From: Ralstonia sp. UNC404CL21Col
GTDB lineage: Bacteria > Pseudomonadota > Gammaproteobacteria > Burkholderiales > Burkholderiaceae
Length of the DNA: 64,000 bases
Reading direction: 5' to 3'
NCBI RefSeq assembly: GCF_000620465.1
Contig: NZ_JIBE01000004.1
Span: 1,178,001 to 1,242,000 of the forward strand
In this document: positions 1 to 64,000 of the stretch, in pieces
Numbering within the stretch: the first letter of the stretch is position 1
Layout: the number at the start of each line of letters is the position of its first letter
Program-made: the position numbers and the translations under genes
The notes under the pieces: model-generated
What the model was told of the DNA's origin: nothing
Database searches by the model: none
What the model saw: the letters and a program-made list of their open reading frames with translations, nothing else

Positions 1-60
1 CACATCGAGATTCAGGACATGGCGCAGTTGCTGGCTGCAAGCGAAGCCGGCACCGACTAA
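1..60 (+). CDS. C-terminal end of a CDS entering from the left
   Basis: An open frame runs from the first base through 19 codons (HIEIQDMAQLLAASEAGTD) to a TAA stop at 58-60. The stop overlaps the TAG of the convergent reductase gene by two bases. Tight tail-to-tail packing is usual in this genome, and the composition looks coding, so this is probably the end of a real gene. The fragment is too short to assign a family. Confidence 0.35.
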   Translation, partial: HIEIQDMAQLLAASEAGTD

Positions 61-1070
61 CCTGCCGCCCGCAACTCTGCCAGGAGATCGTTGCCCGACC
101 AGTTCGGGCGTGTAGCGGCGGATTCGGCGGCATGCACCAGCGCACACAGTTGCGCATTCACCGGCGCGCGTTGCCCCAGGCGCTCTGCCAAACGCACCAC
201 TTCTCCGTTGATCCAGTCGACCTCCGTCATGCGCCCGGCGGCCAGATCGTCGGACATGGATGAACGCGCGAGCGGATCCATGGCGAGCATCTTGCCGGCC
301 AGCCGCGCAAACACGGCATCCGGCGTGGCGAGCAGGCGTGGAATCCAAGCGGGCGGTATCGGCGTCAGCTTGGCAGGCCGGATGCCCGCGCGCGACAGCA
401 GCCGGAGTGCTTCTGTTTGTGCCAGCGCCAGGCAGTGCCGGTACGCATGCTGCGACAGCTCTTCCTTCAGCGGCCGGTTGGCCAGCGCATTGATGGCGTT
501 GTTCAGGTTGAGCAGCAGCTTGGCCCATTGCACGGCTGCCATGTCGGTGCGTTCCGTGAGCGGCAGGCCTGCGCGGCGGAAGTCATCACCAAACGGTTGC
601 AGCGCGGGGGACGCCGCCACTTCCAGTTCACCGGCCGTGCCCTGATGAAAAGCGCCCGGGCCAGGCTGCATCACGTTGAAGGGCACCATGCCGGCCAGCA
701 CGGTCTGCTGTGGCAGCGCGGCGCGCAGGACGTCGGCATTGCACAGGCCGTTCTGAAAACTGACGACGATGGTGCCCGCGCGCAGCACGGGCTTCAGTTC
801 ATCGGCAACGGATTGCGTGGCGGCAGATTTGACGGTCACCAGCACGAGATCGGCATCGGCGGCGGCGCTGGAATCGGCCATGTAGCGGATCGCCGCAGGC
901 GGCACCTGCCAGCGGCCGTTGCGGTAGTCCGTCAAGGTCAGGCCGTGCGCGCTGAGTTCGTTGCCGATGCGTGCGCGGCCCACGAGCGAGACATCGGCAC
1001 CGGCCGCCAGCAGACGGCCACCCAGATAACAGCCGATCGAGCCGGCCCCCACGATGCAGATCTTCGCCAT
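57..1070 (-). CDS. 2-dehydropantoate 2-reductase family protein (PanE/ApbA)
   Basis: The 337-residue protein starts with a Rossmann glycine motif, GAGSIG at residues 8-13, as in ketopantoate reductases. These enzymes use NADPH to reduce 2-dehydropantoate to pantoate in pantothenate synthesis. The middle has AVQWAKLLLNLNNAINAL (K184 and the following Asn residues), which matches the catalytic Lys/Asn region, and the C-terminal helical domain has the MTEVDWINGE segment. The start is supported by AAGGAGAC just upstream. It follows the PhoD gene by about 35 bases on the same strand and may be co-transcribed. Many genomes carry several PanE paralogues of unknown substrate, so the family is secure but the pathway role is not. 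Confidence 0.85.
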   Translation of the reverse strand: MAKICIVGAGSIGCYLGGRLLAAGADVSLVGRARIGNELSAHGLTLTDYRNGRWQVPPAAIRYMADSSAAADADLVLVTVKSAATQSVADELKPVLRAGTIVVSFQNGLCNADVLRAALPQQTVLAGMVPFNVMQPGPGAFHQGTAGELEVAASPALQPFGDDFRRAGLPLTERTDMAAVQWAKLLLNLNNAINALANRPLKEELSQHAYRHCLALAQTEALRLLSRAGIRPAKLTPIPPAWIPRLLATPDAVFARLAGKMLAMDPLARSSMSDDLAAGRMTEVDWINGEVVRLAERLGQRAPVNAQLCALVHAAESAATRPNWSGNDLLAELRAAG

Positions 1071-1097
1071 GCGTCTCCTTGTTGTTGTGCTGGCGCG

Positions 1098-2762
1098 TCA
1101 CGCCAGGCGCGGCACCTCGTACACCAGGGCCGGCTGCAGCGTGTCGATGGCTTCCACCGGCTCGGGCGGGCGCCACATGAACAGCGAGAACGTCATCTTC
1201 TCGGGCGTCACGTCGATGATGGTAAAGCCGTTTTTCTCTGTTGGGCGCAACGCTTCGTGCATGGCGACCGACAACGCGGGCGTGGTTTCGATGCTGCGGA
1301 AGGCGGAGGGGAAGGCGAGGTCGCCGGTGCCGAGCGTGCCGGTCATGACCGTGTGCACGGGCTGTGCGAAGGCGAGGTCAGCGGAGCGCGACATCGACCC
1401 GGCCGCCGAAGCATGGAAGTCGCCCTGGACGATGACGGCCGCGCGCTGTTTCTGCTGGGCAAGCGCAGCCACCAGGCGCTGGTGCTGTGCATGCCAGCCG
1501 CTCTGCCAACCGGCTTTGGGCTCGTTGGCGACGAGGCGGCCGGTCTTCCTGTCGAGCAGGTCCGGATACCAGTCGCCCAGCTTGCCGGACGAATACGCAA
1601 ACGGCAGCGAGGGCACGTGGAAGAAGTGCGCGGTGTCCTCAGCGCGGGTGCGCGCGACTAACCAGTCTTCCACCCATTGCGGGACCACGCGTGCGTGCAC
1701 GCCCTTGTTGTCGAGAAAGCGCCTGCAGTCGTACAGCACCGCTTCGAGCAGCGCGCCGTAGCGCAGGGTGCCGAAGGCGCTGTTGGTATCGCTGGGCATG
1801 CCGGCCTTGTCGCCGCCGGGCAGCCACACGGGGCGGTTGGCATCGGGCAGGAACTCCGGGTAGTAGCGGCGCTGCGTCAGCTCTGCGCCCACTAGGCCGT
1901 AAGGCTCCGGCGGCAAGGTGGCGACCTTGTCGTCGAACTCGTCGTTCTCGAAGGTGTCGTGGTCATCGGTCAGGAAATACGCGGGCGTGGAGCGCAGCGT
2001 GGTGCCGTACAGGCCGCTGATCTGGTAATCGCACACGCGCGTGAAGATGGCTTCGTTCTTCGGGTGCGACATCGGCACCGACGTGTCGAGCGCGCCGCCA
2101 AACTTCGCCCACATCAGTTCGCGCACCTGGGGTGCGAACGGCTTGTTCTGCGAGGTCTGCAGATCCCAGTAGACGTGGTCGCCGTTGGCGATGACGGTGT
2201 CGGGCGCAAACGACATGCCGCGCGCCAGGAGCCGGCGGCGTGCGTTCATGTCGAGCCATGCGGTCTTGCCGGCCAAGGGCGGGCCGTCATAACCGCCGGC
2301 GCAGGTATAGGCGAGGATGCGCAGGCGCGCGGGCGTCGCATCCGGTGCCGGAAAGGTGCGCAGCGGCCAGGCGTCGGCCAGCGGCTTGCCGGCCGCATCG
2401 ACAATGCGCAGCGTGTATTGCGTGGCGGGCTGCAGACCGCGCACGTCGAAGCGCCAGAAGCGGCCGGCGGCATCGGTCTGCTCGCTGGCGACGCGCTTGC
2501 CGTTGACCACCAGCCACGGCGCTCGCGCAAGCGGTGCCTGAAACGACGCCTTGATGAGAAAGCGATTGTGGCTGGCCGCCGGGATCAGGTGCGCGAGCTG
2601 GCCGGCATGCCAGTTGGCGTCGGTGGCATGCGCGGCGGCCTGTGCGTTTCCCGGCAGGGTTACGCCCAGCGCGCCCAGACCAGCGGCGGCGGTGCCAAGC
2701 GTCAGGAAATCGCGCCGGCTCATGCCGTGCGGGGGACTGTTCGGTGGTGTGCGGGAGGGCAT
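1098..2762 (-). CDS. phoD: Tat-exported PhoD-type alkaline phosphatase / phosphodiesterase
   Basis: The protein is about 554 residues long. A twin-arginine signal (MSRRDFLTLG, then a hydrophobic stretch and an AQA cleavage site) predicts folded export to the periplasm. After an N-terminal Ig-like domain come PhoD metal-site motifs: NGDHVYWD, DDHDTFEND and QGDFHAS. PhoD enzymes are calcium/iron-dependent phosphatases acting on phosphomonoesters and diesters. I chose the ATG at 2762 because GAGG lies five bases upstream of it. An ATG two codons earlier is also possible, as is one directly at the Tat motif. The panE-like gene follows on the same strand. I saw no clear Pho box. The true substrate is unknown. 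Confidence 0.85.
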   Translation of the reverse strand: MPSRTPPNSPPHGMSRRDFLTLGTAAAGLGALGVTLPGNAQAAAHATDANWHAGQLAHLIPAASHNRFLIKASFQAPLARAPWLVVNGKRVASEQTDAAGRFWRFDVRGLQPATQYTLRIVDAAGKPLADAWPLRTFPAPDATPARLRILAYTCAGGYDGPPLAGKTAWLDMNARRRLLARGMSFAPDTVIANGDHVYWDLQTSQNKPFAPQVRELMWAKFGGALDTSVPMSHPKNEAIFTRVCDYQISGLYGTTLRSTPAYFLTDDHDTFENDEFDDKVATLPPEPYGLVGAELTQRRYYPEFLPDANRPVWLPGGDKAGMPSDTNSAFGTLRYGALLEAVLYDCRRFLDNKGVHARVVPQWVEDWLVARTRAEDTAHFFHVPSLPFAYSSGKLGDWYPDLLDRKTGRLVANEPKAGWQSGWHAQHQRLVAALAQQKQRAAVIVQGDFHASAAGSMSRSADLAFAQPVHTVMTGTLGTGDLAFPSAFRSIETTPALSVAMHEALRPTEKNGFTIIDVTPEKMTFSLFMWRPPEPVEAIDTLQPALVYEVPRLA

Positions 2763-2888
2763 CGTCATCCTCTGGCGTGGTGCGGAGACGCCATCGTGCC
2801 GAGCCGTGCCTAGGCTGAATGTTCAGCTTTTGACAATCTAGGGGTAGGTCCCGATGCGGGCCGGTCATCGACCGCGTGACCAATGACA

Positions 2889-2920
2889 AACGCCCCGATG
2901 GCCGAAGCCACCGGGGCGTT
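2889..2920 (-). terminator. Rho-independent terminator of the propeller/discoidin gene
   Basis: A 9-bp perfect stem (AACGCCCCG at 2889-2897 with CGGGGCGTT at 2912-2920) encloses a 14-base loop and can be extended by a few more pairs with one bulged A. Read leftward it is followed by TTTGTCATT. It lies about 40 bases after the stop of the gene ending at 2962. Confidence 0.7.
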
Positions 2921-2961
2921 GTCATGTCAGGCGATGCTGATGCGGATGCGGATACCGCGGC

Positions 2962-4380
2962 TTAGTAGCCCCACACCTGCATTTCGTCCAGCGAGTAACC
3001 CCACTGCGTGGCGCGCTGCGTGCCGTACATGCGCACATAGCGACCGCTGCCCTTGAGGTTCGCGAGCGACGTGTGGCCCCACGAAGTGCCGCTCGACGTC
3101 GAGTAGATGTTCGTCCACGTCACGCCGTCGTTCGAGGTCTGGATGGAATACACCTTGGCGCCTGCGTCCCAGTACAGATCGACGCCGGTGATGGTGCGGG
3201 TCGAGCCCAGATCGACCATCAGCCATTGCGCGCCGGCCACGCCTTCCACCGAATCCCAGCGCGTGCTGGTGGTATTGCCGTCGAACGCGTAGGCCGGGCC
3301 GAGGCTGGCGCTGTAGCTGGACGACGCGCTGGCCGGCTTGCCCTGCGAGAGCAGCGTCACCGCCTGCGCAGCAGCCGTGGGCGTGCCAGCGTAGTAGTTC
3401 GAGCCGAGCTTGGCCTTGGTCGTGTCCGAGTTCACACCAAACTGCGACAGGCTCCAGCGCTGGCCCGTGCTCGCGTCGCCCAGGTACAGCTGGTAGCCAC
3501 CGGCGCTCGTCGACGAGAAGAACACGTAGTTCGTGTTATTCACGGGCGACGGGTCGGAGTTGTTGCTGTTGCAGTCGTTGAGCGTGAGCTGGTTGGGCGT
3601 GTCGCTCGGGTTGACCTTGGTGTAGATCTGGTCAGCCTGGCTCGTGGCGTCGTGCCAGCGGGCGTAGAAGACGGTGCCGTCGGCACGCACGACCGGGTAG
3701 TACGTCGCCAGGCCGGCAGGCGTGTCGAACGCCACCTTGGCGGTGCTGCCCACGGTCTGCTTGTACAGGCCCATGCCCGAGCCGGTGCCGGTGGTGTAGA
3801 AGACCGCCGTGCCGTCCGGCGTTGCATACGGCATCGAGTTTTCCAGCGTCGGTGCCGTGCGCGTCAGGTTCACCGTGGAAGTGAAGACCGGGCCCGAACT
3901 GGTGTACGACAGCGCGGCCTGGATGACATCGCCGTTCTGCTTGAAGAGCAGCGATTTGCCGTCGGTGCTGAACTTCGGGTCTTCATTGCGCGTCTGGCCG
4001 GTGCTGTTGGTCAGGTTGATCGGCATGCTGGTCGAGCCGACTTGCCAGAAGAACACGTTCCAGGCGTTATTGGTGATGCCCATGAAGGCGATCCACTTGC
4101 CGTCGGGGCTGAACACGGCGTTCATCGGGTCCTTGATGCCCCAGGCCGCCTTCGACACCTGTTGCAGCGTGCGGGCAGAAAAGTCGTAGATGAAGATCTG
4201 GCTCGTGCCGTCGCCGTAGCTGACGTAGCTGTGGTACGCGAGCTTGCCGGTCAGGCTGGCCGGGAAGGTGGTGTTGGATTGCGTGGGCGGATTGGCAACG
4301 CAGTTGGCCTGGGCGCCGGCCGAGAACAGACCGAGTGCGGCAGTGGCGACGAGACCAAGAGACATCAGAGTGGAGCGCAT
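2962..4380 (-). CDS. Secreted TolB-like beta-propeller protein with C-terminal discoidin (F5/8C) domain
   Basis: About 472 residues. A classical Sec signal (MRSTLMSLG, hydrophobic core, AQA cleavage) is followed by propeller-type repeats such as NAVFSPDGKWIAFMG and STDGKSLLFKQNGD, which are PD40/TolB-like blades. The last 125 residues form a discoidin-like module: GKPASASSSY, AYAFDGNTTSTRWDS, QWLMVDLGSTRTITGV and YVRMYGTQRATQWGYSLDEMQVWGY. Such domains bind sugars on cell surfaces or matrix. I chose the ATG at 4380 because AGGAAG lies eight bases upstream; a TTG seven codons earlier would place that sequence inside the gene. No enzyme motif is visible, so a carbohydrate-binding or adhesive extracellular role is inference. 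Confidence 0.75.
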   Translation of the reverse strand: MRSTLMSLGLVATAALGLFSAGAQANCVANPPTQSNTTFPASLTGKLAYHSYVSYGDGTSQIFIYDFSARTLQQVSKAAWGIKDPMNAVFSPDGKWIAFMGITNNAWNVFFWQVGSTSMPINLTNSTGQTRNEDPKFSTDGKSLLFKQNGDVIQAALSYTSSGPVFTSTVNLTRTAPTLENSMPYATPDGTAVFYTTGTGSGMGLYKQTVGSTAKVAFDTPAGLATYYPVVRADGTVFYARWHDATSQADQIYTKVNPSDTPNQLTLNDCNSNNSDPSPVNNTNYVFFSSTSAGGYQLYLGDASTGQRWSLSQFGVNSDTTKAKLGSNYYAGTPTAAAQAVTLLSQGKPASASSSYSASLGPAYAFDGNTTSTRWDSVEGVAGAQWLMVDLGSTRTITGVDLYWDAGAKVYSIQTSNDGVTWTNIYSTSSGTSWGHTSLANLKGSGRYVRMYGTQRATQWGYSLDEMQVWGY

Positions 4381-4483
4381 GAAACGGGACTTCCTAAACA
4401 AGTGGGTCAGTGGGGCGGGGCAGCCGCCGCATTAAGTCCGCGTCACTTTTCTGAATTTGGGCAAAGCTCCGCCAATTCCGGAG

Positions 4484-4495
4484 AAATCCGGATTT
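4484..4495. promoter_or_regulatory. 12-bp palindrome upstream of the secreted propeller gene
   Basis: AAATCCGGATTT is a perfect palindrome lying about 105 bases upstream of the start at 4380. It is next to a related ATTCCGGA at about 4475. It could be an operator, but no binding family can be assigned. Confidence 0.25.
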
Positions 4496-4528
4496 GAAAA
4501 AGCGCCACAAACCGGGGGAGTGACGAGG

Positions 4529-4645
4529 ATGAAGACGCGCCTAAAAACCCTGTTGCTTCGTACCGTCGTGTTTCTTGTCGGGGTCTCGACTACATCGAGA
4601 GGGCGAGTCGCGGACCAGACTGTAAGGGTTTCGCTGACACTGTGA
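4529..4645 (+). CDS. Possible small hydrophobic peptide (38 aa)
   Basis: A 38-codon frame starts at an ATG preceded by GGGGGAGTGACGAGG. The product begins MKTRLKTLLLRTVVFLVG and resembles a short signal or membrane peptide. There is no homology argument and the frame could be chance, so I list it only because the ribosome-binding sequence is good and the surrounding region is otherwise empty. Confidence 0.15.
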   Translation: MKTRLKTLLLRTVVFLVGVSTTSRGRVADQTVRVSLTL

Positions 4646-5322
4646 AACCCCAATAAGAAAGCCGTTCTTGCCCTAATTCACTGCCGTGGTGGCAAATCCG
4701 CACACGTGCGTGTAAATCTGACACGTCAATTTTTCCGGACGTTGATTAACCTGCACGTACATCGTCGTTATTGTTATTTTTACTGCGGCGTTTTGCCGCA
4801 TGACTGCGGTGCAATCCTTGCTGAGTGTCGCGTTCTCGCACCAAGCCAATGTGGCGCCGGCGCACGCTTTGCGGCGTATTCGGCACCGCATTCACTGCAT
4901 GCGCGCGGAGGCGCACCTCTCGAAGAAGACCGGGCCATGATGGAAGCGGATCATACGAATTCCGCCTACGTGGCTCTGTAAGAAAAGACACCTCGCCGTA
5001 GAAGAATTGCAATGATGGCCGCAGGCATGCCGCACATAGGCGGAATATTCAAAGAATGGTCGAGTATTTGCGTAAAGCAGATTGGATTATCAATTCATTT
5101 ATTTCTGTGTTTCGGTATTCCGGTATTCGAGAAACTCTACTAATTGCCTTCATCATGCGCGGCATGCAATTCGTTTCGGATTATGTATAGTTCGAGCACG
5201 CCAACGATTGCCCTCAGCAAAACGCAAGACTGATCAGGCTTTCCACCTATTGGAAATCAGGGGAACTGCTTGGCGGGAGGAGTCGGCATGGCGACTCAGC
5301 GTGTGTTCTGGAGGCCGAGGGG
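4646..5322. other. AT-richer intergenic region before the LuxR gene
   Basis: No convincing gene is visible. The stretch is clearly richer in A/T than its neighbours and holds a TGCGGC-gtttt-GCCGCA hairpin at 4784-4800 without a T tract. The hairpin near 5240 is listed separately. The region probably carries the promoter of the LuxR-type gene. Confidence 0.5.
5240..5256. promoter_or_regulatory. Inverted repeat upstream of the LuxR-type gene
   Basis: TTTCCA-cctat-TGGAAA is a perfect 6-bp inverted repeat with a 5-base spacer, about 67 bases upstream of the start codon at 5323. The flanks CTGAT (5230-5234) and ATCAG (5256-5260) add outer symmetry. It does not match the usual lux box, so it is either an operator for another regulator or a leader hairpin. 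Confidence 0.3.
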
Positions 5323-6075
5323 ATGGGCGCTCACAACCAATTGCCGCATGACCACGCGACATCCTGGCGTGCAGCATTGCTGCGCGAGTTGAACGCCTTG
5401 CACGATGCCGATGCGGTATTCCGCTGCCTGCAACCGGCCGTGGCGCTGCTCGGTTTCGACTATTACGCCTACGCCCTGCGCGGTGCGCTCCCGATTACGC
5501 GCTTTAACACCATCACGTGGAGCACGTATCCGGAGCCGTGGCGGGAGCACTATCGCGCGCGTGGCTATGCCGCCATCGACCCCGTGCTGCAGCACGGGCA
5601 GCGCTGCGTCAAGCCAATGCTGTGGTCCAGCATCGCCAGCGCGGATGCGCCGTTCTGGACCGACGCGCGCCAGCACGGGCTCAATCATGGGTGGTCACAC
5701 ACCATCCGCGATCACACCGGCATCTTCGGTACCTTCAGCCTGGTGCGTCGCGCCTGGCCCATCACCGAAGACGAACTGGCTGCCTGCGAGCCTGAAATGA
5801 TCTGGCTGAGCCAGCGCGCACACGCGAGCATCAGCGTGCTGATGGCCAACAAGGTCTTGCCGGATGCCGCCACACGCCTGAAAGACGTCGAGCGCCAGAT
5901 GCTGCATTGGACGGCCGAAGGCAAGACGGTGGCGGAAGTTGCGGCCATCCTGGAGATGACCGAGCGCAACGTGAACTTTCACCTCCGCAACGCCATCACC
6001 AAGCTCAACGCCGCCAACAAGACGCATGCCGTGGTGAAGGCCGCGTTGCTTGGGCTGATCCCGGCGATGCTGTAG
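5323..6075 (+). CDS. LuxR-type acyl-homoserine-lactone receptor (SolR-like, no adjacent synthase)
   Basis: 250 residues with an N-terminal autoinducer-binding domain and a C-terminal LuxR/GerE helix-turn-helix. The ligand pocket residues fit the family with a constant offset of 16 from TraR numbering: W73, Y77, D86, P87 and W101. This suggests it still binds an acyl-homoserine lactone. The HTH segment is VAEVAAILEMTERNVNFHLRNA. TGGAGG precedes the chosen ATG. No luxI homologue lies next to it or elsewhere in this window, so it is a LuxR solo, or its synthase is elsewhere. A c-di-GMP enzyme gene lies convergent just downstream. The family call is firm; ligand and targets are unknown. Confidence 0.85.
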   Translation: MGAHNQLPHDHATSWRAALLRELNALHDADAVFRCLQPAVALLGFDYYAYALRGALPITRFNTITWSTYPEPWREHYRARGYAAIDPVLQHGQRCVKPMLWSSIASADAPFWTDARQHGLNHGWSHTIRDHTGIFGTFSLVRRAWPITEDELAACEPEMIWLSQRAHASISVLMANKVLPDAATRLKDVERQMLHWTAEGKTVAEVAAILEMTERNVNFHLRNAITKLNAANKTHAVVKAALLGLIPAML

Positions 6076-6091
6076 CGCCGGCCCGGCGGTG

Positions 6092-7906
6092 TCAGGCCAT
6101 GGCCCGCATGGAGTGGCTTGGGCGCATGGCTTCCAGATAGAAACCGTTGTCGCTTTGCTTGGCGCGCCGTTTGGCGAGGGCCGCAGCTGTGCCGATGTCG
6201 TCGCTGTTGTGGGCCGCGCCCGGGTGCACATGCAGCGCGCCAACCGCCATCGTCACGAAGCGGAAGAAGGCCGGCAGGCCCTTGCGGTCTTCAGCATGGA
6301 TGCCGCCCGCCGCGCGGTCAGGGGGCGTGTACATGGCGAGTGCGTTGGCATTGAACGCGGCCATCGCCTGCGTGATGCGCGCCTGCCAGTCGGCGCTCTG
6401 GAACAGGATCAGGAAATCGTCCCCGCCCACGTGGCCGAGAAAATCGCGCGTGGGCTCGCATGCGGTGGCCAGTACGGCGGCGGCCATCTTCAGCATCTCG
6501 TCGCCCTGCCAATAGCCGTACTGGTCGTTGAAGGGCTTGAAGTGGTTCAGGTCCACATAGCATGCATAGAACTCTGCGTGCGCTTCCAGCAAACGTTCAA
6601 TGTGCAGGTTCAACGGAATGTTGCCCGGCAGGAATGTGAGCGGATTGGCATAGCGGGCGGCCTCGATGCGGATTTCGGTCACCGTGCGCACCAGCTCCTC
6701 GCCGGTGCCCAGGCCCAGGTAGCGGCCATGTTCGGTGATGATGAAACCGTCGGTCAGGTAGCGCTGGTCTTCACTCATCAGCAGTGCCGACATGTCTTCC
6801 AGCGAGGCGGATTTTTCCACCAGCACCGGCTGCCGGTTCGCAAACGCCAATGCCGGTTTCTTGCCGTACAGCTCGCGGTGATACGGCATCGCATAGCGGT
6901 CGATGAATGCGCGGCGCGCGATGAGCGCGAGCGGGCGTTCGTCTTCGTCGAGCAGCGCCACGGCGTGCAGATCAGGGTGGCGGTTGAACAGGTGCAGTAC
7001 GTCGTCGTTGCTGCTGCGCAAGGGCAGCGTGGGGGCGACGCGCAGCAGCTTGCTGGCTGTGATGGCGCGCCAGCCCACGCGCACGGCCTGCGGAAACACC
7101 GCAATCTGCGAAGACTGCAGCACGCGCGCCGCCTGGCTCGACATGTCGCTGGCGGGTTTGTCCTGTGGGCGCGCAAGAAAGAAACCCTGGCCGAAACGGA
7201 TGCCCAGGTCGCGCACCACGCCCAGCTCGTCTTCGGTCTCCAGCCCTTCGGCAATGATGCTGGTGGCGCCGCCCTTGAGCGTCTGTTGCAGCGTGCGGGC
7301 CATGTCCAGCTTGGCCGGATGCTTGGCAATGTCGCGCAGGAAATACTTGTCGAGCTTGATGAAGTCGGGCGTGAGTTCGATCAGCAGGTTCAGATTGGCA
7401 TTGCCGGTACCGAAATCGTCCAGCGCGCATTGCAGGCCAAAGTCGCGTGCCACCGACAGGGCGTCGGCAAAGCTGGCCAGATCGTCGATGGGCGTCTGCT
7501 CGGTCAGTTCGATGACGATGCGCGAGGGATGCAGGTCGTGGTCGGCAATCGCATGCAGCAGGCGGGCGTGGTCTTGCAGCAACTGGCGCACGCCTTGCGC
7601 GCTGAAGTTCAGGAACAGCTTGCCCGGCAGACGCATGGCCGAGAAATTGGCAATGGCCAGACGCGCGGCAGTGGTCTCCAGGGCGATCGTGCCTGCTGTG
7701 TCCGAGGCTGCAGCAAACAGTGCCGCCGGCGATTCCATGGCCGAGCCCACCGGCCCGCGCAGCAGGGCTTCATAGCCGAGCACCTCGGTGGTCGACAGGC
7801 GGAAGATCGGTTGGAACACCGTGCGCAGCATCTCGGGCGCAATGCCCGCGGGCAAGGGAAGCGGTGAGAAAGTCATGACGTTGGCGGCAGACGCAAGATC
7901 GGACAT
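6092..7906 (-). CDS. EAL-CBS-GGDEF cyclic-di-GMP protein
   Basis: About 604 residues. The N-terminal EAL phosphodiesterase domain keeps the catalytic set: E46 in EALLR, N100, E133, D163-D164 in DDFGTG, K184 and E220 in AEGLE. It should therefore be able to hydrolyse c-di-GMP. Residues about 265-400 look like a CBS pair, which commonly binds adenine nucleotides. The C-terminal GGDEF domain has GGDDF at 494-498, a variant of the GGDEF signature, so cyclase activity is uncertain. No transmembrane segment is present, so the protein is cytoplasmic. Several starts are possible: GTG at 7930, ATG at 7906 or ATG at 7876. I chose 7906. It converges on the LuxR-type gene with 16 bases between them. Confidence 0.85.
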   Translation of the reverse strand: MSDLASAANVMTFSPLPLPAGIAPEMLRTVFQPIFRLSTTEVLGYEALLRGPVGSAMESPAALFAAASDTAGTIALETTAARLAIANFSAMRLPGKLFLNFSAQGVRQLLQDHARLLHAIADHDLHPSRIVIELTEQTPIDDLASFADALSVARDFGLQCALDDFGTGNANLNLLIELTPDFIKLDKYFLRDIAKHPAKLDMARTLQQTLKGGATSIIAEGLETEDELGVVRDLGIRFGQGFFLARPQDKPASDMSSQAARVLQSSQIAVFPQAVRVGWRAITASKLLRVAPTLPLRSSNDDVLHLFNRHPDLHAVALLDEDERPLALIARRAFIDRYAMPYHRELYGKKPALAFANRQPVLVEKSASLEDMSALLMSEDQRYLTDGFIITEHGRYLGLGTGEELVRTVTEIRIEAARYANPLTFLPGNIPLNLHIERLLEAHAEFYACYVDLNHFKPFNDQYGYWQGDEMLKMAAAVLATACEPTRDFLGHVGGDDFLILFQSADWQARITQAMAAFNANALAMYTPPDRAAGGIHAEDRKGLPAFFRFVTMAVGALHVHPGAAHNSDDIGTAAALAKRRAKQSDNGFYLEAMRPSHSMRAMA

Positions 7907-8132
7907 TCCGCTAATCGACCCGCTGAACACAGAGTTGAATGAACTTTTTGTGACGCACGCAGTGGTGCGGGTTCGCGGGGCATGTTCCCCACCACAGAGG
8001 GGCGTCGTTCAGAATGCAGGATGCGCCTGCGTCTTCATGGGGCGCTGCCTATTGCCGTCCATGCACGCCGTGCTTGACCCTCACATTGTGTGAGGTCCTA
8101 GCCTGTGTCCAAGCCAGAAGACAGGAGCCACC

Positions 8133-9161
8133 ATGTTGTTGAAAGTGGGCGATCTCGCCAAACGCTGCGGCCTCTCGGTGCGCATGCTGCATCACTACGA
8201 CACCATCGGCCTGCTCACGCCTTCGGCCCGCTCCGACAGCGGTTACCGGCTGTACGACAAGGCTGACGTCGCCCGCCTGCACAAGATCCAGGCGTTGCGG
8301 CGCTTCGGCATGTCGCTGGCCGATGTCGGGGCTTTCCTGGCCAATCCGGACATCCCCTTCACCACGATCGTGGAACGGCAGATTGCGATGCTCGATCAGC
8401 AGATCACGCAGGCTAGCGTGCTGCGCGATCGGCTGTCGCGGCTGCACGGCCAGCTCGTGCGCGAGGAGGAGCCCGAATTGACCGAGTGGCTCACAACCTT
8501 GGAATGGATGACCATGTACGACAAATATCTCTCGCAGGAAGAACGTGCCCGCGCCGAACGCATGGACGCCGATACCGCCCGTCATGCGCGGTGGGCGGCG
8601 CTGGTGTCGGCTGTGCAGGACGCGATGACGCGCCAGGTGGCATCACGCAGCAGCGAGGCGCAGGCCCTCGCCAGGCAATGGATGGCGCTGCTCGCGCAGG
8701 ACGCGGCGCTCGACCCGGTGCTCTCGGCCAAGCTGCACAAAATGCACATCAACGAACCGGCATTGCAGGAGCGCACCGGTATCAGCCTGGAGATGCTCGA
8801 CTTCATCATGGAGGCGGCCAACGAAACCAAGCTGGCGATCTACGCGAAGTATCTGTCGGCGCAGGAGCTGCAGTTCATGCGAGAGAACTTTGGCAAGCGC
8901 GCCAACGAGTGGCCGACCTTGATTGGAGAGGTGCGACAGCATCTGGCCAAGGGCACGCCGGCACATGCGCCTGCCATGCAGCAGCTTGCGCGGCATTGGA
9001 TCGAATTGTTCCGCTCCTATGCGGGAGACGATCCGCAGACGCAAGCGAAGGTGCGCCTGGCGATGGAGCAGGAGCCCGAACTATCCGCCAGCCCGTGGAT
9101 GGGCCCGGACCTGATCGCCTATGTGCGTGAGGCGATGGAAGGTTTGAAGGCCGCAGCGTAA
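8133..9161 (+). CDS. MerR-family regulator with TipAS-like C-terminal region
   Basis: 342 residues. The N-terminus is a textbook MerR winged helix: VGDLAKRCGLSVRMLHHYD followed by SGYRLYDKADV. A short coiled-coil dimerisation helix follows, and then a long C-terminal helical region of about 200 residues that contains repeated Gln/Leu/Glu helices of the TipAS drug-recognition type. TipAL-like proteins bind antibiotics or other hydrophobic ligands and activate their own or efflux promoters. ACAGGAGCC lies before the ATG. The upstream interval of about 200 bases is shared with the EAL-GGDEF gene. The ligand is unknown. Confidence 0.8.
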   Translation: MLLKVGDLAKRCGLSVRMLHHYDTIGLLTPSARSDSGYRLYDKADVARLHKIQALRRFGMSLADVGAFLANPDIPFTTIVERQIAMLDQQITQASVLRDRLSRLHGQLVREEEPELTEWLTTLEWMTMYDKYLSQEERARAERMDADTARHARWAALVSAVQDAMTRQVASRSSEAQALARQWMALLAQDAALDPVLSAKLHKMHINEPALQERTGISLEMLDFIMEAANETKLAIYAKYLSAQELQFMRENFGKRANEWPTLIGEVRQHLAKGTPAHAPAMQQLARHWIELFRSYAGDDPQTQAKVRLAMEQEPELSASPWMGPDLIAYVREAMEGLKAAA

Positions 9162-9263
9162 GCCACGGCTCGCGCAACCCCGGGCGTCTGCCGGTCACGC
9201 AGGCGCCTTGGGTGCGCGTTGTTGTGCGTGCAAGAGACCACCATCAGGCGCCAGCGTCTGGGC

Positions 9264-9563
9264 TCACACGCCGCAGATCGAACAGTGCTTTCCGCCGCAG
9301 ACATGGAGGACGCTGTTGCGGCGGCCAGAGCCACCCGCGCTGCCCGGCCCGGTGATTGGTTTGCCCGCCAACTGCTCATGCAGCGAACTGGGTTGCCAGC
9401 GTGAAACTGACTTCAATGCAACGCGCCCACCGGTCGGCATTGGCGCGGCGGGCGTGTCTTCGTCGCAGTAGGGGCAGGGTGTGGGCGCGTGCACTTTCGC
9501 AGCCGGAATCAGCCGTTCGAAAATGCCGTCGCAAGCGGTACAGCGGATGTCGTATAGCGGCAT
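9264..9563 (-). CDS. fmdB: FmdB-family zinc-ribbon protein
   Basis: 99 residues. The opening MPLYDIRCTACDGIFERLI is the FmdB signature, with a CxxC pair here and a second in PTPCPYCDED. A further cysteine cluster (CGGKHCSICGV) ends the protein. In Methylophilus methylotrophus, fmdB accompanies the formamidase gene fmdA and was proposed to be regulatory. Here it directly follows fmdA (66 bases), the same linkage. I start at the internal MPLYD methionine, because the four residues upstream are not part of the family. Its molecular function is not settled in the literature. Confidence 0.85.
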   Translation of the reverse strand: MPLYDIRCTACDGIFERLIPAAKVHAPTPCPYCDEDTPAAPMPTGGRVALKSVSRWQPSSLHEQLAGKPITGPGSAGGSGRRNSVLHVCGGKHCSICGV

Positions 9564-9629
9564 GCATGCCTCCATTGCTGCGCCGGCCGCAGCGGTGCCG
9601 CCATGGCCAGCGCGTATTGGCCATCAACG

Positions 9630-10811
9630 TCAAGCGGGCTTGCGGCCCCAGTGCGATTTGTCGTTCAGCATGCCCTTGGGGGTGATGTCCTGATCGAAGA
9701 TCGCCGTGGGAATCGACACCGTGCACGCGCAGTTCGGGATGTCCACGATGCCGCCGATGCGCCCCTCCACCGGCGCGGCCGTCAGCAGCATGTACGCCTG
9801 GCTGGCGGTGAAGCCAAAGTGCGTGAGGTAGTCGATGGCCTTCAGGCACGCCTGCCGATAGGCGACGGTGGCATCCAGGTAGTAGTTGGTGCCGTTTTCC
9901 ACGCTGATGCCCTCGAAGGTCAGCCATTGGTCGTAGCGCGGCTTGACGGGGCTGGGCATGAAGATCGGTGCGCTCAGGTTGTACTTCGCCATGCCGCCCT
10001 TGATGAGATCGAACCCGACGCGCGTGGCGCCGTCCATTTCGATGGCGCCGCAGAAGCCGATTTCGCCGTCGCCCTGCGAGAAATGCAGGTCGCCCATCGA
10101 GAAGCCGGCGCCCTTGACGTACACCGGGAAGAAGATGCGGGTGCCGATCGACAGGTCCTTGATGTCGGTGTTGCCGCCGTGCTCGCGTGGCGGCACCGTG
10201 CGCGCGGCCTCGCCGGCCATGCGATCGAATTCCGCGCCGGACACGCCGCGCAGCACGGCGGTACGCGGGTCGGGCGGCTGGGCCAGGCCCTTGGCGGCCA
10301 GCGGTGCTTCGCGGCGGTTCCATTCATCCAGCAGTTCGCGGGAGGGCAGGCAGCCCATCAGCCCCGGGTGCGTCAGGCCGGCCAGCCGGACGCCGGGAAT
10401 ATGGCGCGACGTGGCATAGACGCCTTTCAAGTCCCAGATGGCCTTGTCGGCATCGGGAAAGTAATCCGCCAGGAAGCCGCCGCCGTTGGATTTTGCGAAC
10501 ACGCCCGAAAAGCCGATTGGCGTAACGGGCTTGATGTCGAGCAGGTCCACCACCAGCAGGTCGCCCGGCTCCGCGCCTTCAATGTAGAAGGGCCCCGTGA
10601 GCGGATGCGCGCGGGTCAGGTCGACATTGCGCACGTCGTCGACCTTGTCGTCGTCGCGGATCTGCGCGTCGAGAAAATCCAGCGATTCGATGATGATCTC
10701 TTCGCCGGGCTTGACCTTGGAAAGGAACGGGATGTCCGGATGCCAGCGGTTGTGGCCGAGTTCGGCCTGCTCTGCCAGCGGCTTGCCGGGCTGGATCTTG
10801 AAATGCTGCAT
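9630..10811 (-). CDS. fmdA: Formamidase / acetamidase
   Basis: 393 residues across the whole acetamidase/formamidase family. It opens MQHFKIQPGKPLAEQAELGHNRWHP, has the segments GAEPGDLLVVDLLDI and HPGLMGCLPSRELL, and ends close to the usual length. The reaction is formamide plus water to formate and ammonia. GAGGAGAAACC precedes the ATG. It lies between amiE (25-base gap) and fmdB at the distal end of the urt operon, which fits intracellular hydrolysis of amides taken up by UrtABCDE. It is unrelated in fold to the nitrilase-type formamidase AmiF. Confidence 0.9.
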   Translation of the reverse strand: MQHFKIQPGKPLAEQAELGHNRWHPDIPFLSKVKPGEEIIIESLDFLDAQIRDDDKVDDVRNVDLTRAHPLTGPFYIEGAEPGDLLVVDLLDIKPVTPIGFSGVFAKSNGGGFLADYFPDADKAIWDLKGVYATSRHIPGVRLAGLTHPGLMGCLPSRELLDEWNRREAPLAAKGLAQPPDPRTAVLRGVSGAEFDRMAGEAARTVPPREHGGNTDIKDLSIGTRIFFPVYVKGAGFSMGDLHFSQGDGEIGFCGAIEMDGATRVGFDLIKGGMAKYNLSAPIFMPSPVKPRYDQWLTFEGISVENGTNYYLDATVAYRQACLKAIDYLTHFGFTASQAYMLLTAAPVEGRIGGIVDIPNCACTVSIPTAIFDQDITPKGMLNDKSHWGRKPA

Positions 10812-10836
10812 GGTGGTTTCTCCTCAGGAAGTGGCG

Positions 10837-11859
10837 TCAGGCGTGGGGGATGCCATCGATGGGGCATTCGGGCGTGCCGGCGGTGCGGCGGGTGAGGGCC
10901 TCGATCTGGGCGCGCGCGGCGGACGGATCGTTCACCCAGGTCTTGTAGAAATCGAAGGGGCAGGCGGCCACGCCTTCCGGTGCTTCGCCGGAGTTGATGG
11001 TGCCGGTGTAGCCGCGGTGCAGCAGCTTATAAAGATGGTTTTGCGATTGCAGGTGCTTGCGCGCATCGCGGATCAGCCCGACCGACAGCTCGGCGTACTG
11101 GATGCCCATCTCTTCGGTGCCGCATTCGCCCAGCGTGCGGCCGTCGAATCCGACGATGGCCGAATGCCCGAAATACGAATACACGCCGTCGAAGCCGGCC
11201 GCGTTCGCCACGGCCACGTAGACGTTGTTCATCCACGCCATGGCTTTGGACACCATCACCTGCTGCTCCTTGGCCGGATACATGTATCCCTGGCAGCGGA
11301 CGATCAGCTCGGCGCCCTTCATGGCGCAGTCGCGCCAGATCTCGGGGTAGTTGCCGTCGTCGCAGATGATCAGGCTGATCTTCAGGCCCTTGGGGCCTTC
11401 CGATACGTAGGTGCAGCCGCCGGGGTACCACCCCTCGAACGGGCACCACGGCATGATCTTGCGGTACTTCTGCACGATTTCACCCTGGTCGTTCATCAGG
11501 ATGAGCGTGTTGTAGGGTGCCTTGTTGGGGTGGTCTTCATGACGCTCGCCGGTGAGCGAGAACACGCCCCACACCTTCGCCTCGCGGCATGCCGCGGCAA
11601 AGATGGCGGTCTCGTCGCCGGGGATGGTGGCCGCCGTCTCGTACATCTCCGCAGCGTCGTACATGATCCCGTGCGTGGAGTATTCGGGAAACACCACGAG
11701 GTCCAGCCCCGGCAGACCTTGCTTCATGCCGACCAGCATCCGGCCGATGTTGCGCGCGTTCTCCAGCACCTCGGCGCGCGTGTGCAGGCGCGGCATCTTG
11801 TAGTTGACGACGGCCACGCCAACGCAGTCCTGGCTGCTTGAAATGTCCCCGTGACGCAT
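10837..11859 (-). CDS. amiE: Aliphatic amidase
   Basis: 340 residues beginning [20 protein letters not shown], nearly the start of Pseudomonas aeruginosa AmiE. The nitrilase-superfamily triad falls at the canonical AmiE positions: E59 (FPEYS), K134 (KYRKI) and C166 (ICDDGN). It hydrolyses short-chain amides such as acetamide and propionamide to the acid and ammonia. I use the ATG at 11859, which gives the conserved N-terminus; upstream in-frame codons overlap the end of the urtE intergenic region and are not conserved. Position between urtE and fmdA indicates co-transcription with the transporter. Regulation is probably by the neighbouring fused kinase and response regulator rather than AmiC/AmiR, which are absent here. 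Confidence 0.93.
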
Positions 11860-11884
11860 GCTTGCTCCTATGGTGTGAGGTGAG

Positions 11885-12574
11885 TCAAACCGAGAGGTAT
11901 CGGCTGATGGTGGCGGCATCGACCTTGTCGCGCGTTTCTTCGTAGACGAAGCGCCCTTTGTCGATGACGAGAAAGCGGTCGGCGATATCGAGGGTGAAGC
12001 TGAGCACCTGTTCCGACACGACGATGGTGAGCTGGCGCAGCTTGCGGATCTCCTTCAGCGCCCGCGCGATGTCCTTGATGATCGATGGCTGGATGCCCTC
12101 GGTCGGCTCGTCCAGCAGCAGCACCTTCGGGTTGGTGGCCAGTGCACGCGCAATGGCGAGCTGCTGCTGTTGGCCGCCCGACAGGTTCCCGCTCTTGCGC
12201 CCGCGCATGTCGTACAGCACGGGAAACAGCGCATACAGTTCGTCCGGCACGCGCCCGCCTGCGGAGGCCGGCAGGCCGGTCTGGATGTTCTCCAGCACCG
12301 TCATGCTCGAGAACATCATGCGGCCCTGCGGTACGTAAGCGATGCCGCGCGCCACGCGCTGGAACGAGGGCAGGGCCGTCAGTTCCTGGCCGTCGATCGA
12401 CACGCTGCCCGAGCGCGTCGGAAGAATGCCCATCAGGGTCTTGAACAGCGTGGTCTTGCCCATGCCGTTGCGGCCCATCACGGCCACGATCTCCTGCGGC
12501 GCCACTTGCAGGTTGAGGGCATGGAGCACCTGGCTCTGGCCGTATCCGGAAACGAGGTCGGTCACGTTGAACAT
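11885..12574 (-). CDS. urtE: Urea/amide ABC transporter ATPase UrtE
   Basis: 229 residues, LivF-type ABC ATPase. Walker A is GRNGMGKTT, the signature is [15 protein letters not shown], and Walker B is VLLLDEP followed by TEGIQPSII, the motif typical of UrtE. It powers the UrtBC permease together with UrtD. It lies 15 bases after urtD and 25 before amiE. In amide-utilising relatives this clade is also called the Fmd transporter. Confidence 0.9.
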
Positions 12575-12589
12575 GTGCGGCTCCGGGGC

Positions 12590-13351
12590 TCAATGGCCCA
12601 GATAGACTTCAATGACTTTCGGGTCGGCCTGCACCGCATCCATGCTGCCTTCGGCCAGCACCTTGCCCTGGTGCAGCACGGTCACGCGGTGGGCGATGCT
12701 CTTGACGAACTCCATGTCGTGTTCGATGACGAGCACCGAGCGCCCCTGGCTGATGCGGCCGAGCAGCTCCGCTGTCTTCTCGCGTTCCGACACGCTCATG
12801 CCGGCCACGGGTTCATCGAGCATCACGAGTTCCGGCTCCTGCATGAGCAGCATGCCGATCTCCAGCCACTGCTTTTGCCCGTGCGAGAGCAGGTCCGCCT
12901 GCTGGTGCAGCAGCTCGTGCAGGAAGATGTCGCGGGCCACGGCTTCCACGCGTTCCACCACGTCGGGCGTGCGCCGGAACGCGAGTGCGCCGAGCACCTT
13001 GCGCCCGCGCGGAAACGACATCTCCAGGTTCTCGAACACGGTCAGGTTTTCGTAGATGGACGGTGTCTGGAACTTGCGGCCGACGCCCGAGCGCACGATG
13101 TCGTGCTCGCGCATCTTTGTCAGCTCCAGGTTGTTGAAGCGGATGCTGCCGGAGGTGGCGCGCGTCTTTCCGCAGATCAGGTCCAGCACCGTGGTCTTGC
13201 CCGCGCCGTTGGGGCCGATCACCACGCGCACTTCGTTGCGGTCGACATACAGGTTCAGGCTGTCGACCGCCTTGAAGCCATCGAACGACACCGTCAGGTC
13301 TTCGATCGCCAGCACGGGCTTGGGCATTTCCACGCCGATCGGTTGGGTCAT
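12590..13351 (-). CDS. urtD: Urea/amide ABC transporter ATPase UrtD
   Basis: 253 residues, LivG-type ABC ATPase. Walker A is GPNGAGKTT. The signature is the UrtD-specific LSHGQKQWLEIGMLL, directly followed by LVMLDEPVAGM. It starts at the ATG at 13351 (MTQPIGVEMPKPVLAIEDL). An open frame extends much further upstream but that is the shadow of urtC. The 14-base gap to urtC and the shared strand show one operon. Confidence 0.9.
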   Translation of the reverse strand: MTQPIGVEMPKPVLAIEDLTVSFDGFKAVDSLNLYVDRNEVRVVIGPNGAGKTTVLDLICGKTRATSGSIRFNNLELTKMREHDIVRSGVGRKFQTPSIYENLTVFENLEMSFPRGRKVLGALAFRRTPDVVERVEAVARDIFLHELLHQQADLLSHGQKQWLEIGMLLMQEPELVMLDEPVAGMSVSEREKTAELLGRISQGRSVLVIEHDMEFVKSIAHRVTVLHQGKVLAEGSMDAVQADPKVIEVYLGH

Positions 13352-13365
13352 GGTGGTCTCCGGGT

Positions 13366-14502
13366 TTAGCCTTGTGCGGTGGCGCCGGGCGCCGGTTTTG
13401 CCGCCGCGCGGCGGCCTTGCAGCAGCCGTGCGATCCATTTGCGGCCGTGGCTGTCGTACAGGCCGGCCAGGCCGTTGGGGAAGTACATGACCACGGCGAT
13501 GAACAGGCCGCCCATCAGGAACAGCCACAGTTGCGGGAAGGACTCGGAGAAATACGTCTTGCCGAAATTGACGAGCAGCGTGCCGTACACCGCGCCCAGC
13601 AGCGAGAGGCGTCCGCCGACCGCGGCATAGATCACCATCTCGATCGAGGGCACGATGCCGACGAACGACGGCGACATGAAGCCCACCTGCAGCGTGAACA
13701 TCGCCCCGCCGATGGCCGACATGGCCGCCGCCACGCAGAACACGAACACCTTGAAGCTGGCGACGTCGTAACCGGAGAAGCGCACGCGCTCTTCCTTGTC
13801 GCGCATTGCCATCAGCAGGCGGCCGAGTTTGGAGCGCAGGATGAAGCGGCCGAGCACGATGCAGCCCACCAGCAGGCCGGCGGTGACGAAGTACAGGATC
13901 AGCTTGGCGGAGTCGGTGCGGATGTCCCAGCCGAGCAGCGTCTTCAGGTCGGTGATGCCGTTGACGCCGCCCGTCCAGCCCTGCTGCCCGATGATGAGGA
14001 TCGACAGGATCGCCGCGATGGCCTGCGTGACGATGGAGAAATACACATCGCCCACCCGCCGCTTGAACATGGCGATGCCGATCAGCAACGCAAGCAGCGT
14101 GGGCACCAGCACCACTGCAACCACCGCGAAGCCGAAGTGGCGGAACGGCTCCCAGAACAGCGGCAGGGCGGTCAACTGGTTCCAATCCATGAAGTCGGGA
14201 ATGCCGGGCGTCGACTGGATCTTGGTGCTGACCGGGTCGGAGGCTTCCAGCTTGAGGAACATCGCCATGCAATAGCCGCCGAGCCCGAAGAACACGCCCT
14301 GGCCGAGGCTCAGGATGCCGCCGTAGCCCCAGCACAGCACCAGGCCCACGGCCACGAAGGCGTAGCTGAGGTACTTGCCGATCAGGTTCAGGCGGAACAC
14401 GTCAAACGCCAGCGGCATGACGACGAAGATGACGGCGCAGAGTACGGCCAGGCCGAGCCAGTCGCGCCTGCGCTCTAGCCATGAATGAAGCGTGGGGTTC
14501 AT
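13366..14502 (-). CDS. urtC: Urea/amide ABC transporter permease UrtC
   Basis: 378 residues, LivM-type permease with about ten hydrophobic helices. A typical segment is AVGLVLCWGYGGILSLGQGVFFGLGGYCMAMFL (read in parts), and the EAA-like loop is LGRLLMAMRDKEERVRFSGYD. It forms the membrane channel with UrtB. AAGGAGTCCCAC precedes the start, and urtB ends ten bases upstream. The C-terminus has a basic, Ala/Pro-rich tail. Confidence 0.9.
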   Translation of the reverse strand: MNPTLHSWLERRRDWLGLAVLCAVIFVVMPLAFDVFRLNLIGKYLSYAFVAVGLVLCWGYGGILSLGQGVFFGLGGYCMAMFLKLEASDPVSTKIQSTPGIPDFMDWNQLTALPLFWEPFRHFGFAVVAVVLVPTLLALLIGIAMFKRRVGDVYFSIVTQAIAAILSILIIGQQGWTGGVNGITDLKTLLGWDIRTDSAKLILYFVTAGLLVGCIVLGRFILRSKLGRLLMAMRDKEERVRFSGYDVASFKVFVFCVAAAMSAIGGAMFTLQVGFMSPSFVGIVPSIEMVIYAAVGGRLSLLGAVYGTLLVNFGKTYFSESFPQLWLFLMGGLFIAVVMYFPNGLAGLYDSHGRKWIARLLQGRRAAAKPAPGATAQG

Positions 14503-14512
14503 GTGGGACTCC

Positions 14513-15430
14513 TTATTTGCGGACCTTGACCGAGAACAGCCCCTGGGGCCGCATCATCAGGATCAGGATCACGGCCGAGAGCGTCAGCACCTTCGCCATC
14601 GAGCCTGTGAGGAAGAACTCGGTGGTCGATTGCGTCTGGGCGATGGTGAAAGCCGACGCGATGGTGCCCAGCAGGCTTTGCGCGCCGCCGAACACCACCA
14701 CCAGGAAGGTGTCGACGATATACAGCGACCCTGAAGTCGGGCCGGTCGAACCGATGGTGGTAAATGCGGCGCCCGCCACCCCCGCCACGCCGCAACCCAG
14801 TGCGAAGGTCATGCGGTCGACGCGCCGCGTGTCGATGCCGACCGCACCGCTCATCACGCGGTTCTGCACCGTGGCACGCACCTGCAGACCCCAGCGCGAG
14901 CGGAACAGCAGGAGGAACAGCGCACCGGTCAGCAGCGTGGTCAGCGCCATCACGAACAGGCCGTTGATCGGGATATCGATGCCGCCGCCGGGCGAGAACG
15001 ATCCCATCAGCCAGTCGGGCAGCGCGGGGCTGACTTCCTTGGCGCCAAAGATGGAGCGGAAGGCTTGCTGCATGGCAAGGCTCAGGCCCCAGGTGGCGAG
15101 CAGCGTGTCGAGCGGGCGGTTGTAAAGCCGCGAGATCATCAGCCGCTCGACTGCGTAACCGATGGCCGCTGCCAGGACGAACGACAGCACCACGGCCGCG
15201 AAGAAGTAGTAAGGCTGCAGTGCCGGCGCGTAGCTGGCGGTGAGCGTCGACAGCAGGTACGTGGTGTAGGCGCCGATGGTGAGGAACTCGCCATGGGCCA
15301 TGTTGATCACGCCCATCTGCCCAAAGATGATGGCCAGGCCCAGTGCCATCAGCAGCAGCACGCAGAAGAACGACAGGCCGTTGAAGCCCTGCATGGCGAA
15401 GATCGCCCCGAATTCCGACAACGAGGTCAT
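14513..15430 (-). CDS. urtB: Urea/amide ABC transporter permease UrtB
   Basis: 305 residues, LivH-type permease. The conserved GLAIIFGQMGVINMAHGEFLTIGAY segment (the hallmark region of the family) lies near the N-terminus, and VRATVQNRVMSGAVGIDTRRVDR is the ATPase-contact loop. I start at MTSLSEFG (15430), because earlier in-frame codons add an unrelated N-terminus. There is an 87-base gap to urtA, which is often where periplasmic binding-protein mRNA is differentially processed. Confidence 0.9.
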   Translation of the reverse strand: MTSLSEFGAIFAMQGFNGLSFFCVLLLMALGLAIIFGQMGVINMAHGEFLTIGAYTTYLLSTLTASYAPALQPYYFFAAVVLSFVLAAAIGYAVERLMISRLYNRPLDTLLATWGLSLAMQQAFRSIFGAKEVSPALPDWLMGSFSPGGGIDIPINGLFVMALTTLLTGALFLLLFRSRWGLQVRATVQNRVMSGAVGIDTRRVDRMTFALGCGVAGVAGAAFTTIGSTGPTSGSLYIVDTFLVVVFGGAQSLLGTIASAFTIAQTQSTTEFFLTGSMAKVLTLSAVILILMMRPQGLFSVKVRK

Positions 15431-15517
15431 GGCGGCTCCACGAAGACGATGGATGCGGTGGGAAGCGGTCCGTCCGGCTTGCAAACCCTGCAGCGGCCGG
15501 ACCGCGTCTGCGGCGGG

Positions 15518-16753
15518 TTACTGGTAGCCCTTCGGGAACGGATTCGGTTCGATCAGACCGGACTCGTAGACCACCTTGAACTGGCCGTCCGTCTGCACTT
15601 GCCCAATGCGCGTCTTGCTCCACAGGTGGTGGTTGGCGTGCACCTTCACGTAGCCTTCCGGCGCGGTGTTCAGCTCGATGCCGGGCGAGGCCGCGACCAC
15701 CTTGTCGACGTCAAAACTGCCGGCCTTTTCCACCGCCGCCTTCCACAGCCACGGGCCGAGGTAAGCCGCCTGCGTGACGTCGCCGATGACGGCCTTGGCG
15801 CCATACTTGGCCTTGAAGGCCTCGACGAATTTCTTGTTGTTGGGGTTGTCCAGGCTCTGGAAGTACTTCATGGAGGCGTAGAAGCCGGCCATGTTCTCGC
15901 CGCCGATACCGAGCAGTTCATCCTCGGTGACGGACAGCGTCAGCAGTGTCTGCTTGTCGGCGGTCACGCCCGCCGCCTTCATCTGCTTGTAGAAGGCCAC
16001 GTTGGAACCGCCCACCACGGCAGCAAAAATCACGTCGGGCTTCTTCAGCTTCATCTTGTTGATCAGCGAGCCGAACTGCGTGTTGCCCAGCGGGTAGTAC
16101 TCCTCGCCGACCACCTCGCCGTGCAGCACGTTTTCGATGTGCTTGCGCGCGATCTTCATCGACGTGCGCGGCCAGATGTAATCGGAGCCGACCAGGTAGA
16201 ACGTCTTGGCCTTCTTCTCCTTGGCCACCCAATCCAGCCCGGCCAGGATCTGCTGCGTGGCTTCCTGCCCGGTGTAGATCACGTTCTTGGATTGCTCGAG
16301 GCCCTCGTAGAACGTGGGGTAGTACAGCAGCCCGTTGTCTTTCTCGAACACCGGCAGCACGGCCTTGCGCGAGGCCGAAGTCCAGCAGCCGAACACGGTG
16401 GCGACACGGTCAGCTTCGAGCAGCTTCTTCGCCTTCTCGGCAAAGGTCGGCCAATCCGATGCACCGTCCTCCTGGATGATCTTGATCTTGCGCCCCAGCA
16501 CGCCGCCCGCGGCGTTGATCTGGTCTATGGCCAGGCGCTCTGCCTGGATCGACCCGGTCTCGCTGATCGCCATGGTGCCGGTGGCCGAATGCAGTTGGCC
16601 CACGGTGACCTCGGTGTCGGTCACGGCAAGCTTGGTGGCATTGACCTTGGCGGTCGGGTACGACTGCGCGAGCGCGGCGAGCGGCGCCGCCAGCAGAGGC
16701 GTGACGGCAAGACACAAGGCGAGGCGCCGAAGGCGCGAGGGGTGGCGTGACAT
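15518..16753 (-). CDS. urtA: Urea/short-chain amide ABC transporter substrate-binding protein
   Basis: 411 residues. A Sec signal (MSRHPSRLRRLALCLAVTP, ending at an ALAQ site) delivers it to the periplasm. The mature part shows the Peripla_BP_6/UrtA features: VTVGQLHSATGTMAISETGS, AERLAIDQINAAGGVLGRKI and a VFGCWTSASRKAVLP segment that lines the urea/amide pocket. GGGAGAAACC precedes the ATG at 16753. It is the first gene of the operon urtABCDE-amiE-fmdA-fmdB. No urease genes are present in the window and two amidases follow, so the physiological substrate may be acetamide or formamide rather than urea (inference). Confidence 0.9.
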   Translation of the reverse strand: MSRHPSRLRRLALCLAVTPLLAAPLAALAQSYPTAKVNATKLAVTDTEVTVGQLHSATGTMAISETGSIQAERLAIDQINAAGGVLGRKIKIIQEDGASDWPTFAEKAKKLLEADRVATVFGCWTSASRKAVLPVFEKDNGLLYYPTFYEGLEQSKNVIYTGQEATQQILAGLDWVAKEKKAKTFYLVGSDYIWPRTSMKIARKHIENVLHGEVVGEEYYPLGNTQFGSLINKMKLKKPDVIFAAVVGGSNVAFYKQMKAAGVTADKQTLLTLSVTEDELLGIGGENMAGFYASMKYFQSLDNPNNKKFVEAFKAKYGAKAVIGDVTQAAYLGPWLWKAAVEKAGSFDVDKVVAASPGIELNTAPEGYVKVHANHHLWSKTRIGQVQTDGQFKVVYESGLIEPNPFPKGYQ

Positions 16754-16834
16754 CGTGGTTTCTCCCGGTTGCGGATGGTGGTCGTTGTGAACAGGCATGG
16801 AGGCAAGCCTAGGCGGGGGCCCCGATTGCCGGAA

Positions 16835-16850
16835 TACGTCAACCGACGTA
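16835..16850. promoter_or_regulatory. Candidate operator between urtA and the kinase fusion
   Basis: TACGTC-aacc-GACGTA is a perfect 6-bp inverted repeat with a 4-base spacer, 82-97 bases upstream of the urtA start. Dimeric LuxR-type response regulators bind sites of this shape, and one is encoded at 20396-21382. Function is inferred from position and symmetry only. Confidence 0.4.
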
Positions 16851-16933
16851 CAGCGCAGCCGCATTGCACGGCGCAGCCATCCGCAATCAAGAACACAGCG
16901 ACATCACAGGGGTGAACCGGCCGAGTGCGAGGG

Positions 16934-16949
16934 CGGAACGGAACTTGCA
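16934..16949 (+). promoter_or_regulatory. Sigma-54-type promoter match upstream of the permease-kinase gene
   Basis: CGGAACGGAACTTGCA matches the -24/-12 consensus TGGCACG-N4-TTGCW at all but two fixed positions. The essential GG (16935-16936) and GC (16947-16948) are separated by exactly ten bases. Transcription would start near 16960, giving a leader of about 57 bases before the start codon at 17017. Nitrogen-linked RpoN control would suit an amide-scavenging locus. No enhancer-binding site was recognised. Confidence 0.45.
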
Positions 16950-17016
16950 TCGCCCGCCGCGCCTACTCGCCTAGAGCACGAAGCTCAGGCGCGGTTCACC
17001 GAAACGGGGAGCGTTC

Positions 17017-20000
17017 GTGCACCAATCCGGCACCCAGCGCATCGTCAAGATCCGTCGTGACTACAACACGTGGGTCGCCGACGAGACGCTGGAAGACTAC
17101 GCATTGCGCTATACGCCGCGCGGATTCCGCAAATGGTCGGAATTCCGCGTGGCCAATACCGCGCTGGGAGCCACGTCGTTCCTGGCGCTGGAGGCCATTG
17201 GCGGTTCGCTTGCCATCAACTACGGCTTTACCAACGCGTTCTGGGCAATCGTGGTGGTGAGCGTGCTGATCTTCCTGACCGGCCTGCCGATCAGCTATTA
17301 CGCAGCGCGCTTTGGCGTCGACATGGATTTGCTCACGCGCGGGGCCGGCTTCGGCTACATCGGCTCGACGGTCACCTCGCTCGTGTATGCGACCTTCACG
17401 TTCATCTTCCTGGCGCTGGAGGCGGCCATCATGGCGCTGGCCGTGCAGCTTTACGTCGGGCTGCCGCTGCCTATTGCCTATGTGCTGTGTTCGCTGGTGA
17501 TCATCCCGCTGGTAACGCATGGCATCACGGCCATCAACAAGCTGCAGAGCTGGACCCAGGTGCTGTGGCTGGTGTTGCTGGTGCTGCCTTACGCTGCGGT
17601 GCTGCTGCGCAATCCGCGCGCGTTTGCCGACTGGCCGAGCTTTGGCGGCCTGTCGGAATCGGGGCGCGATTTCAACCTGCTGGCCTTTGGCGCCGGCTGC
17701 ACCGTGGCCTTTGCGCTGATCGTGCAGATCGGCGAGCAGGTCGACTACCTGCGCTTCCTGCCCGAAAAGACGCGCGCCAACCGCGGCAAGTGGTGGCTGG
17801 CCTTGCTGGCGGCAGGCCCCGGCTGGGTGGTGCCTGGCGCGCTGAAGATGCTGGGCGGCTCCTTTCTGGTCTTCCTCGCCGTTCAGCACGAGGTGGGCAC
17901 GGCGCGCGCCGTGGAGCCCACGCAGATGTACCTGGTGGCCTATCAGTACGTGTTCGGCTCGCCTGCGTTGGCGATGGCGGCCATGGCGTTGTTCGTGGTG
18001 GTGTCGCAGATCAAGATCAACGTCACCAACGCCTACGCCGGTTCACTGGCATGGTCGAACTTCTTTGCGCGCCTCACGCACAGTCATCCGGGCAGGGTGG
18101 TGTGGCTCGTCTTCAACGTACTGATCGCACTGCTGCTGATGGAGCTGGGCGTGTTCGAGGCGCTGAGCGAAGTGCTGGCGCTGTACGCCAACGTCGCCAT
18201 CGCCTGGATCGGCGCGCTCGTGGCAGACCTCGTCATCAACAAGCCGTTGGGATACAGCCCCGCACACATCGAGTTCAAGCGCGCTTACCTTTACGACGTC
18301 AATCCGGTTGGCGTGGGCGCCATGCTGATTGCCTCGGTGGTCGCGACGCTGGCTCACCTCGGGTTGTTCGGTGCCGTGACCGAAGCGCTGTCGCCGTTCG
18401 TCGCATTGGGCATGGCGTTCCTTTGCGCGCCGCTCATCGCCGTGGCCACGCGCGGGCGGTTCTACCTCGCCCGCAAGGTGCACGCCCCCGCCGACGCCGA
18501 ACATGCGCACGCCGGCGCCATGCGCTGCGTCATCTGCGAGAACGTGTTCGAGCGAGAAGACATGGCGCATTGCCCCGCCTACGCCGGCAGCATCTGCTCG
18601 CTATGTTGCTCATTGGATGCGCGCTGTGGCGATGCCTGCAAGCCGCACGGCAGACTGTCCGCGCAAATCGCGCAGGCGTGGCGGCACTGGTTTCCAAACA
18701 CTGAACTGCCGCGATTGCACGTGCGCGTGGCGCAGTACGCTGCCGTGCTGCTGATCGTTCTCGGCTTGCTGGCAGGCGTGCTGACGCTGATCTACTACCA
18801 GACCGCCGTCACCCTCAGCGCGGACCAATCGCCGTTGCAATTGCTGGCGCGCGGTTACATCAAGGCGTTCTTTGCGCTGGCGCTGGTCGGCTGCGTGGGC
18901 GCATGGTGGCTGGTGCTCGCCAAGGAAAGCCGCAAGGTCGCGCAGGAAGAGTCCAACCGCCAGACCATGCTGCTGATGCGCGAGATCGAAGCGCACCGCA
19001 AGACCGACGCCATGCTGCAGCAGGCCAAGCAAGCCGCCGAGTCTGCCAACCGGGCCAAGAGCCGCTACGTGACGGGCTTGAGCCATGAACTGCGCACGCC
19101 GCTCAACAGCATCCTCGGCTATGCGCAACTGCTGATGCGCGATCCGTCGATGGCACCGGCGCGCCGCGAGGGCCTTGCCACCATCTTTCGCAGCGGCGAG
19201 CACTTGCTGGCCCTGGTCGATGGTCTGCTCGACGTGGCACGCATCGAGGCCGGCAAGCTGCAACTCGACGTGAGCCAGGTGGCGTTTCCAGCGTTCCTCA
19301 CGCAGATCGAAGCGATGATGGAACCGCATGCCTCGGAAAAAGGACTGGCCTTCCGCATGGAGCATGTAGGCCGCATTCCCGACGCGGTGCGCATGGACGA
19401 AAAGCGCGTGCGCCAGATCCTGATCAATCTGCTGGGCAACGCGGTGCGGTTTACCGAGAGCGGCACGGTGTCGCTGCGTGTGGCCTACGCGCGTGAGCTG
19501 GCGACCTTCGAAATTCTCGATACCGGCATCGGCATTGCCTCGGACGAACTGGAACGCATCTTCCTGCCGTTCGAACGGGGCGCCGCAGCGCACGCGCAGG
19601 ACAACGGCGCCGGCCTCGGCTTGACCATCTGCCGCATGCTCACCACGCTGATGGGCGGCCAGCTGAGCGTGGACAGTGTGCCCGGCGAAGGTACGCGCTT
19701 TACCGTGCGGTTGTTCCTGCCGGAGGTGCGCGAGCCCCGCGCGGTCGACCGGATCCGCCATGTCAGCGGCTATCGCGGTGCGCGGCGGACCGTGCTGGTG
19801 GTGGATGACCAACGCGAGCAGCGCCGTATCGTGGTGGGCGCGCTCGCGCCGCTGGGCTTCACGCTCGTCGAAGCCGCCAGCGGGCCCGAGGCGATGCGCC
19901 AGCTCGGCGCGTTGCAGGTCGACCTGATCGTGATGGATGTCTCGATGCCATCGATGGACGGCTTCGAGGCCAGCCGACTGATCCGCAAGCAGGCACTCAG

Positions 20001-20415
20001 TGTGGCGCCGATCCTGGTGTTGTCGGCCAATGCGTTTGCCGGTGACCGCGCACGCGGTGCCGCCGCCGGCTGCGACGACTACCTTGCCAAGCCTGTCCAC
20101 CTGCCGCATCTGCTCGACAAAGTGGGCGAGCTGCTCAACCTCGAATGGATCGTCGACAGCGAAGCAGGTGCGGAAGCGCCGCCGCCGGCACGCTCGCACG
20201 CGCCGCTGCCGGCCGAGCTGGTCGCACAGTTGCGGCCGTTGCTCGAGATCGGTTACATCCGCGGCCTCATCGAATTGCTGGACGAAGCCGAACATCGCCA
20301 TCCTGACCTTGCCGGTGCGCTGCAACCTGTGCGATCGGCCGCGCGGCGCTTCCGATTGACTGAACTGGATAGGTTGCTCAAAGGAGCCCCTTCAGATGAA
20401 CACAGCGTGGATTGA
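17017..20415 (+). CDS. NCS1 permease - histidine kinase - receiver fusion (putative amide sensor)
   Basis: 1132 residues. Residues about 20-480 form an NCS1 (purine/cytosine/allantoin-type) permease with about twelve membrane helices, including DMDLLTRGAGFGYIGS. A Cys-rich stretch follows, with eight cysteines (504, 507, 519, 527, 530, 531, 537, 541). Two more membrane helices lie at about 572-593 and 613-634. A short coiled coil leads to a HisKA box with H690 (SHELRTPLNS), an ATPase with N box near 800 (LINLLGNAVRFTESG) and G boxes DTGIGIASDE and GAGLGLTICR, then a receiver with D974 (IVMDVSMPSMDG) and a helical tail. The start GTG is at 17017. It is divergent from urtA and overlaps the next response regulator gene by 20 bases. 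The arrangement suggests a transporter-derived sensor that reports the presence of amide or urea and controls urt-amiE-fmd. Ligand and whether it still transports are unknown. Confidence 0.88.
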   Translation: MHQSGTQRIVKIRRDYNTWVADETLEDYALRYTPRGFRKWSEFRVANTALGATSFLALEAIGGSLAINYGFTNAFWAIVVVSVLIFLTGLPISYYAARFGVDMDLLTRGAGFGYIGSTVTSLVYATFTFIFLALEAAIMALAVQLYVGLPLPIAYVLCSLVIIPLVTHGITAINKLQSWTQVLWLVLLVLPYAAVLLRNPRAFADWPSFGGLSESGRDFNLLAFGAGCTVAFALIVQIGEQVDYLRFLPEKTRANRGKWWLALLAAGPGWVVPGALKMLGGSFLVFLAVQHEVGTARAVEPTQMYLVAYQYVFGSPALAMAAMALFVVVSQIKINVTNAYAGSLAWSNFFARLTHSHPGRVVWLVFNVLIALLLMELGVFEALSEVLALYANVAIAWIGALVADLVINKPLGYSPAHIEFKRAYLYDVNPVGVGAMLIASVVATLAHLGLFGAVTEALSPFVALGMAFLCAPLIAVATRGRFYLARKVHAPADAEHAHAGAMRCVICENVFEREDMAHCPAYAGSICSLCCSLDARCGDACKPHGRLSAQIAQAWRHWFPNTELPRLHVRVAQYAAVLLIVLGLLAGVLTLIYYQTAVTLSADQSPLQLLARGYIKAFFALALVGCVGAWWLVLAKESRKVAQEESNRQTMLLMREIEAHRKTDAMLQQAKQAAESANRAKSRYVTGLSHELRTPLNSILGYAQLLMRDPSMAPARREGLATIFRSGEHLLALVDGLLDVARIEAGKLQLDVSQVAFPAFLTQIEAMMEPHASEKGLAFRMEHVGRIPDAVRMDEKRVRQILINLLGNAVRFTESGTVSLRVAYARELATFEILDTGIGIASDELERIFLPFERGAAAHAQDNGAGLGLTICRMLTTLMGGQLSVDSVPGEGTRFTVRLFLPEVREPRAVDRIRHVSGYRGARRTVLVVDDQREQRRIVVGALAPLGFTLVEAASGPEAMRQLGALQVDLIVMDVSMPSMDGFEASRLIRKQALSVAPILVLSANAFAGDRARGAAAGCDDYLAKPVHLPHLLDKVGELLNLEWIVDSEAGAEAPPPARSHAPLPAELVAQLRPLLEIGYIRGLIELLDEAEHRHPDLAGALQPVRSAARRFRLTELDRLLKGAPSDEHSVD

Positions 20416-21382
20416 CCATGGCGGCGCGGCGGCGCTGCATCTGCCATCGGCTCGGCAGGCGATCGGTGCGGCCGCTGGGGGTTCCGGCGTCGTGCTCATC
20501 GTCGACGATACGCCGGACAATCTGGCGTTGCTGTCCGATGCGCTCGACGCCGTCGGCTACACCGTGCTGGTGGCGCTGGACGGCCCCAGCGCGCTGGACC
20601 GCATTGAGCGCCTGACGCCCGACATCATCCTGCTGGACGCCGTCATGCCCGGCATCAGCGGCTTCGAGACCTGCGAGCACATCAAGGCCAATGCCCGCCA
20701 CGCGCAGATTCCCGTGATTTTCATGACGGGGCTGACGGAGAGCGAGCATGTTGTGCGCGGCTTCCGTGCCGGTGGAATCGACTACATCACCAAGCCGATC
20801 CGCCCCGAAGAGGTGCTCGCGCGCGTCGCCGCGCATCTGGAGCGCGCCCGTGCGCACCGGCAGGCAGACGAAATCGTTGGCTTAGGCGGCCGCGCGGCGC
20901 TGGTGGCCGATGTGCATGGCGCGATCCACTGGCGCAGTTCGCGGGTCGCGCCGTTGTTGGCGCGCTTTTATCCGGACCACAGCGACATGCAGCGGCTGCC
21001 GCCGGTATTGCAGCAGTGGCTGGCGCAGAGCGTGGGACCCGTCGGCGTACCCGAAGCCGGCCGGATGGCGGAAGACGGCGAGGGCGTGCGGCTGGTGGCA
21101 AGGCTGGCTGGCCCCGCGCCGCACAGCGCATGGGTCATCCAGTTGGAAGAGCACGACGACCGCAAGGTGAGCGATCGCCTTTGCGCAAGGTTTCGTCTGA
21201 CCGCGCGCGAGGCCGAGGTGCTGCTGTGGATTTCACGCGGCAAGACCAACCGCGACATCGGCGACATCCTCGGTATGCGCCCGCGTACCGTCAACAAGCA
21301 TCTCGAGCACATCTTCGAGAAGCTTGGTGTGGAAACGCGTGCTGCTGCTGCTGCGCTGGCTTTGCAGGCTCAGCCGGGTTGA
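20396..21382 (+). CDS. LuxR-type response regulator, partner of the permease-kinase
   Basis: 328 residues. The receiver domain (about residues 30-150) has the acidic pair in LIVDDTPDN, phospho-acceptor D81 (ILLDAVMPG) and the K of ITKPI. A middle region of about 100 residues without recognised motifs follows. The C-terminal HTH (about 263-325) contains LTAREAEVLLWISRGKTNRDIG and RTVNKHLEHIFEKLGV. The ATG lies 20 bases inside the end of the kinase gene, so the two are translationally coupled. The natural reading is a two-component pair whose targets are the divergent urt-amiE-fmd operon. Target and binding site are inferred. Confidence 0.88.
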   Translation: MNTAWIDHGGAAALHLPSARQAIGAAAGGSGVVLIVDDTPDNLALLSDALDAVGYTVLVALDGPSALDRIERLTPDIILLDAVMPGISGFETCEHIKANARHAQIPVIFMTGLTESEHVVRGFRAGGIDYITKPIRPEEVLARVAAHLERARAHRQADEIVGLGGRAALVADVHGAIHWRSSRVAPLLARFYPDHSDMQRLPPVLQQWLAQSVGPVGVPEAGRMAEDGEGVRLVARLAGPAPHSAWVIQLEEHDDRKVSDRLCARFRLTAREAEVLLWISRGKTNRDIGDILGMRPRTVNKHLEHIFEKLGVETRAAAAALALQAQPG

Positions 21383-21428
21383 GCATCCGTCGGGCTGTGC
21401 CGGCTTTGTGGCGGGCACGCTTGTAGCG

Positions 21429-22322
21429 CTAGCCCTGCCCACGCACGTAGCGCCATTCGAAACCGTCTCCTGAACGCTGCACCTTGCCCGCGGACGTTTC
21501 CGGAAAATGGGCGGCGAAGACCGTCGCGTCGGTTTCAGCCGCCCGGTCCAAAAGCCAGCGCCGCGACTCGCGCGCCTGCGCCTGATCCAGGCAGAACACC
21601 GAGTTCCACGCCGGCTGGTACACCTGGATCGCGCTGTGCATGACGTCGCCGGAGAAGAGCGCCGTTTCGCCAAACGATCGCACCTCGATCGCCATATGGC
21701 CGAAGCTGTGCCCGAACGTGGGCACGAAGCGGATGCCGTCAAGAATCTCTTCGCCCGCGTCGCGCACCACGCGGGCCTGTCCGGCTTCAATCAGCGGCAG
21801 CACGCTGTCTTCAAACACCATCCGCCGCGGCTGGCCTTCCGGCATCGCGAAGAAGTCCTGCTCGCGCTGGCCGAACACATAGGTCGCGTTGGGAAAGACG
21901 GGCACCCATCGCCCGTCCTGCCAATGCGTGTTCCAGCCGACATGGTCGACATGCAGGTGCGTCAGCAGCACATAGTCGACGTGTTCCGGCTGGAAACCCG
22001 CGGCCGCAAACCGCTCCAGCACGGGATTGTCGAGCCGATCGAACAACGCGTTGAATGGCCGCGACTTGCCGTTGCCGATGCCGGTATCGACCACGATGGT
22101 GAGCCCGTTGGCCTGCACCACCCACAGATGGGTTTTCAGCGGTATCCGGCGGTTGGTCAGGTCGACGCTGGCCGTGGCAAAGCGCGCTTCGAGCGTGCGG
22201 CCCGTCTCTTCGGTCCAGAGCGGAAAGAGCCGTTCGGGCGTCAGCGCAAAATCGGTTTCGTCGACGCGGGTGATGGTTGCCGCGCCAACGCGATGGACAG
22301 GGGAGGCAGATTTCACCGGCAT
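21429..22322 (-). CDS. MBL-fold metallo-hydrolase
   Basis: 297 residues. The metallo-beta-lactamase motif HLHVDHVGW is present, with the downstream metal ligands in GHSFGHMAIE and in FSGDVMHSA, so the di-zinc site looks complete. Family members hydrolyse lactones, phosphoesters or thioesters. The chosen ATG (22322) has GGAGACC in front. It is the last gene of a leftward run LysR - AstE/AspA-like - MFS - MBL, with 16 bases to the MFS gene. That context suggests a small catabolic or detoxification operon. The AHL-lactonase group shares this fold, but nothing here is specific for it. Confidence 0.8.
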   Translation of the reverse strand: MPVKSASPVHRVGAATITRVDETDFALTPERLFPLWTEETGRTLEARFATASVDLTNRRIPLKTHLWVVQANGLTIVVDTGIGNGKSRPFNALFDRLDNPVLERFAAAGFQPEHVDYVLLTHLHVDHVGWNTHWQDGRWVPVFPNATYVFGQREQDFFAMPEGQPRRMVFEDSVLPLIEAGQARVVRDAGEEILDGIRFVPTFGHSFGHMAIEVRSFGETALFSGDVMHSAIQVYQPAWNSVFCLDQAQARESRRWLLDRAAETDATVFAAHFPETSAGKVQRSGDGFEWRYVRGQG

Positions 22323-22338
22323 GACGGGTCTCCGAAAA

Positions 22339-23700
22339 TCATTGGATGCTGGCAGGCGGCACCCGCCGCGTTGCGATGGTGTAAAGGACCGCGCTGGCAA
22401 GTGCAGACACGCCGCCGACCAGCGCTAGCGCCATGCCCAAGCTGGTGCCAGTTTGCCCCAGGCGCTCGTTCAGGTAACCGACCGACAGCGGCCCGACGCC
22501 TCCGCTGATCGCGTTGGTCATGAACACCAGCAAGGCGAGCGACCGGCCGCGCATGCGGTTTGGCATGGCGATTTGCAGCGGCACGGGCGCCAGGCCCATC
22601 GCAATGCTGGCGGCAAACGCGCAGGCGCCGTAAAGCACCACGGCCACGCTGCTCTCACCCACCAGCGGCATCGCGATGGCCGCAGGCAACAAGATCGCAA
22701 CAGCGCAGGCCGAGAAGGCCAATACGCGCCGCAAGGCCGTCTCGTCAGTCACGCGCGTGGCCAGCATGCCGGCGCACGCGACCCCGAGCATGCCACCGAT
22801 CATGTAAGCGGGCGCCGCCATCTGGCCGACCACATTGGGCGCTAGATGAAACCGGCGCATCAGCAGTGTCGGAAACCATGCGGCGTGCGAATAGAACAGC
22901 GTGATGAGCGCGACATACCCGGCAAAGTACGCCAGACAGAAGCGGTTGCGCACGAACAGCTCGGTCAGCACGTCCTTGAGCGATGGCACCTCGTCTTCGG
23001 CGCGTGCGGCGTGGGCCTGCACTTCGCGCCGCAGCGGCTCGCGCACGGTCAGGGCAACGAGCGCGGCCAACACCAGACCAGGGAGGCCCACCGCAATGAA
23101 CACGGCCTGCCAGGGCGCGATGTCATGCGCTGCCAGCCAGGCGCTTCCGCTGCCGGCCGCGGCCGCCGACAACAGCATGCCGCCGCCAAACAGCGCCAGG
23201 CCACCGCCCACGTACGGCCCCAGCATGAAGACGCTGCTGGCACGCGCGACGCGGCGCGGCGCAAAGATGTCGCTGAAGATCGACAGTGCAGCGGGGCTTA
23301 ACGCCGCTTCGGCAATGGCGGTGCCGGCACGCGCTACGAGCAGCTCCGGAAAGTTCGTCGCGAACCCGCATGCGGTCGTCGAGATCGCCCAGATGGCGAT
23401 GCACGCTGCGATCAACTTGACGCGATTGGCCCGGTCGACAAGTCGCGCGACAAACACGCCCGCCGTCGCATAGCACATCGTGAAAGAGAAGCCTTGCAGC
23501 AAGCCGATCTGCGTGTCGCTCAGCGCAAGCGACTGTTTGATCGGCTGCACGAGGATGCTGACGACCTGCCGGTCCAGGTACGAGAAGGCAAAGCACACAA
23601 AGAACAGCAGGACGATGTAGACAGGGTGGCCGACATTGCCGGCAGCACGCAGCGGCGCAACGTCGTCGGGCGCCTCCGTTGAAAGGGTCTGGGTACGCAT
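22339..23700 (-). CDS. Major facilitator superfamily transporter
   Basis: 453 residues with about twelve hydrophobic helices and the MFS motif region LVDRANRVKLIAA between helices 2 and 3. The segment FSYLDRQVVSILVQPIKQSL near the N-terminus is typical of the anion/carboxylate (ACS-like) branch. The ATG at 23700 is used, because the upstream extension reads as antisense to the neighbouring gene. It lies between the AstE/AspA-like deacylase and the MBL hydrolase, so it probably imports the substrate of those enzymes or exports a product. Confidence 0.82.
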   Translation of the reverse strand: MRTQTLSTEAPDDVAPLRAAGNVGHPVYIVLLFFVCFAFSYLDRQVVSILVQPIKQSLALSDTQIGLLQGFSFTMCYATAGVFVARLVDRANRVKLIAACIAIWAISTTACGFATNFPELLVARAGTAIAEAALSPAALSIFSDIFAPRRVARASSVFMLGPYVGGGLALFGGGMLLSAAAAGSGSAWLAAHDIAPWQAVFIAVGLPGLVLAALVALTVREPLRREVQAHAARAEDEVPSLKDVLTELFVRNRFCLAYFAGYVALITLFYSHAAWFPTLLMRRFHLAPNVVGQMAAPAYMIGGMLGVACAGMLATRVTDETALRRVLAFSACAVAILLPAAIAMPLVGESSVAVVLYGACAFAASIAMGLAPVPLQIAMPNRMRGRSLALLVFMTNAISGGVGPLSVGYLNERLGQTGTSLGMALALVGGVSALASAVLYTIATRRVPPASIQ

Positions 23701-23749
23701 CGTGGTCTCCGTATTGTTATGTGGCGAGGGCAACCGAATGGCTGCCCGC

Positions 23750-24766
23750 TCAGTCGAGATGGGCTTCCGAGGCGAGCAGGGCGATGCAGTCGCCCGGCTC
23801 CACGCGTGCAAACGTGCGCATGCACATGACCGTGCCGTCGCCGCGGAACGGGATGTTCTCGGGAGCTGCCCAGGGGCGGTGCGGGTCGAAAAGCCGCCCG
23901 GCGAGTTGACCGGCGCGGACTTGGTCGCCCAGGGCGAAGGTCGGCTCGAAGACGCCCGCATGCGGTGCGTACACGTAATGGCGCGCGCCTTCCACGCGCA
24001 GAAAGCGCGTCTGTTTCGGCGCTGGCACTGCCGGCTCCGGCATCACGCCAAGCCGATGCAGCACGCGCTGCAGGCCGGCTTCGACGATCGCAAGGTTGCC
24101 GGCGTCGCAGCCGGCATGGCCGCCAAACTCTCCGCAGAAGAACAACTTGCCGTGGCGCTCGGCGGCAGCCGCGAAGGTCCGGTCTTCGCCAAGCAGATCC
24201 ATGATCATGGTGTGCGGTGCGCCAAAGTCGCGCACCAGGTCCAGGTACAGCGCGCGTTGTTCACCGTGCGCCGGCGGGGACGCCAGCAGCGCTGGCAGGT
24301 GATCGAACGATGCGCCGCCCGCATGAAGGTCGATCACGACATCTGCGCGCGGCAGCAGTTCGGTCTCGACATAGTGCGCAATCATTTCGGTCGGCTGCCC
24401 GTTGCGCGCACCGGGAAACATGCGGTTCAGGTTGCCTCGGTCGATCGGGGACGTGCGCGAGCCGTTGAGGAAGGCCGGGAAATTCAGCCCCGGAATCACG
24501 ATCAGGCGGCCGCGCGTCGCCATGGCCGGCAGCCGCTGGAGCAACTTCATCAGGGCGACGGGGCCTTCATATTCGTCTCCATGATTTCCGCCAGTCAGCA
24601 GCACGGTCGGGCCGGTCCCTGCGCCGGCATTGCACACCGCAATGGGGATCGGAATATGCCCGTAGGCGGAGCGGTCATGTGACCACGGCAGGCGCAGCGT
24701 TCCGGTCTGGAAGCCGACGCGTTCGAAGTCGATGTCGGTGGCAATGAGCGAGGCAGACGTTGTCAT
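23750..24766 (-). CDS. Succinylglutamate desuccinylase / aspartoacylase family zinc deacylase
   Basis: 338 residues, M14-like AstE/AspA family. The zinc-binding motif is GGNHGDEYEGP, with the second-shell DLHAGG and the later EFGGHAG segment. The C-terminal quarter (VYAPHAGVFEPTFALGDQVRAGQLAG) is the added beta-domain found in DoeB-type N-acetyl-diaminobutyrate deacetylases and related proteins. These enzymes remove acyl groups from N-acylated amino acids. The neighbours (MFS transporter, MBL hydrolase, LysR regulator) fit uptake and breakdown of an N-acyl amino acid or amide. No doeA/ectoine genes are seen here, so the substrate remains open. Confidence 0.8.
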   Translation of the reverse strand: MTTSASLIATDIDFERVGFQTGTLRLPWSHDRSAYGHIPIPIAVCNAGAGTGPTVLLTGGNHGDEYEGPVALMKLLQRLPAMATRGRLIVIPGLNFPAFLNGSRTSPIDRGNLNRMFPGARNGQPTEMIAHYVETELLPRADVVIDLHAGGASFDHLPALLASPPAHGEQRALYLDLVRDFGAPHTMIMDLLGEDRTFAAAAERHGKLFFCGEFGGHAGCDAGNLAIVEAGLQRVLHRLGVMPEPAVPAPKQTRFLRVEGARHYVYAPHAGVFEPTFALGDQVRAGQLAGRLFDPHRPWAAPENIPFRGDGTVMCMRTFARVEPGDCIALLASEAHLD

Positions 24767-24884
24767 GGCGGCAAGCGTGAAGACGAGGTGTCTTCACTAT
24801 CGCCGACGACGGAAAGCGCGGCCAATGCCGATTTCTGCGGCGGCCGATGCCTTGCAGGCATCGCGCCCGGAACGCGCCGGGGGT

Positions 24885-25760
24885 CTACTGCAACTGCGCG
24901 ATAAAACGCTGGAGTGCCGCGTTGGTGTGCGCCGAAAGGAAACAGAATTCCAGCGGCAGCGGCACCGACAGATCGCGCAGTTCGACAAAGCGCACGCGGG
25001 CGGGTGGCCGATGACGATTGGCGGCGTTGACGATGGCCGCACCCATGCCGGCAGATACAAGCGACAGGATGGCGGTTTCCGTCGATGCTTCCTGGCGGAT
25101 ATCGAGCGTGAGTCCGCGTTCGGCACAGGCTGACAGGAGCCGGTCGTAGTAGGCGGGATAAATGCGGCGCGGAAACGCGATGAAAGGCGTGCCGGCAAGC
25201 TCGCTGGCGAGGACCGCATCCTCGCTGCCAAGAGACCACGACTGCGGCACCGCCAGCACGACGTTCTGTTCCAGCACGGGCACGCCCGCGATGCCCTGCG
25301 GCAACGTGCCGAGGCGGTAACAGAAGCCGCCGTCGAGCTGGCCCGCTGCAATCGCCTCAAATTGCTCCGGCGTATTCATCGGCGTGAGTTCGAGCGCGAC
25401 GTCGGGCGCGGTCTGCTGAAAGGCGCTGAATGCCTGCGAGACGATGCCGATCCACGCGGCGTTCTCGACAAAGCCGAGCCGCAGCTGGCCATGCACGCCG
25501 TCCGCAATGCGCCGCGCCAGACGGTTTGCCGCATCGACGCGCGTGAGGATGTCGCGCGCCTCATCAAGGTATGCAGTGCCTGCCGCCGTCAGCTTCAGGC
25601 CGCGTGGCGTGCGCTCGAACAGCGCTGCGCCGATGGCGTCTTCAAGATCCTGGATCTGGCGCGAGATGGCCGGCTGCGTGACGTGCAACTGCTCGGAAGC
25701 GGCCCGCACGCTGCGCAGCTCGGCCACAGCGATGAAATACCGAAGATGCCGAAGCTCCAT
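24885..25760 (-). CDS. LysR-family transcriptional regulator
   Basis: 291 residues with a standard LysR N-terminal HTH (MELRHLRYFIAVAELRSVRAASEQLHVTQPAISRQIQDLE). The effector-binding domain follows, including LRLGFVENAAWIG. It lies 118 bases upstream of, and on the same strand as, the AstE-like/MFS/MBL genes, and probably controls them. The inducer would be the substrate of that cluster. This head-to-tail arrangement is less usual than divergent placement. Confidence 0.85.
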   Translation of the reverse strand: MELRHLRYFIAVAELRSVRAASEQLHVTQPAISRQIQDLEDAIGAALFERTPRGLKLTAAGTAYLDEARDILTRVDAANRLARRIADGVHGQLRLGFVENAAWIGIVSQAFSAFQQTAPDVALELTPMNTPEQFEAIAAGQLDGGFCYRLGTLPQGIAGVPVLEQNVVLAVPQSWSLGSEDAVLASELAGTPFIAFPRRIYPAYYDRLLSACAERGLTLDIRQEASTETAILSLVSAGMGAAIVNAANRHRPPARVRFVELRDLSVPLPLEFCFLSAHTNAALQRFIAQLQ

Positions 25761-25859
25761 GATGGTCCCGCGCAGTCAGGTCGTCGGCAATGATAGTGCA
25801 GCACCTGCGCGGAATCGACGGGGTGCTGCTGACATTGCGCGGCGCCGCCATGCACAGCA

Positions 25860-26744
25860 TCACGCCGCCTGGTGCGAGGCATGTGCGACGGCGTCGAGTT
25901 CGCGCATCGCGTCTTGCGGCAACGTCATCGCCGCCGCGCCCAGGTTCTCGCGCAGGTGGGCGACCGACGAGGTGCCCGGAATCACGAGGATGTTGGGTGA
26001 CCGGTGCAGCAGCCAGGCCAGTGCGGTCTGCATCGGTGTTGCACCCAGCCGCGCTGCGACATCGTTGAGCGTGGACGACTGCAGCGGGCTGAACCCACCC
26101 AGCGGGAAGTACGGGACATACGCAATGCCGTCGCGGGCCAGTGCGTCGATCAGCTCGTCGTCGTTTCTGTGGGCGAGGTTGTAGTGGTTCTGCACGCAGA
26201 CGATCTCGCAGATCCGCCGTCCTTCTGCGATCTGGTTGGCCGTGACATTGCTCAGCCCGATATGCCGCACCAGCCCCTGCCGTTGCAGTTCGGCCAGGGC
26301 TGTGAGGGGCGCCTCGATGGACCCTTCGGCGGGGCCGTGCGTGTCGAACATGATTCGCAGGTTCACCACGTCCAGCACATCCACGCCGAGGTTGCGCAGG
26401 TTGTCGTGCACCGCTTCGGTCAGCGCCTGCGCAGAAAACGCCGGCAGCCACGCACCCTTCGCATCACGTCGGGCACCGATCTTGGTGACGATGAGCAGGT
26501 CGTCGCGATACGGATGCAACGCTTCGCGGATCAACTGATTCGTGATGTACGGGCCGTAGAAATCGCTCGTGTCGATATGGTTGACGCCCGACGACACCGC
26601 CTCGCGCAGTACGGCAAGCGCCGCGTCGCGATCCCTGGGTGGGCCGAAGACGCCCGGGCCGGCGAGCTGCATGGCGCCATAGCCGAGACGGTGCACCTGG
26701 TGGCCGCCGATGGAAAACGTGTCGGACTGAACGATGAGAGACAT
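25860..26744 (-). CDS. pdxI: PdxI-like aldo/keto reductase (pyridoxal reductase type)
   Basis: 294 residues, closely resembling Escherichia coli YdbC/PdxI throughout: RLGYGAMQLAGPGVFGPPRD, HIDTSDFYGP, VTKIGARR, LDVVNLRIMF, GLSNVTANQIAE and PGTSSVAHLREN. PdxI reduces pyridoxal to pyridoxine with NADPH. The aldo/keto tetrad Asp, Tyr and Lys are present. The usual catalytic His position reads VNLR, as in that subfamily. I use the ATG at 26744 (MSLIVQSDTF), because the longer upstream frame is antisense to the divergent LysR gene. The promoter interval of 115 bases is shared with that LysR gene, its likely regulator. Confidence 0.85.
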   Translation of the reverse strand: MSLIVQSDTFSIGGHQVHRLGYGAMQLAGPGVFGPPRDRDAALAVLREAVSSGVNHIDTSDFYGPYITNQLIREALHPYRDDLLIVTKIGARRDAKGAWLPAFSAQALTEAVHDNLRNLGVDVLDVVNLRIMFDTHGPAEGSIEAPLTALAELQRQGLVRHIGLSNVTANQIAEGRRICEIVCVQNHYNLAHRNDDELIDALARDGIAYVPYFPLGGFSPLQSSTLNDVAARLGATPMQTALAWLLHRSPNILVIPGTSSVAHLRENLGAAAMTLPQDAMRELDAVAHASHQAA

Positions 26745-26859
26745 GGTCACACTCCTGTGTCGAAGATCGAAGAAGAAAAGGGCATGACGGCAGAGTAGGC
26801 GCAAGCGCGGTGCGCGATAAGGGGGCATAATCCGCACGGGTTGTACGAAAAGGCGAACA

Positions 26860-27756
26860 ATGAAAGTCGATCTGGGTGACCTGAATGCCTTCGTGGCGGT
26901 GGCGCAGGCCAAGGGCTTCCGCGAAGGTGCAAGGCTGATGGGCGCGAGCGCATCCGGGCTGAGCGAGGCGGTGCGGCGGTTGGAGACGCAACTCGGTGTG
27001 CGCCTGCTGAACCGCACGACGCGCAGCGTCTCACCCACTGAAGCGGGGCAGCGCCTGCTGAGCCGCCTGCGGCCCGCCTTGAGCGAGGTGGAAGCCGCGC
27101 TCGATGTCGTCAACAATTTTCGCGAAAGGCCCGCCGGTACGCTCAGGCTCAATGTGCCGATGAGCGCCGCGCGGCTGGTGCTGCCCGCCATCATTCCGGG
27201 CTTTCTCGACGCTTATCCCGAGATACAGCTGGAGGTCGTGGCAGAAGAGCGCTTTGTCGACATCCTGGCTGCAGGTTTCGACGCAGGCATCCGTTACGAC
27301 GAGCGGCTTGAACAGGACATGATCGCCGTTCCGATCGGGCCGCGATCACAGCGGTTCGCAACGGCAGCGGCGCCCGGCTATCTCGATCGACGCGGCCGGC
27401 CCGGTCATCCACGCGACCTGCTCGACCACGCCTGCCTGCGCGGCAAGTTCGCAAGCGGTGCGATGCCGCCGTGGGAATACGAGCGCGATGGTGAAGTGGT
27501 TCGGGTAGAGCCGTCGGGCCCGCTGCTCGTTCGCATTGGGGGCGCGACCGATCTTGTCGTGGACGCTGCCTTGGCCGGCGTGGGCATTGTCCATCTGTAT
27601 GAGGACTGGCTGCATCCACACCTTGCCAGCGGTGCGCTCGAACCCGTGCTCGAGGATTGGTGGCGGCCGTTCCCGGGGCCGTATCTCTACTATCCGGGGC
27701 GGCGACTTGTTCCGGCACCGCTCAGGGCGTTCATCGATTTCATCAAGGCCGCTTAG
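26860..27756 (+). CDS. LysR-family regulator divergent from the PdxI-like reductase
   Basis: 298 residues. The N-terminal HTH (LGDLNAFVAVAQAKGFREGAR, SEAVRRLETQLGVRLLNRTTRSV) belongs to the AaeR/DsdC-like branch that often regulates an adjacent oxidoreductase. The effector domain runs RPAGTLRLNVPMSAARLVLPA to the end. Divergent placement suggests it controls the aldo/keto reductase and itself. Confidence 0.85.
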   Translation: MKVDLGDLNAFVAVAQAKGFREGARLMGASASGLSEAVRRLETQLGVRLLNRTTRSVSPTEAGQRLLSRLRPALSEVEAALDVVNNFRERPAGTLRLNVPMSAARLVLPAIIPGFLDAYPEIQLEVVAEERFVDILAAGFDAGIRYDERLEQDMIAVPIGPRSQRFATAAAPGYLDRRGRPGHPRDLLDHACLRGKFASGAMPPWEYERDGEVVRVEPSGPLLVRIGGATDLVVDAALAGVGIVHLYEDWLHPHLASGALEPVLEDWWRPFPGPYLYYPGRRLVPAPLRAFIDFIKAA

Positions 27757-27958
27757 CACTAGGACGGCGCCTGCCGTCGCGCAGCAGCGTGGCCTGACGG
27801 CTCGCGCCCCAGCGCTGCCTGGGCAACGGGGTTCCATCGAGTTTCCGTGATGGCCTCGTAGGACGCTCGCGCCTTTCGCACAATCCACGTAGTACGCGGT
27901 GGCGGTCATGGCTCGCACACTGGGGCCGTTGTCCACTTGGCCATCGGCCGTTCGCACC

Positions 27959-28939
27959 ATGCAGCACGTTCGCCTCATGCTTGAGTACTTTCACCCGTGG
28001 ACGAATGCTGCCGGGTTTTACCTCGCGCGCGCCAAGGGCTGGTTTGCGCGTGCGGGGCTGGACGTGGAAATCGTCGTGCGAGACGACGCCCGAGGCGACA
28101 CGCTCGATCATGTCATGCGCGGCGATGTGCATCTGGGCGTGTGCCCGACCCGGCGCGTGCTGGGTCGTTTTGAGATAGGGGAGCCGGTCTGCGGTGTGGC
28201 CGCCGTCAACCAGCGCAGCCTGGAAGCCATCCATTCGGTGAGCGGGTGCGGCATCACCCGCCCGCGCGATCTCTGTGGGCGCCGTGTGGCGCTCAACCCC
28301 ACGGTGCGTGCGCGCGCCTTGCTGGCCGACATCGTTCGCGCAGATGGCGGCGACCCCGATGCCGTGAAGCTGGTCGACGCTGGTGTGCGCGAGCTGACCT
28401 TCGATGAACTGTGTGACGGCGCGGCCGATGCGAGCTTCGGCAGCTACTGGGCGTGGGAGGGCGTGATGCCTTCCACCTTGCCCGATGCGCAGCGCCAGGT
28501 CTGGCCGATCGACGAGATCGGCGCGCCTTCGTATCACAGTTACCTGCTCGCTGCGGATGCCCGCTGGCTGGCGCGTAACGCAGGCGTGGTCAGCGGTTTG
28601 CTGATAGCCGCCTCGCGCGGGTTTGCCGCGGCCCATGCAGATCCGGCCAGCGCGCTGCCGCTGTTCGAGCGCGTGATCCCGTATTTCCCGCGAACCACGA
28701 TTGCCCGATCGTTGCGCGCCGTGTCGACCACGTGGCTGAGGGATGGTGTCTGGGGCCGGCACGATGCGTCGCTCATGTCGGGCTACGCCGCGTGGCTGGC
28801 CCGGCACGGCATCGTCCGCCGGCCGTACGCATGGTCGGCCGCGGTGACGGATGCGTTCCTGCCGTCGCGCGCCACGCGTGTCCCCGAGAAGCCGTGCCTG
28901 CAGGCACCACCGGGCGCATTGGCATACGCCGGCCCGTAG
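27959..28939 (+). CDS. NMT1/THI5-like substrate-binding-fold protein without signal peptide
   Basis: About 326 residues from the ATG at 27959; a GTG at 27899 would add 20 residues. It has the ABC-type nitrate/sulfonate/HMP-precursor binding fold: LMLEYFHPWTNAAGFYLARAKGWFARAGLDVEIVV, then DVHLGVCPTRRV and GRRVALNPTVRARALLADIV. Family members usually carry a Sec signal and serve an ABC importer. Here there is no signal and no permease or ATPase nearby. It is followed after about 117 bases by an HPPD-like dioxygenase on the same strand. It may be a cytoplasmic binding or enzymatic variant; its ligand is unknown. Confidence 0.65.
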   Translation: MQHVRLMLEYFHPWTNAAGFYLARAKGWFARAGLDVEIVVRDDARGDTLDHVMRGDVHLGVCPTRRVLGRFEIGEPVCGVAAVNQRSLEAIHSVSGCGITRPRDLCGRRVALNPTVRARALLADIVRADGGDPDAVKLVDAGVRELTFDELCDGAADASFGSYWAWEGVMPSTLPDAQRQVWPIDEIGAPSYHSYLLAADARWLARNAGVVSGLLIAASRGFAAAHADPASALPLFERVIPYFPRTTIARSLRAVSTTWLRDGVWGRHDASLMSGYAAWLARHGIVRRPYAWSAAVTDAFLPSRATRVPEKPCLQAPPGALAYAGP

Positions 28940-29056
28940 TTGTCGGGTGCGATCGCGTTCCGATACTGAAGCGGCGGACGGTTTCCCCAACCGTTTTCAT
29001 CCGTCACTCATCACCCATCACCCAAGACGACGCCTGCGCGGCGTCAGGAGACGGTC

Positions 29057-30067
29057 ATGACACTAGCGTCAGTGGCATCGGTATCGGTCAGCGGGCCGAG
29101 CTGGTCCGGCGATTTCCTGCGCACGCTGCAGGCCCCCGCGAGCGATGTGGGGCGGCTGGGCGGCGATACGTGGTTGCGGGTCGAGCCAGGCCGCGCCACG
29201 GCGCCGCGTGCCGACGAAATCGTCGTCAATGACGTGATGTTCGGGGTCGATGACGTTGCCGTCGCGTATGGGCGCGCCGTGCGTGCAGGCGCTGCCGATC
29301 TGGCACCGCCGCACTGGGGCGTCGTGTCTACGCCGGCTGGGGAGCGCCCTGTGCGCATGGCACGCGTGGGTGGCATCGGCCATGTCACGCACACGTTTGT
29401 CGAGCGCGAACCTGCCGCCGGCGATGCCGCCTTCGATGAAACGCAGGGGCTCGACCACCTCGCGCTGTGCCTGCCTTGCGGCACCATGGGCGCAACGGTC
29501 GCGCGTTACGAAGCGGGCTTTGGCCTGCATGTCACGCAAACCGAGCATATCCAGACGCGCAGCCTCGGCATGATCAACACCGTGCTGCAGAACGCCAGCG
29601 GCAGCGTGAAGCTCGTGCTCTCTGCGCCCACAGCCAGCAGCCAGACGACGCAACTGCACCGCTTTGTCGATGTGCACGGTGGTGCGGGCATCCAGCACGT
29701 GGCGCTACGTGTGCCCGCACTGCTGGCGCACAGCCTGGCGCTCAAACGCCACGAGGTGAACTTCGCGGGCTCCATGCCCGAAGTGTTTGACGCCATGCTG
29801 GCGCGCATCGGGCACTGCCCGGTCCCGCGCGATGCTGCGCTGGCCCTCGGCATCATGGCCGACCGCGATACCGACGGCCTGCTGTTGCAGTCCTTCCTGG
29901 CGCCGTCGCGCACAGCGGAGCCGGTGTTCTTCTTCGAACTGATCGAGCGCCAAGGTGCGCGGGGGTTTGGGGCGGCCAACATCCGCGCCCTGTTCGAGGC
30001 GGTGGAGCGTGTGCAAGGTGCCGCCGCGGCGGTGGGCGAGCCACAAGGTCAAGCCGCCACGGTCTAG
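29057..30067 (+). CDS. 4-hydroxyphenylpyruvate dioxygenase-family protein (VOC fold)
   Basis: 336 residues. The iron ligands of the HPPD/hydroxymandelate synthase family appear with family-like spacing: H134 (GLDHLALCL), H214 (GIQHVALRV) and E294 (FFFELIERQG). The C-terminal helix GFGAANIRALFEAVER is also HPPD-like. The N-terminal VOC half is short and weakly conserved. HPPD converts 4-hydroxyphenylpyruvate to homogentisate; hydroxymandelate synthase uses the same substrate. AGGAGAC precedes the ATG. The neighbour is a THI5-like protein, not tyrosine-degradation genes, so this may be a paralogue with another alpha-keto acid substrate. Confidence 0.75.
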   Translation: MTLASVASVSVSGPSWSGDFLRTLQAPASDVGRLGGDTWLRVEPGRATAPRADEIVVNDVMFGVDDVAVAYGRAVRAGAADLAPPHWGVVSTPAGERPVRMARVGGIGHVTHTFVEREPAAGDAAFDETQGLDHLALCLPCGTMGATVARYEAGFGLHVTQTEHIQTRSLGMINTVLQNASGSVKLVLSAPTASSQTTQLHRFVDVHGGAGIQHVALRVPALLAHSLALKRHEVNFAGSMPEVFDAMLARIGHCPVPRDAALALGIMADRDTDGLLLQSFLAPSRTAEPVFFFELIERQGARGFGAANIRALFEAVERVQGAAAAVGEPQGQAATV

Positions 30068-30083
30068 CACTACGCGCGACGGC

Positions 30084-30929
30084 TCACTGCGTCGTCTTGC
30101 GCTGGCGCCATTTGCGCCGCAGCTTGATGAACAGCGCCACCACGATCGACAGAACGATCGCCCACGGCAATAGATAAGCCACCGCTTCAATCACGCTCGC
30201 ACTGGCTCGCACCAGCGAAGGCAGGAATTCTCGGAACGCATTGCCGATGGGCGCCCACAGGCTGCGCGCTGCCGTCTGCCGCGTGCTCAGGTCGATCGAG
30301 AGCACCTCGCGGTTCACGCGGTCCATGAGGTGGGTGTTCTGACCGGTGGCCGCCTCCAGCTCCGATTGTGTTTCCGCCAGCTTTTCTGCGATCAGGATGA
30401 GGTCTTCCACCTTGGTCGCCTTGCGCTGCAGGTCGAGCAGGCTCGCACGGTAGTTCTTCAGCATCTCCAGGCGCTTGCCGACTTCGGCAATCGGCTGGCC
30501 GAGGTCGTCTACGTGGGTGCCCTGGCTGACGACGCCACCGCTGTCCGCCAGGCGTTTGCGCATGGCTCGCACGCCCTCCGGGCTGGCGCGCAGATTCAGA
30601 TGGGCGGTACCGCCGCGCTGGTCCCGTTCGAGCTGGATGCTGGCATCCATGACCGTGCAATGCCACGTGGCTTCGTTCACGCAGGCGTCCTGCAGCTCGC
30701 GGTACAGGCGCTCGAGCTGCGGCGCGTCGACCTCCAATGAGACGCGATGTTCGTAGGCGAGAAAGCGCTGCTCGGCGCGATCGGCCATCTTGGCGCTTTC
30801 CGCAGTTGCGGGCGCGGCAGCCATCATCGCGGGCGATGCACCGCCGCCTGGGCTGGATTCTTCTTTCTTGCTGCAAGCGCTCAGGGACAGCGCGATCAGG
30901 ATCGGGATCAGGCCGAGGAGTCGAGTCAT
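30084..30929 (-). CDS. DUF4349-containing lipoprotein
   Basis: 281 residues. A lipoprotein signal ends in LSAC with the lipidated C19, followed by a Ser/Gly/Ala-rich linker. The DUF4349 domain runs through the middle, containing long amphipathic helices (LQRKATKVEDLILIAEKLAETQSEL) likely to form a coiled coil. A C-terminal membrane helix (VIEAVAYLLPWAIVLSIVVAL) with a basic tail ends the protein. It should sit in the cell envelope, lipid-anchored and membrane-spanning. Function of the family is unknown. I use the ATG at 30929, because the upstream frame lies in sequence that includes the neighbouring terminator. Confidence 0.75.
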   Translation of the reverse strand: MTRLLGLIPILIALSLSACSKKEESSPGGGASPAMMAAAPATAESAKMADRAEQRFLAYEHRVSLEVDAPQLERLYRELQDACVNEATWHCTVMDASIQLERDQRGGTAHLNLRASPEGVRAMRKRLADSGGVVSQGTHVDDLGQPIAEVGKRLEMLKNYRASLLDLQRKATKVEDLILIAEKLAETQSELEAATGQNTHLMDRVNREVLSIDLSTRQTAARSLWAPIGNAFREFLPSLVRASASVIEAVAYLLPWAIVLSIVVALFIKLRRKWRQRKTTQ

Positions 30930-31027
30930 GGGCAAATGAAATGGCGTGGGGGTTGTACGCAAAGTCCGCGGGATTGCGGCGCAGTCTAGCGCACACAGCT
31001 GAGCAGATCCCGCAGCCCGCAGACAAG

Positions 31028-31065
31028 AAAAAACGCCCGCCGGCAGAACCGGTCGGGCGTTTTTT
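31028..31065 (-). terminator. Rho-independent terminator of the APC permease
   Basis: AAAAAACGCCCG at 31028-31039 pairs with CGGGCGTTTTTT at 31054-31065, with CCGG/CCGG pairing further inside. Runs of A and T on both flanks would allow action in both directions. It lies just after the permease stop at 31087. Confidence 0.85.
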
Positions 31066-31086
31066 TTGCAGCGTGCAACCGTGGCG

Positions 31087-32733
31087 TCAGACGCCTTGCG
31101 GGACTTCGCGTGCGGCGCGCTTGCGGTCACGCACTTCAGTTTCTTCGTGCACGCTGTCCACCTCGTCCAGGTAGCGCGTGTGCCAGCCGCTGGCCACGCC
31201 CCAGTGGTAGAAGAACAGCGAAAGCACTGCGACGATGCCCATGTCCCAGCCGTAGGGGATGTAGCCGTGGCCGCCGAACTCCGTGCTGCCGCAGTACGAC
31301 AGCGCGGCGATGGTCGGCAGGTAGGCGATCATCCACCACGCGCCCTTGAGTTCCGTCTTGAAGTCGGGCCAGCCGGCCTTGGCCTGGTAGTAGAAGTACA
31401 CAGGCAGCGCCACCAGCATCAGCACGATGATCTCGCCGGTCAGCGGCCACTTGGCCCAGTACAGGATGAGCGATGCGCACACAAACGCGAACGGCGCGAT
31501 GAGCGAGAGCCCCGGCAGACGCAGCGGGCGATGCAGTTCCGGCGACGTGCGGCGCAGCGACATCACGCTGATCGGACCGGTCAGGTACGAAATGACCGTC
31601 GCCACCGAAATGACCGCCGCCAGCGCACCCCAGCCGCGGAAGAAGAACAGGAAGATGAACGACACCGCCAGGTTGAACCACATGGCCGGGCGCGACACGC
31701 CAAACAGCGGGTGCACGCGACCGAAGATGGCTGGCATGGTGTTGTTGCGCTCCATCGCGTAGATCATGCGCGTGGTGGTGGCCATGTACGTGCTGCCGGT
31801 GCCCGACGGGCTCACGAACGCATCGATGTACAAGACGATGGCCAGCCAGTTCAGGTTCAGCGCAATCGCGAGCTGGGCGAACGGCGAGTGGTAGTCAATG
31901 CCGTGCCAGCCGTTGACGAGCGACTCAGGCGGCACCGCGCCCAGGAAGGCCACCTGCAGCGCCACGTAGATCACCGCGGCCAGCAGGATCGAACCGATCA
32001 CCGCGATGGGCACGTTGCGGCCTGGGTTGCGTGCCTCGCCCGCCAGGTTGATCGGGCTCTGGAAGCCGTTGAATGCAAACACGATGCCGCTGGTGGCAAT
32101 GGCGGTCAGCACTGCAGACCAGCCGTACGGGGCAAAGCCCTGTCCTGCCACATTCGCGGCCGAGCTGCCACCAAAGTTGCCCGGGTGAAAGCCCGCTGCA
32201 ACCAGCGCCACCGCCGTTGCGGCCGGAATGATGAACTTGAAGATCGTGATGGCGTTGTTCGCCTTGGCAAACACCTTCACGCCCCAGTAGTTCAGCAGGA
32301 AGTACACCACGACCAGCACTGCCGACAGCACCAGGCCCGGCGGCGTCAGCTCACCGTGCTGGAAGAGCGACTGCGCCCAGGGCCAGGGCCAACTGCTCAT
32401 GTACTGGATGGAAGCCTCGGCCTCGATGGGGATGACGGTGACGATGGCGATCCAGTTGGCCCAGGCCGCCACGAAGCCCACCAGCGAGCCATGCGAGTAG
32501 CGCGCATAGCGCACCATGCCGCCCGATTCCGGGAACATCGCGCCCAGTTCGGCATACGTCAGGGCAATGGCGAGGATGACGACGGCGCCGATGACCCAGG
32601 TGAAGATGGCAGCGGGGCCCGCGACCTTTGCCGCGTGGCCGGCGCCAAACAGCCAGCCGGAGCCGATGATCGAGCCCAAGCCGGTCAACATCAATGCCCA
32701 GGCGCCGAGATTGCGTTGTACGTTTTTTTCCAA
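31087..32733 (-). CDS. APC-family amino acid permease
   Basis: 548 residues with about twelve to fourteen membrane helices. The first helix region GSIIGSGWLFGAGHAAK contains the APC substrate/sodium-site glycine motif, and AGEARNPGRNVPIAVIGS is the conserved loop of the family. It probably imports an amino acid or polyamine. The start appears to be TTG (TTGGAAAAAAAC, giving MEKNVQRNLG), with GGAG upstream. Longer ATG-initiated forms add about 46 unrelated residues. It is a single-gene unit with its own terminator. Confidence 0.82.
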   Translation of the reverse strand: MEKNVQRNLGAWALMLTGLGSIIGSGWLFGAGHAAKVAGPAAIFTWVIGAVVILAIALTYAELGAMFPESGGMVRYARYSHGSLVGFVAAWANWIAIVTVIPIEAEASIQYMSSWPWPWAQSLFQHGELTPPGLVLSAVLVVVYFLLNYWGVKVFAKANNAITIFKFIIPAATAVALVAAGFHPGNFGGSSAANVAGQGFAPYGWSAVLTAIATSGIVFAFNGFQSPINLAGEARNPGRNVPIAVIGSILLAAVIYVALQVAFLGAVPPESLVNGWHGIDYHSPFAQLAIALNLNWLAIVLYIDAFVSPSGTGSTYMATTTRMIYAMERNNTMPAIFGRVHPLFGVSRPAMWFNLAVSFIFLFFFRGWGALAAVISVATVISYLTGPISVMSLRRTSPELHRPLRLPGLSLIAPFAFVCASLILYWAKWPLTGEIIVLMLVALPVYFYYQAKAGWPDFKTELKGAWWMIAYLPTIAALSYCGSTEFGGHGYIPYGWDMGIVAVLSLFFYHWGVASGWHTRYLDEVDSVHEETEVRDRKRAAREVPQGV

Positions 32734-33094
32734 GAGGAGTCTCCGCCCCGGCGAGTCGGAAGTTCGACAGGGCACCGCGGTTTGCTTACCAGTCCGCTTA
32801 GTTCTACCGAGGCGACGCTGTTTGGGCGCCGCCCGCCGTCCTATGTGGTGGGTGTCACCAGCCCAGGACATGCGTGTGCTGGCTGACGCGTAGCATCAAC
32901 CGCACCCGTCCGGCCGCGATGAAAGGCAGAACACGATGTCTGTCTTCCGGGGGGATTCGCGTATAGTCATCGACGACGTTGTGCGGGGTGCCGCACTTGC
33001 CGCCCGATTCCGGAGCCCGCAATGGGGCGCAATGATAGCGAAATCGTGAGCGGTTGCACCGCCTTTTTCATCCTTCCGCGCAGTTTTTGTCCCC
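32734..33094. other. Divergent promoter region between the APC permease and the MATE gene
   Basis: About 360 bases without a convincing gene. It must hold promoters for two divergent transporters. I recognised no strong operator, riboswitch or palindrome. Confidence 0.5.
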
Positions 33095-34450
33095 ATGGAG
33101 TCCTCTTTCGCCACTTCGGTTGCACCCGCGTCACGTGCGCAGTGGCACCGGCGCGTGCTGATGCTGGCGTTTCCCATCGTGCTGGCCAACCTGACGCAGC
33201 CGATCCTCTCGGCGGTGGATACCGCGGTGGCCGGGCACTTGCCGGGGCCGGAATACATCGGTGGCGTGGCGCTGGGCGGGGTCTTCTTCAACTTCGTCTT
33301 CTGGGGGTTTGGCTTCCTGCGCATGGGCACCACGGGGCTGGTGTCGCAGGCGCACGGCGCGGGCGACACGCAGGCGTTGCGGGCGAGCGTGCTGCGCGCG
33401 CTGCTGCTGGCCTTTGCCATTGGCGCGGCATTGCTGGTGCTGCAAGTGCCGGCCATCCGCATCACGCTGGCGCTGCTCGGTGCGAGCGAATCCGTCACCC
33501 GCATGGCCGAGGTGTATTGCCACACGCGCATCTGGTCGGCTCCGTTTGCGCTGGCCAACTACGTCGTGCTGGGCACGCTGCTCGGGCGCCAGCAGGTGCG
33601 GCGCGCGCTGCTGCTGCAGGTGTTCATCAACGCCGTCAACATGATCGCCGTGCTGACCCTGGTATTGGGCGCTGGCATGGGCGTCGCCGGTATTGGCGCC
33701 GCAACGGCGCTGGCCGACATTGCCGGGTTTGGGTTGGGCATGTTGCTGCTCTGGCTGCAACGGCCGATGGGGTTGCAGCCGCTCACCCGCGCCGAACTGC
33801 TCGCCCGTGACGCCTGGCGCCGCCTGATGGGGCTGAACACCGACATCTTCCTGCGCACGCTGTGTCTCCTGGCCGCTTTCGGCTGGTTTGCGCATGCCGG
33901 CGCCAAGCAGGGCGATGTGGTGCTCGCCGCCAACGCGTTGCTGCTCAATTTCCTGACCTTCATGGCCTACGGGCTGGACGGCTTTGCGCACGCCGCCGAA
34001 GCGCTGGTGGGTGCCGCCCTGGGCGCGCGCGATCGTGCTGCACTGCGCATGGCGGTTCGCGTGTCAACGTTCTGGTCGGTGCTCGGCGCTGGGCTCTTTG
34101 CGGCCGTGTACGCGCTGGCGGGTGCCGGCATCATCGGCGTGCTGACCGATCAGCCTGCCGTGCGTGAAGCCGCACGTCAGTATCTGGTGTGGGCGGCGCT
34201 GCTGCCCGTCGTGTCGGTATGGGGCTTCCAGTTTGACGGCGTGTTCATCGGCGCGACGCGCACGCGTGAACTGCTGGTGACGATGGCTGTGGCGGCCGCC
34301 GCGTTCTGGGCTTTGTCGATCACGCTGCAGCCGCTATGGGGCAACCACGGGCTGTGGTTGTCGATGCTGGGGTTCATGGCGCTGCGCGGGCTGATGCTTG
34401 GGATGCTGCTGCCGCGCGTGTGGCGGGCGCCTCAACTGCAGACAGCCTAG
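33095..34450 (+). CDS. MATE-family efflux transporter (DinF-like)
   Basis: 451 residues with twelve predicted helices in two similar halves. Typical segments are MLAFPIVLANLTQPILSAVDTAVAGHL and GFGFLRMGTTGLVSQAHGAGD, characteristic of the DinF branch. MATE pumps export drugs or metabolites in exchange for protons or sodium. There is no clear Shine-Dalgarno sequence before the ATG. The gene is convergent with the XRE-cupin regulator, which ends 20 bases downstream. Confidence 0.85.
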   Translation: MESSFATSVAPASRAQWHRRVLMLAFPIVLANLTQPILSAVDTAVAGHLPGPEYIGGVALGGVFFNFVFWGFGFLRMGTTGLVSQAHGAGDTQALRASVLRALLLAFAIGAALLVLQVPAIRITLALLGASESVTRMAEVYCHTRIWSAPFALANYVVLGTLLGRQQVRRALLLQVFINAVNMIAVLTLVLGAGMGVAGIGAATALADIAGFGLGMLLLWLQRPMGLQPLTRAELLARDAWRRLMGLNTDIFLRTLCLLAAFGWFAHAGAKQGDVVLAANALLLNFLTFMAYGLDGFAHAAEALVGAALGARDRAALRMAVRVSTFWSVLGAGLFAAVYALAGAGIIGVLTDQPAVREAARQYLVWAALLPVVSVWGFQFDGVFIGATRTRELLVTMAVAAAAFWALSITLQPLWGNHGLWLSMLGFMALRGLMLGMLLPRVWRAPQLQTA

Positions 34451-34470
34451 ACAACGTCGATCTGCAGCGC

Positions 34471-35067
34471 CTACTGCGCGTATTCGACCACCAGCAACGC
34501 CGTCGCCACCGTCTTGCCGGCGTTGGAGATGGCGTGCTGCACATCCACCGGATAGCGCGCCGATTCCCCGTGCCGCACTTTCTTCTCACTCGGGCCGGAT
34601 TGCACCGTCACCGTGCCGCTCAGCACGGAGATGTGCTCCTTCGAGCCCAGTTCGTGCGGCTCTGACGCCAGCACGCCGCCGGGCTGGATCGCCAGTTCAT
34701 ACCATTCAAAGCGCGCCGCCAGGTCGACGGGGCCAAGAATCTTCAATTCGCACTTGCCATCCGGGCTTTTGATGACTGGGATGGAGTGAGCGGGGATGAC
34801 CGTCACTGCGGGCGCCGCATCAGCCGCGCCTTCAGGCGAGAGGAAATCCGCCAGCCCGACACCGAGCGCGGTGGCCAGGCGCCACAGCACGGCGACGGTC
34901 GGGTTGGCCAGATTGCGCTCGACCTGCGAGAGCATGGATTTGGACACGCCCGCGCGGCGCGACAGTTCATCGAGCGACAGCTTGCGCGCCTGGCGCAGTG
35001 TCTGCAGTTTTGCACCAACGGCGGGCGGGCCATCGGTGAGGGCATCTGTGGCGGGGGCTTGTGCCAT
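34471..35067 (-). CDS. XRE-type HTH regulator with cupin domain
   Basis: 198 residues. The N-terminal XRE helix-turn-helix ([32 protein letters not shown]) is followed by a C-terminal cupin barrel ([31 protein letters not shown], then [17 protein letters not shown]). Such regulators sense a small molecule through the cupin. It is divergent from kbl-tdh, with an operator-like repeat array in the 87-base gap, so control of threonine catabolism and of itself is the likely role. Confidence 0.88.
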
Positions 35068-35085
35068 CGGTTGGTATCTTGTAAA

Positions 35086-35128
35086 TTGAACGAATTATTC
35101 GATATATCGAACTTGTTCGATTTATCGA
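35086..35128. promoter_or_regulatory. TCGA-rich operator array between XRE-cupin gene and kbl
   Basis: The segment contains the perfect palindrome TTCGATATATCGAA (35098-35111), a second near copy TTCGATTTATCGA (35116-35128) 18 bases downstream, and the overlapping inverted repeat TCGAAC-tt-GTTCGA (35107-35120). The array is about 20-60 bases upstream of the regulator start and 27-57 upstream of kbl, a good place for an XRE dimer to block both promoters. Confidence 0.6.
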
Positions 35129-35154
35129 TCAACGCAGTCTACAGGAGCAGCACC

Positions 35155-36390
35155 ATGGGGACAACGCAAGCCAACGCTTCCGCCGACGCCACCGGGGCCA
35201 CCGACGCCTTCTACGCGCACATCCGCCGCGAGCTGGAGGCGATCGAGGAAGCCGGCCTCTACAAGACCGAGCGGATCATCACCACGCCGCAGGGCGCCGT
35301 GATCCGCACGGCTGACGGCAAGGAGGTCATCAACCTCTGCGCCAACAACTACCTCGGCCTGTCGTCGCACCCGGCGGTGCTGAAGGCCGCGCACGAGGCG
35401 CTCGACACGCATGGCTTTGGCCTCAGCTCTGTGCGCTTCATCTGCGGCACGCAAGACCTGCACAAGACGCTGGAAGCGCGGCTGGCGAAGTTTCTCGGCA
35501 CGGAAGACACCATCCTCTACGGCTCGGCGTTCGATGCCAATGGCGGGCTGTTCGAAACGCTGCTCGGCGCGGAAGACGCCGTCATCAGCGACGAACTGAA
35601 CCACGCATCGATCATCGACGGCATCCGCCTGTGCAAGGCGCAGCGCTATCGCTACAAGCACAACGATCTCGATGATCTGCGCGCGCAATTGCAGGCCGCC
35701 GACGCGGCGGGCGCTCGCTTCAAGCTGGTGTTTACCGACGGCGTGTTTTCGATGGACGGCACCATCGCGCGGCTGGATGAGATCCGCGCCATCTGCGACG
35801 AATTCGGCGCGCTGCTCGGCATTGACGAATGCCATGCCACGGGCTTTCTCGGCAAGCGCGGCCGCGGCTCGCACGAGCACCGCGGCGTGTTCGGCAAGAT
35901 CGACATCATTACCGGCACGCTGGGCAAGGGGCTGGGCGGCGCGTCGGGCGGCTTCACGAGCGCGCGCAAGGAAGTGGTGGCACTGCTGCGCCAGCGTTCG
36001 CGGCCGTATCTGTTCTCGAACACGGTGGCGCCATCGATTGTCGGGGCGACCATCAAGGTGCTCGACCTGCTGGAAGCCGACACCGCATTGCGCGACAAGC
36101 TGGAAGACAGCGCGCTGTATTTCCGCCGCAAGATCGTCGAGCTGGGTTTCGATATCAAGCCGGGCGACCATCCGATTGTGCCGATCATGGTGTACGACGC
36201 GCAGAAGGCGCAGGCGTTGTCCAAACGTCTGCTTGAGTTGGGCGTGTACGTGGTCGGCTTCTTCTACCCGGTCGTGCCGAAGGGGCAGGCGCGCATCCGC
36301 GTGCAGATCAGCGCGGTGCACGAGCGCGCGCAACTCGATGCGGCGCTCAAGGCATTTGAAACCGCCGGCAAGGAACTGGGGATCATCTGA
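35155..36390 (+). CDS. kbl: Glycine C-acetyltransferase (2-amino-3-ketobutyrate CoA ligase)
   Basis: 411 residues, about the usual length, in the alpha-oxoamine synthase family. The PLP lysine is K258 ([10 protein letters not shown]), with D224 and H227 in GIDECHATG holding the cofactor. It cleaves 2-amino-3-oxobutyrate with CoA to glycine and acetyl-CoA. AGGAG lies seven bases before the ATG. It overlaps tdh by one base, so the pair forms the two-step threonine-to-glycine route. The operator array upstream suggests repression by the divergent XRE-cupin protein. Confidence 0.93.
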
Positions 36391-37373
36391 TGAGCACCGG
36401 TACGACCGCGAAAGTTGGAACGGCGCCGCGCATCCTCATCATCGGCGCCAACGGGCAATTGGGGACGGAGCTGGCCGTCGCGCTGGCAGAGCGCCACGGC
36501 AACGGCAACGTTGTGACGAGCGACATGGTGCCCCGCGGCCGCCATCCGCAGATTCGCCACGAAACGCTGGATGTGACCGATCGCGGCCAGTTGCGCGAGA
36601 TCATCGAGCGCCACGGCATTACGCAGATCTATCACCTGGCGGCCGCGCTGTCGGCCGCAGCAGAGCAATCGCCCACCTGGGGCTGGGCGCTCAATATGAA
36701 TGGCCTGCTGAATGTGCTGGAAGCCGCGCGCAATCATCAGCTCGAGCGCATCTTCTGGCCCAGCTCGATTGCCGCGTTCGGGCCCACCACGCCCGCAGAC
36801 AACACGCCGCAGAGCACGATCATGGAGCCCAAGACGGTCTACGGCATCTCCAAGCTGGCGGGCGAGGGCTGGTGCCGCTGGTATTTCGAGCACCACGGTG
36901 TGGACGTGCGCAGCCTGCGCTATCCGGGCCTGATCTCGTACAAAACTGCGCCGGGGGGCGGCACGACCGACTACGCCATCGACATCTTCCATTCGGCCGT
37001 GAAGGGCGAGCGTTATACGTGCTTCCTCGAGCACGACGAGGCGCTCCCCATGATGTATATGCCCGACGCCGTGCGCGCCACCATCGAGTTGATGGAGGCC
37101 CCCGCCGAGCGCATTACTGAGCGTGGCAGCTACAACCTGGCCGGCGTGAGCTTTACGCCGGAGCAGCTGGCGGCGGAAATCCGCCGGCATCGTCCGTCGT
37201 TCGAGGTGGCCTACGCGCCGGATTTCCGTCAGGCGATTGCGGCCAGCTGGCCCAATTCCATCGACGATTCGGTGGCCCGCCGCGATTGGGGCTGGAGGCC
37301 CGAATACGGCGTGGCGGAGATGACGACCGACATGCTGCAGAACCTGGCGCACTTGGCCGCGCACCCCGCCTAG
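36390..37373 (+). CDS. tdh: L-threonine 3-dehydrogenase, short-chain/epimerase type
   Basis: 327 residues of the extended SDR fold. The NAD motif is GANGQLG at 19-25, and the catalytic Tyr-Lys pair is in VYGISKLAGEG. Cupriavidus necator has this SDR-type Tdh rather than the zinc-dependent enzyme of E. coli. It oxidises L-threonine to 2-amino-3-oxobutyrate, the substrate of the preceding Kbl. The start overlaps the kbl stop (TGATG), indicating translational coupling. Confidence 0.92.
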   Translation: MSTGTTAKVGTAPRILIIGANGQLGTELAVALAERHGNGNVVTSDMVPRGRHPQIRHETLDVTDRGQLREIIERHGITQIYHLAAALSAAAEQSPTWGWALNMNGLLNVLEAARNHQLERIFWPSSIAAFGPTTPADNTPQSTIMEPKTVYGISKLAGEGWCRWYFEHHGVDVRSLRYPGLISYKTAPGGGTTDYAIDIFHSAVKGERYTCFLEHDEALPMMYMPDAVRATIELMEAPAERITERGSYNLAGVSFTPEQLAAEIRRHRPSFEVAYAPDFRQAIAASWPNSIDDSVARRDWGWRPEYGVAEMTTDMLQNLAHLAAHPA

Positions 37374-37455
37374 GCAGTTTCAGTCAGGGGAATTACGGGC
37401 ATTGCACGGCGCTGTTTTCTGTTTCGCTTCGATCGGTTGTGTTCAACAATGCAGC

Positions 37456-37725
37456 ATGGCCATCACTTCTCGTCCCTGCCGCATGCCTTGTTCGACGCCC
37501 GACCCCGCGCCGCGCCACCGCGACGATCCGCCCGCCAAGCGCACATGGTGGGTGCCGGTGCTGCGCATGTCGGTGGCTGCGGCCGTGGTGGCGGCGATTC
37601 CGCACACGTCGATCCAACTGCCGTTCGCTGACGGTGCCTGGATGCTGCATACGGCTGCCGGCCTCATCTTCATGGTGGGCGCCATCGATAGCCTTTTCCT
37701 CTTTGCCATGCGCCATAAGCCCTGA
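37456..37725 (+). CDS. Small hypothetical membrane protein
   Basis: 89 residues. After about 35 polar, proline-rich residues come two hydrophobic segments (VPVLRMSVAAAVVAAIPH and LHTAAGLIFMVGAIDSLFLFAM) and a short basic tail. No family was recognised. It follows tdh by about 80 bases but has its own weak upstream region. The start could also be a little earlier. Confidence 0.5.
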   Translation: MAITSRPCRMPCSTPDPAPRHRDDPPAKRTWWVPVLRMSVAAAVVAAIPHTSIQLPFADGAWMLHTAAGLIFMVGAIDSLFLFAMRHKP

Positions 37726-38312
37726 GGGCGGCGCATCGGTCATCTTCCGCCGGCCGCGTCGCTCGATATGTGGCGCCCGCCGCGCTCGCTCGGTAAGTTT
37801 TAAAACAGGTTGTAAAAACGTTCAGTGGACAGCCGACGGCATGACGGCGTCAGTCGTCACACCCCGCGAATTCGTAACTGAACCGTTACAGAAATGAATC
37901 AATTTGCGGCGCTGCACCAATCGATGCGGCTGCCCGATGATCCTTTGCCACAGCGGCTTTCCTCCCTGTTTCCCGCACCGCCATTTGTGCCGCAAGTGTA
38001 AGCAGATGTTGCGCTGCACGGAGGTGGCCCGATGCTTGCTCTATGTGGTGCGGTCACTCTGTATGTGCAAGGCAGTTCCGCCACATGCAGAACACGTTTT
38101 GCCAAATAAGCGAATCCGGAACCGGATTGGTCCCCACGGTCCCACGGTCCCCACGGCATTCGCACTTCGCTTCTCCACAGCCGGCGCATCGCCGGTGGCA
38201 GGGCGCTTCTCTCGGACGGTCCCGGGGTTTCGACGGTCATGTGCGTGCTCGCCCGCAGCGGCTGGCCTGCGCGCGCCTGACCGGAATCGCTTCACAAGAA
38301 AACGAGGAAACC
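37726..38312. other. Long leader region with palindromes before the response-regulator/pga locus
   Basis: About 590 bases without a gene. It contains the inverted repeat GTAAC-tgaacc-GTTAC (37874-37889), the 16-bp palindrome AATCCGG-aa-CCGGATT (38113-38128), and a short tandem repeat of GGTCCC(C)ACGG at 38129-38156. It is a likely control region for the downstream regulator and possibly for pgaABCD. Confidence 0.45.
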
Positions 38313-39323
38313 ATGAAAGCAGTCCTGCTGGAGAATCATCCGTTGCTGCGAGCCGGACTTGCGCAGTTGCTCGCGCATCCGACCCTTGGTCTGGAGGTCG
38401 TCGCCCCGGCATTGCCTGCCGGCGTCCCCGGTGAATTGCCTGCTTGCGATGAACGAGCCGACCTGCTCGTCATCGGTCTGGACGAGGCCGATGGGCCGTT
38501 TGAGCCGGGCCAGTTCGCCGCCCAATTGCGCGAAGCCATCGACGCGAGCGAGGCCAGCCATGTGGTGCTGCTGGCCGCCAGCCTGTCTGCTGAAGAAGCG
38601 CACGTCGCCATGACGTGCGGCGTGGACGCCTATTGCGCCAAATCGCAATCGCCCGAAGTCTTGCTCGCCACGTTGCGGCTCGTGCTGGCGGGTGGCCAGT
38701 CCTATCCGGCGCTGATGCCGCGTGCCGCCAGTGCGGCCCTGCCGATGCTCTCGCTGGATGCATCGGAAGCGGCGCAGCGGCTCAATGTTTCGCTACGCCA
38801 GTACGAAGTGCTGGTGCTGCTGTCGCGCGGCCACTCGGTCAAGGGTGTTGGCCGTCTGCTGGGCATTTCGGAAGCCACCGTCAAGACGCACGCCTGCACG
38901 CTGTATCGACGCCTGAACGTGCGCAACAAGAGCGAAGCGGTGTATGCCGCCATGCGCCTGGGCATTCCGCTGGAGCTGCAGGGCGGGGCTACCGCCACCA
39001 CCAGCGCTGCATCTGCGCAGACATCCGTCCAGGTGTCTGGCGATGCGCAAGACGCCGACGTGTTCGTGCATACCGCAGCACGCACACCGACTCCGCTCCA
39101 GGCCGGCGCACGGCCCCGGGACGCGGTCATGGCGTCTTCCTCCCCCCAGACGGGGGCGGTCGGCCGGACCACCGCATCGGTGTCCGCATCGACCGCTGAA
39201 CTGGGCGCTGAGTCTCGCTGGGCCGCCATGACGCGCGCCTTCGGGGGCGTGACCAGCGTGACGCCTGCCAAGCCGATGCGCGCCCCGGTGCGCACCGCCA
39301 ACGGGACGGCACGCCTCGGCTGA
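38313..39323 (+). CDS. LuxR-type response-regulator-like protein with atypical receiver, upstream of pga
   Basis: 336 residues. The N-terminal 120 residues align with receivers (MKAVLLENHPLLRAGLAQLL), but the acidic pair is E7-N8 instead of two Asp, and the acceptor region reads LLVIGLDEADG with only D57 at an unusual spacing. K110 is kept. The HTH (VSLRQYEVLVLLSRGHSVKGVGRLLGIS, then ATVKTHACTLYRRLNV) is a good LuxR/FixJ domain. About 100 residues of Ala/Thr/Ser-rich tail follow, not usual for the family. ACGAGGAAACC precedes the ATG. Only 25 bases separate its stop from pgaA, so it may be co-transcribed and control polysaccharide synthesis. Phosphorylation may not be its switch. Confidence 0.78.
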   Translation: MKAVLLENHPLLRAGLAQLLAHPTLGLEVVAPALPAGVPGELPACDERADLLVIGLDEADGPFEPGQFAAQLREAIDASEASHVVLLAASLSAEEAHVAMTCGVDAYCAKSQSPEVLLATLRLVLAGGQSYPALMPRAASAALPMLSLDASEAAQRLNVSLRQYEVLVLLSRGHSVKGVGRLLGISEATVKTHACTLYRRLNVRNKSEAVYAAMRLGIPLELQGGATATTSAASAQTSVQVSGDAQDADVFVHTAARTPTPLQAGARPRDAVMASSSPQTGAVGRTTASVSASTAELGAESRWAAMTRAFGGVTSVTPAKPMRAPVRTANGTARLG

Positions 39324-39348
39324 CTCGGCCCAGGCAGCTCTTCATGCA

Positions 39349-41862
39349 ATGCGGATGACGTGCGCCCGCACGCCCCGCTCACTGGACACGACAACAATGA
39401 CAACCCACGAGCCAATTTCCTCGAGCCTGCCGGCCGCACGCAGCGGCGCGGCTGCGGCATGGCATCCACGCCGCTGCGCAATTGCTGCCGCCACCGTTGT
39501 GGTGGTGGGCACGGCGCCGATGCTCGCGCACGCCGCGATCGACGATGCTTCGAACGCCGCCACCCGGCGCCTGATCGACACGCAGTTGGGCGACGCGGCG
39601 GCCAAGGGCCCGGCCACGTTTGCATCCACCACCGTCATCGTCGGCGGTGACGATCTGCCGGCGTCGCCGGCCGGCACGCTGCTGGTGGCGCAACAGGCCG
39701 TGCCGCCCGCCGATTCGCCCGTGACGGCCTCCCCGGCAGCCACTTCGCCAGCCCCCGCGGCGCCAATGCCGGCTGTTGAGGCAGCGCCCTCGGCTCCTCC
39801 GCCCGCGCCGCAGTCGCCCACGGTGATCCTGCCCCCGGGCACGCCTTCGCCGGATGCAGCCGCCCAGGCCCCAGTCGTGCCTTCAGGACCGAGCGCACAA
39901 GGTCCGGGCGCTCTGGAACCGCTGCAGGTGTCGCCGGAAGCAGCCAATGCAGCGGCTACGCACGCCGCCGGTAATGCTCCCGACAACGCGCCCGTCGGCC
40001 CAATGCCGACCGACCGCCAAGCCTTCCACGATGAAGTCATGCGCGAATCGCGCGAGGGCGCGGCCACGCTGGCGCAAGAGAACCTGCGCCAGCACCCGGA
40101 CTGGTTCAAGGAAGCCGAGTCATGGCATGTGGACCATGCCGCCGCTGCACAGCGCATCCGTTGGGGGCGTCAGCAGTTGAAGGTCATCAACGGGCCGGAA
40201 CGCTTCGTCATCATCGATCAGGCGGTGGCCGAGATCGAGGCACTGCTCAAGAAGGTGCCCGATACGCCCGAGAACGCGGAGTTCCGCCAGGAAATCGTGG
40301 CGGATGAAGTGGTGGCACTGTCCTCGCGCGGGCGCATGAAGGATGCCGTCAAGCGCTACGAAGCCATGTCGCAGACCGGCAAGGTGCCCGCGTACACACG
40401 CGTTGCTGCGGGCGACGCGTATGCGTATCTCGACACGCCGGACAAGGCCGCTGCGGCGTACGCGCAAGCGCTCAAGGATGCGAGCCCGGGCGAGATCGAA
40501 ACGGGCGATGTCCAGGAAGGCCTCTTCTACGCCATGCTCGATACGGGCCGCTTTGAAGACGCCCGCGCGCTGCTCGACAAGATGAAGGCCGACAACCCGG
40601 AATATGTGCGCCTGGCGCCGGAAGCCGGCACGCCCAATCCCGATTACTCGCGCATCAAGCGCCTGGAAGCGCAGTACCTGATCCTGACGGGCCGCACGCA
40701 CCAGGGCATTGCCGAGCTGGACAAGTGGCGCCACGAAGCACCGTTTGCCGCATCGCTCGTCAGCGCACGTGCCGACGGCGCGATGGTGCAGACCGAGCCG
40801 TATCGTTCGCGCGAGATGTACAAGACCGCGCTGGCCGAGCACCCGGATGACCTGAGCGTGGTGGCCGGCTATGGCCGCGCATCGTTGGCGGTGGACGATC
40901 TGAAGACCGCCAAGGATGTCGCCAACGGGCTGGATGAGCGCTTTCCCGAGAACGGCTCGGTGCGTGCGCTGCGCAAGGATCTGGATGTCTACCAGAGCCC
41001 GCAGCTGATCATCGAATCGACGGCGGACAAGGGCAATTCGGTGTTCGCCAACAACGAATTCGGGGTCAGCACCAAGGCCTACAGCGGGCCGTTTGCCGAT
41101 CACTATCGCCTGTTTTTCCACAACTTTGCGGGCCGCGCACAGTTTGACGGCGCCACGCAAAGCCGTGTGCGCAACGGCGCAGGCCTGCAGTGGTTCGACA
41201 CCGGCGTCGAAGTGAACGGCGAGGTGCACCAGTCTGTTGGTGCGGCCGGCAAGACCGGCGGCACCCTGGATGCAACGTGGATCCCGAGCGACCACTGGAA
41301 GGTGTCGGGCCTCGTCACCACCGATGACCTGGAGGTGCCCTACAAGGCGTACCAGGTGGGTGTGACCGGCAAGACCTTGAGCGGCAACGTGCGCTACACC
41401 TGGGATGAAACGCGTTACGCATCCCTGACGTACGGTGTGTCGCGCTACTCCGACGACAACCTCCGCCAGCGCTGGGCCGCGAACTTCTACCAGCAGGTGT
41501 TCACCTCGCCGCGCCACACGGTCGGCGTGCTGCTGGGTGCCGATACCAGCAACAACACCATGACGGGCCTGAACTACTTCAGCCCGTCACGCGACTACAG
41601 CGGCACGGCCACCGCCATCTGGTCATGGACGCCATGGCGCTACGCCGACAAGTCGTTCACGCAGCGCCTGTACCTGACCGGCGGCGTGTACAACCAGCAG
41701 TCGTTCGGCAACAGCCCGATGATGGAAGCGCGGCTCGAACATGTCTGGCAGATCAATCGCAAGACGCAGGTTTCCTACGGTATCGGCTTTGGCCGCCATC
41801 GTTACGACGGCCAGCCCGAGAACCGCAAGTTCCTGTACCTGAACCTCAACATTCCGCTGTGA
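39349..41862 (+). CDS. pgaA: PgaA: PNAG outer-membrane export porin
   Basis: 837 residues (E. coli PgaA is about 807). A signal-like hydrophobic segment lies near residues 45-62 (AIAAATVVVVGTAPMLAHA). A proline/alanine-rich linker of about 100 residues is next, then TPR-like helical repeats to about residue 540 (such as YLILTGRTHQGIAELDKW). A C-terminal beta-barrel with alternating strands ends in YLNLNIPL. It exports and aids deacetylated PNAG passage across the outer membrane. The start is uncertain: 39349, or the ATG at 39397 (MTTHEPISS), which gives a more normal signal peptide. It is the first gene of pgaABCD and overlaps pgaB by one base. Confidence 0.88.
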   Translation: MRMTCARTPRSLDTTTMTTHEPISSSLPAARSGAAAAWHPRRCAIAAATVVVVGTAPMLAHAAIDDASNAATRRLIDTQLGDAAAKGPATFASTTVIVGGDDLPASPAGTLLVAQQAVPPADSPVTASPAATSPAPAAPMPAVEAAPSAPPPAPQSPTVILPPGTPSPDAAAQAPVVPSGPSAQGPGALEPLQVSPEAANAAATHAAGNAPDNAPVGPMPTDRQAFHDEVMRESREGAATLAQENLRQHPDWFKEAESWHVDHAAAAQRIRWGRQQLKVINGPERFVIIDQAVAEIEALLKKVPDTPENAEFRQEIVADEVVALSSRGRMKDAVKRYEAMSQTGKVPAYTRVAAGDAYAYLDTPDKAAAAYAQALKDASPGEIETGDVQEGLFYAMLDTGRFEDARALLDKMKADNPEYVRLAPEAGTPNPDYSRIKRLEAQYLILTGRTHQGIAELDKWRHEAPFAASLVSARADGAMVQTEPYRSREMYKTALAEHPDDLSVVAGYGRASLAVDDLKTAKDVANGLDERFPENGSVRALRKDLDVYQSPQLIIESTADKGNSVFANNEFGVSTKAYSGPFADHYRLFFHNFAGRAQFDGATQSRVRNGAGLQWFDTGVEVNGEVHQSVGAAGKTGGTLDATWIPSDHWKVSGLVTTDDLEVPYKAYQVGVTGKTLSGNVRYTWDETRYASLTYGVSRYSDDNLRQRWAANFYQQVFTSPRHTVGVLLGADTSNNTMTGLNYFSPSRDYSGTATAIWSWTPWRYADKSFTQRLYLTGGVYNQQSFGNSPMMEARLEHVWQINRKTQVSYGIGFGRHRYDGQPENRKFLYLNLNIPL

Positions 41863-44063
41863 TGCCCATGCAAGCTCTCCGACAACCGTCATTGCGACGA
41901 TTCATCGCCTGGATGGCATTGACCGTGGCGCTGGCCATCGTGGCCGCCGTTCGCCCCGCCGGCGCCGTCCAGGTGGACTTCCTGCCCAAGCCCGATCCGG
42001 ACGACGGCAAGACCTTCCGCGTGCTGTGCTTCCACGACATCCGCGACAACCTGCGCGCCAGCTTCGAGACGCTGCCTGACGGGTTTGCCGTCGACACCAA
42101 GATGCTGACGAACATGTTCAGCTGGATCCAGGCCAACGGCTATCACCCCGTCACGCTCGCGCAGATCGACGAGGCGCGCCGTGGCGGCAAGCCGCTGCCC
42201 AAGCGCCCGATCCTGCTGACGTTCGACGATGGCTACGAGAGCCATTACACGAAAGTTTTCCCGCTGCTCAAGCAGTTCCGCTTCCCGGCCGTGTTCGGCC
42301 TGGTGACGGAATGGACCAATGCGCCGCCGGGGGCAAAGATCAAGCTGTCGAACACGCAGATCGTCGACCGCGATTTCTTCATGAACTGGAACCAGATCCG
42401 CGAGATGCAGGCTTCGGGCCTGGTCGAGTTCGCCACGCACACGCACGACATGCATCACGGTGCGCTCGGCAACCCCCAGGGCAACGAAATGCCGACTGCG
42501 ACCACGCATGAGTATCTGCCCAAGCTCGGCCGCTACGAGACCGACGACGAGTATCGCAAGCGCGTGCGGGCCGACCTGCAGCGCAGCGTCGACATCATCC
42601 AGAAAAACGTCGGCACCAAGGTGCAGACGGTGGTGTGGCCGTATGGTGCCCACAACCTGATGGCTGACCAGGAGGCCGCCAACGTGGGCCTCAAGTACAT
42701 GCTCACGCTCGAGCCGGGGCCGAACACGCCGGATGTGCCGCTCACCGCCATCCGCCGCAGCCTGATGGGCTACGACACCAACACGGGCGATCTCGAGCGC
42801 TCGCTGCGCGAGCCCGTGACGCACCACGGGATGATCAACCCCGTGCAGCGCGTGGTGCATGTCGACATGGACTACATCTACGACCCGGACCCGAAGCAGC
42901 AGGAGGCCAACCTCGGCAAGTTGATCGACCGCATCAAGGACCTCGCACCGCGCGTGGTCTACCTGCAGGCCTTTGCAGACCCGAAGGGCAACGGCGCCGT
43001 GGACGCGGTGTACTTCCCGAACCGCCACATGCCGATGCGCGCGGACCTGTTCTCGCGCGTGTCGTGGCAGTTGAAGACGCGGGCGAAGGTGGAGGTGTAC
43101 GCCTGGCTGCCGATGCTGTCGTACAAGCTGCCGGCCAACAATCCGGCGGCCACGCACCTGGTGCAGTCGGTGGCCGGTGCGCCGCAGAAGCCGGGAACGG
43201 TCAAGCCGCCGCGGCTGTCGCCGTTCGATCCGCAGGCGCGCCAGATGATCCGCGACATCTATGAAGACCTGGCCAAGAACGCGACCATCGACGGCATCCT
43301 GTTCCACGACGACGGCGTGCTCGACGACTACGAAGATGCCAGCCCGGCTGCGCTCAAGGCCTACGAGGCCATGGGCCTGCCCGGTGACATCAACCAGATT
43401 CGCCAGTCGCCCGAGTTGATGCAGAAGTGGTCGCGGGCCAAGACGGCTGCGCTGATCTCGTTCTCGAAAGAGCTGATCTCGGTGGCGCAGGGCTATCAGA
43501 ACGGCCGCGACATGCTGACCGCGCGCAACATCTTTGCAGGCCCGGTGCTCGATCCAAAGGCTGAAACGTGGACGGCGCAGAACTATGACGACTTCCTGGA
43601 GGCGTACGACTACGTGGCGCTTGAAGCCATGCCGTACATGGAAGAAGCCAAGGATCCGAAGGACTGGATGAAGAAGCTGACGGCCGCCGTGGCCAAGCAC
43701 AAGGACGGCCTGAAGAAGACGATCTTCGAGCTGCAGGCAGTGGACTGGCGCAACCACGACAAGCCGATCCCGTCGACCGAACTGCGTGACCAGATGCGCG
43801 CGCTGCGCTCGGCCGGTGCGCTCAACTACGGCTACTACCCCGATGACTTCATTGCCGGTCGGCCCGATACCGAGGTGCTGCGCGAGGTGATGTCGCTCAA
43901 GACCTATATCGAGACGCGCAAGCCGGTGGGCGGCGACAAGGGCAGCGTTGAAAAGCTCAACAGCTCGTCGCTGCCGCAGAGCCAGCCGCCGAATGCCGGC
44001 GTGGACAGGAAACCCGCGACCACCGAAGCCGCGACGTCGTCCAACACTAAGGCGGGAGGCTGA
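41862..44063 (+). CDS. pgaB: PgaB: PNAG N-deacetylase with glycoside-hydrolase domain
   Basis: 733 residues. After an N-terminal hydrophobic signal (FIAWMALTVALAIVAAVRPAGA) comes a CE4 deacetylase domain with D122-D123 (LLTFDDGYESHY) and the metal histidines in THTHDMHHG. The C-terminal half is the GH153-type domain with GILFHDDGVLDDYEDASP, the active-site region that cleaves partly deacetylated PNAG. E. coli PgaB is a lipoprotein, but no lipobox cysteine is seen here. It starts by overlapping the pgaA stop. Partial deacetylation is needed for export. Confidence 0.92.
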   Translation: MPMQALRQPSLRRFIAWMALTVALAIVAAVRPAGAVQVDFLPKPDPDDGKTFRVLCFHDIRDNLRASFETLPDGFAVDTKMLTNMFSWIQANGYHPVTLAQIDEARRGGKPLPKRPILLTFDDGYESHYTKVFPLLKQFRFPAVFGLVTEWTNAPPGAKIKLSNTQIVDRDFFMNWNQIREMQASGLVEFATHTHDMHHGALGNPQGNEMPTATTHEYLPKLGRYETDDEYRKRVRADLQRSVDIIQKNVGTKVQTVVWPYGAHNLMADQEAANVGLKYMLTLEPGPNTPDVPLTAIRRSLMGYDTNTGDLERSLREPVTHHGMINPVQRVVHVDMDYIYDPDPKQQEANLGKLIDRIKDLAPRVVYLQAFADPKGNGAVDAVYFPNRHMPMRADLFSRVSWQLKTRAKVEVYAWLPMLSYKLPANNPAATHLVQSVAGAPQKPGTVKPPRLSPFDPQARQMIRDIYEDLAKNATIDGILFHDDGVLDDYEDASPAALKAYEAMGLPGDINQIRQSPELMQKWSRAKTAALISFSKELISVAQGYQNGRDMLTARNIFAGPVLDPKAETWTAQNYDDFLEAYDYVALEAMPYMEEAKDPKDWMKKLTAAVAKHKDGLKKTIFELQAVDWRNHDKPIPSTELRDQMRALRSAGALNYGYYPDDFIAGRPDTEVLREVMSLKTYIETRKPVGGDKGSVEKLNSSSLPQSQPPNAGVDRKPATTEAATSSNTKAGG

Positions 44064-44064
44064 T

Positions 44065-45351
44065 ATGGAAGTGGACTTCCTTCTGGCCAAGCGCTGGATC
44101 TCCGACTTCGTCTTCTACTACCCGTTCTTCATGTCGTATTTCTGGATGATCGGCGGGCTGCTGCACTACTTCCTGCTCGAACGGGGAACGGAGCACGTGC
44201 GGCACCCGCTGGCACTGCTAGGGGTGAAGAGCTACCCCAAGGTGTCGATCATCGTCCCTTGCTACAACGAAGAGGCGAACGTGCGGGAGGTGATCAGCCA
44301 CCTCGCGCGCATGCGGTATCCGAACTACGACATCATCGCCGTGAATGACGGCAGCTCCGACCGCACCGGCGAGCGGCTGAACGAACTGGCTGCGGAGTAT
44401 CCCCAGCTGGTGGTGATTCACCAGTCGTCCAACCAGGGCAAGGCGATCGGCCTCACCACCGCTGCACAGGTGACCGATGCCGAGTACCTGATGTGCATCG
44501 ACGGCGATTCGATTCTCGACGTGGATGCGATTGCCTGGATGATCCGCCACCTGATGGAGAACCCGACCATCGGTGCGGTGACCGGCAACCCGCGCATCCG
44601 CACGCGTTCGACGTTGCTGGGGCGCATGCAGGTGGGCGAGTTCTCGTCGATCGTGGGGCTCATCAAGCGGACGCAACAGATTTATGGGCGGCTGCTGACG
44701 GTGTCGGGCGTGGTCGTGATGTTCCGCAAGCACGCCATCGAGGATGTCGGCTACTGGAGCAACGACATGCTCACCGAGGACATCGACATCAGCTGGAAGC
44801 TGCAGGTGGGCGGCTGGATGATCCGCTACGAGCCGCGCGCGCTGTCGTGGATCCTGATGCCCGAGACCTTCCGCGGCCTGTACAAGCAGCGCCTGCGCTG
44901 GGCCAAGGGCGGCATTCAGGCGCTGATCAAATACGCGCCGGCGATGGCGAGCCTGCGGCAGTCGATGATGTGGCCGATCTTCTTCGAGTACGCCCTCTCG
45001 GTCGTGTGGGCGTACAACATGCTCATCGTCATCACGTGGTCGATGGTCAGCTTCTTCGTCGACTTGCCCCCCGAGTGGCGCATGGAAGCGCTGCCACGGT
45101 GGCACGGCACGCTGCTGTTCATCACGTGCGTGCTGCAGTTGTTGATCGGCTGCTTCATCGACCGCCGCTACGACGACAACATCCTGCGCTACTTCATCGA
45201 CACGGTCTGGTATCCGGTTGCGTTCTGGATCCTGAACCTCGTCACCACGGTGGTCGGCTTTCCGGCCGTCGCCTTCCAGCGTACGCGTGCCCGTGCCCGC
45301 TGGACCAGCCCTGACCGGGGCATCCAACAACAACAGGGGAATTCGCCATGA
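44065..45351 (+). CDS. pgaC: PgaC: PNAG synthase, family 2 glycosyltransferase
   Basis: 428 residues. Membrane helices flank a cytoplasmic GT2 domain with IIVPCYNEE, the DxD in CIDGDSILD, TEDIDISWKL and the processive-synthase motif QRLRW. It polymerises UDP-GlcNAc into poly-beta-1,6-GlcNAc together with PgaD. GGGAGG precedes the ATG at 44065, and there is one base after the pgaB stop. In other bacteria c-di-GMP activates the PgaCD complex. Confidence 0.93.
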   Translation: MEVDFLLAKRWISDFVFYYPFFMSYFWMIGGLLHYFLLERGTEHVRHPLALLGVKSYPKVSIIVPCYNEEANVREVISHLARMRYPNYDIIAVNDGSSDRTGERLNELAAEYPQLVVIHQSSNQGKAIGLTTAAQVTDAEYLMCIDGDSILDVDAIAWMIRHLMENPTIGAVTGNPRIRTRSTLLGRMQVGEFSSIVGLIKRTQQIYGRLLTVSGVVVMFRKHAIEDVGYWSNDMLTEDIDISWKLQVGGWMIRYEPRALSWILMPETFRGLYKQRLRWAKGGIQALIKYAPAMASLRQSMMWPIFFEYALSVVWAYNMLIVITWSMVSFFVDLPPEWRMEALPRWHGTLLFITCVLQLLIGCFIDRRYDDNILRYFIDTVWYPVAFWILNLVTTVVGFPAVAFQRTRARARWTSPDRGIQQQQGNSP

Positions 45352-46358
45352 CCATGCTCGTCATTGATGTTTCGCGAAACTCGATCCGACAGTCGTTCTC
45401 GGACAAGGGTGTCGTCGGTACCTTGCACCACGTACTGTGGTTCCGCATCTTCCGCCCAGTGCTCGTGATCTCGATCTGGGGCTTGCTGGGCCTGTATGTG
45501 GGCTACTCCATCAGCAGCGTGGGCCCGAGCGGCCTGCCGTTCGAGCAACTGCGCATGTACGGCAACATCATCGCGGGCATGGGCGGCGTGCTCGTAGTGT
45601 GGATGATCCTGTCGCGCATGGACCGTGCGATCCGCCGCAAGATCGCGCGTGCGCCGGTAGCGCGGCCAGTCTCCGGTGGTGCCTCGGCGCGCGCCTCGCG
45701 TGGGACGCCGCATGCGCGGCAGCCTGCGTGGCAACGTCCGCGCAACACGCGCCTGCTGGTGGTCGACCACGACGATGATGGCGACATCACGCACGTGCGC
45801 TCGTGGCAGGAATGGGCAGGCCGCCCGGCACCGGCCGGCACCGCCACGCCGCCCACGCCGTTCACCCGCAGCCCGGAATACGACCCGGAAGAGCCGGTGC
45901 TCGGCTCCCGCCCGGTCGGCGAGGCGATCGTGCTCGAGAACCTCGATCGCGAAGAGCCGTCGCTGGCAGGTTCGGACGCACCTGCCCAGCCGCCGCGTGA
46001 CATCGCGAAGGCCGTGGATGCGATCACGGCGGATGCAGCGGGCTTCCATCGCTTCGGCTATCGCGGCCGTCTGGGCCGCAGCGATTGGGTCGAGCCGACT
46101 GCAAGTGAATCATCGGGCGCGCAGACGTATGCGATGCGCCCTGGCATGGCCCGCCACTATGGCAGCGTGACGGCCGTCGTGCATGGCCGTGCTGCAGTGC
46201 AGGCGGCGGACCGGGCGACGGAACACCACCGCACGTTGCATGCATTTGGTGCGCATGCACAAGTGGAGGACCCGTACGCGCGACTGCAACGCGTCGAGAA
46301 AATCGACCCGCTGCACGGCTTCGGCCGCCGCGCCAACATCGTCGCCAACGACGCGTAA
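45348..46358 (+). CDS. pgaD: PgaD-like subunit with long C-terminal extension
   Basis: 336 residues, more than double E. coli PgaD (137). Residues about 30-90 form the PgaD core with two membrane helices (VLWFRIFRPVLVISIWGLLGLYVGY and NIIAGMGGVLVVWMIL). The remaining 240 residues are polar, Arg/Ala/Pro-rich and probably disordered, and I recognised no domain in them. The ATG overlaps the pgaC stop (ATGA). PgaD stabilises and with PgaC senses c-di-GMP. What the extension does is unknown. Confidence 0.85.
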   Translation: MTMLVIDVSRNSIRQSFSDKGVVGTLHHVLWFRIFRPVLVISIWGLLGLYVGYSISSVGPSGLPFEQLRMYGNIIAGMGGVLVVWMILSRMDRAIRRKIARAPVARPVSGGASARASRGTPHARQPAWQRPRNTRLLVVDHDDDGDITHVRSWQEWAGRPAPAGTATPPTPFTRSPEYDPEEPVLGSRPVGEAIVLENLDREEPSLAGSDAPAQPPRDIAKAVDAITADAAGFHRFGYRGRLGRSDWVEPTASESSGAQTYAMRPGMARHYGSVTAVVHGRAAVQAADRATEHHRTLHAFGAHAQVEDPYARLQRVEKIDPLHGFGRRANIVANDA

Positions 46359-46381
46359 GGTCGACTTCGAGCGCAGTCCCA

Positions 46382-46413
46382 GGCGCCCCGGTGACGCGAG
46401 TCACCGGGGCGCC
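46382..46413 (+). terminator. Strong Rho-independent terminator after pgaABCD
   Basis: A 14-bp perfect stem (GGCGCCCCGGTGAC with GTCACCGGGGCGCC) and a GCGA loop are followed by TTCTTTT, 23 bases after the pgaD stop. It cleanly ends the operon. Confidence 0.93.
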
Positions 46414-46662
46414 TTCTTTTGCGCAATTGACTTAGCGCAAACGGACGAGGGCGGACTTTTCTGCAATGCGCAATCGTTGCCGCCCGTGCGCTGTACCGCA
46501 CGGCAAACGGTTGGCGCGGGGGCCTTGGCGATGGGGCGGGCGATGCCGACGGAAGAAACGCTCCATTGCCCTCTTGAATGCCGCTGCGCGGGTGCCTATG
46601 CTGGCTTCTCCTGCAAGCCCAGTTGCTCTCTCCCGGTGTTCTCGGCGGCTCTTGCAGTGCTC

Positions 46663-46968
46663 ATGGTGTCAGTAAAAACCAAGCCCACCCCCGTCACGGA
46701 TTGCGTGCCGTGGCCCACAGACAAGCTGGAGCCGACTGTGCTGAGTCCCCATGAATTTGCCGTCCTGCTTCTCGTCAACGACGGTGCCGAATCCGACGAC
46801 CTCGACCGCGCCGATGTCGAAGCGCTCATCGAACGACAGCTCGTGACGCTGGAGCGCCGTGGCCCAGATCACTGCTATGCCCGGGTGACCCTCCAGGGTT
46901 ACGTTCTGCTCAAGGCATCCGGACACGTTCGCAACGGCGGCCGCCGCGCGGTGGCCGTGTCCCACTAG
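46663..46968 (+). CDS. Hypothetical protein, possible winged-helix type
   Basis: 101 residues from the ATG at 46663. The segment SPHEFAVLLLVNDGAESDDLDRADVEALIERQLVTLERRG, then CYARVTLQGYVLLKA, has the helix/strand pattern of small winged-helix or MarR-like domains. The frame is open further upstream, but that part lacks character. No family was recognised, and no promoter or partner is evident. Confidence 0.55.
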   Translation: MVSVKTKPTPVTDCVPWPTDKLEPTVLSPHEFAVLLLVNDGAESDDLDRADVEALIERQLVTLERRGPDHCYARVTLQGYVLLKASGHVRNGGRRAVAVSH

Positions 46969-47205
46969 ACGATCCTTCCTCATCGCAGTGCACGCGGTCG
47001 CTGCCTGGGCGTGAGTCCGGGCGTCCGCGTGGCGTGAGCGCGATCGATACAAACAGAAACACACTGCTCGTGGCGCAGGCGCGGCGTATGCGCCCTTGCG
47101 CGCGCCCAGGGGACGGCTTCTTGCTGAATTGCAGATGCCCATCCGCGCTTCGACGCATCCGCGTCAGCGGGTAGGCATGCACGACAACTCAAGAGGAGCC
47201 ACCCC

Positions 47206-47490
47206 ATGAAGAAGAAACACACCCTGCTTGCGGCGCTGTTTGCGCTGACCGGTACCGTTGCGCTTGCGCAGCCCATGCCGCCGCCGCATCCCGAAGATCA
47301 CGACCGCGATCACGACCACGAACGTGCGGAACGCATGGAACGCGAGCGACACATGGAGCGCCGCGAGGAGCACCGAGAACTCCGTGCCGAGCACCGCGAC
47401 ATCAAGCGTGACCGTGAAGCCCTGCGGCACCGCGAACACGAGGCACGCGAGCGCGCACATGAAGTCCATGAAGACATGGAACATCGCTGA
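47206..47490 (+). CDS. Exported small His/Glu/Arg-rich protein
   Basis: 94 residues. A clean Sec signal (MKKKHTLLAALFALTGTVALA) is followed by an extremely charged mature part built of His, Glu, Asp and Arg, for example DHDRDHDHERAERMERERH, predicted to be one long helix. AGGAGCCACC precedes the ATG. The composition suggests metal binding or a periplasmic chaperone-like role, but this is guesswork. Nothing in the neighbourhood clarifies it. Confidence 0.65.
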   Translation: MKKKHTLLAALFALTGTVALAQPMPPPHPEDHDRDHDHERAERMERERHMERREEHRELRAEHRDIKRDREALRHREHEARERAHEVHEDMEHR

Positions 47491-47595
47491 TACAGCGTGA
47501 CCAACCGGACGCCCGAGCGCGAATACGGCAACGCCGGCGCGTCGGGCGTCATTCTGATGCGGATTTTCTGGCGCCGCCTGCGATCCGGCCAGCCG

Positions 47596-47790
47596 TCAGC
47601 CTCCGCCAATCCCCTGAATGATCTTGCCGCTGCCCTCGCACGACGGGCATGGGCTGCCGTCGTCGCGCTGGCCCGTTCCGTTGCACTCTGGGCAGACGGC
47701 TTCGCCGCTGCCGGGCGCGCCAGGTGCTGCTTCGTCACCGGGCGCGGCCGGTGCGGGCGGCGTGCCGGGGATGGGGTTTTCATTGTTCAC
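47596..47790 (-). CDS. DnaJ-type zinc-finger mini-protein
   Basis: 64 residues. Two CxxCxGxG motifs (CPECNGTG and CPSCEGSG), spaced as in one zinc centre of the DnaJ cysteine-rich domain, follow a Pro/Ala/Gly-rich N-terminus, with a short GKIIQGIGGG tail. It has no J domain. It could bind zinc and unfolded protein, or interact with RNA polymerase or ribosomes as other small zinc-finger proteins do. Confidence is in the motif, not the function. Confidence 0.65.
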   Translation of the reverse strand: MNNENPIPGTPPAPAAPGDEAAPGAPGSGEAVCPECNGTGQRDDGSPCPSCEGSGKIIQGIGGG

Positions 47791-47935
47791 GTGGCCTCCT
47801 GTCTGGCGGGTGTGTGAGGACGCGGGCGCAGAAATCGTGCCGCTCTCAAACCCTTCGCGAACGGGAATCGCCCTTGCTTGATGCAGCGTTCAGGCGGGCC
47901 GGTGTTCGGCCTGCTCCCCGATCAAGGAGCCGCTC

Positions 47936-48958
47936 GTGGCAGACGACGATTTCTTCAAGGCGCGCCGCAAGGTCATGCAAGGCGCGACCGCAGCACTTGC
48001 AGCGGCGGTGACAACGCCGGCACTGGCGCAATCCCAATCGCAACCCGCCGCCGCAGCCGGCGCTGCATCCGCGAAGAGCGGCGTGCAGGACCCGCGCCCG
48101 CTGTACCCCCATCCCCCGTTTCCGGTGCAGTCGCAGCCGTGGCCGGGGCTGGCTGCGCGCATGACGCCGCGGCCCGATCACGGAGAACGCAGCTACCGGG
48201 GCAATGGGCGCCTTACGGGGCGACGGGCGCTCATCACGGGCGGCGATTCGGGCATCGGCCGCGCGGCGGCCATCGCTTTTGCGCGCGAGGGGGCGGACGT
48301 GGCCATCAACTATCTGCCGCAGGAAGAGGAAGACGCACGCGAAGTGGTGGAGCTGATTCGCGCGGCGGGGCGCAAGGCCGTGGCGTTGCCGGGCGACATC
48401 CGCGACGAAGCGTTCTGCAAGTCGCTGGTCGACAAGGCGGTCAGCGCACTGGGCGGCTTGGACATCCTCGTCAACAACGCGGGGCGGCAGCAGAGCCACG
48501 ATTCCATCCTCGACATCACGACGGATGCATTCGACTGGACGCTCAAGACGAACGTCTACGCGCTGTTCTGGATCACCAAAGCGGCAATCCCGCACATGCC
48601 GGCCGGCGCGGCCATCATCAATACGGCGTCGGTCAACGCATACGATCCTTCGGAAAACCTGCTCGACTATGCGTGCACCAAGGCCGCGATCGCCAACTTT
48701 ACAAAGGGGCTGGCCAAGCAGATGGCCAAGCGCGGCATTCGCGTCAACGCCGTGGCGCCGGGCCCCTTCTGGACGCCCCTGCAAGTGAGCGGCGGACAGA
48801 CGGAGGCCAACCTCAAGGAGTTCGGCGCGAAAACGCCCATGGGCCGCCCGGGCCAGCCGGCGGAAATCGCCACCGTCTATGTGCAGCTGGCCAGCAGCGA
48901 GTCCAGCTATGTGACCGGTCAGGTCTACGGCGCCTCCGGCGGCAGCGGCCAGCCCTGA
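47936..48958 (+). CDS. SDR-family oxidoreductase with Tat-like N-terminus (YghA-like)
   Basis: 340 residues starting at GTG 47936 with AGGAGC upstream. The first 35 residues ([25 protein letters not shown]) look like a twin-arginine export signal, followed by a proline-rich linker typical of YghA/YhdF-type SDRs. The catalytic domain has TGGDSGIG for NAD(P), NNAG, the Ser of NTASVNA and the YxxxK motif YACTK. Members reduce aldehydes or alcohols and are often stress-induced. Whether it is really exported with its cofactor, or the N-terminus is a relic, is open. Confidence 0.82.
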
Positions 48959-48976
48959 GCGCTTGCCCGCCGACGG

Positions 48977-49357
48977 TCAAGGGTGCGTTGCCGGAATGTT
49001 GGGCGGGCTGGCCGGCGGACGCTCGCGCCCCTGCGGGCTGCCGCCGGTGGATTGGTCCTTGACCACGTTGCCGTTCTTGTCCTGATGCGACGTGGAACCC
49101 GTGCGCGGTACGTATTCGCCGGAAGGGTTGGCGCTGTCGTTGCGGGTGCGGTTGCGCGTGGCATCGCGGCCCGTGGGGCTGTCGGTCCGGCTCGTGGTGC
49201 CGGTGGCGGTGGTGCTGTCTGGGCGGGCTGCGGGTGCGTTGTCGCTGCTGGCGGATTGGCCGCCCGTGGCTTGGGCGAACACCGCGCCGCTGGCGAGTGA
49301 TACGAACATGGCTGCCGCCGCGCACAGCGCACGTGCCGGATAGGTAGTGCGATTCAT
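48977..49357 (-). CDS. Exported low-complexity protein
   Basis: 126 residues. A signal peptide (MNRTTYPARALCAAAAMFVSLASGAVFA) precedes a mature part rich in Ser, Thr, Gly, Asn and Pro with no recognised domain. CGAGAGGACGACG lies before the ATG at 49357. It converges with the SDR gene, 18 bases apart. Function is unknown. Confidence 0.6.
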   Translation of the reverse strand: MNRTTYPARALCAAAAMFVSLASGAVFAQATGGQSASSDNAPAARPDSTTATGTTSRTDSPTGRDATRNRTRNDSANPSGEYVPRTGSTSHQDKNGNVVKDQSTGGSPQGRERPPASPPNIPATHP

Positions 49358-49418
49358 CGTCGTCCTCTCGTGAAGTGTCAATGTCGGTTCCACCGACGCA
49401 ACTCACGCGCCCGTGCTG

Positions 49419-50051
49419 CTATTTGCCTGCGGCAAGCCGCCGTGCGTGTTTGAGTGCGGTCACGATGTCGAGATAGGCGTGTTCCCGTGCGGCGGGGTCC
49501 GGGGCGCGGAGTGCGTAAGACGGATGCCATGTCGCGAGCACCATACGGCCGTCATGGCGGACGGGCTTGTTGAAGTGGTCTTGCAGGCGCGCATGTGCAT
49601 CGTCGAGCAGCGCCTTCAACGCGGTCGCACCCAGCGCGACGACCACGGCCGGCGCTTCCTGCTGCAGTTCGCGCTCGAGCCAGTACATGCAGGCCTGCAC
49701 CTCCCGCTGGCCCGGCGTCTTGTGCAGGCGCCGCTTGCCGCGCAACTCCCATTTGAAGTGCTTGACCGCGTTGGTGATGAAGACGTCGTCGCGCGGGATG
49801 CCGGCGTCTTCCAGTGCGCGGTCGAGCAGCTTGCCGGCGGGGCCCACAAACGGTTTGCCCGCCAGGTCTTCGCCGTCGCCCGGCTGCTCGCCGACGAGCA
49901 TGATGCGCGCCCGTCGCTTGCCTTCACCGGGTACGGCTTGCGTGGCGTGGCGCCAGAGGTCGCACCGCCGGCACGCGTCGAGCGACGCCGGCTGCTGGGT
50001 CGGGTCGGTGTCGTCTTCTTCGGGAGGAGGGGAGGCGGGCGGCTTTTTCAT
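49419..50051 (-). CDS. udgX: UdgX-type uracil-DNA glycosylase family protein
   Basis: 210 residues from the ATG at 50051, the usual UdgX length. The active-site motif GEQPGDGEDLAGKPFVGPAG matches family 4/UdgX, and the UdgX-specific loop is GKRRLHKTP (residues 105-113), with H110 at the place where Mycobacterium smegmatis UdgX forms a covalent bond to uracil-derived sugar. C27, C30 and C121, with H98 in VKHFKW, are the likely iron-sulfur ligands. The second motif is WHPSYALR. It binds uracil in DNA irreversibly in known members. No good Shine-Dalgarno is seen, so an upstream start is possible. Confidence 0.85.
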   Translation of the reverse strand: MKKPPASPPPEEDDTDPTQQPASLDACRRCDLWRHATQAVPGEGKRRARIMLVGEQPGDGEDLAGKPFVGPAGKLLDRALEDAGIPRDDVFITNAVKHFKWELRGKRRLHKTPGQREVQACMYWLERELQQEAPAVVVALGATALKALLDDAHARLQDHFNKPVRHDGRMVLATWHPSYALRAPDPAAREHAYLDIVTALKHARRLAAGK

Positions 50052-50178
50052 GGGCAGATCCGGCTGCGCAAGCTGCAGCAACGTCGATGCCACCACTCGT
50101 GCCACTGCCGCTGGAACGCCGGTTGCGTGGGCAGTCGGCCTGCCAGACATGTCGCGCAATCTTTGCTGGAGCCGGCCC

Positions 50179-50754
50179 ATGCATGAGCCATTTGAGTCGT
50201 ACCTGATGTACTTCCTGATTCCGCTATGGGTGGCGGCCGGGGTGGCCGACTGGTGCTGCCATCGCGCCACGCGCATTGAAAGAACCTCCGGCGCCAAGGA
50301 GTCGATGCTGCACCTGCTGATGCTTGCCGAAATGGGCGTGCCGGTGCTTGCAGCGTTGTTCCTGCGGATCAACGCGCTGGTGCTCGCGGCGATGGCCGTC
50401 GCCTATGTCGTGCATCAGGCGACCGCCATGTGGGACGTCAGCTTTGCCGTGGCCCATCGCACCGTGAAGCCATTCGAGCAGCACGTGCACAGCTTCCTGG
50501 AGATGATCCCGCTGATGGCGTTGTCCGTTGTCGCGCTGCTGCACTGGGACGAGGTGCTCGGCCTGTTCGGTATGGGGTCTGCGTCGCCCGATTTTTCGCT
50601 GCGCTGGAAAGATCCGCCGCTGCCGTGGGGCTATGTCGCGACCGTCTTGCTGGTTTTCGTGGTGCTGGAGCTGCTGCCGTATGCGGAGGAGCTGGTGCGT
50701 TGCCTGCGGCAACGGCGCGCTCCGCCTCTGGTTGCCGGGCAGCGGCGCGTTTAA
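50179..50754 (+). CDS. Hypothetical four- to five-helix membrane protein
   Basis: 191 residues. The hydrophobic segments are YLMYFLIPLWVAAGVADWCC, LMLAEMGVPVLAALFLRINALVLAAMAVAYVV, MIPLMALSVVALLHW and GYVATVLLVFVVLELLPYAEEL. Conserved-looking His residues lie in ADWCCHR, VHQATAMWD and VAHRTVKPFEQHVHSF, which could be a metal or haem site. It precedes the PSD-like gene by 11 bases on the same strand, so they likely form an operon. No family name was recognised. Confidence 0.7.
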   Translation: MHEPFESYLMYFLIPLWVAAGVADWCCHRATRIERTSGAKESMLHLLMLAEMGVPVLAALFLRINALVLAAMAVAYVVHQATAMWDVSFAVAHRTVKPFEQHVHSFLEMIPLMALSVVALLHWDEVLGLFGMGSASPDFSLRWKDPPLPWGYVATVLLVFVVLELLPYAEELVRCLRQRRAPPLVAGQRRV

Positions 50755-50765
50755 GGAGAAAATTT

Positions 50766-52016
50766 TTGGAAGCTGCATCGAATGTTCCGCTGGACCGGCG
50801 CCGCCGGCTGGGCAACTGGCTGCCCGAAGGCGAAGCGCAGTTGGCCGCATTTCGCACCGAACTGGTCGCGCAAGCGCTGTCACGCCCGTCGAAGACGCCC
50901 TTGGTGGCGGCTGTGCGCGTGCTCGCCAACCTGATCGATAGCGAGCCCGTATTGCGCATGCACCTTGCACGCGCCATCGACGAAGCGCGGGACAGGGGAT
51001 ACGAACTTGGCTACAAGGACAGCACGGAACTGCTGCTCGCCATCGACCACATCGTCACGTGCGCACCGCGCTTCAGCGAAAAGACGCTGGTGATCTGTCC
51101 GCTCAACGCGCTGCTCGACTGGCCGATGTGCATGCCTTCCGGCTACGCGCTGTTCCGTGATCGGCGCATCAACGATGCGTTGAAGGCGGTGCTCAATGGC
51201 TGGAGCGTCTTTCTCAGCGGCCCGCATTCGCGGGCCTACCTGAACACCAACGAGCCGGACGGCTGGTTCAGCGCCGAAGCGACGCGCCGCGTCGGCATGG
51301 ATCAGTTTCTGTGCGATCCATCCCTGCCGTATTGGGGCTTTACCTCGTGGAACGACTTCTTCACGCGCCGCTTTCGTGCCGGCATGCGGCCGGTCTCAGG
51401 CGAAGACGACAACAAGATCATCGTCAGCGCGTGCGAGGCCGCACCCTACAACATCAGCCATGACGCACGCTATGAAGACGCCTTCTGGATCAAGGCACAG
51501 CCGTATTCATTGCGTGACATCTTCGGGTCCAGCAAGGCGCATCTGGCAGAGCGGTTTGCCGGCGGCAGCGTGTACCAGGCGTTCCTGAGCGCTTACAACT
51601 ACCACCGCTGGCATGCGCCCGTTGCGGGCACCCTCGTCGACACCTATTACGTGGAGGGTACGTACTACTCCTGTGTGGAATCGGAAGGCACCGACCCGGA
51701 AGGGCTGAACGATTCGCAAGGCTACAGCGCCGCCGTGGCCGCGCGCGCGATCATCACCATCGCGTGCGACGACCCGGCGATCGGTACCGTGGGCTGCGTC
51801 TTTATCGGCATGGCGGAGGTGTCGTCGTGCATGATGGGCGTCACGCCCGGCCAGCATGTCTGCAAGGGCGAGGAGCTGGGCTTCTTCCAGTACGGCGGGT
51901 CGACGTACTGCCTGTTCTTCGAACCCGGCGTGATGGATACATTCTTCGTGCAGCCGCCGTTTTCACACGACACGCCGCCCGTGCGCGTCAATGCCGCGCT
52001 GGCGCGTGCCCGGTAG
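50766..52016 (+). CDS. Phosphatidylserine-decarboxylase-family protein with PSDC-type N-terminus
   Basis: 416 residues from a TTG start (50766) preceded by AAGGAGAA. The N-terminal 150 residues resemble the PSD-associated (PSDC) domain. The C-terminal PSD domain has the active-site His segment YNYHRWHAPVAGTL and the self-cleavage region FFQYGGSTYC with S379. Canonical PSD has LGST; GGST is found in relatives acting on amino acids. The S would become the pyruvoyl group after autocleavage. This could decarboxylate a phospholipid or a free amino acid. It is paired with a membrane protein just upstream. A housekeeping Psd is expected elsewhere. Confidence 0.75.
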   Translation: MEAASNVPLDRRRRLGNWLPEGEAQLAAFRTELVAQALSRPSKTPLVAAVRVLANLIDSEPVLRMHLARAIDEARDRGYELGYKDSTELLLAIDHIVTCAPRFSEKTLVICPLNALLDWPMCMPSGYALFRDRRINDALKAVLNGWSVFLSGPHSRAYLNTNEPDGWFSAEATRRVGMDQFLCDPSLPYWGFTSWNDFFTRRFRAGMRPVSGEDDNKIIVSACEAAPYNISHDARYEDAFWIKAQPYSLRDIFGSSKAHLAERFAGGSVYQAFLSAYNYHRWHAPVAGTLVDTYYVEGTYYSCVESEGTDPEGLNDSQGYSAAVAARAIITIACDDPAIGTVGCVFIGMAEVSSCMMGVTPGQHVCKGEELGFFQYGGSTYCLFFEPGVMDTFFVQPPFSHDTPPVRVNAALARAR

Positions 52017-52052
52017 CGCCAGCAGCGTCCGCAGCGTCCGGGAGTGGCCCTA

Positions 52053-55000
52053 TCAGGCATCGACCTCGGCCAATGCCTTGAGCCCGACGGAGAGCATCGC
52101 CAGGTCGGCCGAGCCCGCTGCAACCTGATCGGCAATCACACGGTTGTAGCGTGCCAGCGCCTCCTGACGCGTCGTTCGCCACGCGTCGATCAGGGTGTCC
52201 GCGCTCGCGCCGGGGGCTGCGCCTTGCAGCACCGATTGCGTGAGACGGCGCCGCAGCTGCCCCAGCTCTTCGAGCAACGTGGCACGCGCCAGCATCTGCC
52301 AATGCGTTTGCGTCGGCAAGCCCAGGATGCCGCCTTGCAGCCACCCGTAACCGAGCGGCTGGTCGAGCGCAAAGTAGACGCGCGCGGCGAGCCGCGCATC
52401 ACAGCCGCCAGCAGCAGCCACTTCGGCAATGTCGAGCAACGACACGCGCGCCGGCACGCCGGTCACCACACGCGCCAGCGTGTCAGGCACACCGGCTTCG
52501 CTGAAGCTATGCCGCTGTTGCGCGGCGGCCAGCGCAGATTCCTCGGTTTGCAGCGTGTCGATTTCGGGGGCGAGCGCATCCACCGCGGCCCGGAAATGTT
52601 CCACCGCGGCCGGCACATCCGCCACCCGGCGCCGCAGGAACCACAGCGTGGCGCGCTCATGCAGTTGCGCCAACGAGGTGAACAGGGCTGTTTGCGTTTC
52701 GTGCGGCACCTTCGCGTCCAGGGCATCGACGTCTTCCCACAGCGCATCGAGCCGATAGACGGCACGGGCCACGAGGCTGGCCCACACCACGGCGAGCGGT
52801 TCGGCGCCGGTTTCTTCGGCCATCCGGTGCACGAACGTCACGCCGGCGCGGTTGACGAGCGCGTTGGCGTGCATCGTCGCCAGAATCTCGCGCCGCAGCG
52901 TGTGGCGGGGGATCGACGTAGCGCAACGCGTGTGCAGCGGCCGTGGAAAGTACGCCGGCAAGCCATCGGCCACGAAAGGTTGATCGGGCAGGTCGCTGCC
53001 CAGCAGCACGTCGTACAGCCACATCTTGCTGTAGGCCATCAGCACCGCGCGTTCGGGCGTGGTCAGGCCGCCGCCGCTGGCTCGGCGGACGTCGATCTCT
53101 TCATCGGCAGGCAAGAATTCGATCGCGCGGTTCAGCCGACCGCTGCGCTCCAGATGCCGCATCAGCCGCGCTTCCGGGTCGAGCCACAACGCCGTGCGCG
53201 TGCGCGCAAGTGACAGCGCCTGCGTCTGGAAGTAGTTGTCGCGCAGCACCAGTTCGCCCACCTCGTCGGTCATCTCGGCCAGCAGCGTGTTGCGCTGCTT
53301 GAGCGTCATCTCACCGTCGGCCACCACCAGGCCCAGCAGGATCTTGATGTTGACTTCGTGGTCGGAGCAATCCACCCCGGCCGAGTTGTCGATGGCATCG
53401 GTATTGATGCGCCCGCCATGCTGCGCGTATTCGATGCGGCCGAGTTGCGTGCAGCCCAGGTTGCCGCCCTCGGCCACGACCTTGCAGCGCAGCTCGGCGC
53501 CGTTCACGCGCAGGCCATCGTTGGCGCGGTCGCCCACCTGGGCATGCGTTTCGGTGCTGGCCTTGATGTAGGTGCCGATCCCGCCGTTGTAGAGCAGATC
53601 GGCGGGTGCCTTGAGGATCGCGTGCAGCAGGTCGTTGGGCGCCATCTCGGTCGCCGTTACGTCCAGCATGGCGCGCACCTCGGGCGTAAGCGTGATCGAC
53701 TTGACCGTGCGCGGGAAGATGCCGCCGCCTGGGCTGATCAGCGCCCGGTCGTAATCGGCCCAGCTTGAGCGCGGCAGGTTGAACAGCCGCTCGCGCTCCG
53801 CAAAGCTGGTGGCCGCGTCGGGCGACGGATCGAGAAAGATGTGGCGATGGTCGAACGCCGCCAGCAGGCGGACATGGCGCGAGAGCAGCATGCCGTTGCC
53901 GAACACATCGCCCGACATGTCGCCCACGCCCACGACGGTGAAGTCCTGCGTCTGCGTATCGACGCCCATCTCGCTGAAGTGCCGCTTGACCGATTCCCAT
54001 GCGCCGCGCGCGGTGATGGCCATCTTCTTGTGGTCGTAGCCCACCGAGCCGCCCGAGGCGAATGCATCGCCCAGCCAGAAGCCGTATTCGGCCGAGATGG
54101 CGTTGGCGTAATCGGAGAATGTGGCCGTGCCTTTGTCGGCGGCGACGACAAGGTAAGGGTCGTCTTCGTCGTACCGCACGACATCGCGCGGCGGCACGAC
54201 GCGGCCGTCGACGTAGTTGTCGGTCAGGTCGAGCAGCCCGCGCAGGAAGGTTTGGTAGCACGCCACGCCCTCGGCCAGATACGCATCGCGGTCGCTGGCC
54301 GGTGGCGGCTGTTTGACGACAAAGCCGCCCTTGGAACCGACGGGCACGATGACCGTGTTCTTGACCATCTGCGCTTTGACCAGGCCCAGCACCTCGGTAC
54401 GGAAATCCTCACGCCGGTCAGACCAGCGCAGCCCGCCCCGCGCGACCTTGCCGCCGCGCAGGTGCACGCCTTCCACGCGCGGCGAGTACACCCAGATTTC
54501 GAACATCGGCTTGGGCTCGGGCAGGCCCGGCACGCGCGACGGGTCGAACTTGAACGACAGATACGGCTTGGGCTGTCCCTGTTCTTGTCCACGCCCTGTG
54601 TCCGGCAGGCTCTGGAAGTAGTTCGTGCGCAGCGTGGCTTCCAGCACGCCCAGGAACTGCCGCAGGATGCGGTCTTCATCGAGGTTGGGTACGTCTTCGA
54701 GGGCCTCGTCGATCTGCTTGCGCAGCGTTTGCGCCGCACGCGAGCGCTCGGCCTCGGCCAGCGCGGGGTCGAAGCGCATCAGGAACAGCCGCACCAGCGC
54801 ACGCGCAATCGACGGATTGCCGTTCAGTGCGCTCTCCATATACGCGTTGCTGAAGGTCGAACCGATCTGGCGGATGTAGCGCGCATACGCACGCAGGATG
54901 CGCACTTCGCGCCAGGTCAGACCGGCCTGCAGCACGAGGCGGTTGAGATCGTCGTTCTCCAGCTCGCCGCTCCAGATACGCGCAAAGGCGTCTTCAAAAC

Positions 55001-56987
55001 GTGCGCGGGCTTCGTCGAGATCGACTTCGCTGCCGTCGATGGTCTCCATGCCGAAGTCGTGCATCCAGATCGGGGCGGCGTCGGCGGGTTCGATGCAGTA
55101 GGGGCGCTCTTCGTTGACGCGCACGCCGAGGTGCTCGAGCATCGGCAGGCTGTGCGACAGCGATGTCGGCTGCCCGGCGCGGTAGATCTTGAAACGCAGT
55201 GCACCGGGCGGCGCTTCGAGCGGCCGGTAGAGCTGCATGGTCAGTACGTTGTCCGCGGCGTTGGCGCCGAGCAGCGGCTCCATCAGTTCGATGTCGCGCA
55301 CGGCAAGGCGGGCGGCGTAGTCCTCGCGGAAACCGGCGGGAAACGCGCTGGCGTAGCGGCGCAGCAGGCGGTTGCCGCGCTCTTCGCCGCCACGTTCGAG
55401 CAGCGCGTCGGCCAGGTCGTCTTGCCAGCGCCGCGCCGCCTGCACGATGCGGTCTTCCAGCTCGGCCACGTCAACGTCGGGCACGTTGCCGGGTTGCGTG
55501 CGCACCGTGATGTGGATGCGCGCCAGCATCGACTCCGACAACTGCGGCGTGAACTCCACGGCGGTGCCGTGATACGCCGCCTGCAGCAGGCTCTGGATAC
55601 GCACGCGCAGGTCGGTGTTGAACTTCTCGCGCGGCACGAATACCAGGCAGGACACGAAGCGGTCAAACGGGTCCCGGCGTACGAACAGGCGCGTGCGCTG
55701 CCGCTCCTGCAATCGCAGGATGCCCAGGGCGATGTCGTGCAGCGCTTCGGCGTCCATCTGGAACAGCTCGTCGCGCGGATATTGCTCCAGGATCGTCACC
55801 AGCGTCTTGGCCAGGTGCCCGTCGGGAAGAAAGCCTGTGCGCCGAATGACGTCGGCCACCTTGCGACGCACCAGCGGAATGTCTTCGGCCGGCACCATGT
55901 AGACGTTCGACGTGTACATCCCCAGAAAGCGCCGTTGCCCGCAGACGCGGCCTTCGGCGTCGAACAGTTTGATGCCGATGTAGTCGAGATACCCGGGCCG
56001 GTGCACAGTCGCCCGCGAATTGGCTTTGGTGAGGAAGATGGGCTCGGGCGCGTCGATAAACTTGGCCGCGCCCGGTGCCAGGCGCGTCGTGTCCGGCGTG
56101 GACGTGTCGCGCAGCGCTTCTCGCAGCACCCCCAGGCCCGTGCCCGGTATGCCGCGCAGGTAATGGCCATCGTCTTGCGTGATCAGTTCGTAGTCACGAT
56201 AGCCAAGGAAGGTGAAATGCCGCTCGAGCATCCAGGTAAGGAAGGCCTGCGTTTCCGCAATCTCGGCGCGTTCCACGTCACCGGCGGAGGGCTGGGCGGC
56301 GCGAACGGCCAGCGCCTCGATGGCGGCGTGGGCGGCGGCCTGCATGGGCTTCCAGTCTTCCACCGCGGCACGCACGTCGCCCAGCACACGCATCAGGCCG
56401 TCGTGCAACGCCTGCAGGCGTTCGGGTTCGGAAAAACGGTCGACCTCGATGTGGATGGTCGATTCGAAGCGGGCAGCGCCGTGGGTTTCCGTATCCGCGT
56501 CGGCGGGTGTATCGGGCATGTCGCCCGCAAGGGCCGCCGGGCGCTGGACACCGCCACCGGCCGATACCGCCACGCGCATGCCTGCGGCATCGCGCTGTAC
56601 GCGGTAGACCGGGTGGAAGGCGGAATGCAGTGCCAGCCCCTGCCGGTTGATCTCCATGGTCACGGAGTCGAACAGGAACGGCATATCGTCGTTGACGATT
56701 TCAACGACCGTGTGACCGCAGTACCAGCCGTGCTGTTCGAGGCTTGGGTTGTAGACCCGTACGCGGGGTTGCCCGGACACGAATTTCTGACCGAGCTGCC
56801 AGTGCGCCATCGCAGCGCCGTAGAGGTCGGCAACGCTGCGCGAGATGACGTCTTCGGGGTCTGCCAGGCCGTAGTAATGCCGCAGGAACGGCTCGAACAG
56901 GTCGGCAATATCGGGCGCACGTTCGCGCGCCAGGGCCACTGCATCCGCCATGTGCTGGCGGACCTTGTCTTCGTGCTGGGCAGGCAT
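52053..56987 (-). CDS. NAD-dependent glutamate dehydrogenase, large (180-kDa) type
   Basis: 1644 residues, the usual size of the class known as GdhB in Pseudomonas. The long N-terminal half contains ACT-like regulatory regions (FDSVTMEINRQGLALHS). The catalytic domain has KVARGGLRWSDRREDFRTEVLGL, GSKGGFVVK and a VGVGDMSGDVFGNGM dinucleotide loop. It oxidatively deaminates glutamate to 2-oxoglutarate and ammonia and is typically catabolic. GGGAG precedes the ATG at 56987. A long open frame lies antisense to it but is a composition artefact. It stands alone, with its own upstream region of 156 bases. Confidence 0.93.
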   Translation of the reverse strand: MPAQHEDKVRQHMADAVALARERAPDIADLFEPFLRHYYGLADPEDVISRSVADLYGAAMAHWQLGQKFVSGQPRVRVYNPSLEQHGWYCGHTVVEIVNDDMPFLFDSVTMEINRQGLALHSAFHPVYRVQRDAAGMRVAVSAGGGVQRPAALAGDMPDTPADADTETHGAARFESTIHIEVDRFSEPERLQALHDGLMRVLGDVRAAVEDWKPMQAAAHAAIEALAVRAAQPSAGDVERAEIAETQAFLTWMLERHFTFLGYRDYELITQDDGHYLRGIPGTGLGVLREALRDTSTPDTTRLAPGAAKFIDAPEPIFLTKANSRATVHRPGYLDYIGIKLFDAEGRVCGQRRFLGMYTSNVYMVPAEDIPLVRRKVADVIRRTGFLPDGHLAKTLVTILEQYPRDELFQMDAEALHDIALGILRLQERQRTRLFVRRDPFDRFVSCLVFVPREKFNTDLRVRIQSLLQAAYHGTAVEFTPQLSESMLARIHITVRTQPGNVPDVDVAELEDRIVQAARRWQDDLADALLERGGEERGNRLLRRYASAFPAGFREDYAARLAVRDIELMEPLLGANAADNVLTMQLYRPLEAPPGALRFKIYRAGQPTSLSHSLPMLEHLGVRVNEERPYCIEPADAAPIWMHDFGMETIDGSEVDLDEARARFEDAFARIWSGELENDDLNRLVLQAGLTWREVRILRAYARYIRQIGSTFSNAYMESALNGNPSIARALVRLFLMRFDPALAEAERSRAAQTLRKQIDEALEDVPNLDEDRILRQFLGVLEATLRTNYFQSLPDTGRGQEQGQPKPYLSFKFDPSRVPGLPEPKPMFEIWVYSPRVEGVHLRGGKVARGGLRWSDRREDFRTEVLGLVKAQMVKNTVIVPVGSKGGFVVKQPPPASDRDAYLAEGVACYQTFLRGLLDLTDNYVDGRVVPPRDVVRYDEDDPYLVVAADKGTATFSDYANAISAEYGFWLGDAFASGGSVGYDHKKMAITARGAWESVKRHFSEMGVDTQTQDFTVVGVGDMSGDVFGNGMLLSRHVRLLAAFDHRHIFLDPSPDAATSFAERERLFNLPRSSWADYDRALISPGGGIFPRTVKSITLTPEVRAMLDVTATEMAPNDLLHAILKAPADLLYNGGIGTYIKASTETHAQVGDRANDGLRVNGAELRCKVVAEGGNLGCTQLGRIEYAQHGGRINTDAIDNSAGVDCSDHEVNIKILLGLVVADGEMTLKQRNTLLAEMTDEVGELVLRDNYFQTQALSLARTRTALWLDPEARLMRHLERSGRLNRAIEFLPADEEIDVRRASGGGLTTPERAVLMAYSKMWLYDVLLGSDLPDQPFVADGLPAYFPRPLHTRCATSIPRHTLRREILATMHANALVNRAGVTFVHRMAEETGAEPLAVVWASLVARAVYRLDALWEDVDALDAKVPHETQTALFTSLAQLHERATLWFLRRRVADVPAAVEHFRAAVDALAPEIDTLQTEESALAAAQQRHSFSEAGVPDTLARVVTGVPARVSLLDIAEVAAAGGCDARLAARVYFALDQPLGYGWLQGGILGLPTQTHWQMLARATLLEELGQLRRRLTQSVLQGAAPGASADTLIDAWRTTRQEALARYNRVIADQVAAGSADLAMLSVGLKALAEVDA

Positions 56988-57143
56988 GAGGCGGCTCCCG
57001 AAGAAGGGCTGCCTCATGCTACGCCGCGTGCCCATGGCTGGCAATCAGCGTGCGCGGCGCACGGCTTTTCAGATGCCGCTGTGTGCAGTGCAGCGAGAGA
57101 AGAGGTGGTTCACTCGCTACTTGCCGCGTGCATCAGCGATGCG

Positions 57144-57476
57144 TCATCCAGCCTTTACGACGTTGATGCGCAGGGCCGGCTCACCCGCCGCGATGGCCAG
57201 CAGGCGGTCCACATTCGGGTGGGCGCCAGGGCGGTTGCGTGCGTCGATGGTGTGCTCGGCAAACACGGCCAGGCCGTGCTCGGCGGCCTTGATATCGAGC
57301 TGGCCGAACGTCTGCTGCAGGTAGTGGTACACCGCCACCGAACCCTGCTTGCCCGGCTTGTTTTCGATGTCGGCGACCACGGCGCCCTGGCCGTCGACCA
57401 GATCGATGCGCTCGATGCCGTCAATGGCCGGCAGTTGGGCGAGGTTGTCCTTGAATACGTGGGTCGGTTGAATCAC
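57144..57476 (-). CDS. DUF2322-family protein
   Basis: 110 residues, beginning MIQPTHVFKDNLAQLPAIDGIERIDLVDG, the typical opening of this family, with AVYHYLQQTFGQLD and EHTIDARNRPGAHPNVDRLL later. Small and soluble; function unknown. GGAGCAACC precedes the ATG. It lies upstream of the glutamate dehydrogenase on the same strand, with a separate promoter region between them. Confidence 0.75.
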   Translation of the reverse strand: MIQPTHVFKDNLAQLPAIDGIERIDLVDGQGAVVADIENKPGKQGSVAVYHYLQQTFGQLDIKAAEHGLAVFAEHTIDARNRPGAHPNVDRLLAIAAGEPALRINVVKAG

Positions 57477-57553
57477 TGCGGTTGCTCCGTTGGTTGATCA
57501 GGCGGGCCGTATGTTAACGGCTCCGGCCCGACGCGCGCGAGCTTGCCTGTGCT

Positions 57554-57946
57554 TCAACGCTTGGCGCCAGCCTTGTTCACGGCGATGGCCGCCCGGATGA
57601 GCGCCTTCAACGCTTTCTCGTTCACCTTGTCGCCCTCGCGGAAATCGATGGCGCGGCGCGTGTTGCCGTCCAGGCTCGAATTGAACAGGCCCGCTGGGTC
57701 GGGCACGGAGGCGCCTTTGGCAAATGTCATCTTGACGGTCTGCTTGTAAGCCTCGCCGGTGCAGATCAGGCCATGGTGCGACCACACGGGCACGCTCCAT
57801 TTCCATTCCTCCACCACGTCGGGATCGGCCGCGCGGATGACGGCGCGCAGGCGGGCGAGCATGTCGCCGCGCCAGTCGTTCAGCTCTGCAATGCGTGCGT
57901 CGATCAGCTCGGACGCGGGTGCGGTGTCCTGCGTGCTTTTCTTCAC
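57554..57946 (-). CDS. DUF1801-type protein (YdhG-like)
   Basis: 130 residues from a GTG at 57946, with GGAGGCAGACATCC upstream. The family pattern LRAVIRAADPDVVEEWKWSVPVWSHHGLICTGEAYKQTVKMTF is present. These small proteins have a SufE/CyaY-like alpha-beta fold and may bind a small molecule or metal. The function is unknown. The longer ATG frame (58015) would add a Pro/Trp-rich unlikely N-terminus. Confidence 0.75.
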   Translation of the reverse strand: MKKSTQDTAPASELIDARIAELNDWRGDMLARLRAVIRAADPDVVEEWKWSVPVWSHHGLICTGEAYKQTVKMTFAKGASVPDPAGLFNSSLDGNTRRAIDFREGDKVNEKALKALIRAAIAVNKAGAKR

Positions 57947-58376
57947 GGATGTCTGCCTCCAGGTTGACCCAGCAGACCATTCTGGCAGGAACACAGGCCG
58001 GCAGCCAGCCGGCACTGACGTGAGGGGAACCGCGCCGGCCGTTGAATGGAAACTTAGAAATGCCTTTTTGCCGTATTTGAAATCGCGGTAAAAAAGTACC
58101 GGCGGAAATTAAAACGGAAATAAAGCGGCGGCAAGTAAACGGCGAGCCGCCAAATAACTTTAGCGCGCTTTCTAAATTCCCCACTTGAGTAGGGTGCTAA
58201 GAGGGCGTGCGCTGCTCTTTTGCCGCAAATCCAGGCCCCATGCGGGCGTGAAGCGTCATGTCCGCTTGCATCCATGCCATGTCGCAATGCCCCGACGAGC
58301 CGGATGGCGGTCATCGAATGTTCATCTTTCGACTTTAATAATTGCGCCTCCGATGTTTAGGCAAGCATATTGAATG
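57947..58376. other. AT-richer upstream region of the chemosensory-like operon
   Basis: Roughly 430 bases without a gene, much richer in A/T than the rest. Short A and T runs occur around 58060-58150. It must contain the promoter for the operon starting at 58416. I tested it by eye for a sigma-28 motif and found only a poor match. Confidence 0.45.
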
Positions 58377-58397
58377 ACCCCCTTCTTTCAGGGGGGT
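58377..58397 (+). promoter_or_regulatory. Hairpin in the leader of the kinase gene
   Basis: ACCCCC at 58377-58382 pairs with GGGGGT at 58392-58397 around a 9-base loop. It ends six bases before the GAGAGAA ribosome-binding sequence and 18 bases before the ATG at 58416. It could affect translation initiation. Confidence 0.25.
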
Positions 58398-58415
58398 GAA
58401 TCGAGAGAATTTCAA

Positions 58416-60800
58416 ATGACCATTCGTCATCGCATTACATTGCTCGTGGTGCTGATGTTTGTCGCGCTGGCGGCCATCGGCGGATACGCGGTCTACCAGA
58501 CCCGCGGCAGCGCGGCTGAGGTGCGCCAGGTGACGGAAGGCGTGGTGCCGAGCGCGCTGGCGTCGGCGGACCTTGTCTCGCTCGTCAAGGACGTGCAGCT
58601 GGCGACGATGGTGTTGGTGTATGCGCCTGACGCCAACATCGTCGCGCAGGCCAAGGACGATCTCAAGGCGAAAGAAGCCGCCCTGCGCGCAGCGTTGGAC
58701 GTGCAGGCCAAGCGCGCCAACAGCCACGCGCAGGAAGGCCTGGTTGCGCAGGCCAAGGAAAGCGTCGACAGCTACGTCGAGGCGATCCAGCAGACCACCG
58801 ACATGAAGCTTGCGGGCAAGGATGAACTGGCGCAGGCCTTCCTGTTTGCCAACGTGGCCAGCTACCGCGACGTGCTCGAGAAGATTGTCGAGACGCTGCG
58901 CATCGAGAAGAACCGAGAGAAGGACGAAGCCATTGCCGGCCTGAACGGCAAGCTTGCGAGCACCGCCACCACCATCGGCGTGGTGAGCGGCGTGGCCGTT
59001 GTGCTGCTCACCGCCATCGGCATGCTGCTGTATCGGCAGATCACCCGGCCGCTGACGCGCATGCAGGCCGAGATGAGCGAGATTGCCGCCAGCCAGGACT
59101 TCACGCGCCGCGTGCCGGTGGGCCGCATGGACGAGATCGGCCATTCGGTCGTCGCGTTCAACCAGATGATCGAGAAGATCCAGGAGAACGCCGCGCTGCT
59201 CAAGCAGAAGACGGCCGACATCCAGGCGATGCTGCAGAACATGCAGCAGGGCATCCTGACCGTGGTCGAGGGCGGTGTGGTGCACGAGGAGTATTCGGTC
59301 TACCTCGAATCGATCTTTGAGACGCAGGCAATCGCCGGCCGCCGGCTGATGGAGCTGATCTTTGCCGATACCAGCCTGGGCGCCGATACGCTGTCGCAGG
59401 TGGAGGCGGCGGTCGATGCGTGCCTCGGGCAGGACATCATCAACTTCGCGTTCAATCAGCATCTGTTGGTGAGCGAAGTGGAAAAGCGCATGCCGGACGG
59501 GCGAACGAAGACGCTCGACCTGTCGTGGTCGGCCATCACCGATGAGAGCGACACCATCCTGCGCCTGATGCTGTGCGTGCGCGATGTGACGGAGCTGCGC
59601 AAGCTGGCGGCCGAAGCCAGCGAGCAGCGCCGCAACCTGGAGATGATTGGCGAAATCCTGGCGGTGAGCCAGGAGAAGTTCCAGCACTTCATCGACAGCT
59701 CCACCACCTTCGTGCACGAGAACGAACGGATCATCCGCCAGTATTCGCAGGCGGACAGCGCGGCCATTGCGGCACTGTTCCGCAACATGCACACCATCAA
59801 GGGCAATGCACGCACGTACAACCTTCAGCACCTGACCAACGTGGTGCACGAGACCGAGCAGACCTACCACGCGCTGCGTGAACCTGACGGCGAACGCACG
59901 TGGGACCAGGACTGGCTGATGGAAGAACTGGCACGCGTGCGCGAAGCCATCGAAAACTACGCCCGCCTCAACGAGGTGAAGCTGGGCCGCAAGGGCGACG
60001 GGTCGCCAGGCCAGGCCATGCAGGCAGCGCCGGACGTGACGACGCGCATCCAGGAAAGCCTGCGCCTGCTGGAATCGGCCAACCCGGCCAACCTGCACGA
60101 GCTTGTGGCGATGCGCGATTCCGTCCATCAACAGCTGCGCCTGCTGTGCAGCGAGACGGTAGATGCGCTGTTGTCCGGCGCGCTGCAATCGCTGCCGTCG
60201 CTGGCACAGGAGCTGGGCAAGGAGTCCGTGGCGGTGCGCATCGACGACAACGGCTACCGCGTGCGCACGGAGGCCCGCAGCATCCTGCAAAACGTGTTCA
60301 CGCACCTGCTGCGCAACTCGATCGACCACGGCATCGAACCCGCCGACGAGCGCATCGCGCACGGCAAGCCGGCTGCCGGCACGATCGACATCGAAGTCGG
60401 TGTGGACCAGGGCATGCTGCAGATCACGCTGTGCGACGACGGCCGCGGCCTCGCGCTCGACCGCATCCGCAGCATCGCCGTGGAGCGCGGCTGGATTGGT
60501 GCAGACCAACACGCCAGCGACGAAGACATCGCGCAGTACATCTTCCGCCCCGGCTTCTCGACCGCCGACAAGGTGACGGAGGTGTCCGGGCGCGGCGTCG
60601 GCATGGATGCCGTGCAGGCGTTTCTCCAGCGCGAGCAGGGCCGTATCGAACTGCGCTTTACCGACGACCGCAAGGGCGCCGCATTCCGCCAGTTCCAGAC
60701 GGTCGTGTGCCTGCCTGAACGTTTTGCGGTCGACAGCGTGAACGCGACGCTGAGCGCACCGCCCGCGGTACGCATGGATCTCGACAAGGAAGCATCGTGA
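58416..60800 (+). CDS. Membrane CheA-like histidine kinase with HAMP, PAS-like, HPt and ATPase domains
   Basis: 794 residues from the ATG at 58416. An MCP-like input section comes first: helix one ([20 protein letters not shown]), a periplasmic four-helix-type region, helix two near 180-205 and HAMP ([12 protein letters not shown] to [11 protein letters not shown]). A PAS-like segment follows (about 275-400), then an HPt domain with H459 in MHTIKGNAR. The CheA-type ATPase has N box [12 protein letters not shown] near 630 and G box [10 protein letters not shown] near 725. No CheW-like P5 domain follows. It thus looks like a chemosensory kinase carrying its own receptor. The following three genes overlap or lie within 40 bases and encode an MCP-tip protein, CheX-like and CheY. 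Confidence 0.85.
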
Positions 60801-61516
60801 TGGGGATGATTGTTCTGGGTTTCATCGCTGGCGGCGTGGTGGCCGGCGTGCTGGTGTGGCTGATCCGTCAGCGGAAAGTGAATGCGATGACGCGCGCCTT
60901 GAGCGATGCCGATCACCGCATCGCCGATCTGTCGACTGATCTGGCGAAACACGCTGCACTGGTGGATACGGGCATGCGCGAAGTTGCCGCACTGGAAACC
61001 ACCGTGGCCCAGATGCGCAATGCTGCTGCCGATCAACTGGACGTCATCGAGCAACTGCGTACCGAATTGCAGTCGGCCACGGCAGCCAAGGAACAATGGG
61101 CGGGCCGCGCCCGGCAGATTGCCGAAGAAGCGGCGCGCCTGCGCGGCCTGGCGTTGACGTTCGAACGCTGGCACGAGCAGATGATCTCGCTCATGGAGCA
61201 GAACCACGACATGCACGCGAAAAACCAGGAGCTGCAGTCCATCGTGCGGCATGTGGTGATCGTCTCGCTCAACGCGTCCATCGAGGCGGCGCGTGCGGGG
61301 ACGGCGGGGCGCGGTTTTGCCGTGGTGGCCAGCGAGGTGCGTGCGCTGGCCGCACGTTCGGAAGAGCTGTCGAAAAGCTATCGCAACAGCCTGCACCTGA
61401 ACGACCTGACCACCACCGCCACGTTCCAGGACATCCAGGCAGGCGGCAAGATGATCACCGCGTCGCTGTCGAGCGTCGAGGCGCTGGCCAGCCAGTTTCA
61501 ACACCAGCTTCACTAG
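60800..61516 (+). CDS. Minimal MCP signalling-domain protein
   Basis: 238 residues. One N-terminal membrane helix ([19 protein letters not shown]) is followed by long coiled coil and the MCP hairpin-tip region [30 protein letters not shown]. The usual tip residues preceding it (QTNLLALN type) read VVIVSLN here, so contact with CheW/CheA may differ. There is no ligand-binding domain and no full methylation helix set. The ATG overlaps the kinase stop (TGATG); a GTG one codon earlier is possible. It probably works with that kinase as an array-like or scaffold component. Confidence 0.78.
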
Positions 61517-61527
61517 GCAGGCCCGAC

Positions 61528-62061
61528 GTGATCCGCAGCAACGCACAAGAGAGTTTCGATCGCATCTTCCGCAAGGCCGCACGTACACGGCTTGTCCGGC
61601 AGGCGGGCGACACGTGTCATATCGACACCGCCGCAGAAGGCGACACGCTCAGCGGAGACGAGGCCCTGATCCTCACCATCTCGTCCATCGCCTTCCGCCT
61701 GCTGCTGGTGCTGCGCTTTGATGCCTCCGAGGCCACGCGCGCGTACTTCACGGGCGACGGCGTCGGGCGTTCCTTTGAAGAGGCACGCCTGGAAATCGGC
61801 AACCTCTGCTGTGGCGCCGTGAACCAGGAACTGCTGCAGGTGTTTCCCGACCTGGGCATGTCCACGCCTTATGTGGTGAGCGCGCGCTGCCTGCCGTATC
61901 TGGACGTGCTCAAGCCCGGCTACGTGGCTGCTTATGCGGTGACCATCAACGACGCCGTGCGCGTGGATGCCACGGTGTGCGTGTGTGCGCATGCGCCGCT
62001 GGACTTTGTGGCCGATGTCAGCGACGAAGTGGAATCCGGTGGCGAGCTGGAATTGTTTTGA
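61528..62061 (+). CDS. CheX-like protein
   Basis: 177 residues from the GTG at 61528. The segment ALILTISSIAFRLLLVLRFDASEATRAYF, then EARLEIGNLCCGAVNQELLQVFPDLGMSTPYVV, fits the CheC/CheX/FliY phosphatase fold, with the E-x2-N pattern of the active-site helix. Such proteins dephosphorylate CheY. Its position directly before a CheY gene supports this. The Shine-Dalgarno is weak and translation is likely coupled to the gene before, 11 bases upstream. Confidence 0.7.
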   Translation: MIRSNAQESFDRIFRKAARTRLVRQAGDTCHIDTAAEGDTLSGDEALILTISSIAFRLLLVLRFDASEATRAYFTGDGVGRSFEEARLEIGNLCCGAVNQELLQVFPDLGMSTPYVVSARCLPYLDVLKPGYVAAYAVTINDAVRVDATVCVCAHAPLDFVADVSDEVESGGELELF

Positions 62062-62093
62062 TTGGAAAGAGTGAGAGCGAGGAAAGAATAGTC

Positions 62094-62459
62094 ATGAGCA
62101 AGATTCTGGTTGTCGACGATTCGAGCACCGTGCGCGACGAGGTGGCGGGCTTTCTGAAGAAGCACGGCCTGGCGGTCGACACCGCGGTGGACGGCAAGGA
62201 CGGTCTGGCGAAGATCAAGGCCAACCCGGGCGTCAAACTCGTCATCAGCGACGTGAACATGCCCAACATGGACGGTTTGACCATGGTCGAAAAGGTGCGC
62301 GGCGAGCTGGGCAACAAGACCGTCAACGTCATCATGCTCACCACCGAAAGCAGCCCTGCCATGAAAGACCGCGGCAAGGCTGCAGGCGTGAAGGGCTGGA
62401 TCGTCAAGCCGTTCAAGGGCGACGCCGTGCTCGAAACGTTCAAGAAGCTGGCAAGCTGA
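62094..62459 (+). CDS. CheY-like single-domain response regulator
   Basis: 121 residues, a complete stand-alone receiver: acidic pair in ILVVDDSSTVRD, phospho-acceptor in LVISDVNMPNMDG, Thr of MLTTESS and Lys of IVKPF. AGCGAGGAAAG precedes the ATG. It is the fourth gene of the kinase/MCP-tip/CheX/CheY run. The output (motor or another protein) is not identifiable. Confidence 0.9.
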   Translation: MSKILVVDDSSTVRDEVAGFLKKHGLAVDTAVDGKDGLAKIKANPGVKLVISDVNMPNMDGLTMVEKVRGELGNKTVNVIMLTTESSPAMKDRGKAAGVKGWIVKPFKGDAVLETFKKLAS

Positions 62460-62576
62460 AACGCCGGCAGCACAGCCGGGTGCGCGATGGTCGACCCGGT
62501 GCGAGAGGGCATGGCGCCCGAGCGATTTTGGAGCCAAACTTGCTTGCCTGAAGCTCGTTTGGCCGAGGGAGCCATC

Positions 62577-62909
62577 ATGCAAGAGCTCGCCTTTCGCACC
62601 CTGCTGTATCGCTACTTCTTCTTCGGCTGGCTGTTCAAGGATGCCAGCCGTGGCAACCTGTTCGAACGGTCGGCGGCATGGCGTTTCAACCAGGCGCACG
62701 CGCACTGGCTGCTGGCGTATATGCGGCGCTGGCTGTGGTGCGGGTTGCTGTGTTACGCACTGGGCGGCGTGCTTGAGCTTGGGCTCAAGACGCCGGGCCT
62801 GTCGGTGCTGTTCTATGTGCCGAGCGCGCTGAGTGTGCCGGTCAACGTCGTCATCGTGGTGTTGTGGATCGGCCTGAAGGCGCTGCCCGGGCCGCTGCGC
62901 GACCGGTAG
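62577..62909 (+). CDS. Small hypothetical membrane protein
   Basis: 110 residues from the ATG at 62577, with GAGGGAGCC upstream. The N-terminal part is aromatic-rich (LLYRYFFFGWLFKDASRGNLFERSAAWRFNQ), followed by two membrane helices (RWLWCGLLCYALGGVLELGL and LSVPVNVVIVVLWIGLKALPG). It resembles proteobacterial hypothetical proteins of unknown role. It follows cheY by about 117 bases and may belong to the same unit. Confidence 0.6.
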   Translation: MQELAFRTLLYRYFFFGWLFKDASRGNLFERSAAWRFNQAHAHWLLAYMRRWLWCGLLCYALGGVLELGLKTPGLSVLFYVPSALSVPVNVVIVVLWIGLKALPGPLRDR

Positions 62910-62921
62910 GCATTTGCGCGT

Positions 62922-63782
62922 CTAGACCATCGCCAGCAACAGTTCCTCTGCATTGCGCGGCGGGCGCAGGCCATCGGCCCGGCCCGCGAAGTAGCGCTCC
63001 GTCAACATGTCTGCCGAGATGTGCTGGGCATCGCGAAAACCGTTTTCGCGCGCCAGCGCGAGCATCTCCGGCGGCGTAAAGAAGCTGATGAACGGTGTGC
63101 CGCTTGCGCGCGCGCCTTTCTCCGCCATCTCGAGGCCGGGGCGGACATCCGGGTCGGCCATTTCGAGCGGCAGCAGGAACGTCATCGCCAGCATCGAGCC
63201 CGGCGCCAGCGACGCCACTTGCCGCAACGTGGCCGCATTGGCTTCCTTCGACAGATACATGCTCACGCCCGTGGACACCACGATGGCGGGCCGGCTTGCA
63301 TCAAACCCCGCCGCAACCAGCGCCTCCTGCCAGGATTCGCGCGCCTCGAAATCCACCGGCACGAAGCGCAGCCACTGTGGAACGCCAAAGTCCAGTTCTG
63401 CCAAACGTTGGCGCTTCCAGGCTTGCGGGCCGGGCTGATCGACTTCAAACACCGTCATGCGCGATGCCACATCGGGCCGGCGTTGCGCAAAGCTGTCCAG
63501 CCCGGCGCCAAGAATCACATACTGGGTCAAGCCACGGACCGCGTGTTCGATGACGAGGTCTTCGATAAAGCGCGCACGCGCCACGATGGACGCGCGAAAC
63601 GGCCGCGTGAATTGCGGGTCCATGTCGCCACGTTGTTGCCAGCCCGGTTCCGGGGCGAGCAGCTTCAGGCCAACCTCGTCTTCCAGCACGTGCGGCGGTG
63701 CATCGCTGTGCACGTGCAAGGCGCGCCACAACGCGACGCGCGCTGCGGTGCTGTCGGGGGATGCTGTCTGTGGGTCGTTCAT
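62922..63782 (-). CDS. Class I SAM-dependent methyltransferase (TIGR00027/LCMT-like)
   Basis: 286 residues from the ATG at 63782. The SAM motif is YVILGAGLDSFAQRRPD, with FEVDQPGPQAWKRQRL and VPVDFEARESWQEAL, the pattern of the leucine carboxyl methyltransferase-like family. VSTGVSMYLS is the next core motif. Members methylate small-molecule carboxylates or unknown targets. It is convergent with the small membrane protein gene. Substrate unknown. Confidence 0.82.
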   Translation of the reverse strand: MNDPQTASPDSTAARVALWRALHVHSDAPPHVLEDEVGLKLLAPEPGWQQRGDMDPQFTRPFRASIVARARFIEDLVIEHAVRGLTQYVILGAGLDSFAQRRPDVASRMTVFEVDQPGPQAWKRQRLAELDFGVPQWLRFVPVDFEARESWQEALVAAGFDASRPAIVVSTGVSMYLSKEANAATLRQVASLAPGSMLAMTFLLPLEMADPDVRPGLEMAEKGARASGTPFISFFTPPEMLALARENGFRDAQHISADMLTERYFAGRADGLRPPRNAEELLLAMV

Positions 63783-63830
63783 TGCACACACGCCTCCATT
63801 GGTGGACCTGCCGGTGAGCTGGTCAGTCGA

Positions 63831-64000
63831 TCAATCGGGTTGGTGATACTCCGGAAACACGGCAACGGCCTGCACGGGCTGCTTCGTCATGCACACCTCG
63901 AACAGGCGGCTGGCGAGCCACTCGGCCAGCCAGGCTTGCACAGCGGGCAGTGGCTGGGCAGCAAACCAGTCCGGCTCCACCGCCGCAAACTGCCGCACGA
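63831..64000 (-). CDS. C-terminal part of a probable glutathione S-transferase
   Basis: An open frame enters from the right edge and ends with TGA at 63831-63833. The 55 visible residues (FAAVEPDWFAAQPLPAVQAW, LAEWLASRLFEVCMTKQPVQ) resemble the last helices of a GST-like protein. The N-terminal thioredoxin domain is outside the window, so the assignment is tentative. Confidence 0.4.
   Translation of the reverse strand, partial: VRQFAAVEPDWFAAQPLPAVQAWLAEWLASRLFEVCMTKQPVQAVAVFPEYHQPD

Follow-up and report, generated by a model that had tools for sequence, protein, structure and literature searches.

A four-gene locus of Ralstonia sp. UNC404CL21Col predicted to encode a chemotaxis-like pathway with a sensor-fused CheA-type kinase and no CheW

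Introduction

According to a survey of 2023, every chemosensory system contains a receptor, CheA, CheW, and CheY, and the CheW domain (P5) is found in 100% of 13,673 CheA, a set that was drawn from MiST and for which kinases lacking P5 may have been ineligible (PMC10782961). No described system matching the one considered here was found in the literature searched.

Here, we analyze positions 58416–62459 (plus strand) of a 64,000-nucleotide stretch of the Ralstonia sp. UNC404CL21Col genome (contig NZ_JIBE01000004.1), referred to below as the window. Four neighboring genes encode a kinase, an MCP-tip protein, a CheX-like protein, and CheY (Table 1). Judging from their domains, these genes, hereafter the module, encode a chemotaxis-like pathway with the sensor and the CheA-type kinase fused in one membrane protein and with no CheW.

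Results

Gene content of the locus

The sequence-only reading of this DNA described a kinase with membrane helices, HAMP, a PAS-like domain, HPt, and a CheA-type ATPase, followed by a truncated MCP, a CheX-like protein, and CheY. All three downstream genes are present on the same strand, and the make-up of the kinase is borne out, the PAS-like domain at a sub-threshold score (14.4 bits, Pfam cut-off 22.6). Labels in one annotated copy of the module are “Hpt domain-containing protein,” “methyl-accepting chemotaxis protein,” and “hypothetical protein.” A scan of the window with Rfam yielded no match. The window also contains pgaABC-like genes, 13–19 kb upstream of the module.

Table 1. Genes of the module (nucleotide positions in the window) and layout of the kinase (residues).
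Feature	Position	Strand	Basis
Membrane receptor-kinase, 794 aa	58416..60800	+	Pfam, phmmer, structure model, hydropathy
Kinase, TM1	~1–29		hydropathy
Kinase, periplasmic sensor (4HB)			Pfam (4HB_MCP_1), over cut-off
Kinase, TM2	~180–210		hydropathy
Kinase, HAMP	204–257		Pfam, over cut-off
Kinase, PAS-like	~281–391		Pfam, under cut-off
Kinase, HPt (H459)	431–510		Pfam (Hpt, PF01627), over cut-off, 32.5 bits
Kinase, CheA-type ATPase, then a short tail	~595–767		Pfam (HATPase_c, PF02518), over cut-off, 41.6 bits
MCP-tip protein, 238–239 aa	60797 (GTG) or 60800 (ATG)..61516	+	partial Pfam match, hydropathy
CheX-fold phosphatase-like protein, GTG start	61528..62061	+	AlphaFold2 model and Foldseek, alignment
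CheY, single receiver domain	62094..62459	+	Pfam, alignment

Receptor-kinase

The HPt and the ATPase of the kinase correspond to the P1 and P4 domains of CheA, respectively; for the latter, CheA structures are the ten best of 11 phmmer matches (best E 6e-30). The phosphorylatable position of the HPt, H459, is invariant in 112 out of 112 kinase stretches (own copy counted; some genomes enter twice), and the ATPase motif SGRG(V/I)GMD is readable in 107 of these stretches, with 42–78 residues from the motif to the end. The H-kinase_dim domain (P3) has no Pfam match, and the structure model of the kinase, which is poor (pLDDT 71.7, pTM 0.35), places two short helices, 538–554 and 560–576, between the HPt and the ATPase. 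Among relatives, the N-terminal sensors differ (GAF, 7TMR-DISM, Ser/Thr kinase-AAA), while the core stays the same. In the ATPase tree, which is small and unrooted (27 rows), the module kinases are grouped together in only 20% of bootstrap trees and so may not form a single group.

A CheW-like domain hidden in the kinase had been named beforehand as an observation that would speak against this reading. It was sought by profiles and proved absent: neither Pfam nor the PF01584 search of the own genome detects P5 in the kinase, and the stretch beyond P4 comprises 5–26 residues in seven module kinases versus 183–308 residues in four ordinary CheA, so we reject this possibility. Since P5 is absent, the kinase as predicted falls outside the published definition of CheA.

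The absence of CheW, CheR, and CheB claimed earlier holds for the window but not for the genome, where eight CheW (PF01584), two CheR, and two CheB domains are found, all of them outside the window. Profiles built from these 8, 2, and 2 domains, which match their own control loci by construction, detect a single weak CheW match (23 bits, locus L090) among the 79 loci picked by the kinase (see below), and none in 33 genome loci.

MCP-tip protein

The MCP-tip protein is predicted to consist of one N-terminal transmembrane helix (hydropathy, 1–25), a long coiled coil, the MCP signaling hairpin, and a short return arm. The match to MCPsignal (PF00015) is partial (59.1 bits, positions 42–132 of 172), and Pfam yields no match to a sensor domain or HAMP. 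The hairpin core LNA(A/S)(I/V)EAAR(A/V)G was found by pattern search in 97 out of 102 copies, with only 68–92 residues beyond the tip. The TN pair of the tip is missing from 97 out of 97 readable copies of the 102, whereas it is retained by 11 out of 12 ordinary MCPs encoded in the same loci, the twelfth being unreadable.

CheX-like protein

The CheX-like protein has no match in Pfam or NCBIfam. In a Foldseek search with its AlphaFold2 model (pLDDT 85; below 50 in the C-terminal tail GELELF), the 13 best matches are to CheX, CheC-like, or putative chemotaxis proteins, and FliM comes next; the region 44–66, flagged by hydropathy, forms two strands in this model. E89 and N92, constituting the ExxN pair, which we take to be the catalytic residues of CheX, are invariant in 102 out of 102 alignment rows (own copy counted; some genomes enter twice). 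The tail is also conserved (GELELF in 75 of the 102 rows, F as the last residue in 101).

The same tail, GELELF in 57 out of 77 cases, is carried by a protein in which a degenerate receiver is fused to CheX. The latter is encoded by a fifth gene in 61 of the 68 full loci and is absent from the window.

CheY

CheY of the module is an ordinary receiver (Pfam, 84 bits) with residues D8, D9, D53, T83, and K105; D53 and T83 are conserved in 100 out of 100 copies, and K105, in 99 out of 99 (own copy counted; some genomes enter twice). We presume that FliM is contacted by K91, K92, I95, Y106, V108, F111, and T112 of the E. coli-type CheY. Compared to such a CheY from the same genome (locus L152), five out of these seven contacts are changed in the module CheY (K91, K92, I95, Y106, T112), W102 occupying the position of Y, and two, V108 and F111, are kept. 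The changed face speaks against direct binding of this CheY to the motor, as far as can be judged from the alignment.

Conservation in other bacteria

The gene-order comparison suggested for this locus was carried out: the order is identical in 18 out of 18 fetched orthologous loci, and thus the four-gene set is not due to chance. Searching public genomes with the kinase yielded 440 related stretches, and 79 loci were kept. The kinase, MCP tip, CheX, and CheY occur together in 68 of these 79 loci, and the MCP hairpin protein, in 69. In the remaining 11, parts are missing: seven are on short contigs or at a contig end, and four are lone kinases. The CheX profile alone picked 14 further loci, 12 of which also contain the kinase, MCP tip, and CheY. 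Among incomplete loci, L062 has no kinase nearby, and in L060 the kinase gene is broken and CheY is absent. The earlier description of a four-gene set stands as to the conserved order, but the window has a reduced form, as five genes are present in 61 of the 79 loci. Carriers include Andreprevotia chitinilytica with four genes (L132) and Aquabacterium fontiphilum with five (L080). Porin and PstS-like genes adjoin the module in 13 of the 79 loci.

Among plasmids, megablast yielded four Burkholderia records covering 56–57% of the four-gene stretch, plus four short matches, and tblastn with the kinase yielded two more from Caballeronia and one from Ideonella, the Ideonella copy having no adjoining CheY.

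Of the 33 carrier genomes known at the time, 27 were tested, and all 27 contain both CheW and FliM. In a sample of the order, FliM occurs in 13 out of 13 carriers and in 199 out of 300 genomes (P 0.004, uncorrected for kinship, own genome included), being found anyway in two thirds of this sample. The PilT family exceeds the cut-off in 22 of the 27 carrier genomes, with weaker matches in all 27, and type IV pili were therefore rejected as a general output.

Discussion

The gene set is retained in many bacteria and therefore looks like a genuine signaling system and not like a chemotaxis operon that has broken down. We consider it fairly probable, on the basis of the predicted domains and invariant residues, that the module is a CheW-independent, self-sensing relay from the kinase to CheY, reset by CheX. 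The periplasmic four-helix sensor of the kinase, replaced by other sensors elsewhere, would act via HAMP and the PAS-like region, setting the rate at which the CheA-type ATPase phosphorylates H459. The phosphate would then be transferred from this residue of the built-in HPt to the linked CheY, at D53, and would be stripped from it by the CheX-fold protein via E89/N92, the pseudo-receiver–CheX protein likely serving as a second phosphatase in most other loci. The MCP-tip protein may cluster or tune the kinases directly, not through CheW and P5. As FliM is present in all tested carrier genomes, the output is probably motility, that is, flagellar behavior, perhaps not through FliM contacts as in E. 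coli. Thus, it is plausible that the module is an alternative to a chemotaxis pathway.

Since CheW is also present in all tested carriers, the MCP tip or the kinase may nevertheless function together with canonical arrays. The module could then be an accessory arm of such an array, the MCP-tip protein being inserted among CheA and CheW, the linked CheY and CheX modulating the flagellar switch, and the receptor-kinase providing a side input. The retained hairpin core and the co-occurrence with CheW and FliM agree with this, but the missing TN pair, the kinase without P5, and the short stretch beyond the MCP tip make it unlikely.

Comparably improbable is an ordinary two-component system that has a CheA-type ATPase, is unrelated to chemotaxis, and has a non-motility output, e.g., surface polysaccharide or transport. 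The placement of the sensor, PAS-like region, and HPt-kinase on a single chain, the lack of most presumed FliM contacts in CheY, the upstream pgaABC-like genes, and the porin and PstS-like neighbors would all fit; the MCP hairpin protein in most loci and the FliM of the carriers do not, and the PilT counts disfavor type IV pili as the general output. Degeneration of a canonical che operon, with loss of CheW, CheR, and CheB, might explain the truncated MCP and the missing P5; it is very improbable, and we reject it because the catalytic residues are invariant in about 100 copies, all of which also share the identical MCP truncation.

Beyond the CheW-independent relay, we tentatively put forward, as a rather doubtful extension, that the module represents a third type of architecture, intermediate between two-component signaling and chemotaxis. 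In it, receptor-kinases with diverse sensors, each having its own HPt and CheA-type ATPase, would be gathered into clusters not by CheW but by an MCP-hairpin protein that has no sensor. All would signal to a single CheY, and one or two CheX phosphatases, docking via the common GELELF tail, would reset it. If so, it would be an independent route to cooperative sensing in an array, or else a holdover from the origin of chemotaxis. If the module signals, it allows a direct test of whether ATPases of the CheA type can be controlled by an MCP hairpin in the absence of CheW, and of the link between sensor-fused kinases and the origin of chemotaxis.

The module kinase resembles CheA (classes F1–F17, ACF, Tfp) in the HPt with the conserved His, the CheA-type ATPase, and the linked CheY, and differs from it in the absence of P5, the P3 region of two short predicted helices at most, and the presence of its own transmembrane sensor, HAMP, and PAS-like region. 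The MCP-tip protein shares the signaling hairpin tip with methyl-accepting chemotaxis proteins and, unlike them, has no sensor domain, HAMP, or TN pair, its single N-terminal membrane helix and short return arm being further differences. The predicted fold and the invariant ExxN relate the CheX-like protein to the CheX phosphatases with structures from Thermotoga, Borrelia, Vibrio, and Shewanella, from which it differs in being undetected by Pfam and in the conserved tail common to the pseudo-receiver–CheX protein. Tandem kinase–CheY–CheX clusters in another genome (G415, locus L149) are similar in having a membrane kinase with an HPt-like match and a CheA-type ATPase followed by only 6–14 residues, and then CheY-like and CheX/CheC-like proteins (read by eye); they differ from the module in that no MCP-tip gene was seen between these genes, the ATPase belongs to a distant branch, and the flanking protein is different. 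Whereas CheW belongs to the core of chemosensory systems, and P5 to every CheA surveyed (PMC10782961), the conserved set described here keeps a receptor tip, a kinase, a phosphatase, and CheY, and encodes neither.

Composition of the module

The four module genes of the window form a single run on one strand (see table). In the kinase, 4HB_MCP_1, HAMP, Hpt and HATPase_c exceed the Pfam cut-offs, a PAS match falls short of its own, and Pfam detects no CheW or H-kinase_dim domain. The ATPase is of the CheA type, CheA proteins being the ten best among eleven Protein Data Bank matches. Neither Pfam nor NCBIfam yields a match for the CheX-like protein; for its AlphaFold2 model (pLDDT 85, pTM 0.82; tail below 50), the top thirteen Foldseek matches are CheX, CheC-like or putative chemotaxis proteins, and FliM ranks directly behind these. 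The two genes directly after the module follow it closely in most relatives of the genus, and are more distant or not found in others.

Features in the window and in other loci (L-numbers), with coordinates where available
Feature	Location	Strand	Remarks
Kinase	window 58416-60800	+	794 residues; first gene of run
MCP-tip protein	window 60797 or 60800-61516	+	
CheX-like protein	window 61528-62061	+	GTG start
CheY	window 62094-62459	+	
Small protein and LCM-family methyltransferase	window 62577-63791		small protein without Pfam match
pgaABC-like surface polysaccharide genes	window 39349-45351		PgaA barrel, deacetylase with GHL13, glycosyltransferase
Kinase with extended front part	L091:2456-8617		2054-residue frame (stop to stop); Ser/Thr kinase, AAA and GAF joined to HPt/CheA-type ATPase core
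Second pseudo-receiver-CheX-type protein	L090:4170-5252	opposite	222 bits
Transporter genes read by eye as PstA/PstB	L050:258-1887		
Transporter genes read by eye as PstA/PstB	L098:1843-4502		
Transporter genes read by eye as PstA/PstB	L104:11085-14738		PBP_like_2 protein (Pfam)
Transporter genes read by eye as PstA/PstB	L060:8154-10558		PhoU (Pfam)
Porin and PstS-like protein	L074, L075, L076, L078, L079, L080, L083, L084, L085, L088, L106, L109, L137		
Interrupted genes	L060:5695-9825		kinase gene breaks off after ~300 residues; transposase-like ORFs interrupt nearby ABC-transporter gene
Diversity-generating retroelement genes (avd, reverse transcriptase) and integrase	L065:13313-16712		downstream of Ideonella plasmid copy
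Two tandem clusters	L149:4849-13431		no MCP; membrane kinase (CheA-type ATPase) plus CheY-like and CheX/CheC-like proteins

Across loci, the kinase core is constant and the front part variable: the L046 kinase aligns poorly across its first 200 residues, and other fronts carry GAF, 7TMR-DISM, PAS only (L061) or Ser/Thr kinase-AAA (L091). Two kinases each are present in L080 and L091, and therefore several receptors may feed one CheY.

Conservation and distribution

Among 60 relatives searched, a full or near-full-length kinase match was obtained in 13 of 15 same-genus genomes and in five of 21 from elsewhere in the family; the remaining two genus genomes match solely via CheA-type ATPase domains. 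The order described by the sequence-only reading (kinase, MCP tip, CheX and CheY) recurs, on one strand, in all 18 fetched loci. A CheX-only profile was positive in 13 genomes of an order sample of 300 and in five of 369 genomes of a class sample; in a phylum sample, six of 398 genomes were positive, one of them (G415) as a weak outgroup. The own genome is included in each count. The order and class samples yielded 14 new loci, 12 of which also contain kinase, MCP tip and CheY, with the gene order permuted in several; in L062 the kinase is absent nearby, and in L060 the kinase gene is broken and CheY missing.

When genome contigs from 84,980 species were scanned for the PAS-HPt region of the kinase, 589 stretches matched the pattern, and 440 of them encode a kinase relative. 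The best 80 of these 440 correspond to 79 distinct loci, partly overlapping with the genomes searched earlier, from Burkholderia, Paraburkholderia, Trinickia, Cupriavidus, Aquabacterium, Inhella, Andreprevotia, Methylobacter, Aliikangiella and many MAGs; one MAG labelled SAR324 contributes two contigs to the best 80 (L081 and L095). All four parts are present in 68 of the 79 loci; one more, at a contig end, is complete but for CheY, and in ten the kinase stands by itself, in some cases on a short contig and in others as an extra kinase. Three loci are in plasmid records, two complete Burkholderia copies and an Ideonella copy without adjoining CheY. Thus, the distribution of the module is patchy, and the carriers seen are nearly all beta- and gammaproteobacteria.

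Absence of CheW and an atypical MCP tip

The absence of CheW, claimed earlier for both the kinase and the gene set, is borne out by profile searches: none was found in the kinase, and all eight CheW domains detected in the genome with PF01584 lie outside the window. In 107 readable of 112 kinase stretches, 42 to 78 residues lie beyond the last ATPase motif, the other five being unreadable there, some at contig ends; P4 is followed by 5–26 residues in the seven module kinases printed, compared with 183–308 in four ordinary CheA. Custom CheW, CheR and CheB profiles gave nothing above threshold on module loci except one weak CheW match (23 bits, L090).

The MCP-tip protein is atypical as well. 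The TN pair preceding the LNA motif, which is typical of MCPs (Tsr 375–376), is missing in all 97 readable copies (five of 102 are unreadable), and is present in 11 of 12 ordinary MCPs from the same loci, the twelfth being unreadable. The combined absence of the TN pair, P5 and CheW suggests a changed contact rather than simple decay.

A fifth gene and a shared C-terminal tail

In 61 of the 79 loci, all among the 68 with four parts, a fifth gene is found between CheX and CheY or, in permuted loci, elsewhere. Its product of ~320 residues fuses a receiver-like start, in which Pfam recognises nothing and inspection by eye reveals no phospho-acceptor Asp where the third strand ends, to a CheX domain (PF13690, 40.4 bits) whose pair E223/N226 is retained in all 76 readable rows of 77. 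The gene was found neither in the window nor in 13 fetched same-genus loci, and is present in L042, L044 and L046 from the same family. Both CheX proteins share a GELELF tail, exact in 75 of 102 CheX and 57 of 77 fused rows; F is the final residue in all but one of the 102 CheX rows and in all 76 readable fused rows. The tail is a putative docking peptide.

Possible mechanism, output and ligand

The analysis establishes the gene set with its domains and invariant residues, its conservation, and the lack of P5 and CheW. By analogy with known families, the kinase would autophosphorylate via its HPt and ATPase domains, the phosphate would then pass to CheY, and CheX would dephosphorylate the latter. 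The MCP tip may cluster or tune the kinase, and motility is the probable output. Of 33 carrier genomes then known, 27 were tested, two with incomplete loci (L060, L062): FliM and CheW are present in all 27, and the PilT family exceeds the cut-off in 22. Of the 300 genomes in the order sample, 199 have FliM, among them all 13 carriers (P = 0.004 when genomes are counted and 0.014 when genera are, with kinship uncorrected and the own genome included). This excess, together with FliM in all tested carriers, favours motility. On the other side, when the module CheY is compared with the E. coli-type CheY encoded in the same genome, five of seven FliM-contact positions carry different residues, which speaks against a CheY that simply binds the motor.

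In 13 of the 79 loci, the neighbours within ~2 kb of the module include a porin and a small PstS-like protein; eight of these 13 loci were used to build the neighbour profile. The one porin scanned matches PF13609; the PstS-like protein (~140 residues) matches PF12849 under the cut-off in one of two cases scanned, with none in the other. In four loci, transporter genes read by eye as PstA/PstB are within ~6 kb of the module; in the genes scanned, Pfam confirms only ABC_tran and BPD_transp_1, with PhoU in L060 and a PBP_like_2 protein in L104. These neighbours hint that the ligand is phosphate or a similar compound in the lineages that have them, to which the window does not belong.

Comparison with known systems

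In the ATPase tree, four ordinary CheA group together (84/97), the two G415 kinases are set apart (100/98), and bootstrap support for a single group of module kinases is just 20%. The tandem clusters of G415 (L149) are possibly a simpler sister system. A literature search covering few subscription papers found no description of the module, and no such system appears in passages of PMC2222644, PMC5585712 and PMC7056806; the Ideonella record labels the genes “Hpt domain-containing protein,” “methyl-accepting chemotaxis protein,” and “hypothetical protein.” According to PMC10782961, CheW is a core part of every system, and CheA is defined by P1, P3, P4 and P5, with a CheW domain in 100% and HPt directly in 98.3% of 13,673 CheA proteins, a set drawn from MiST that may leave P5-less kinases outside by construction. 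The module kinase, being without P5, falls outside this definition of CheA.
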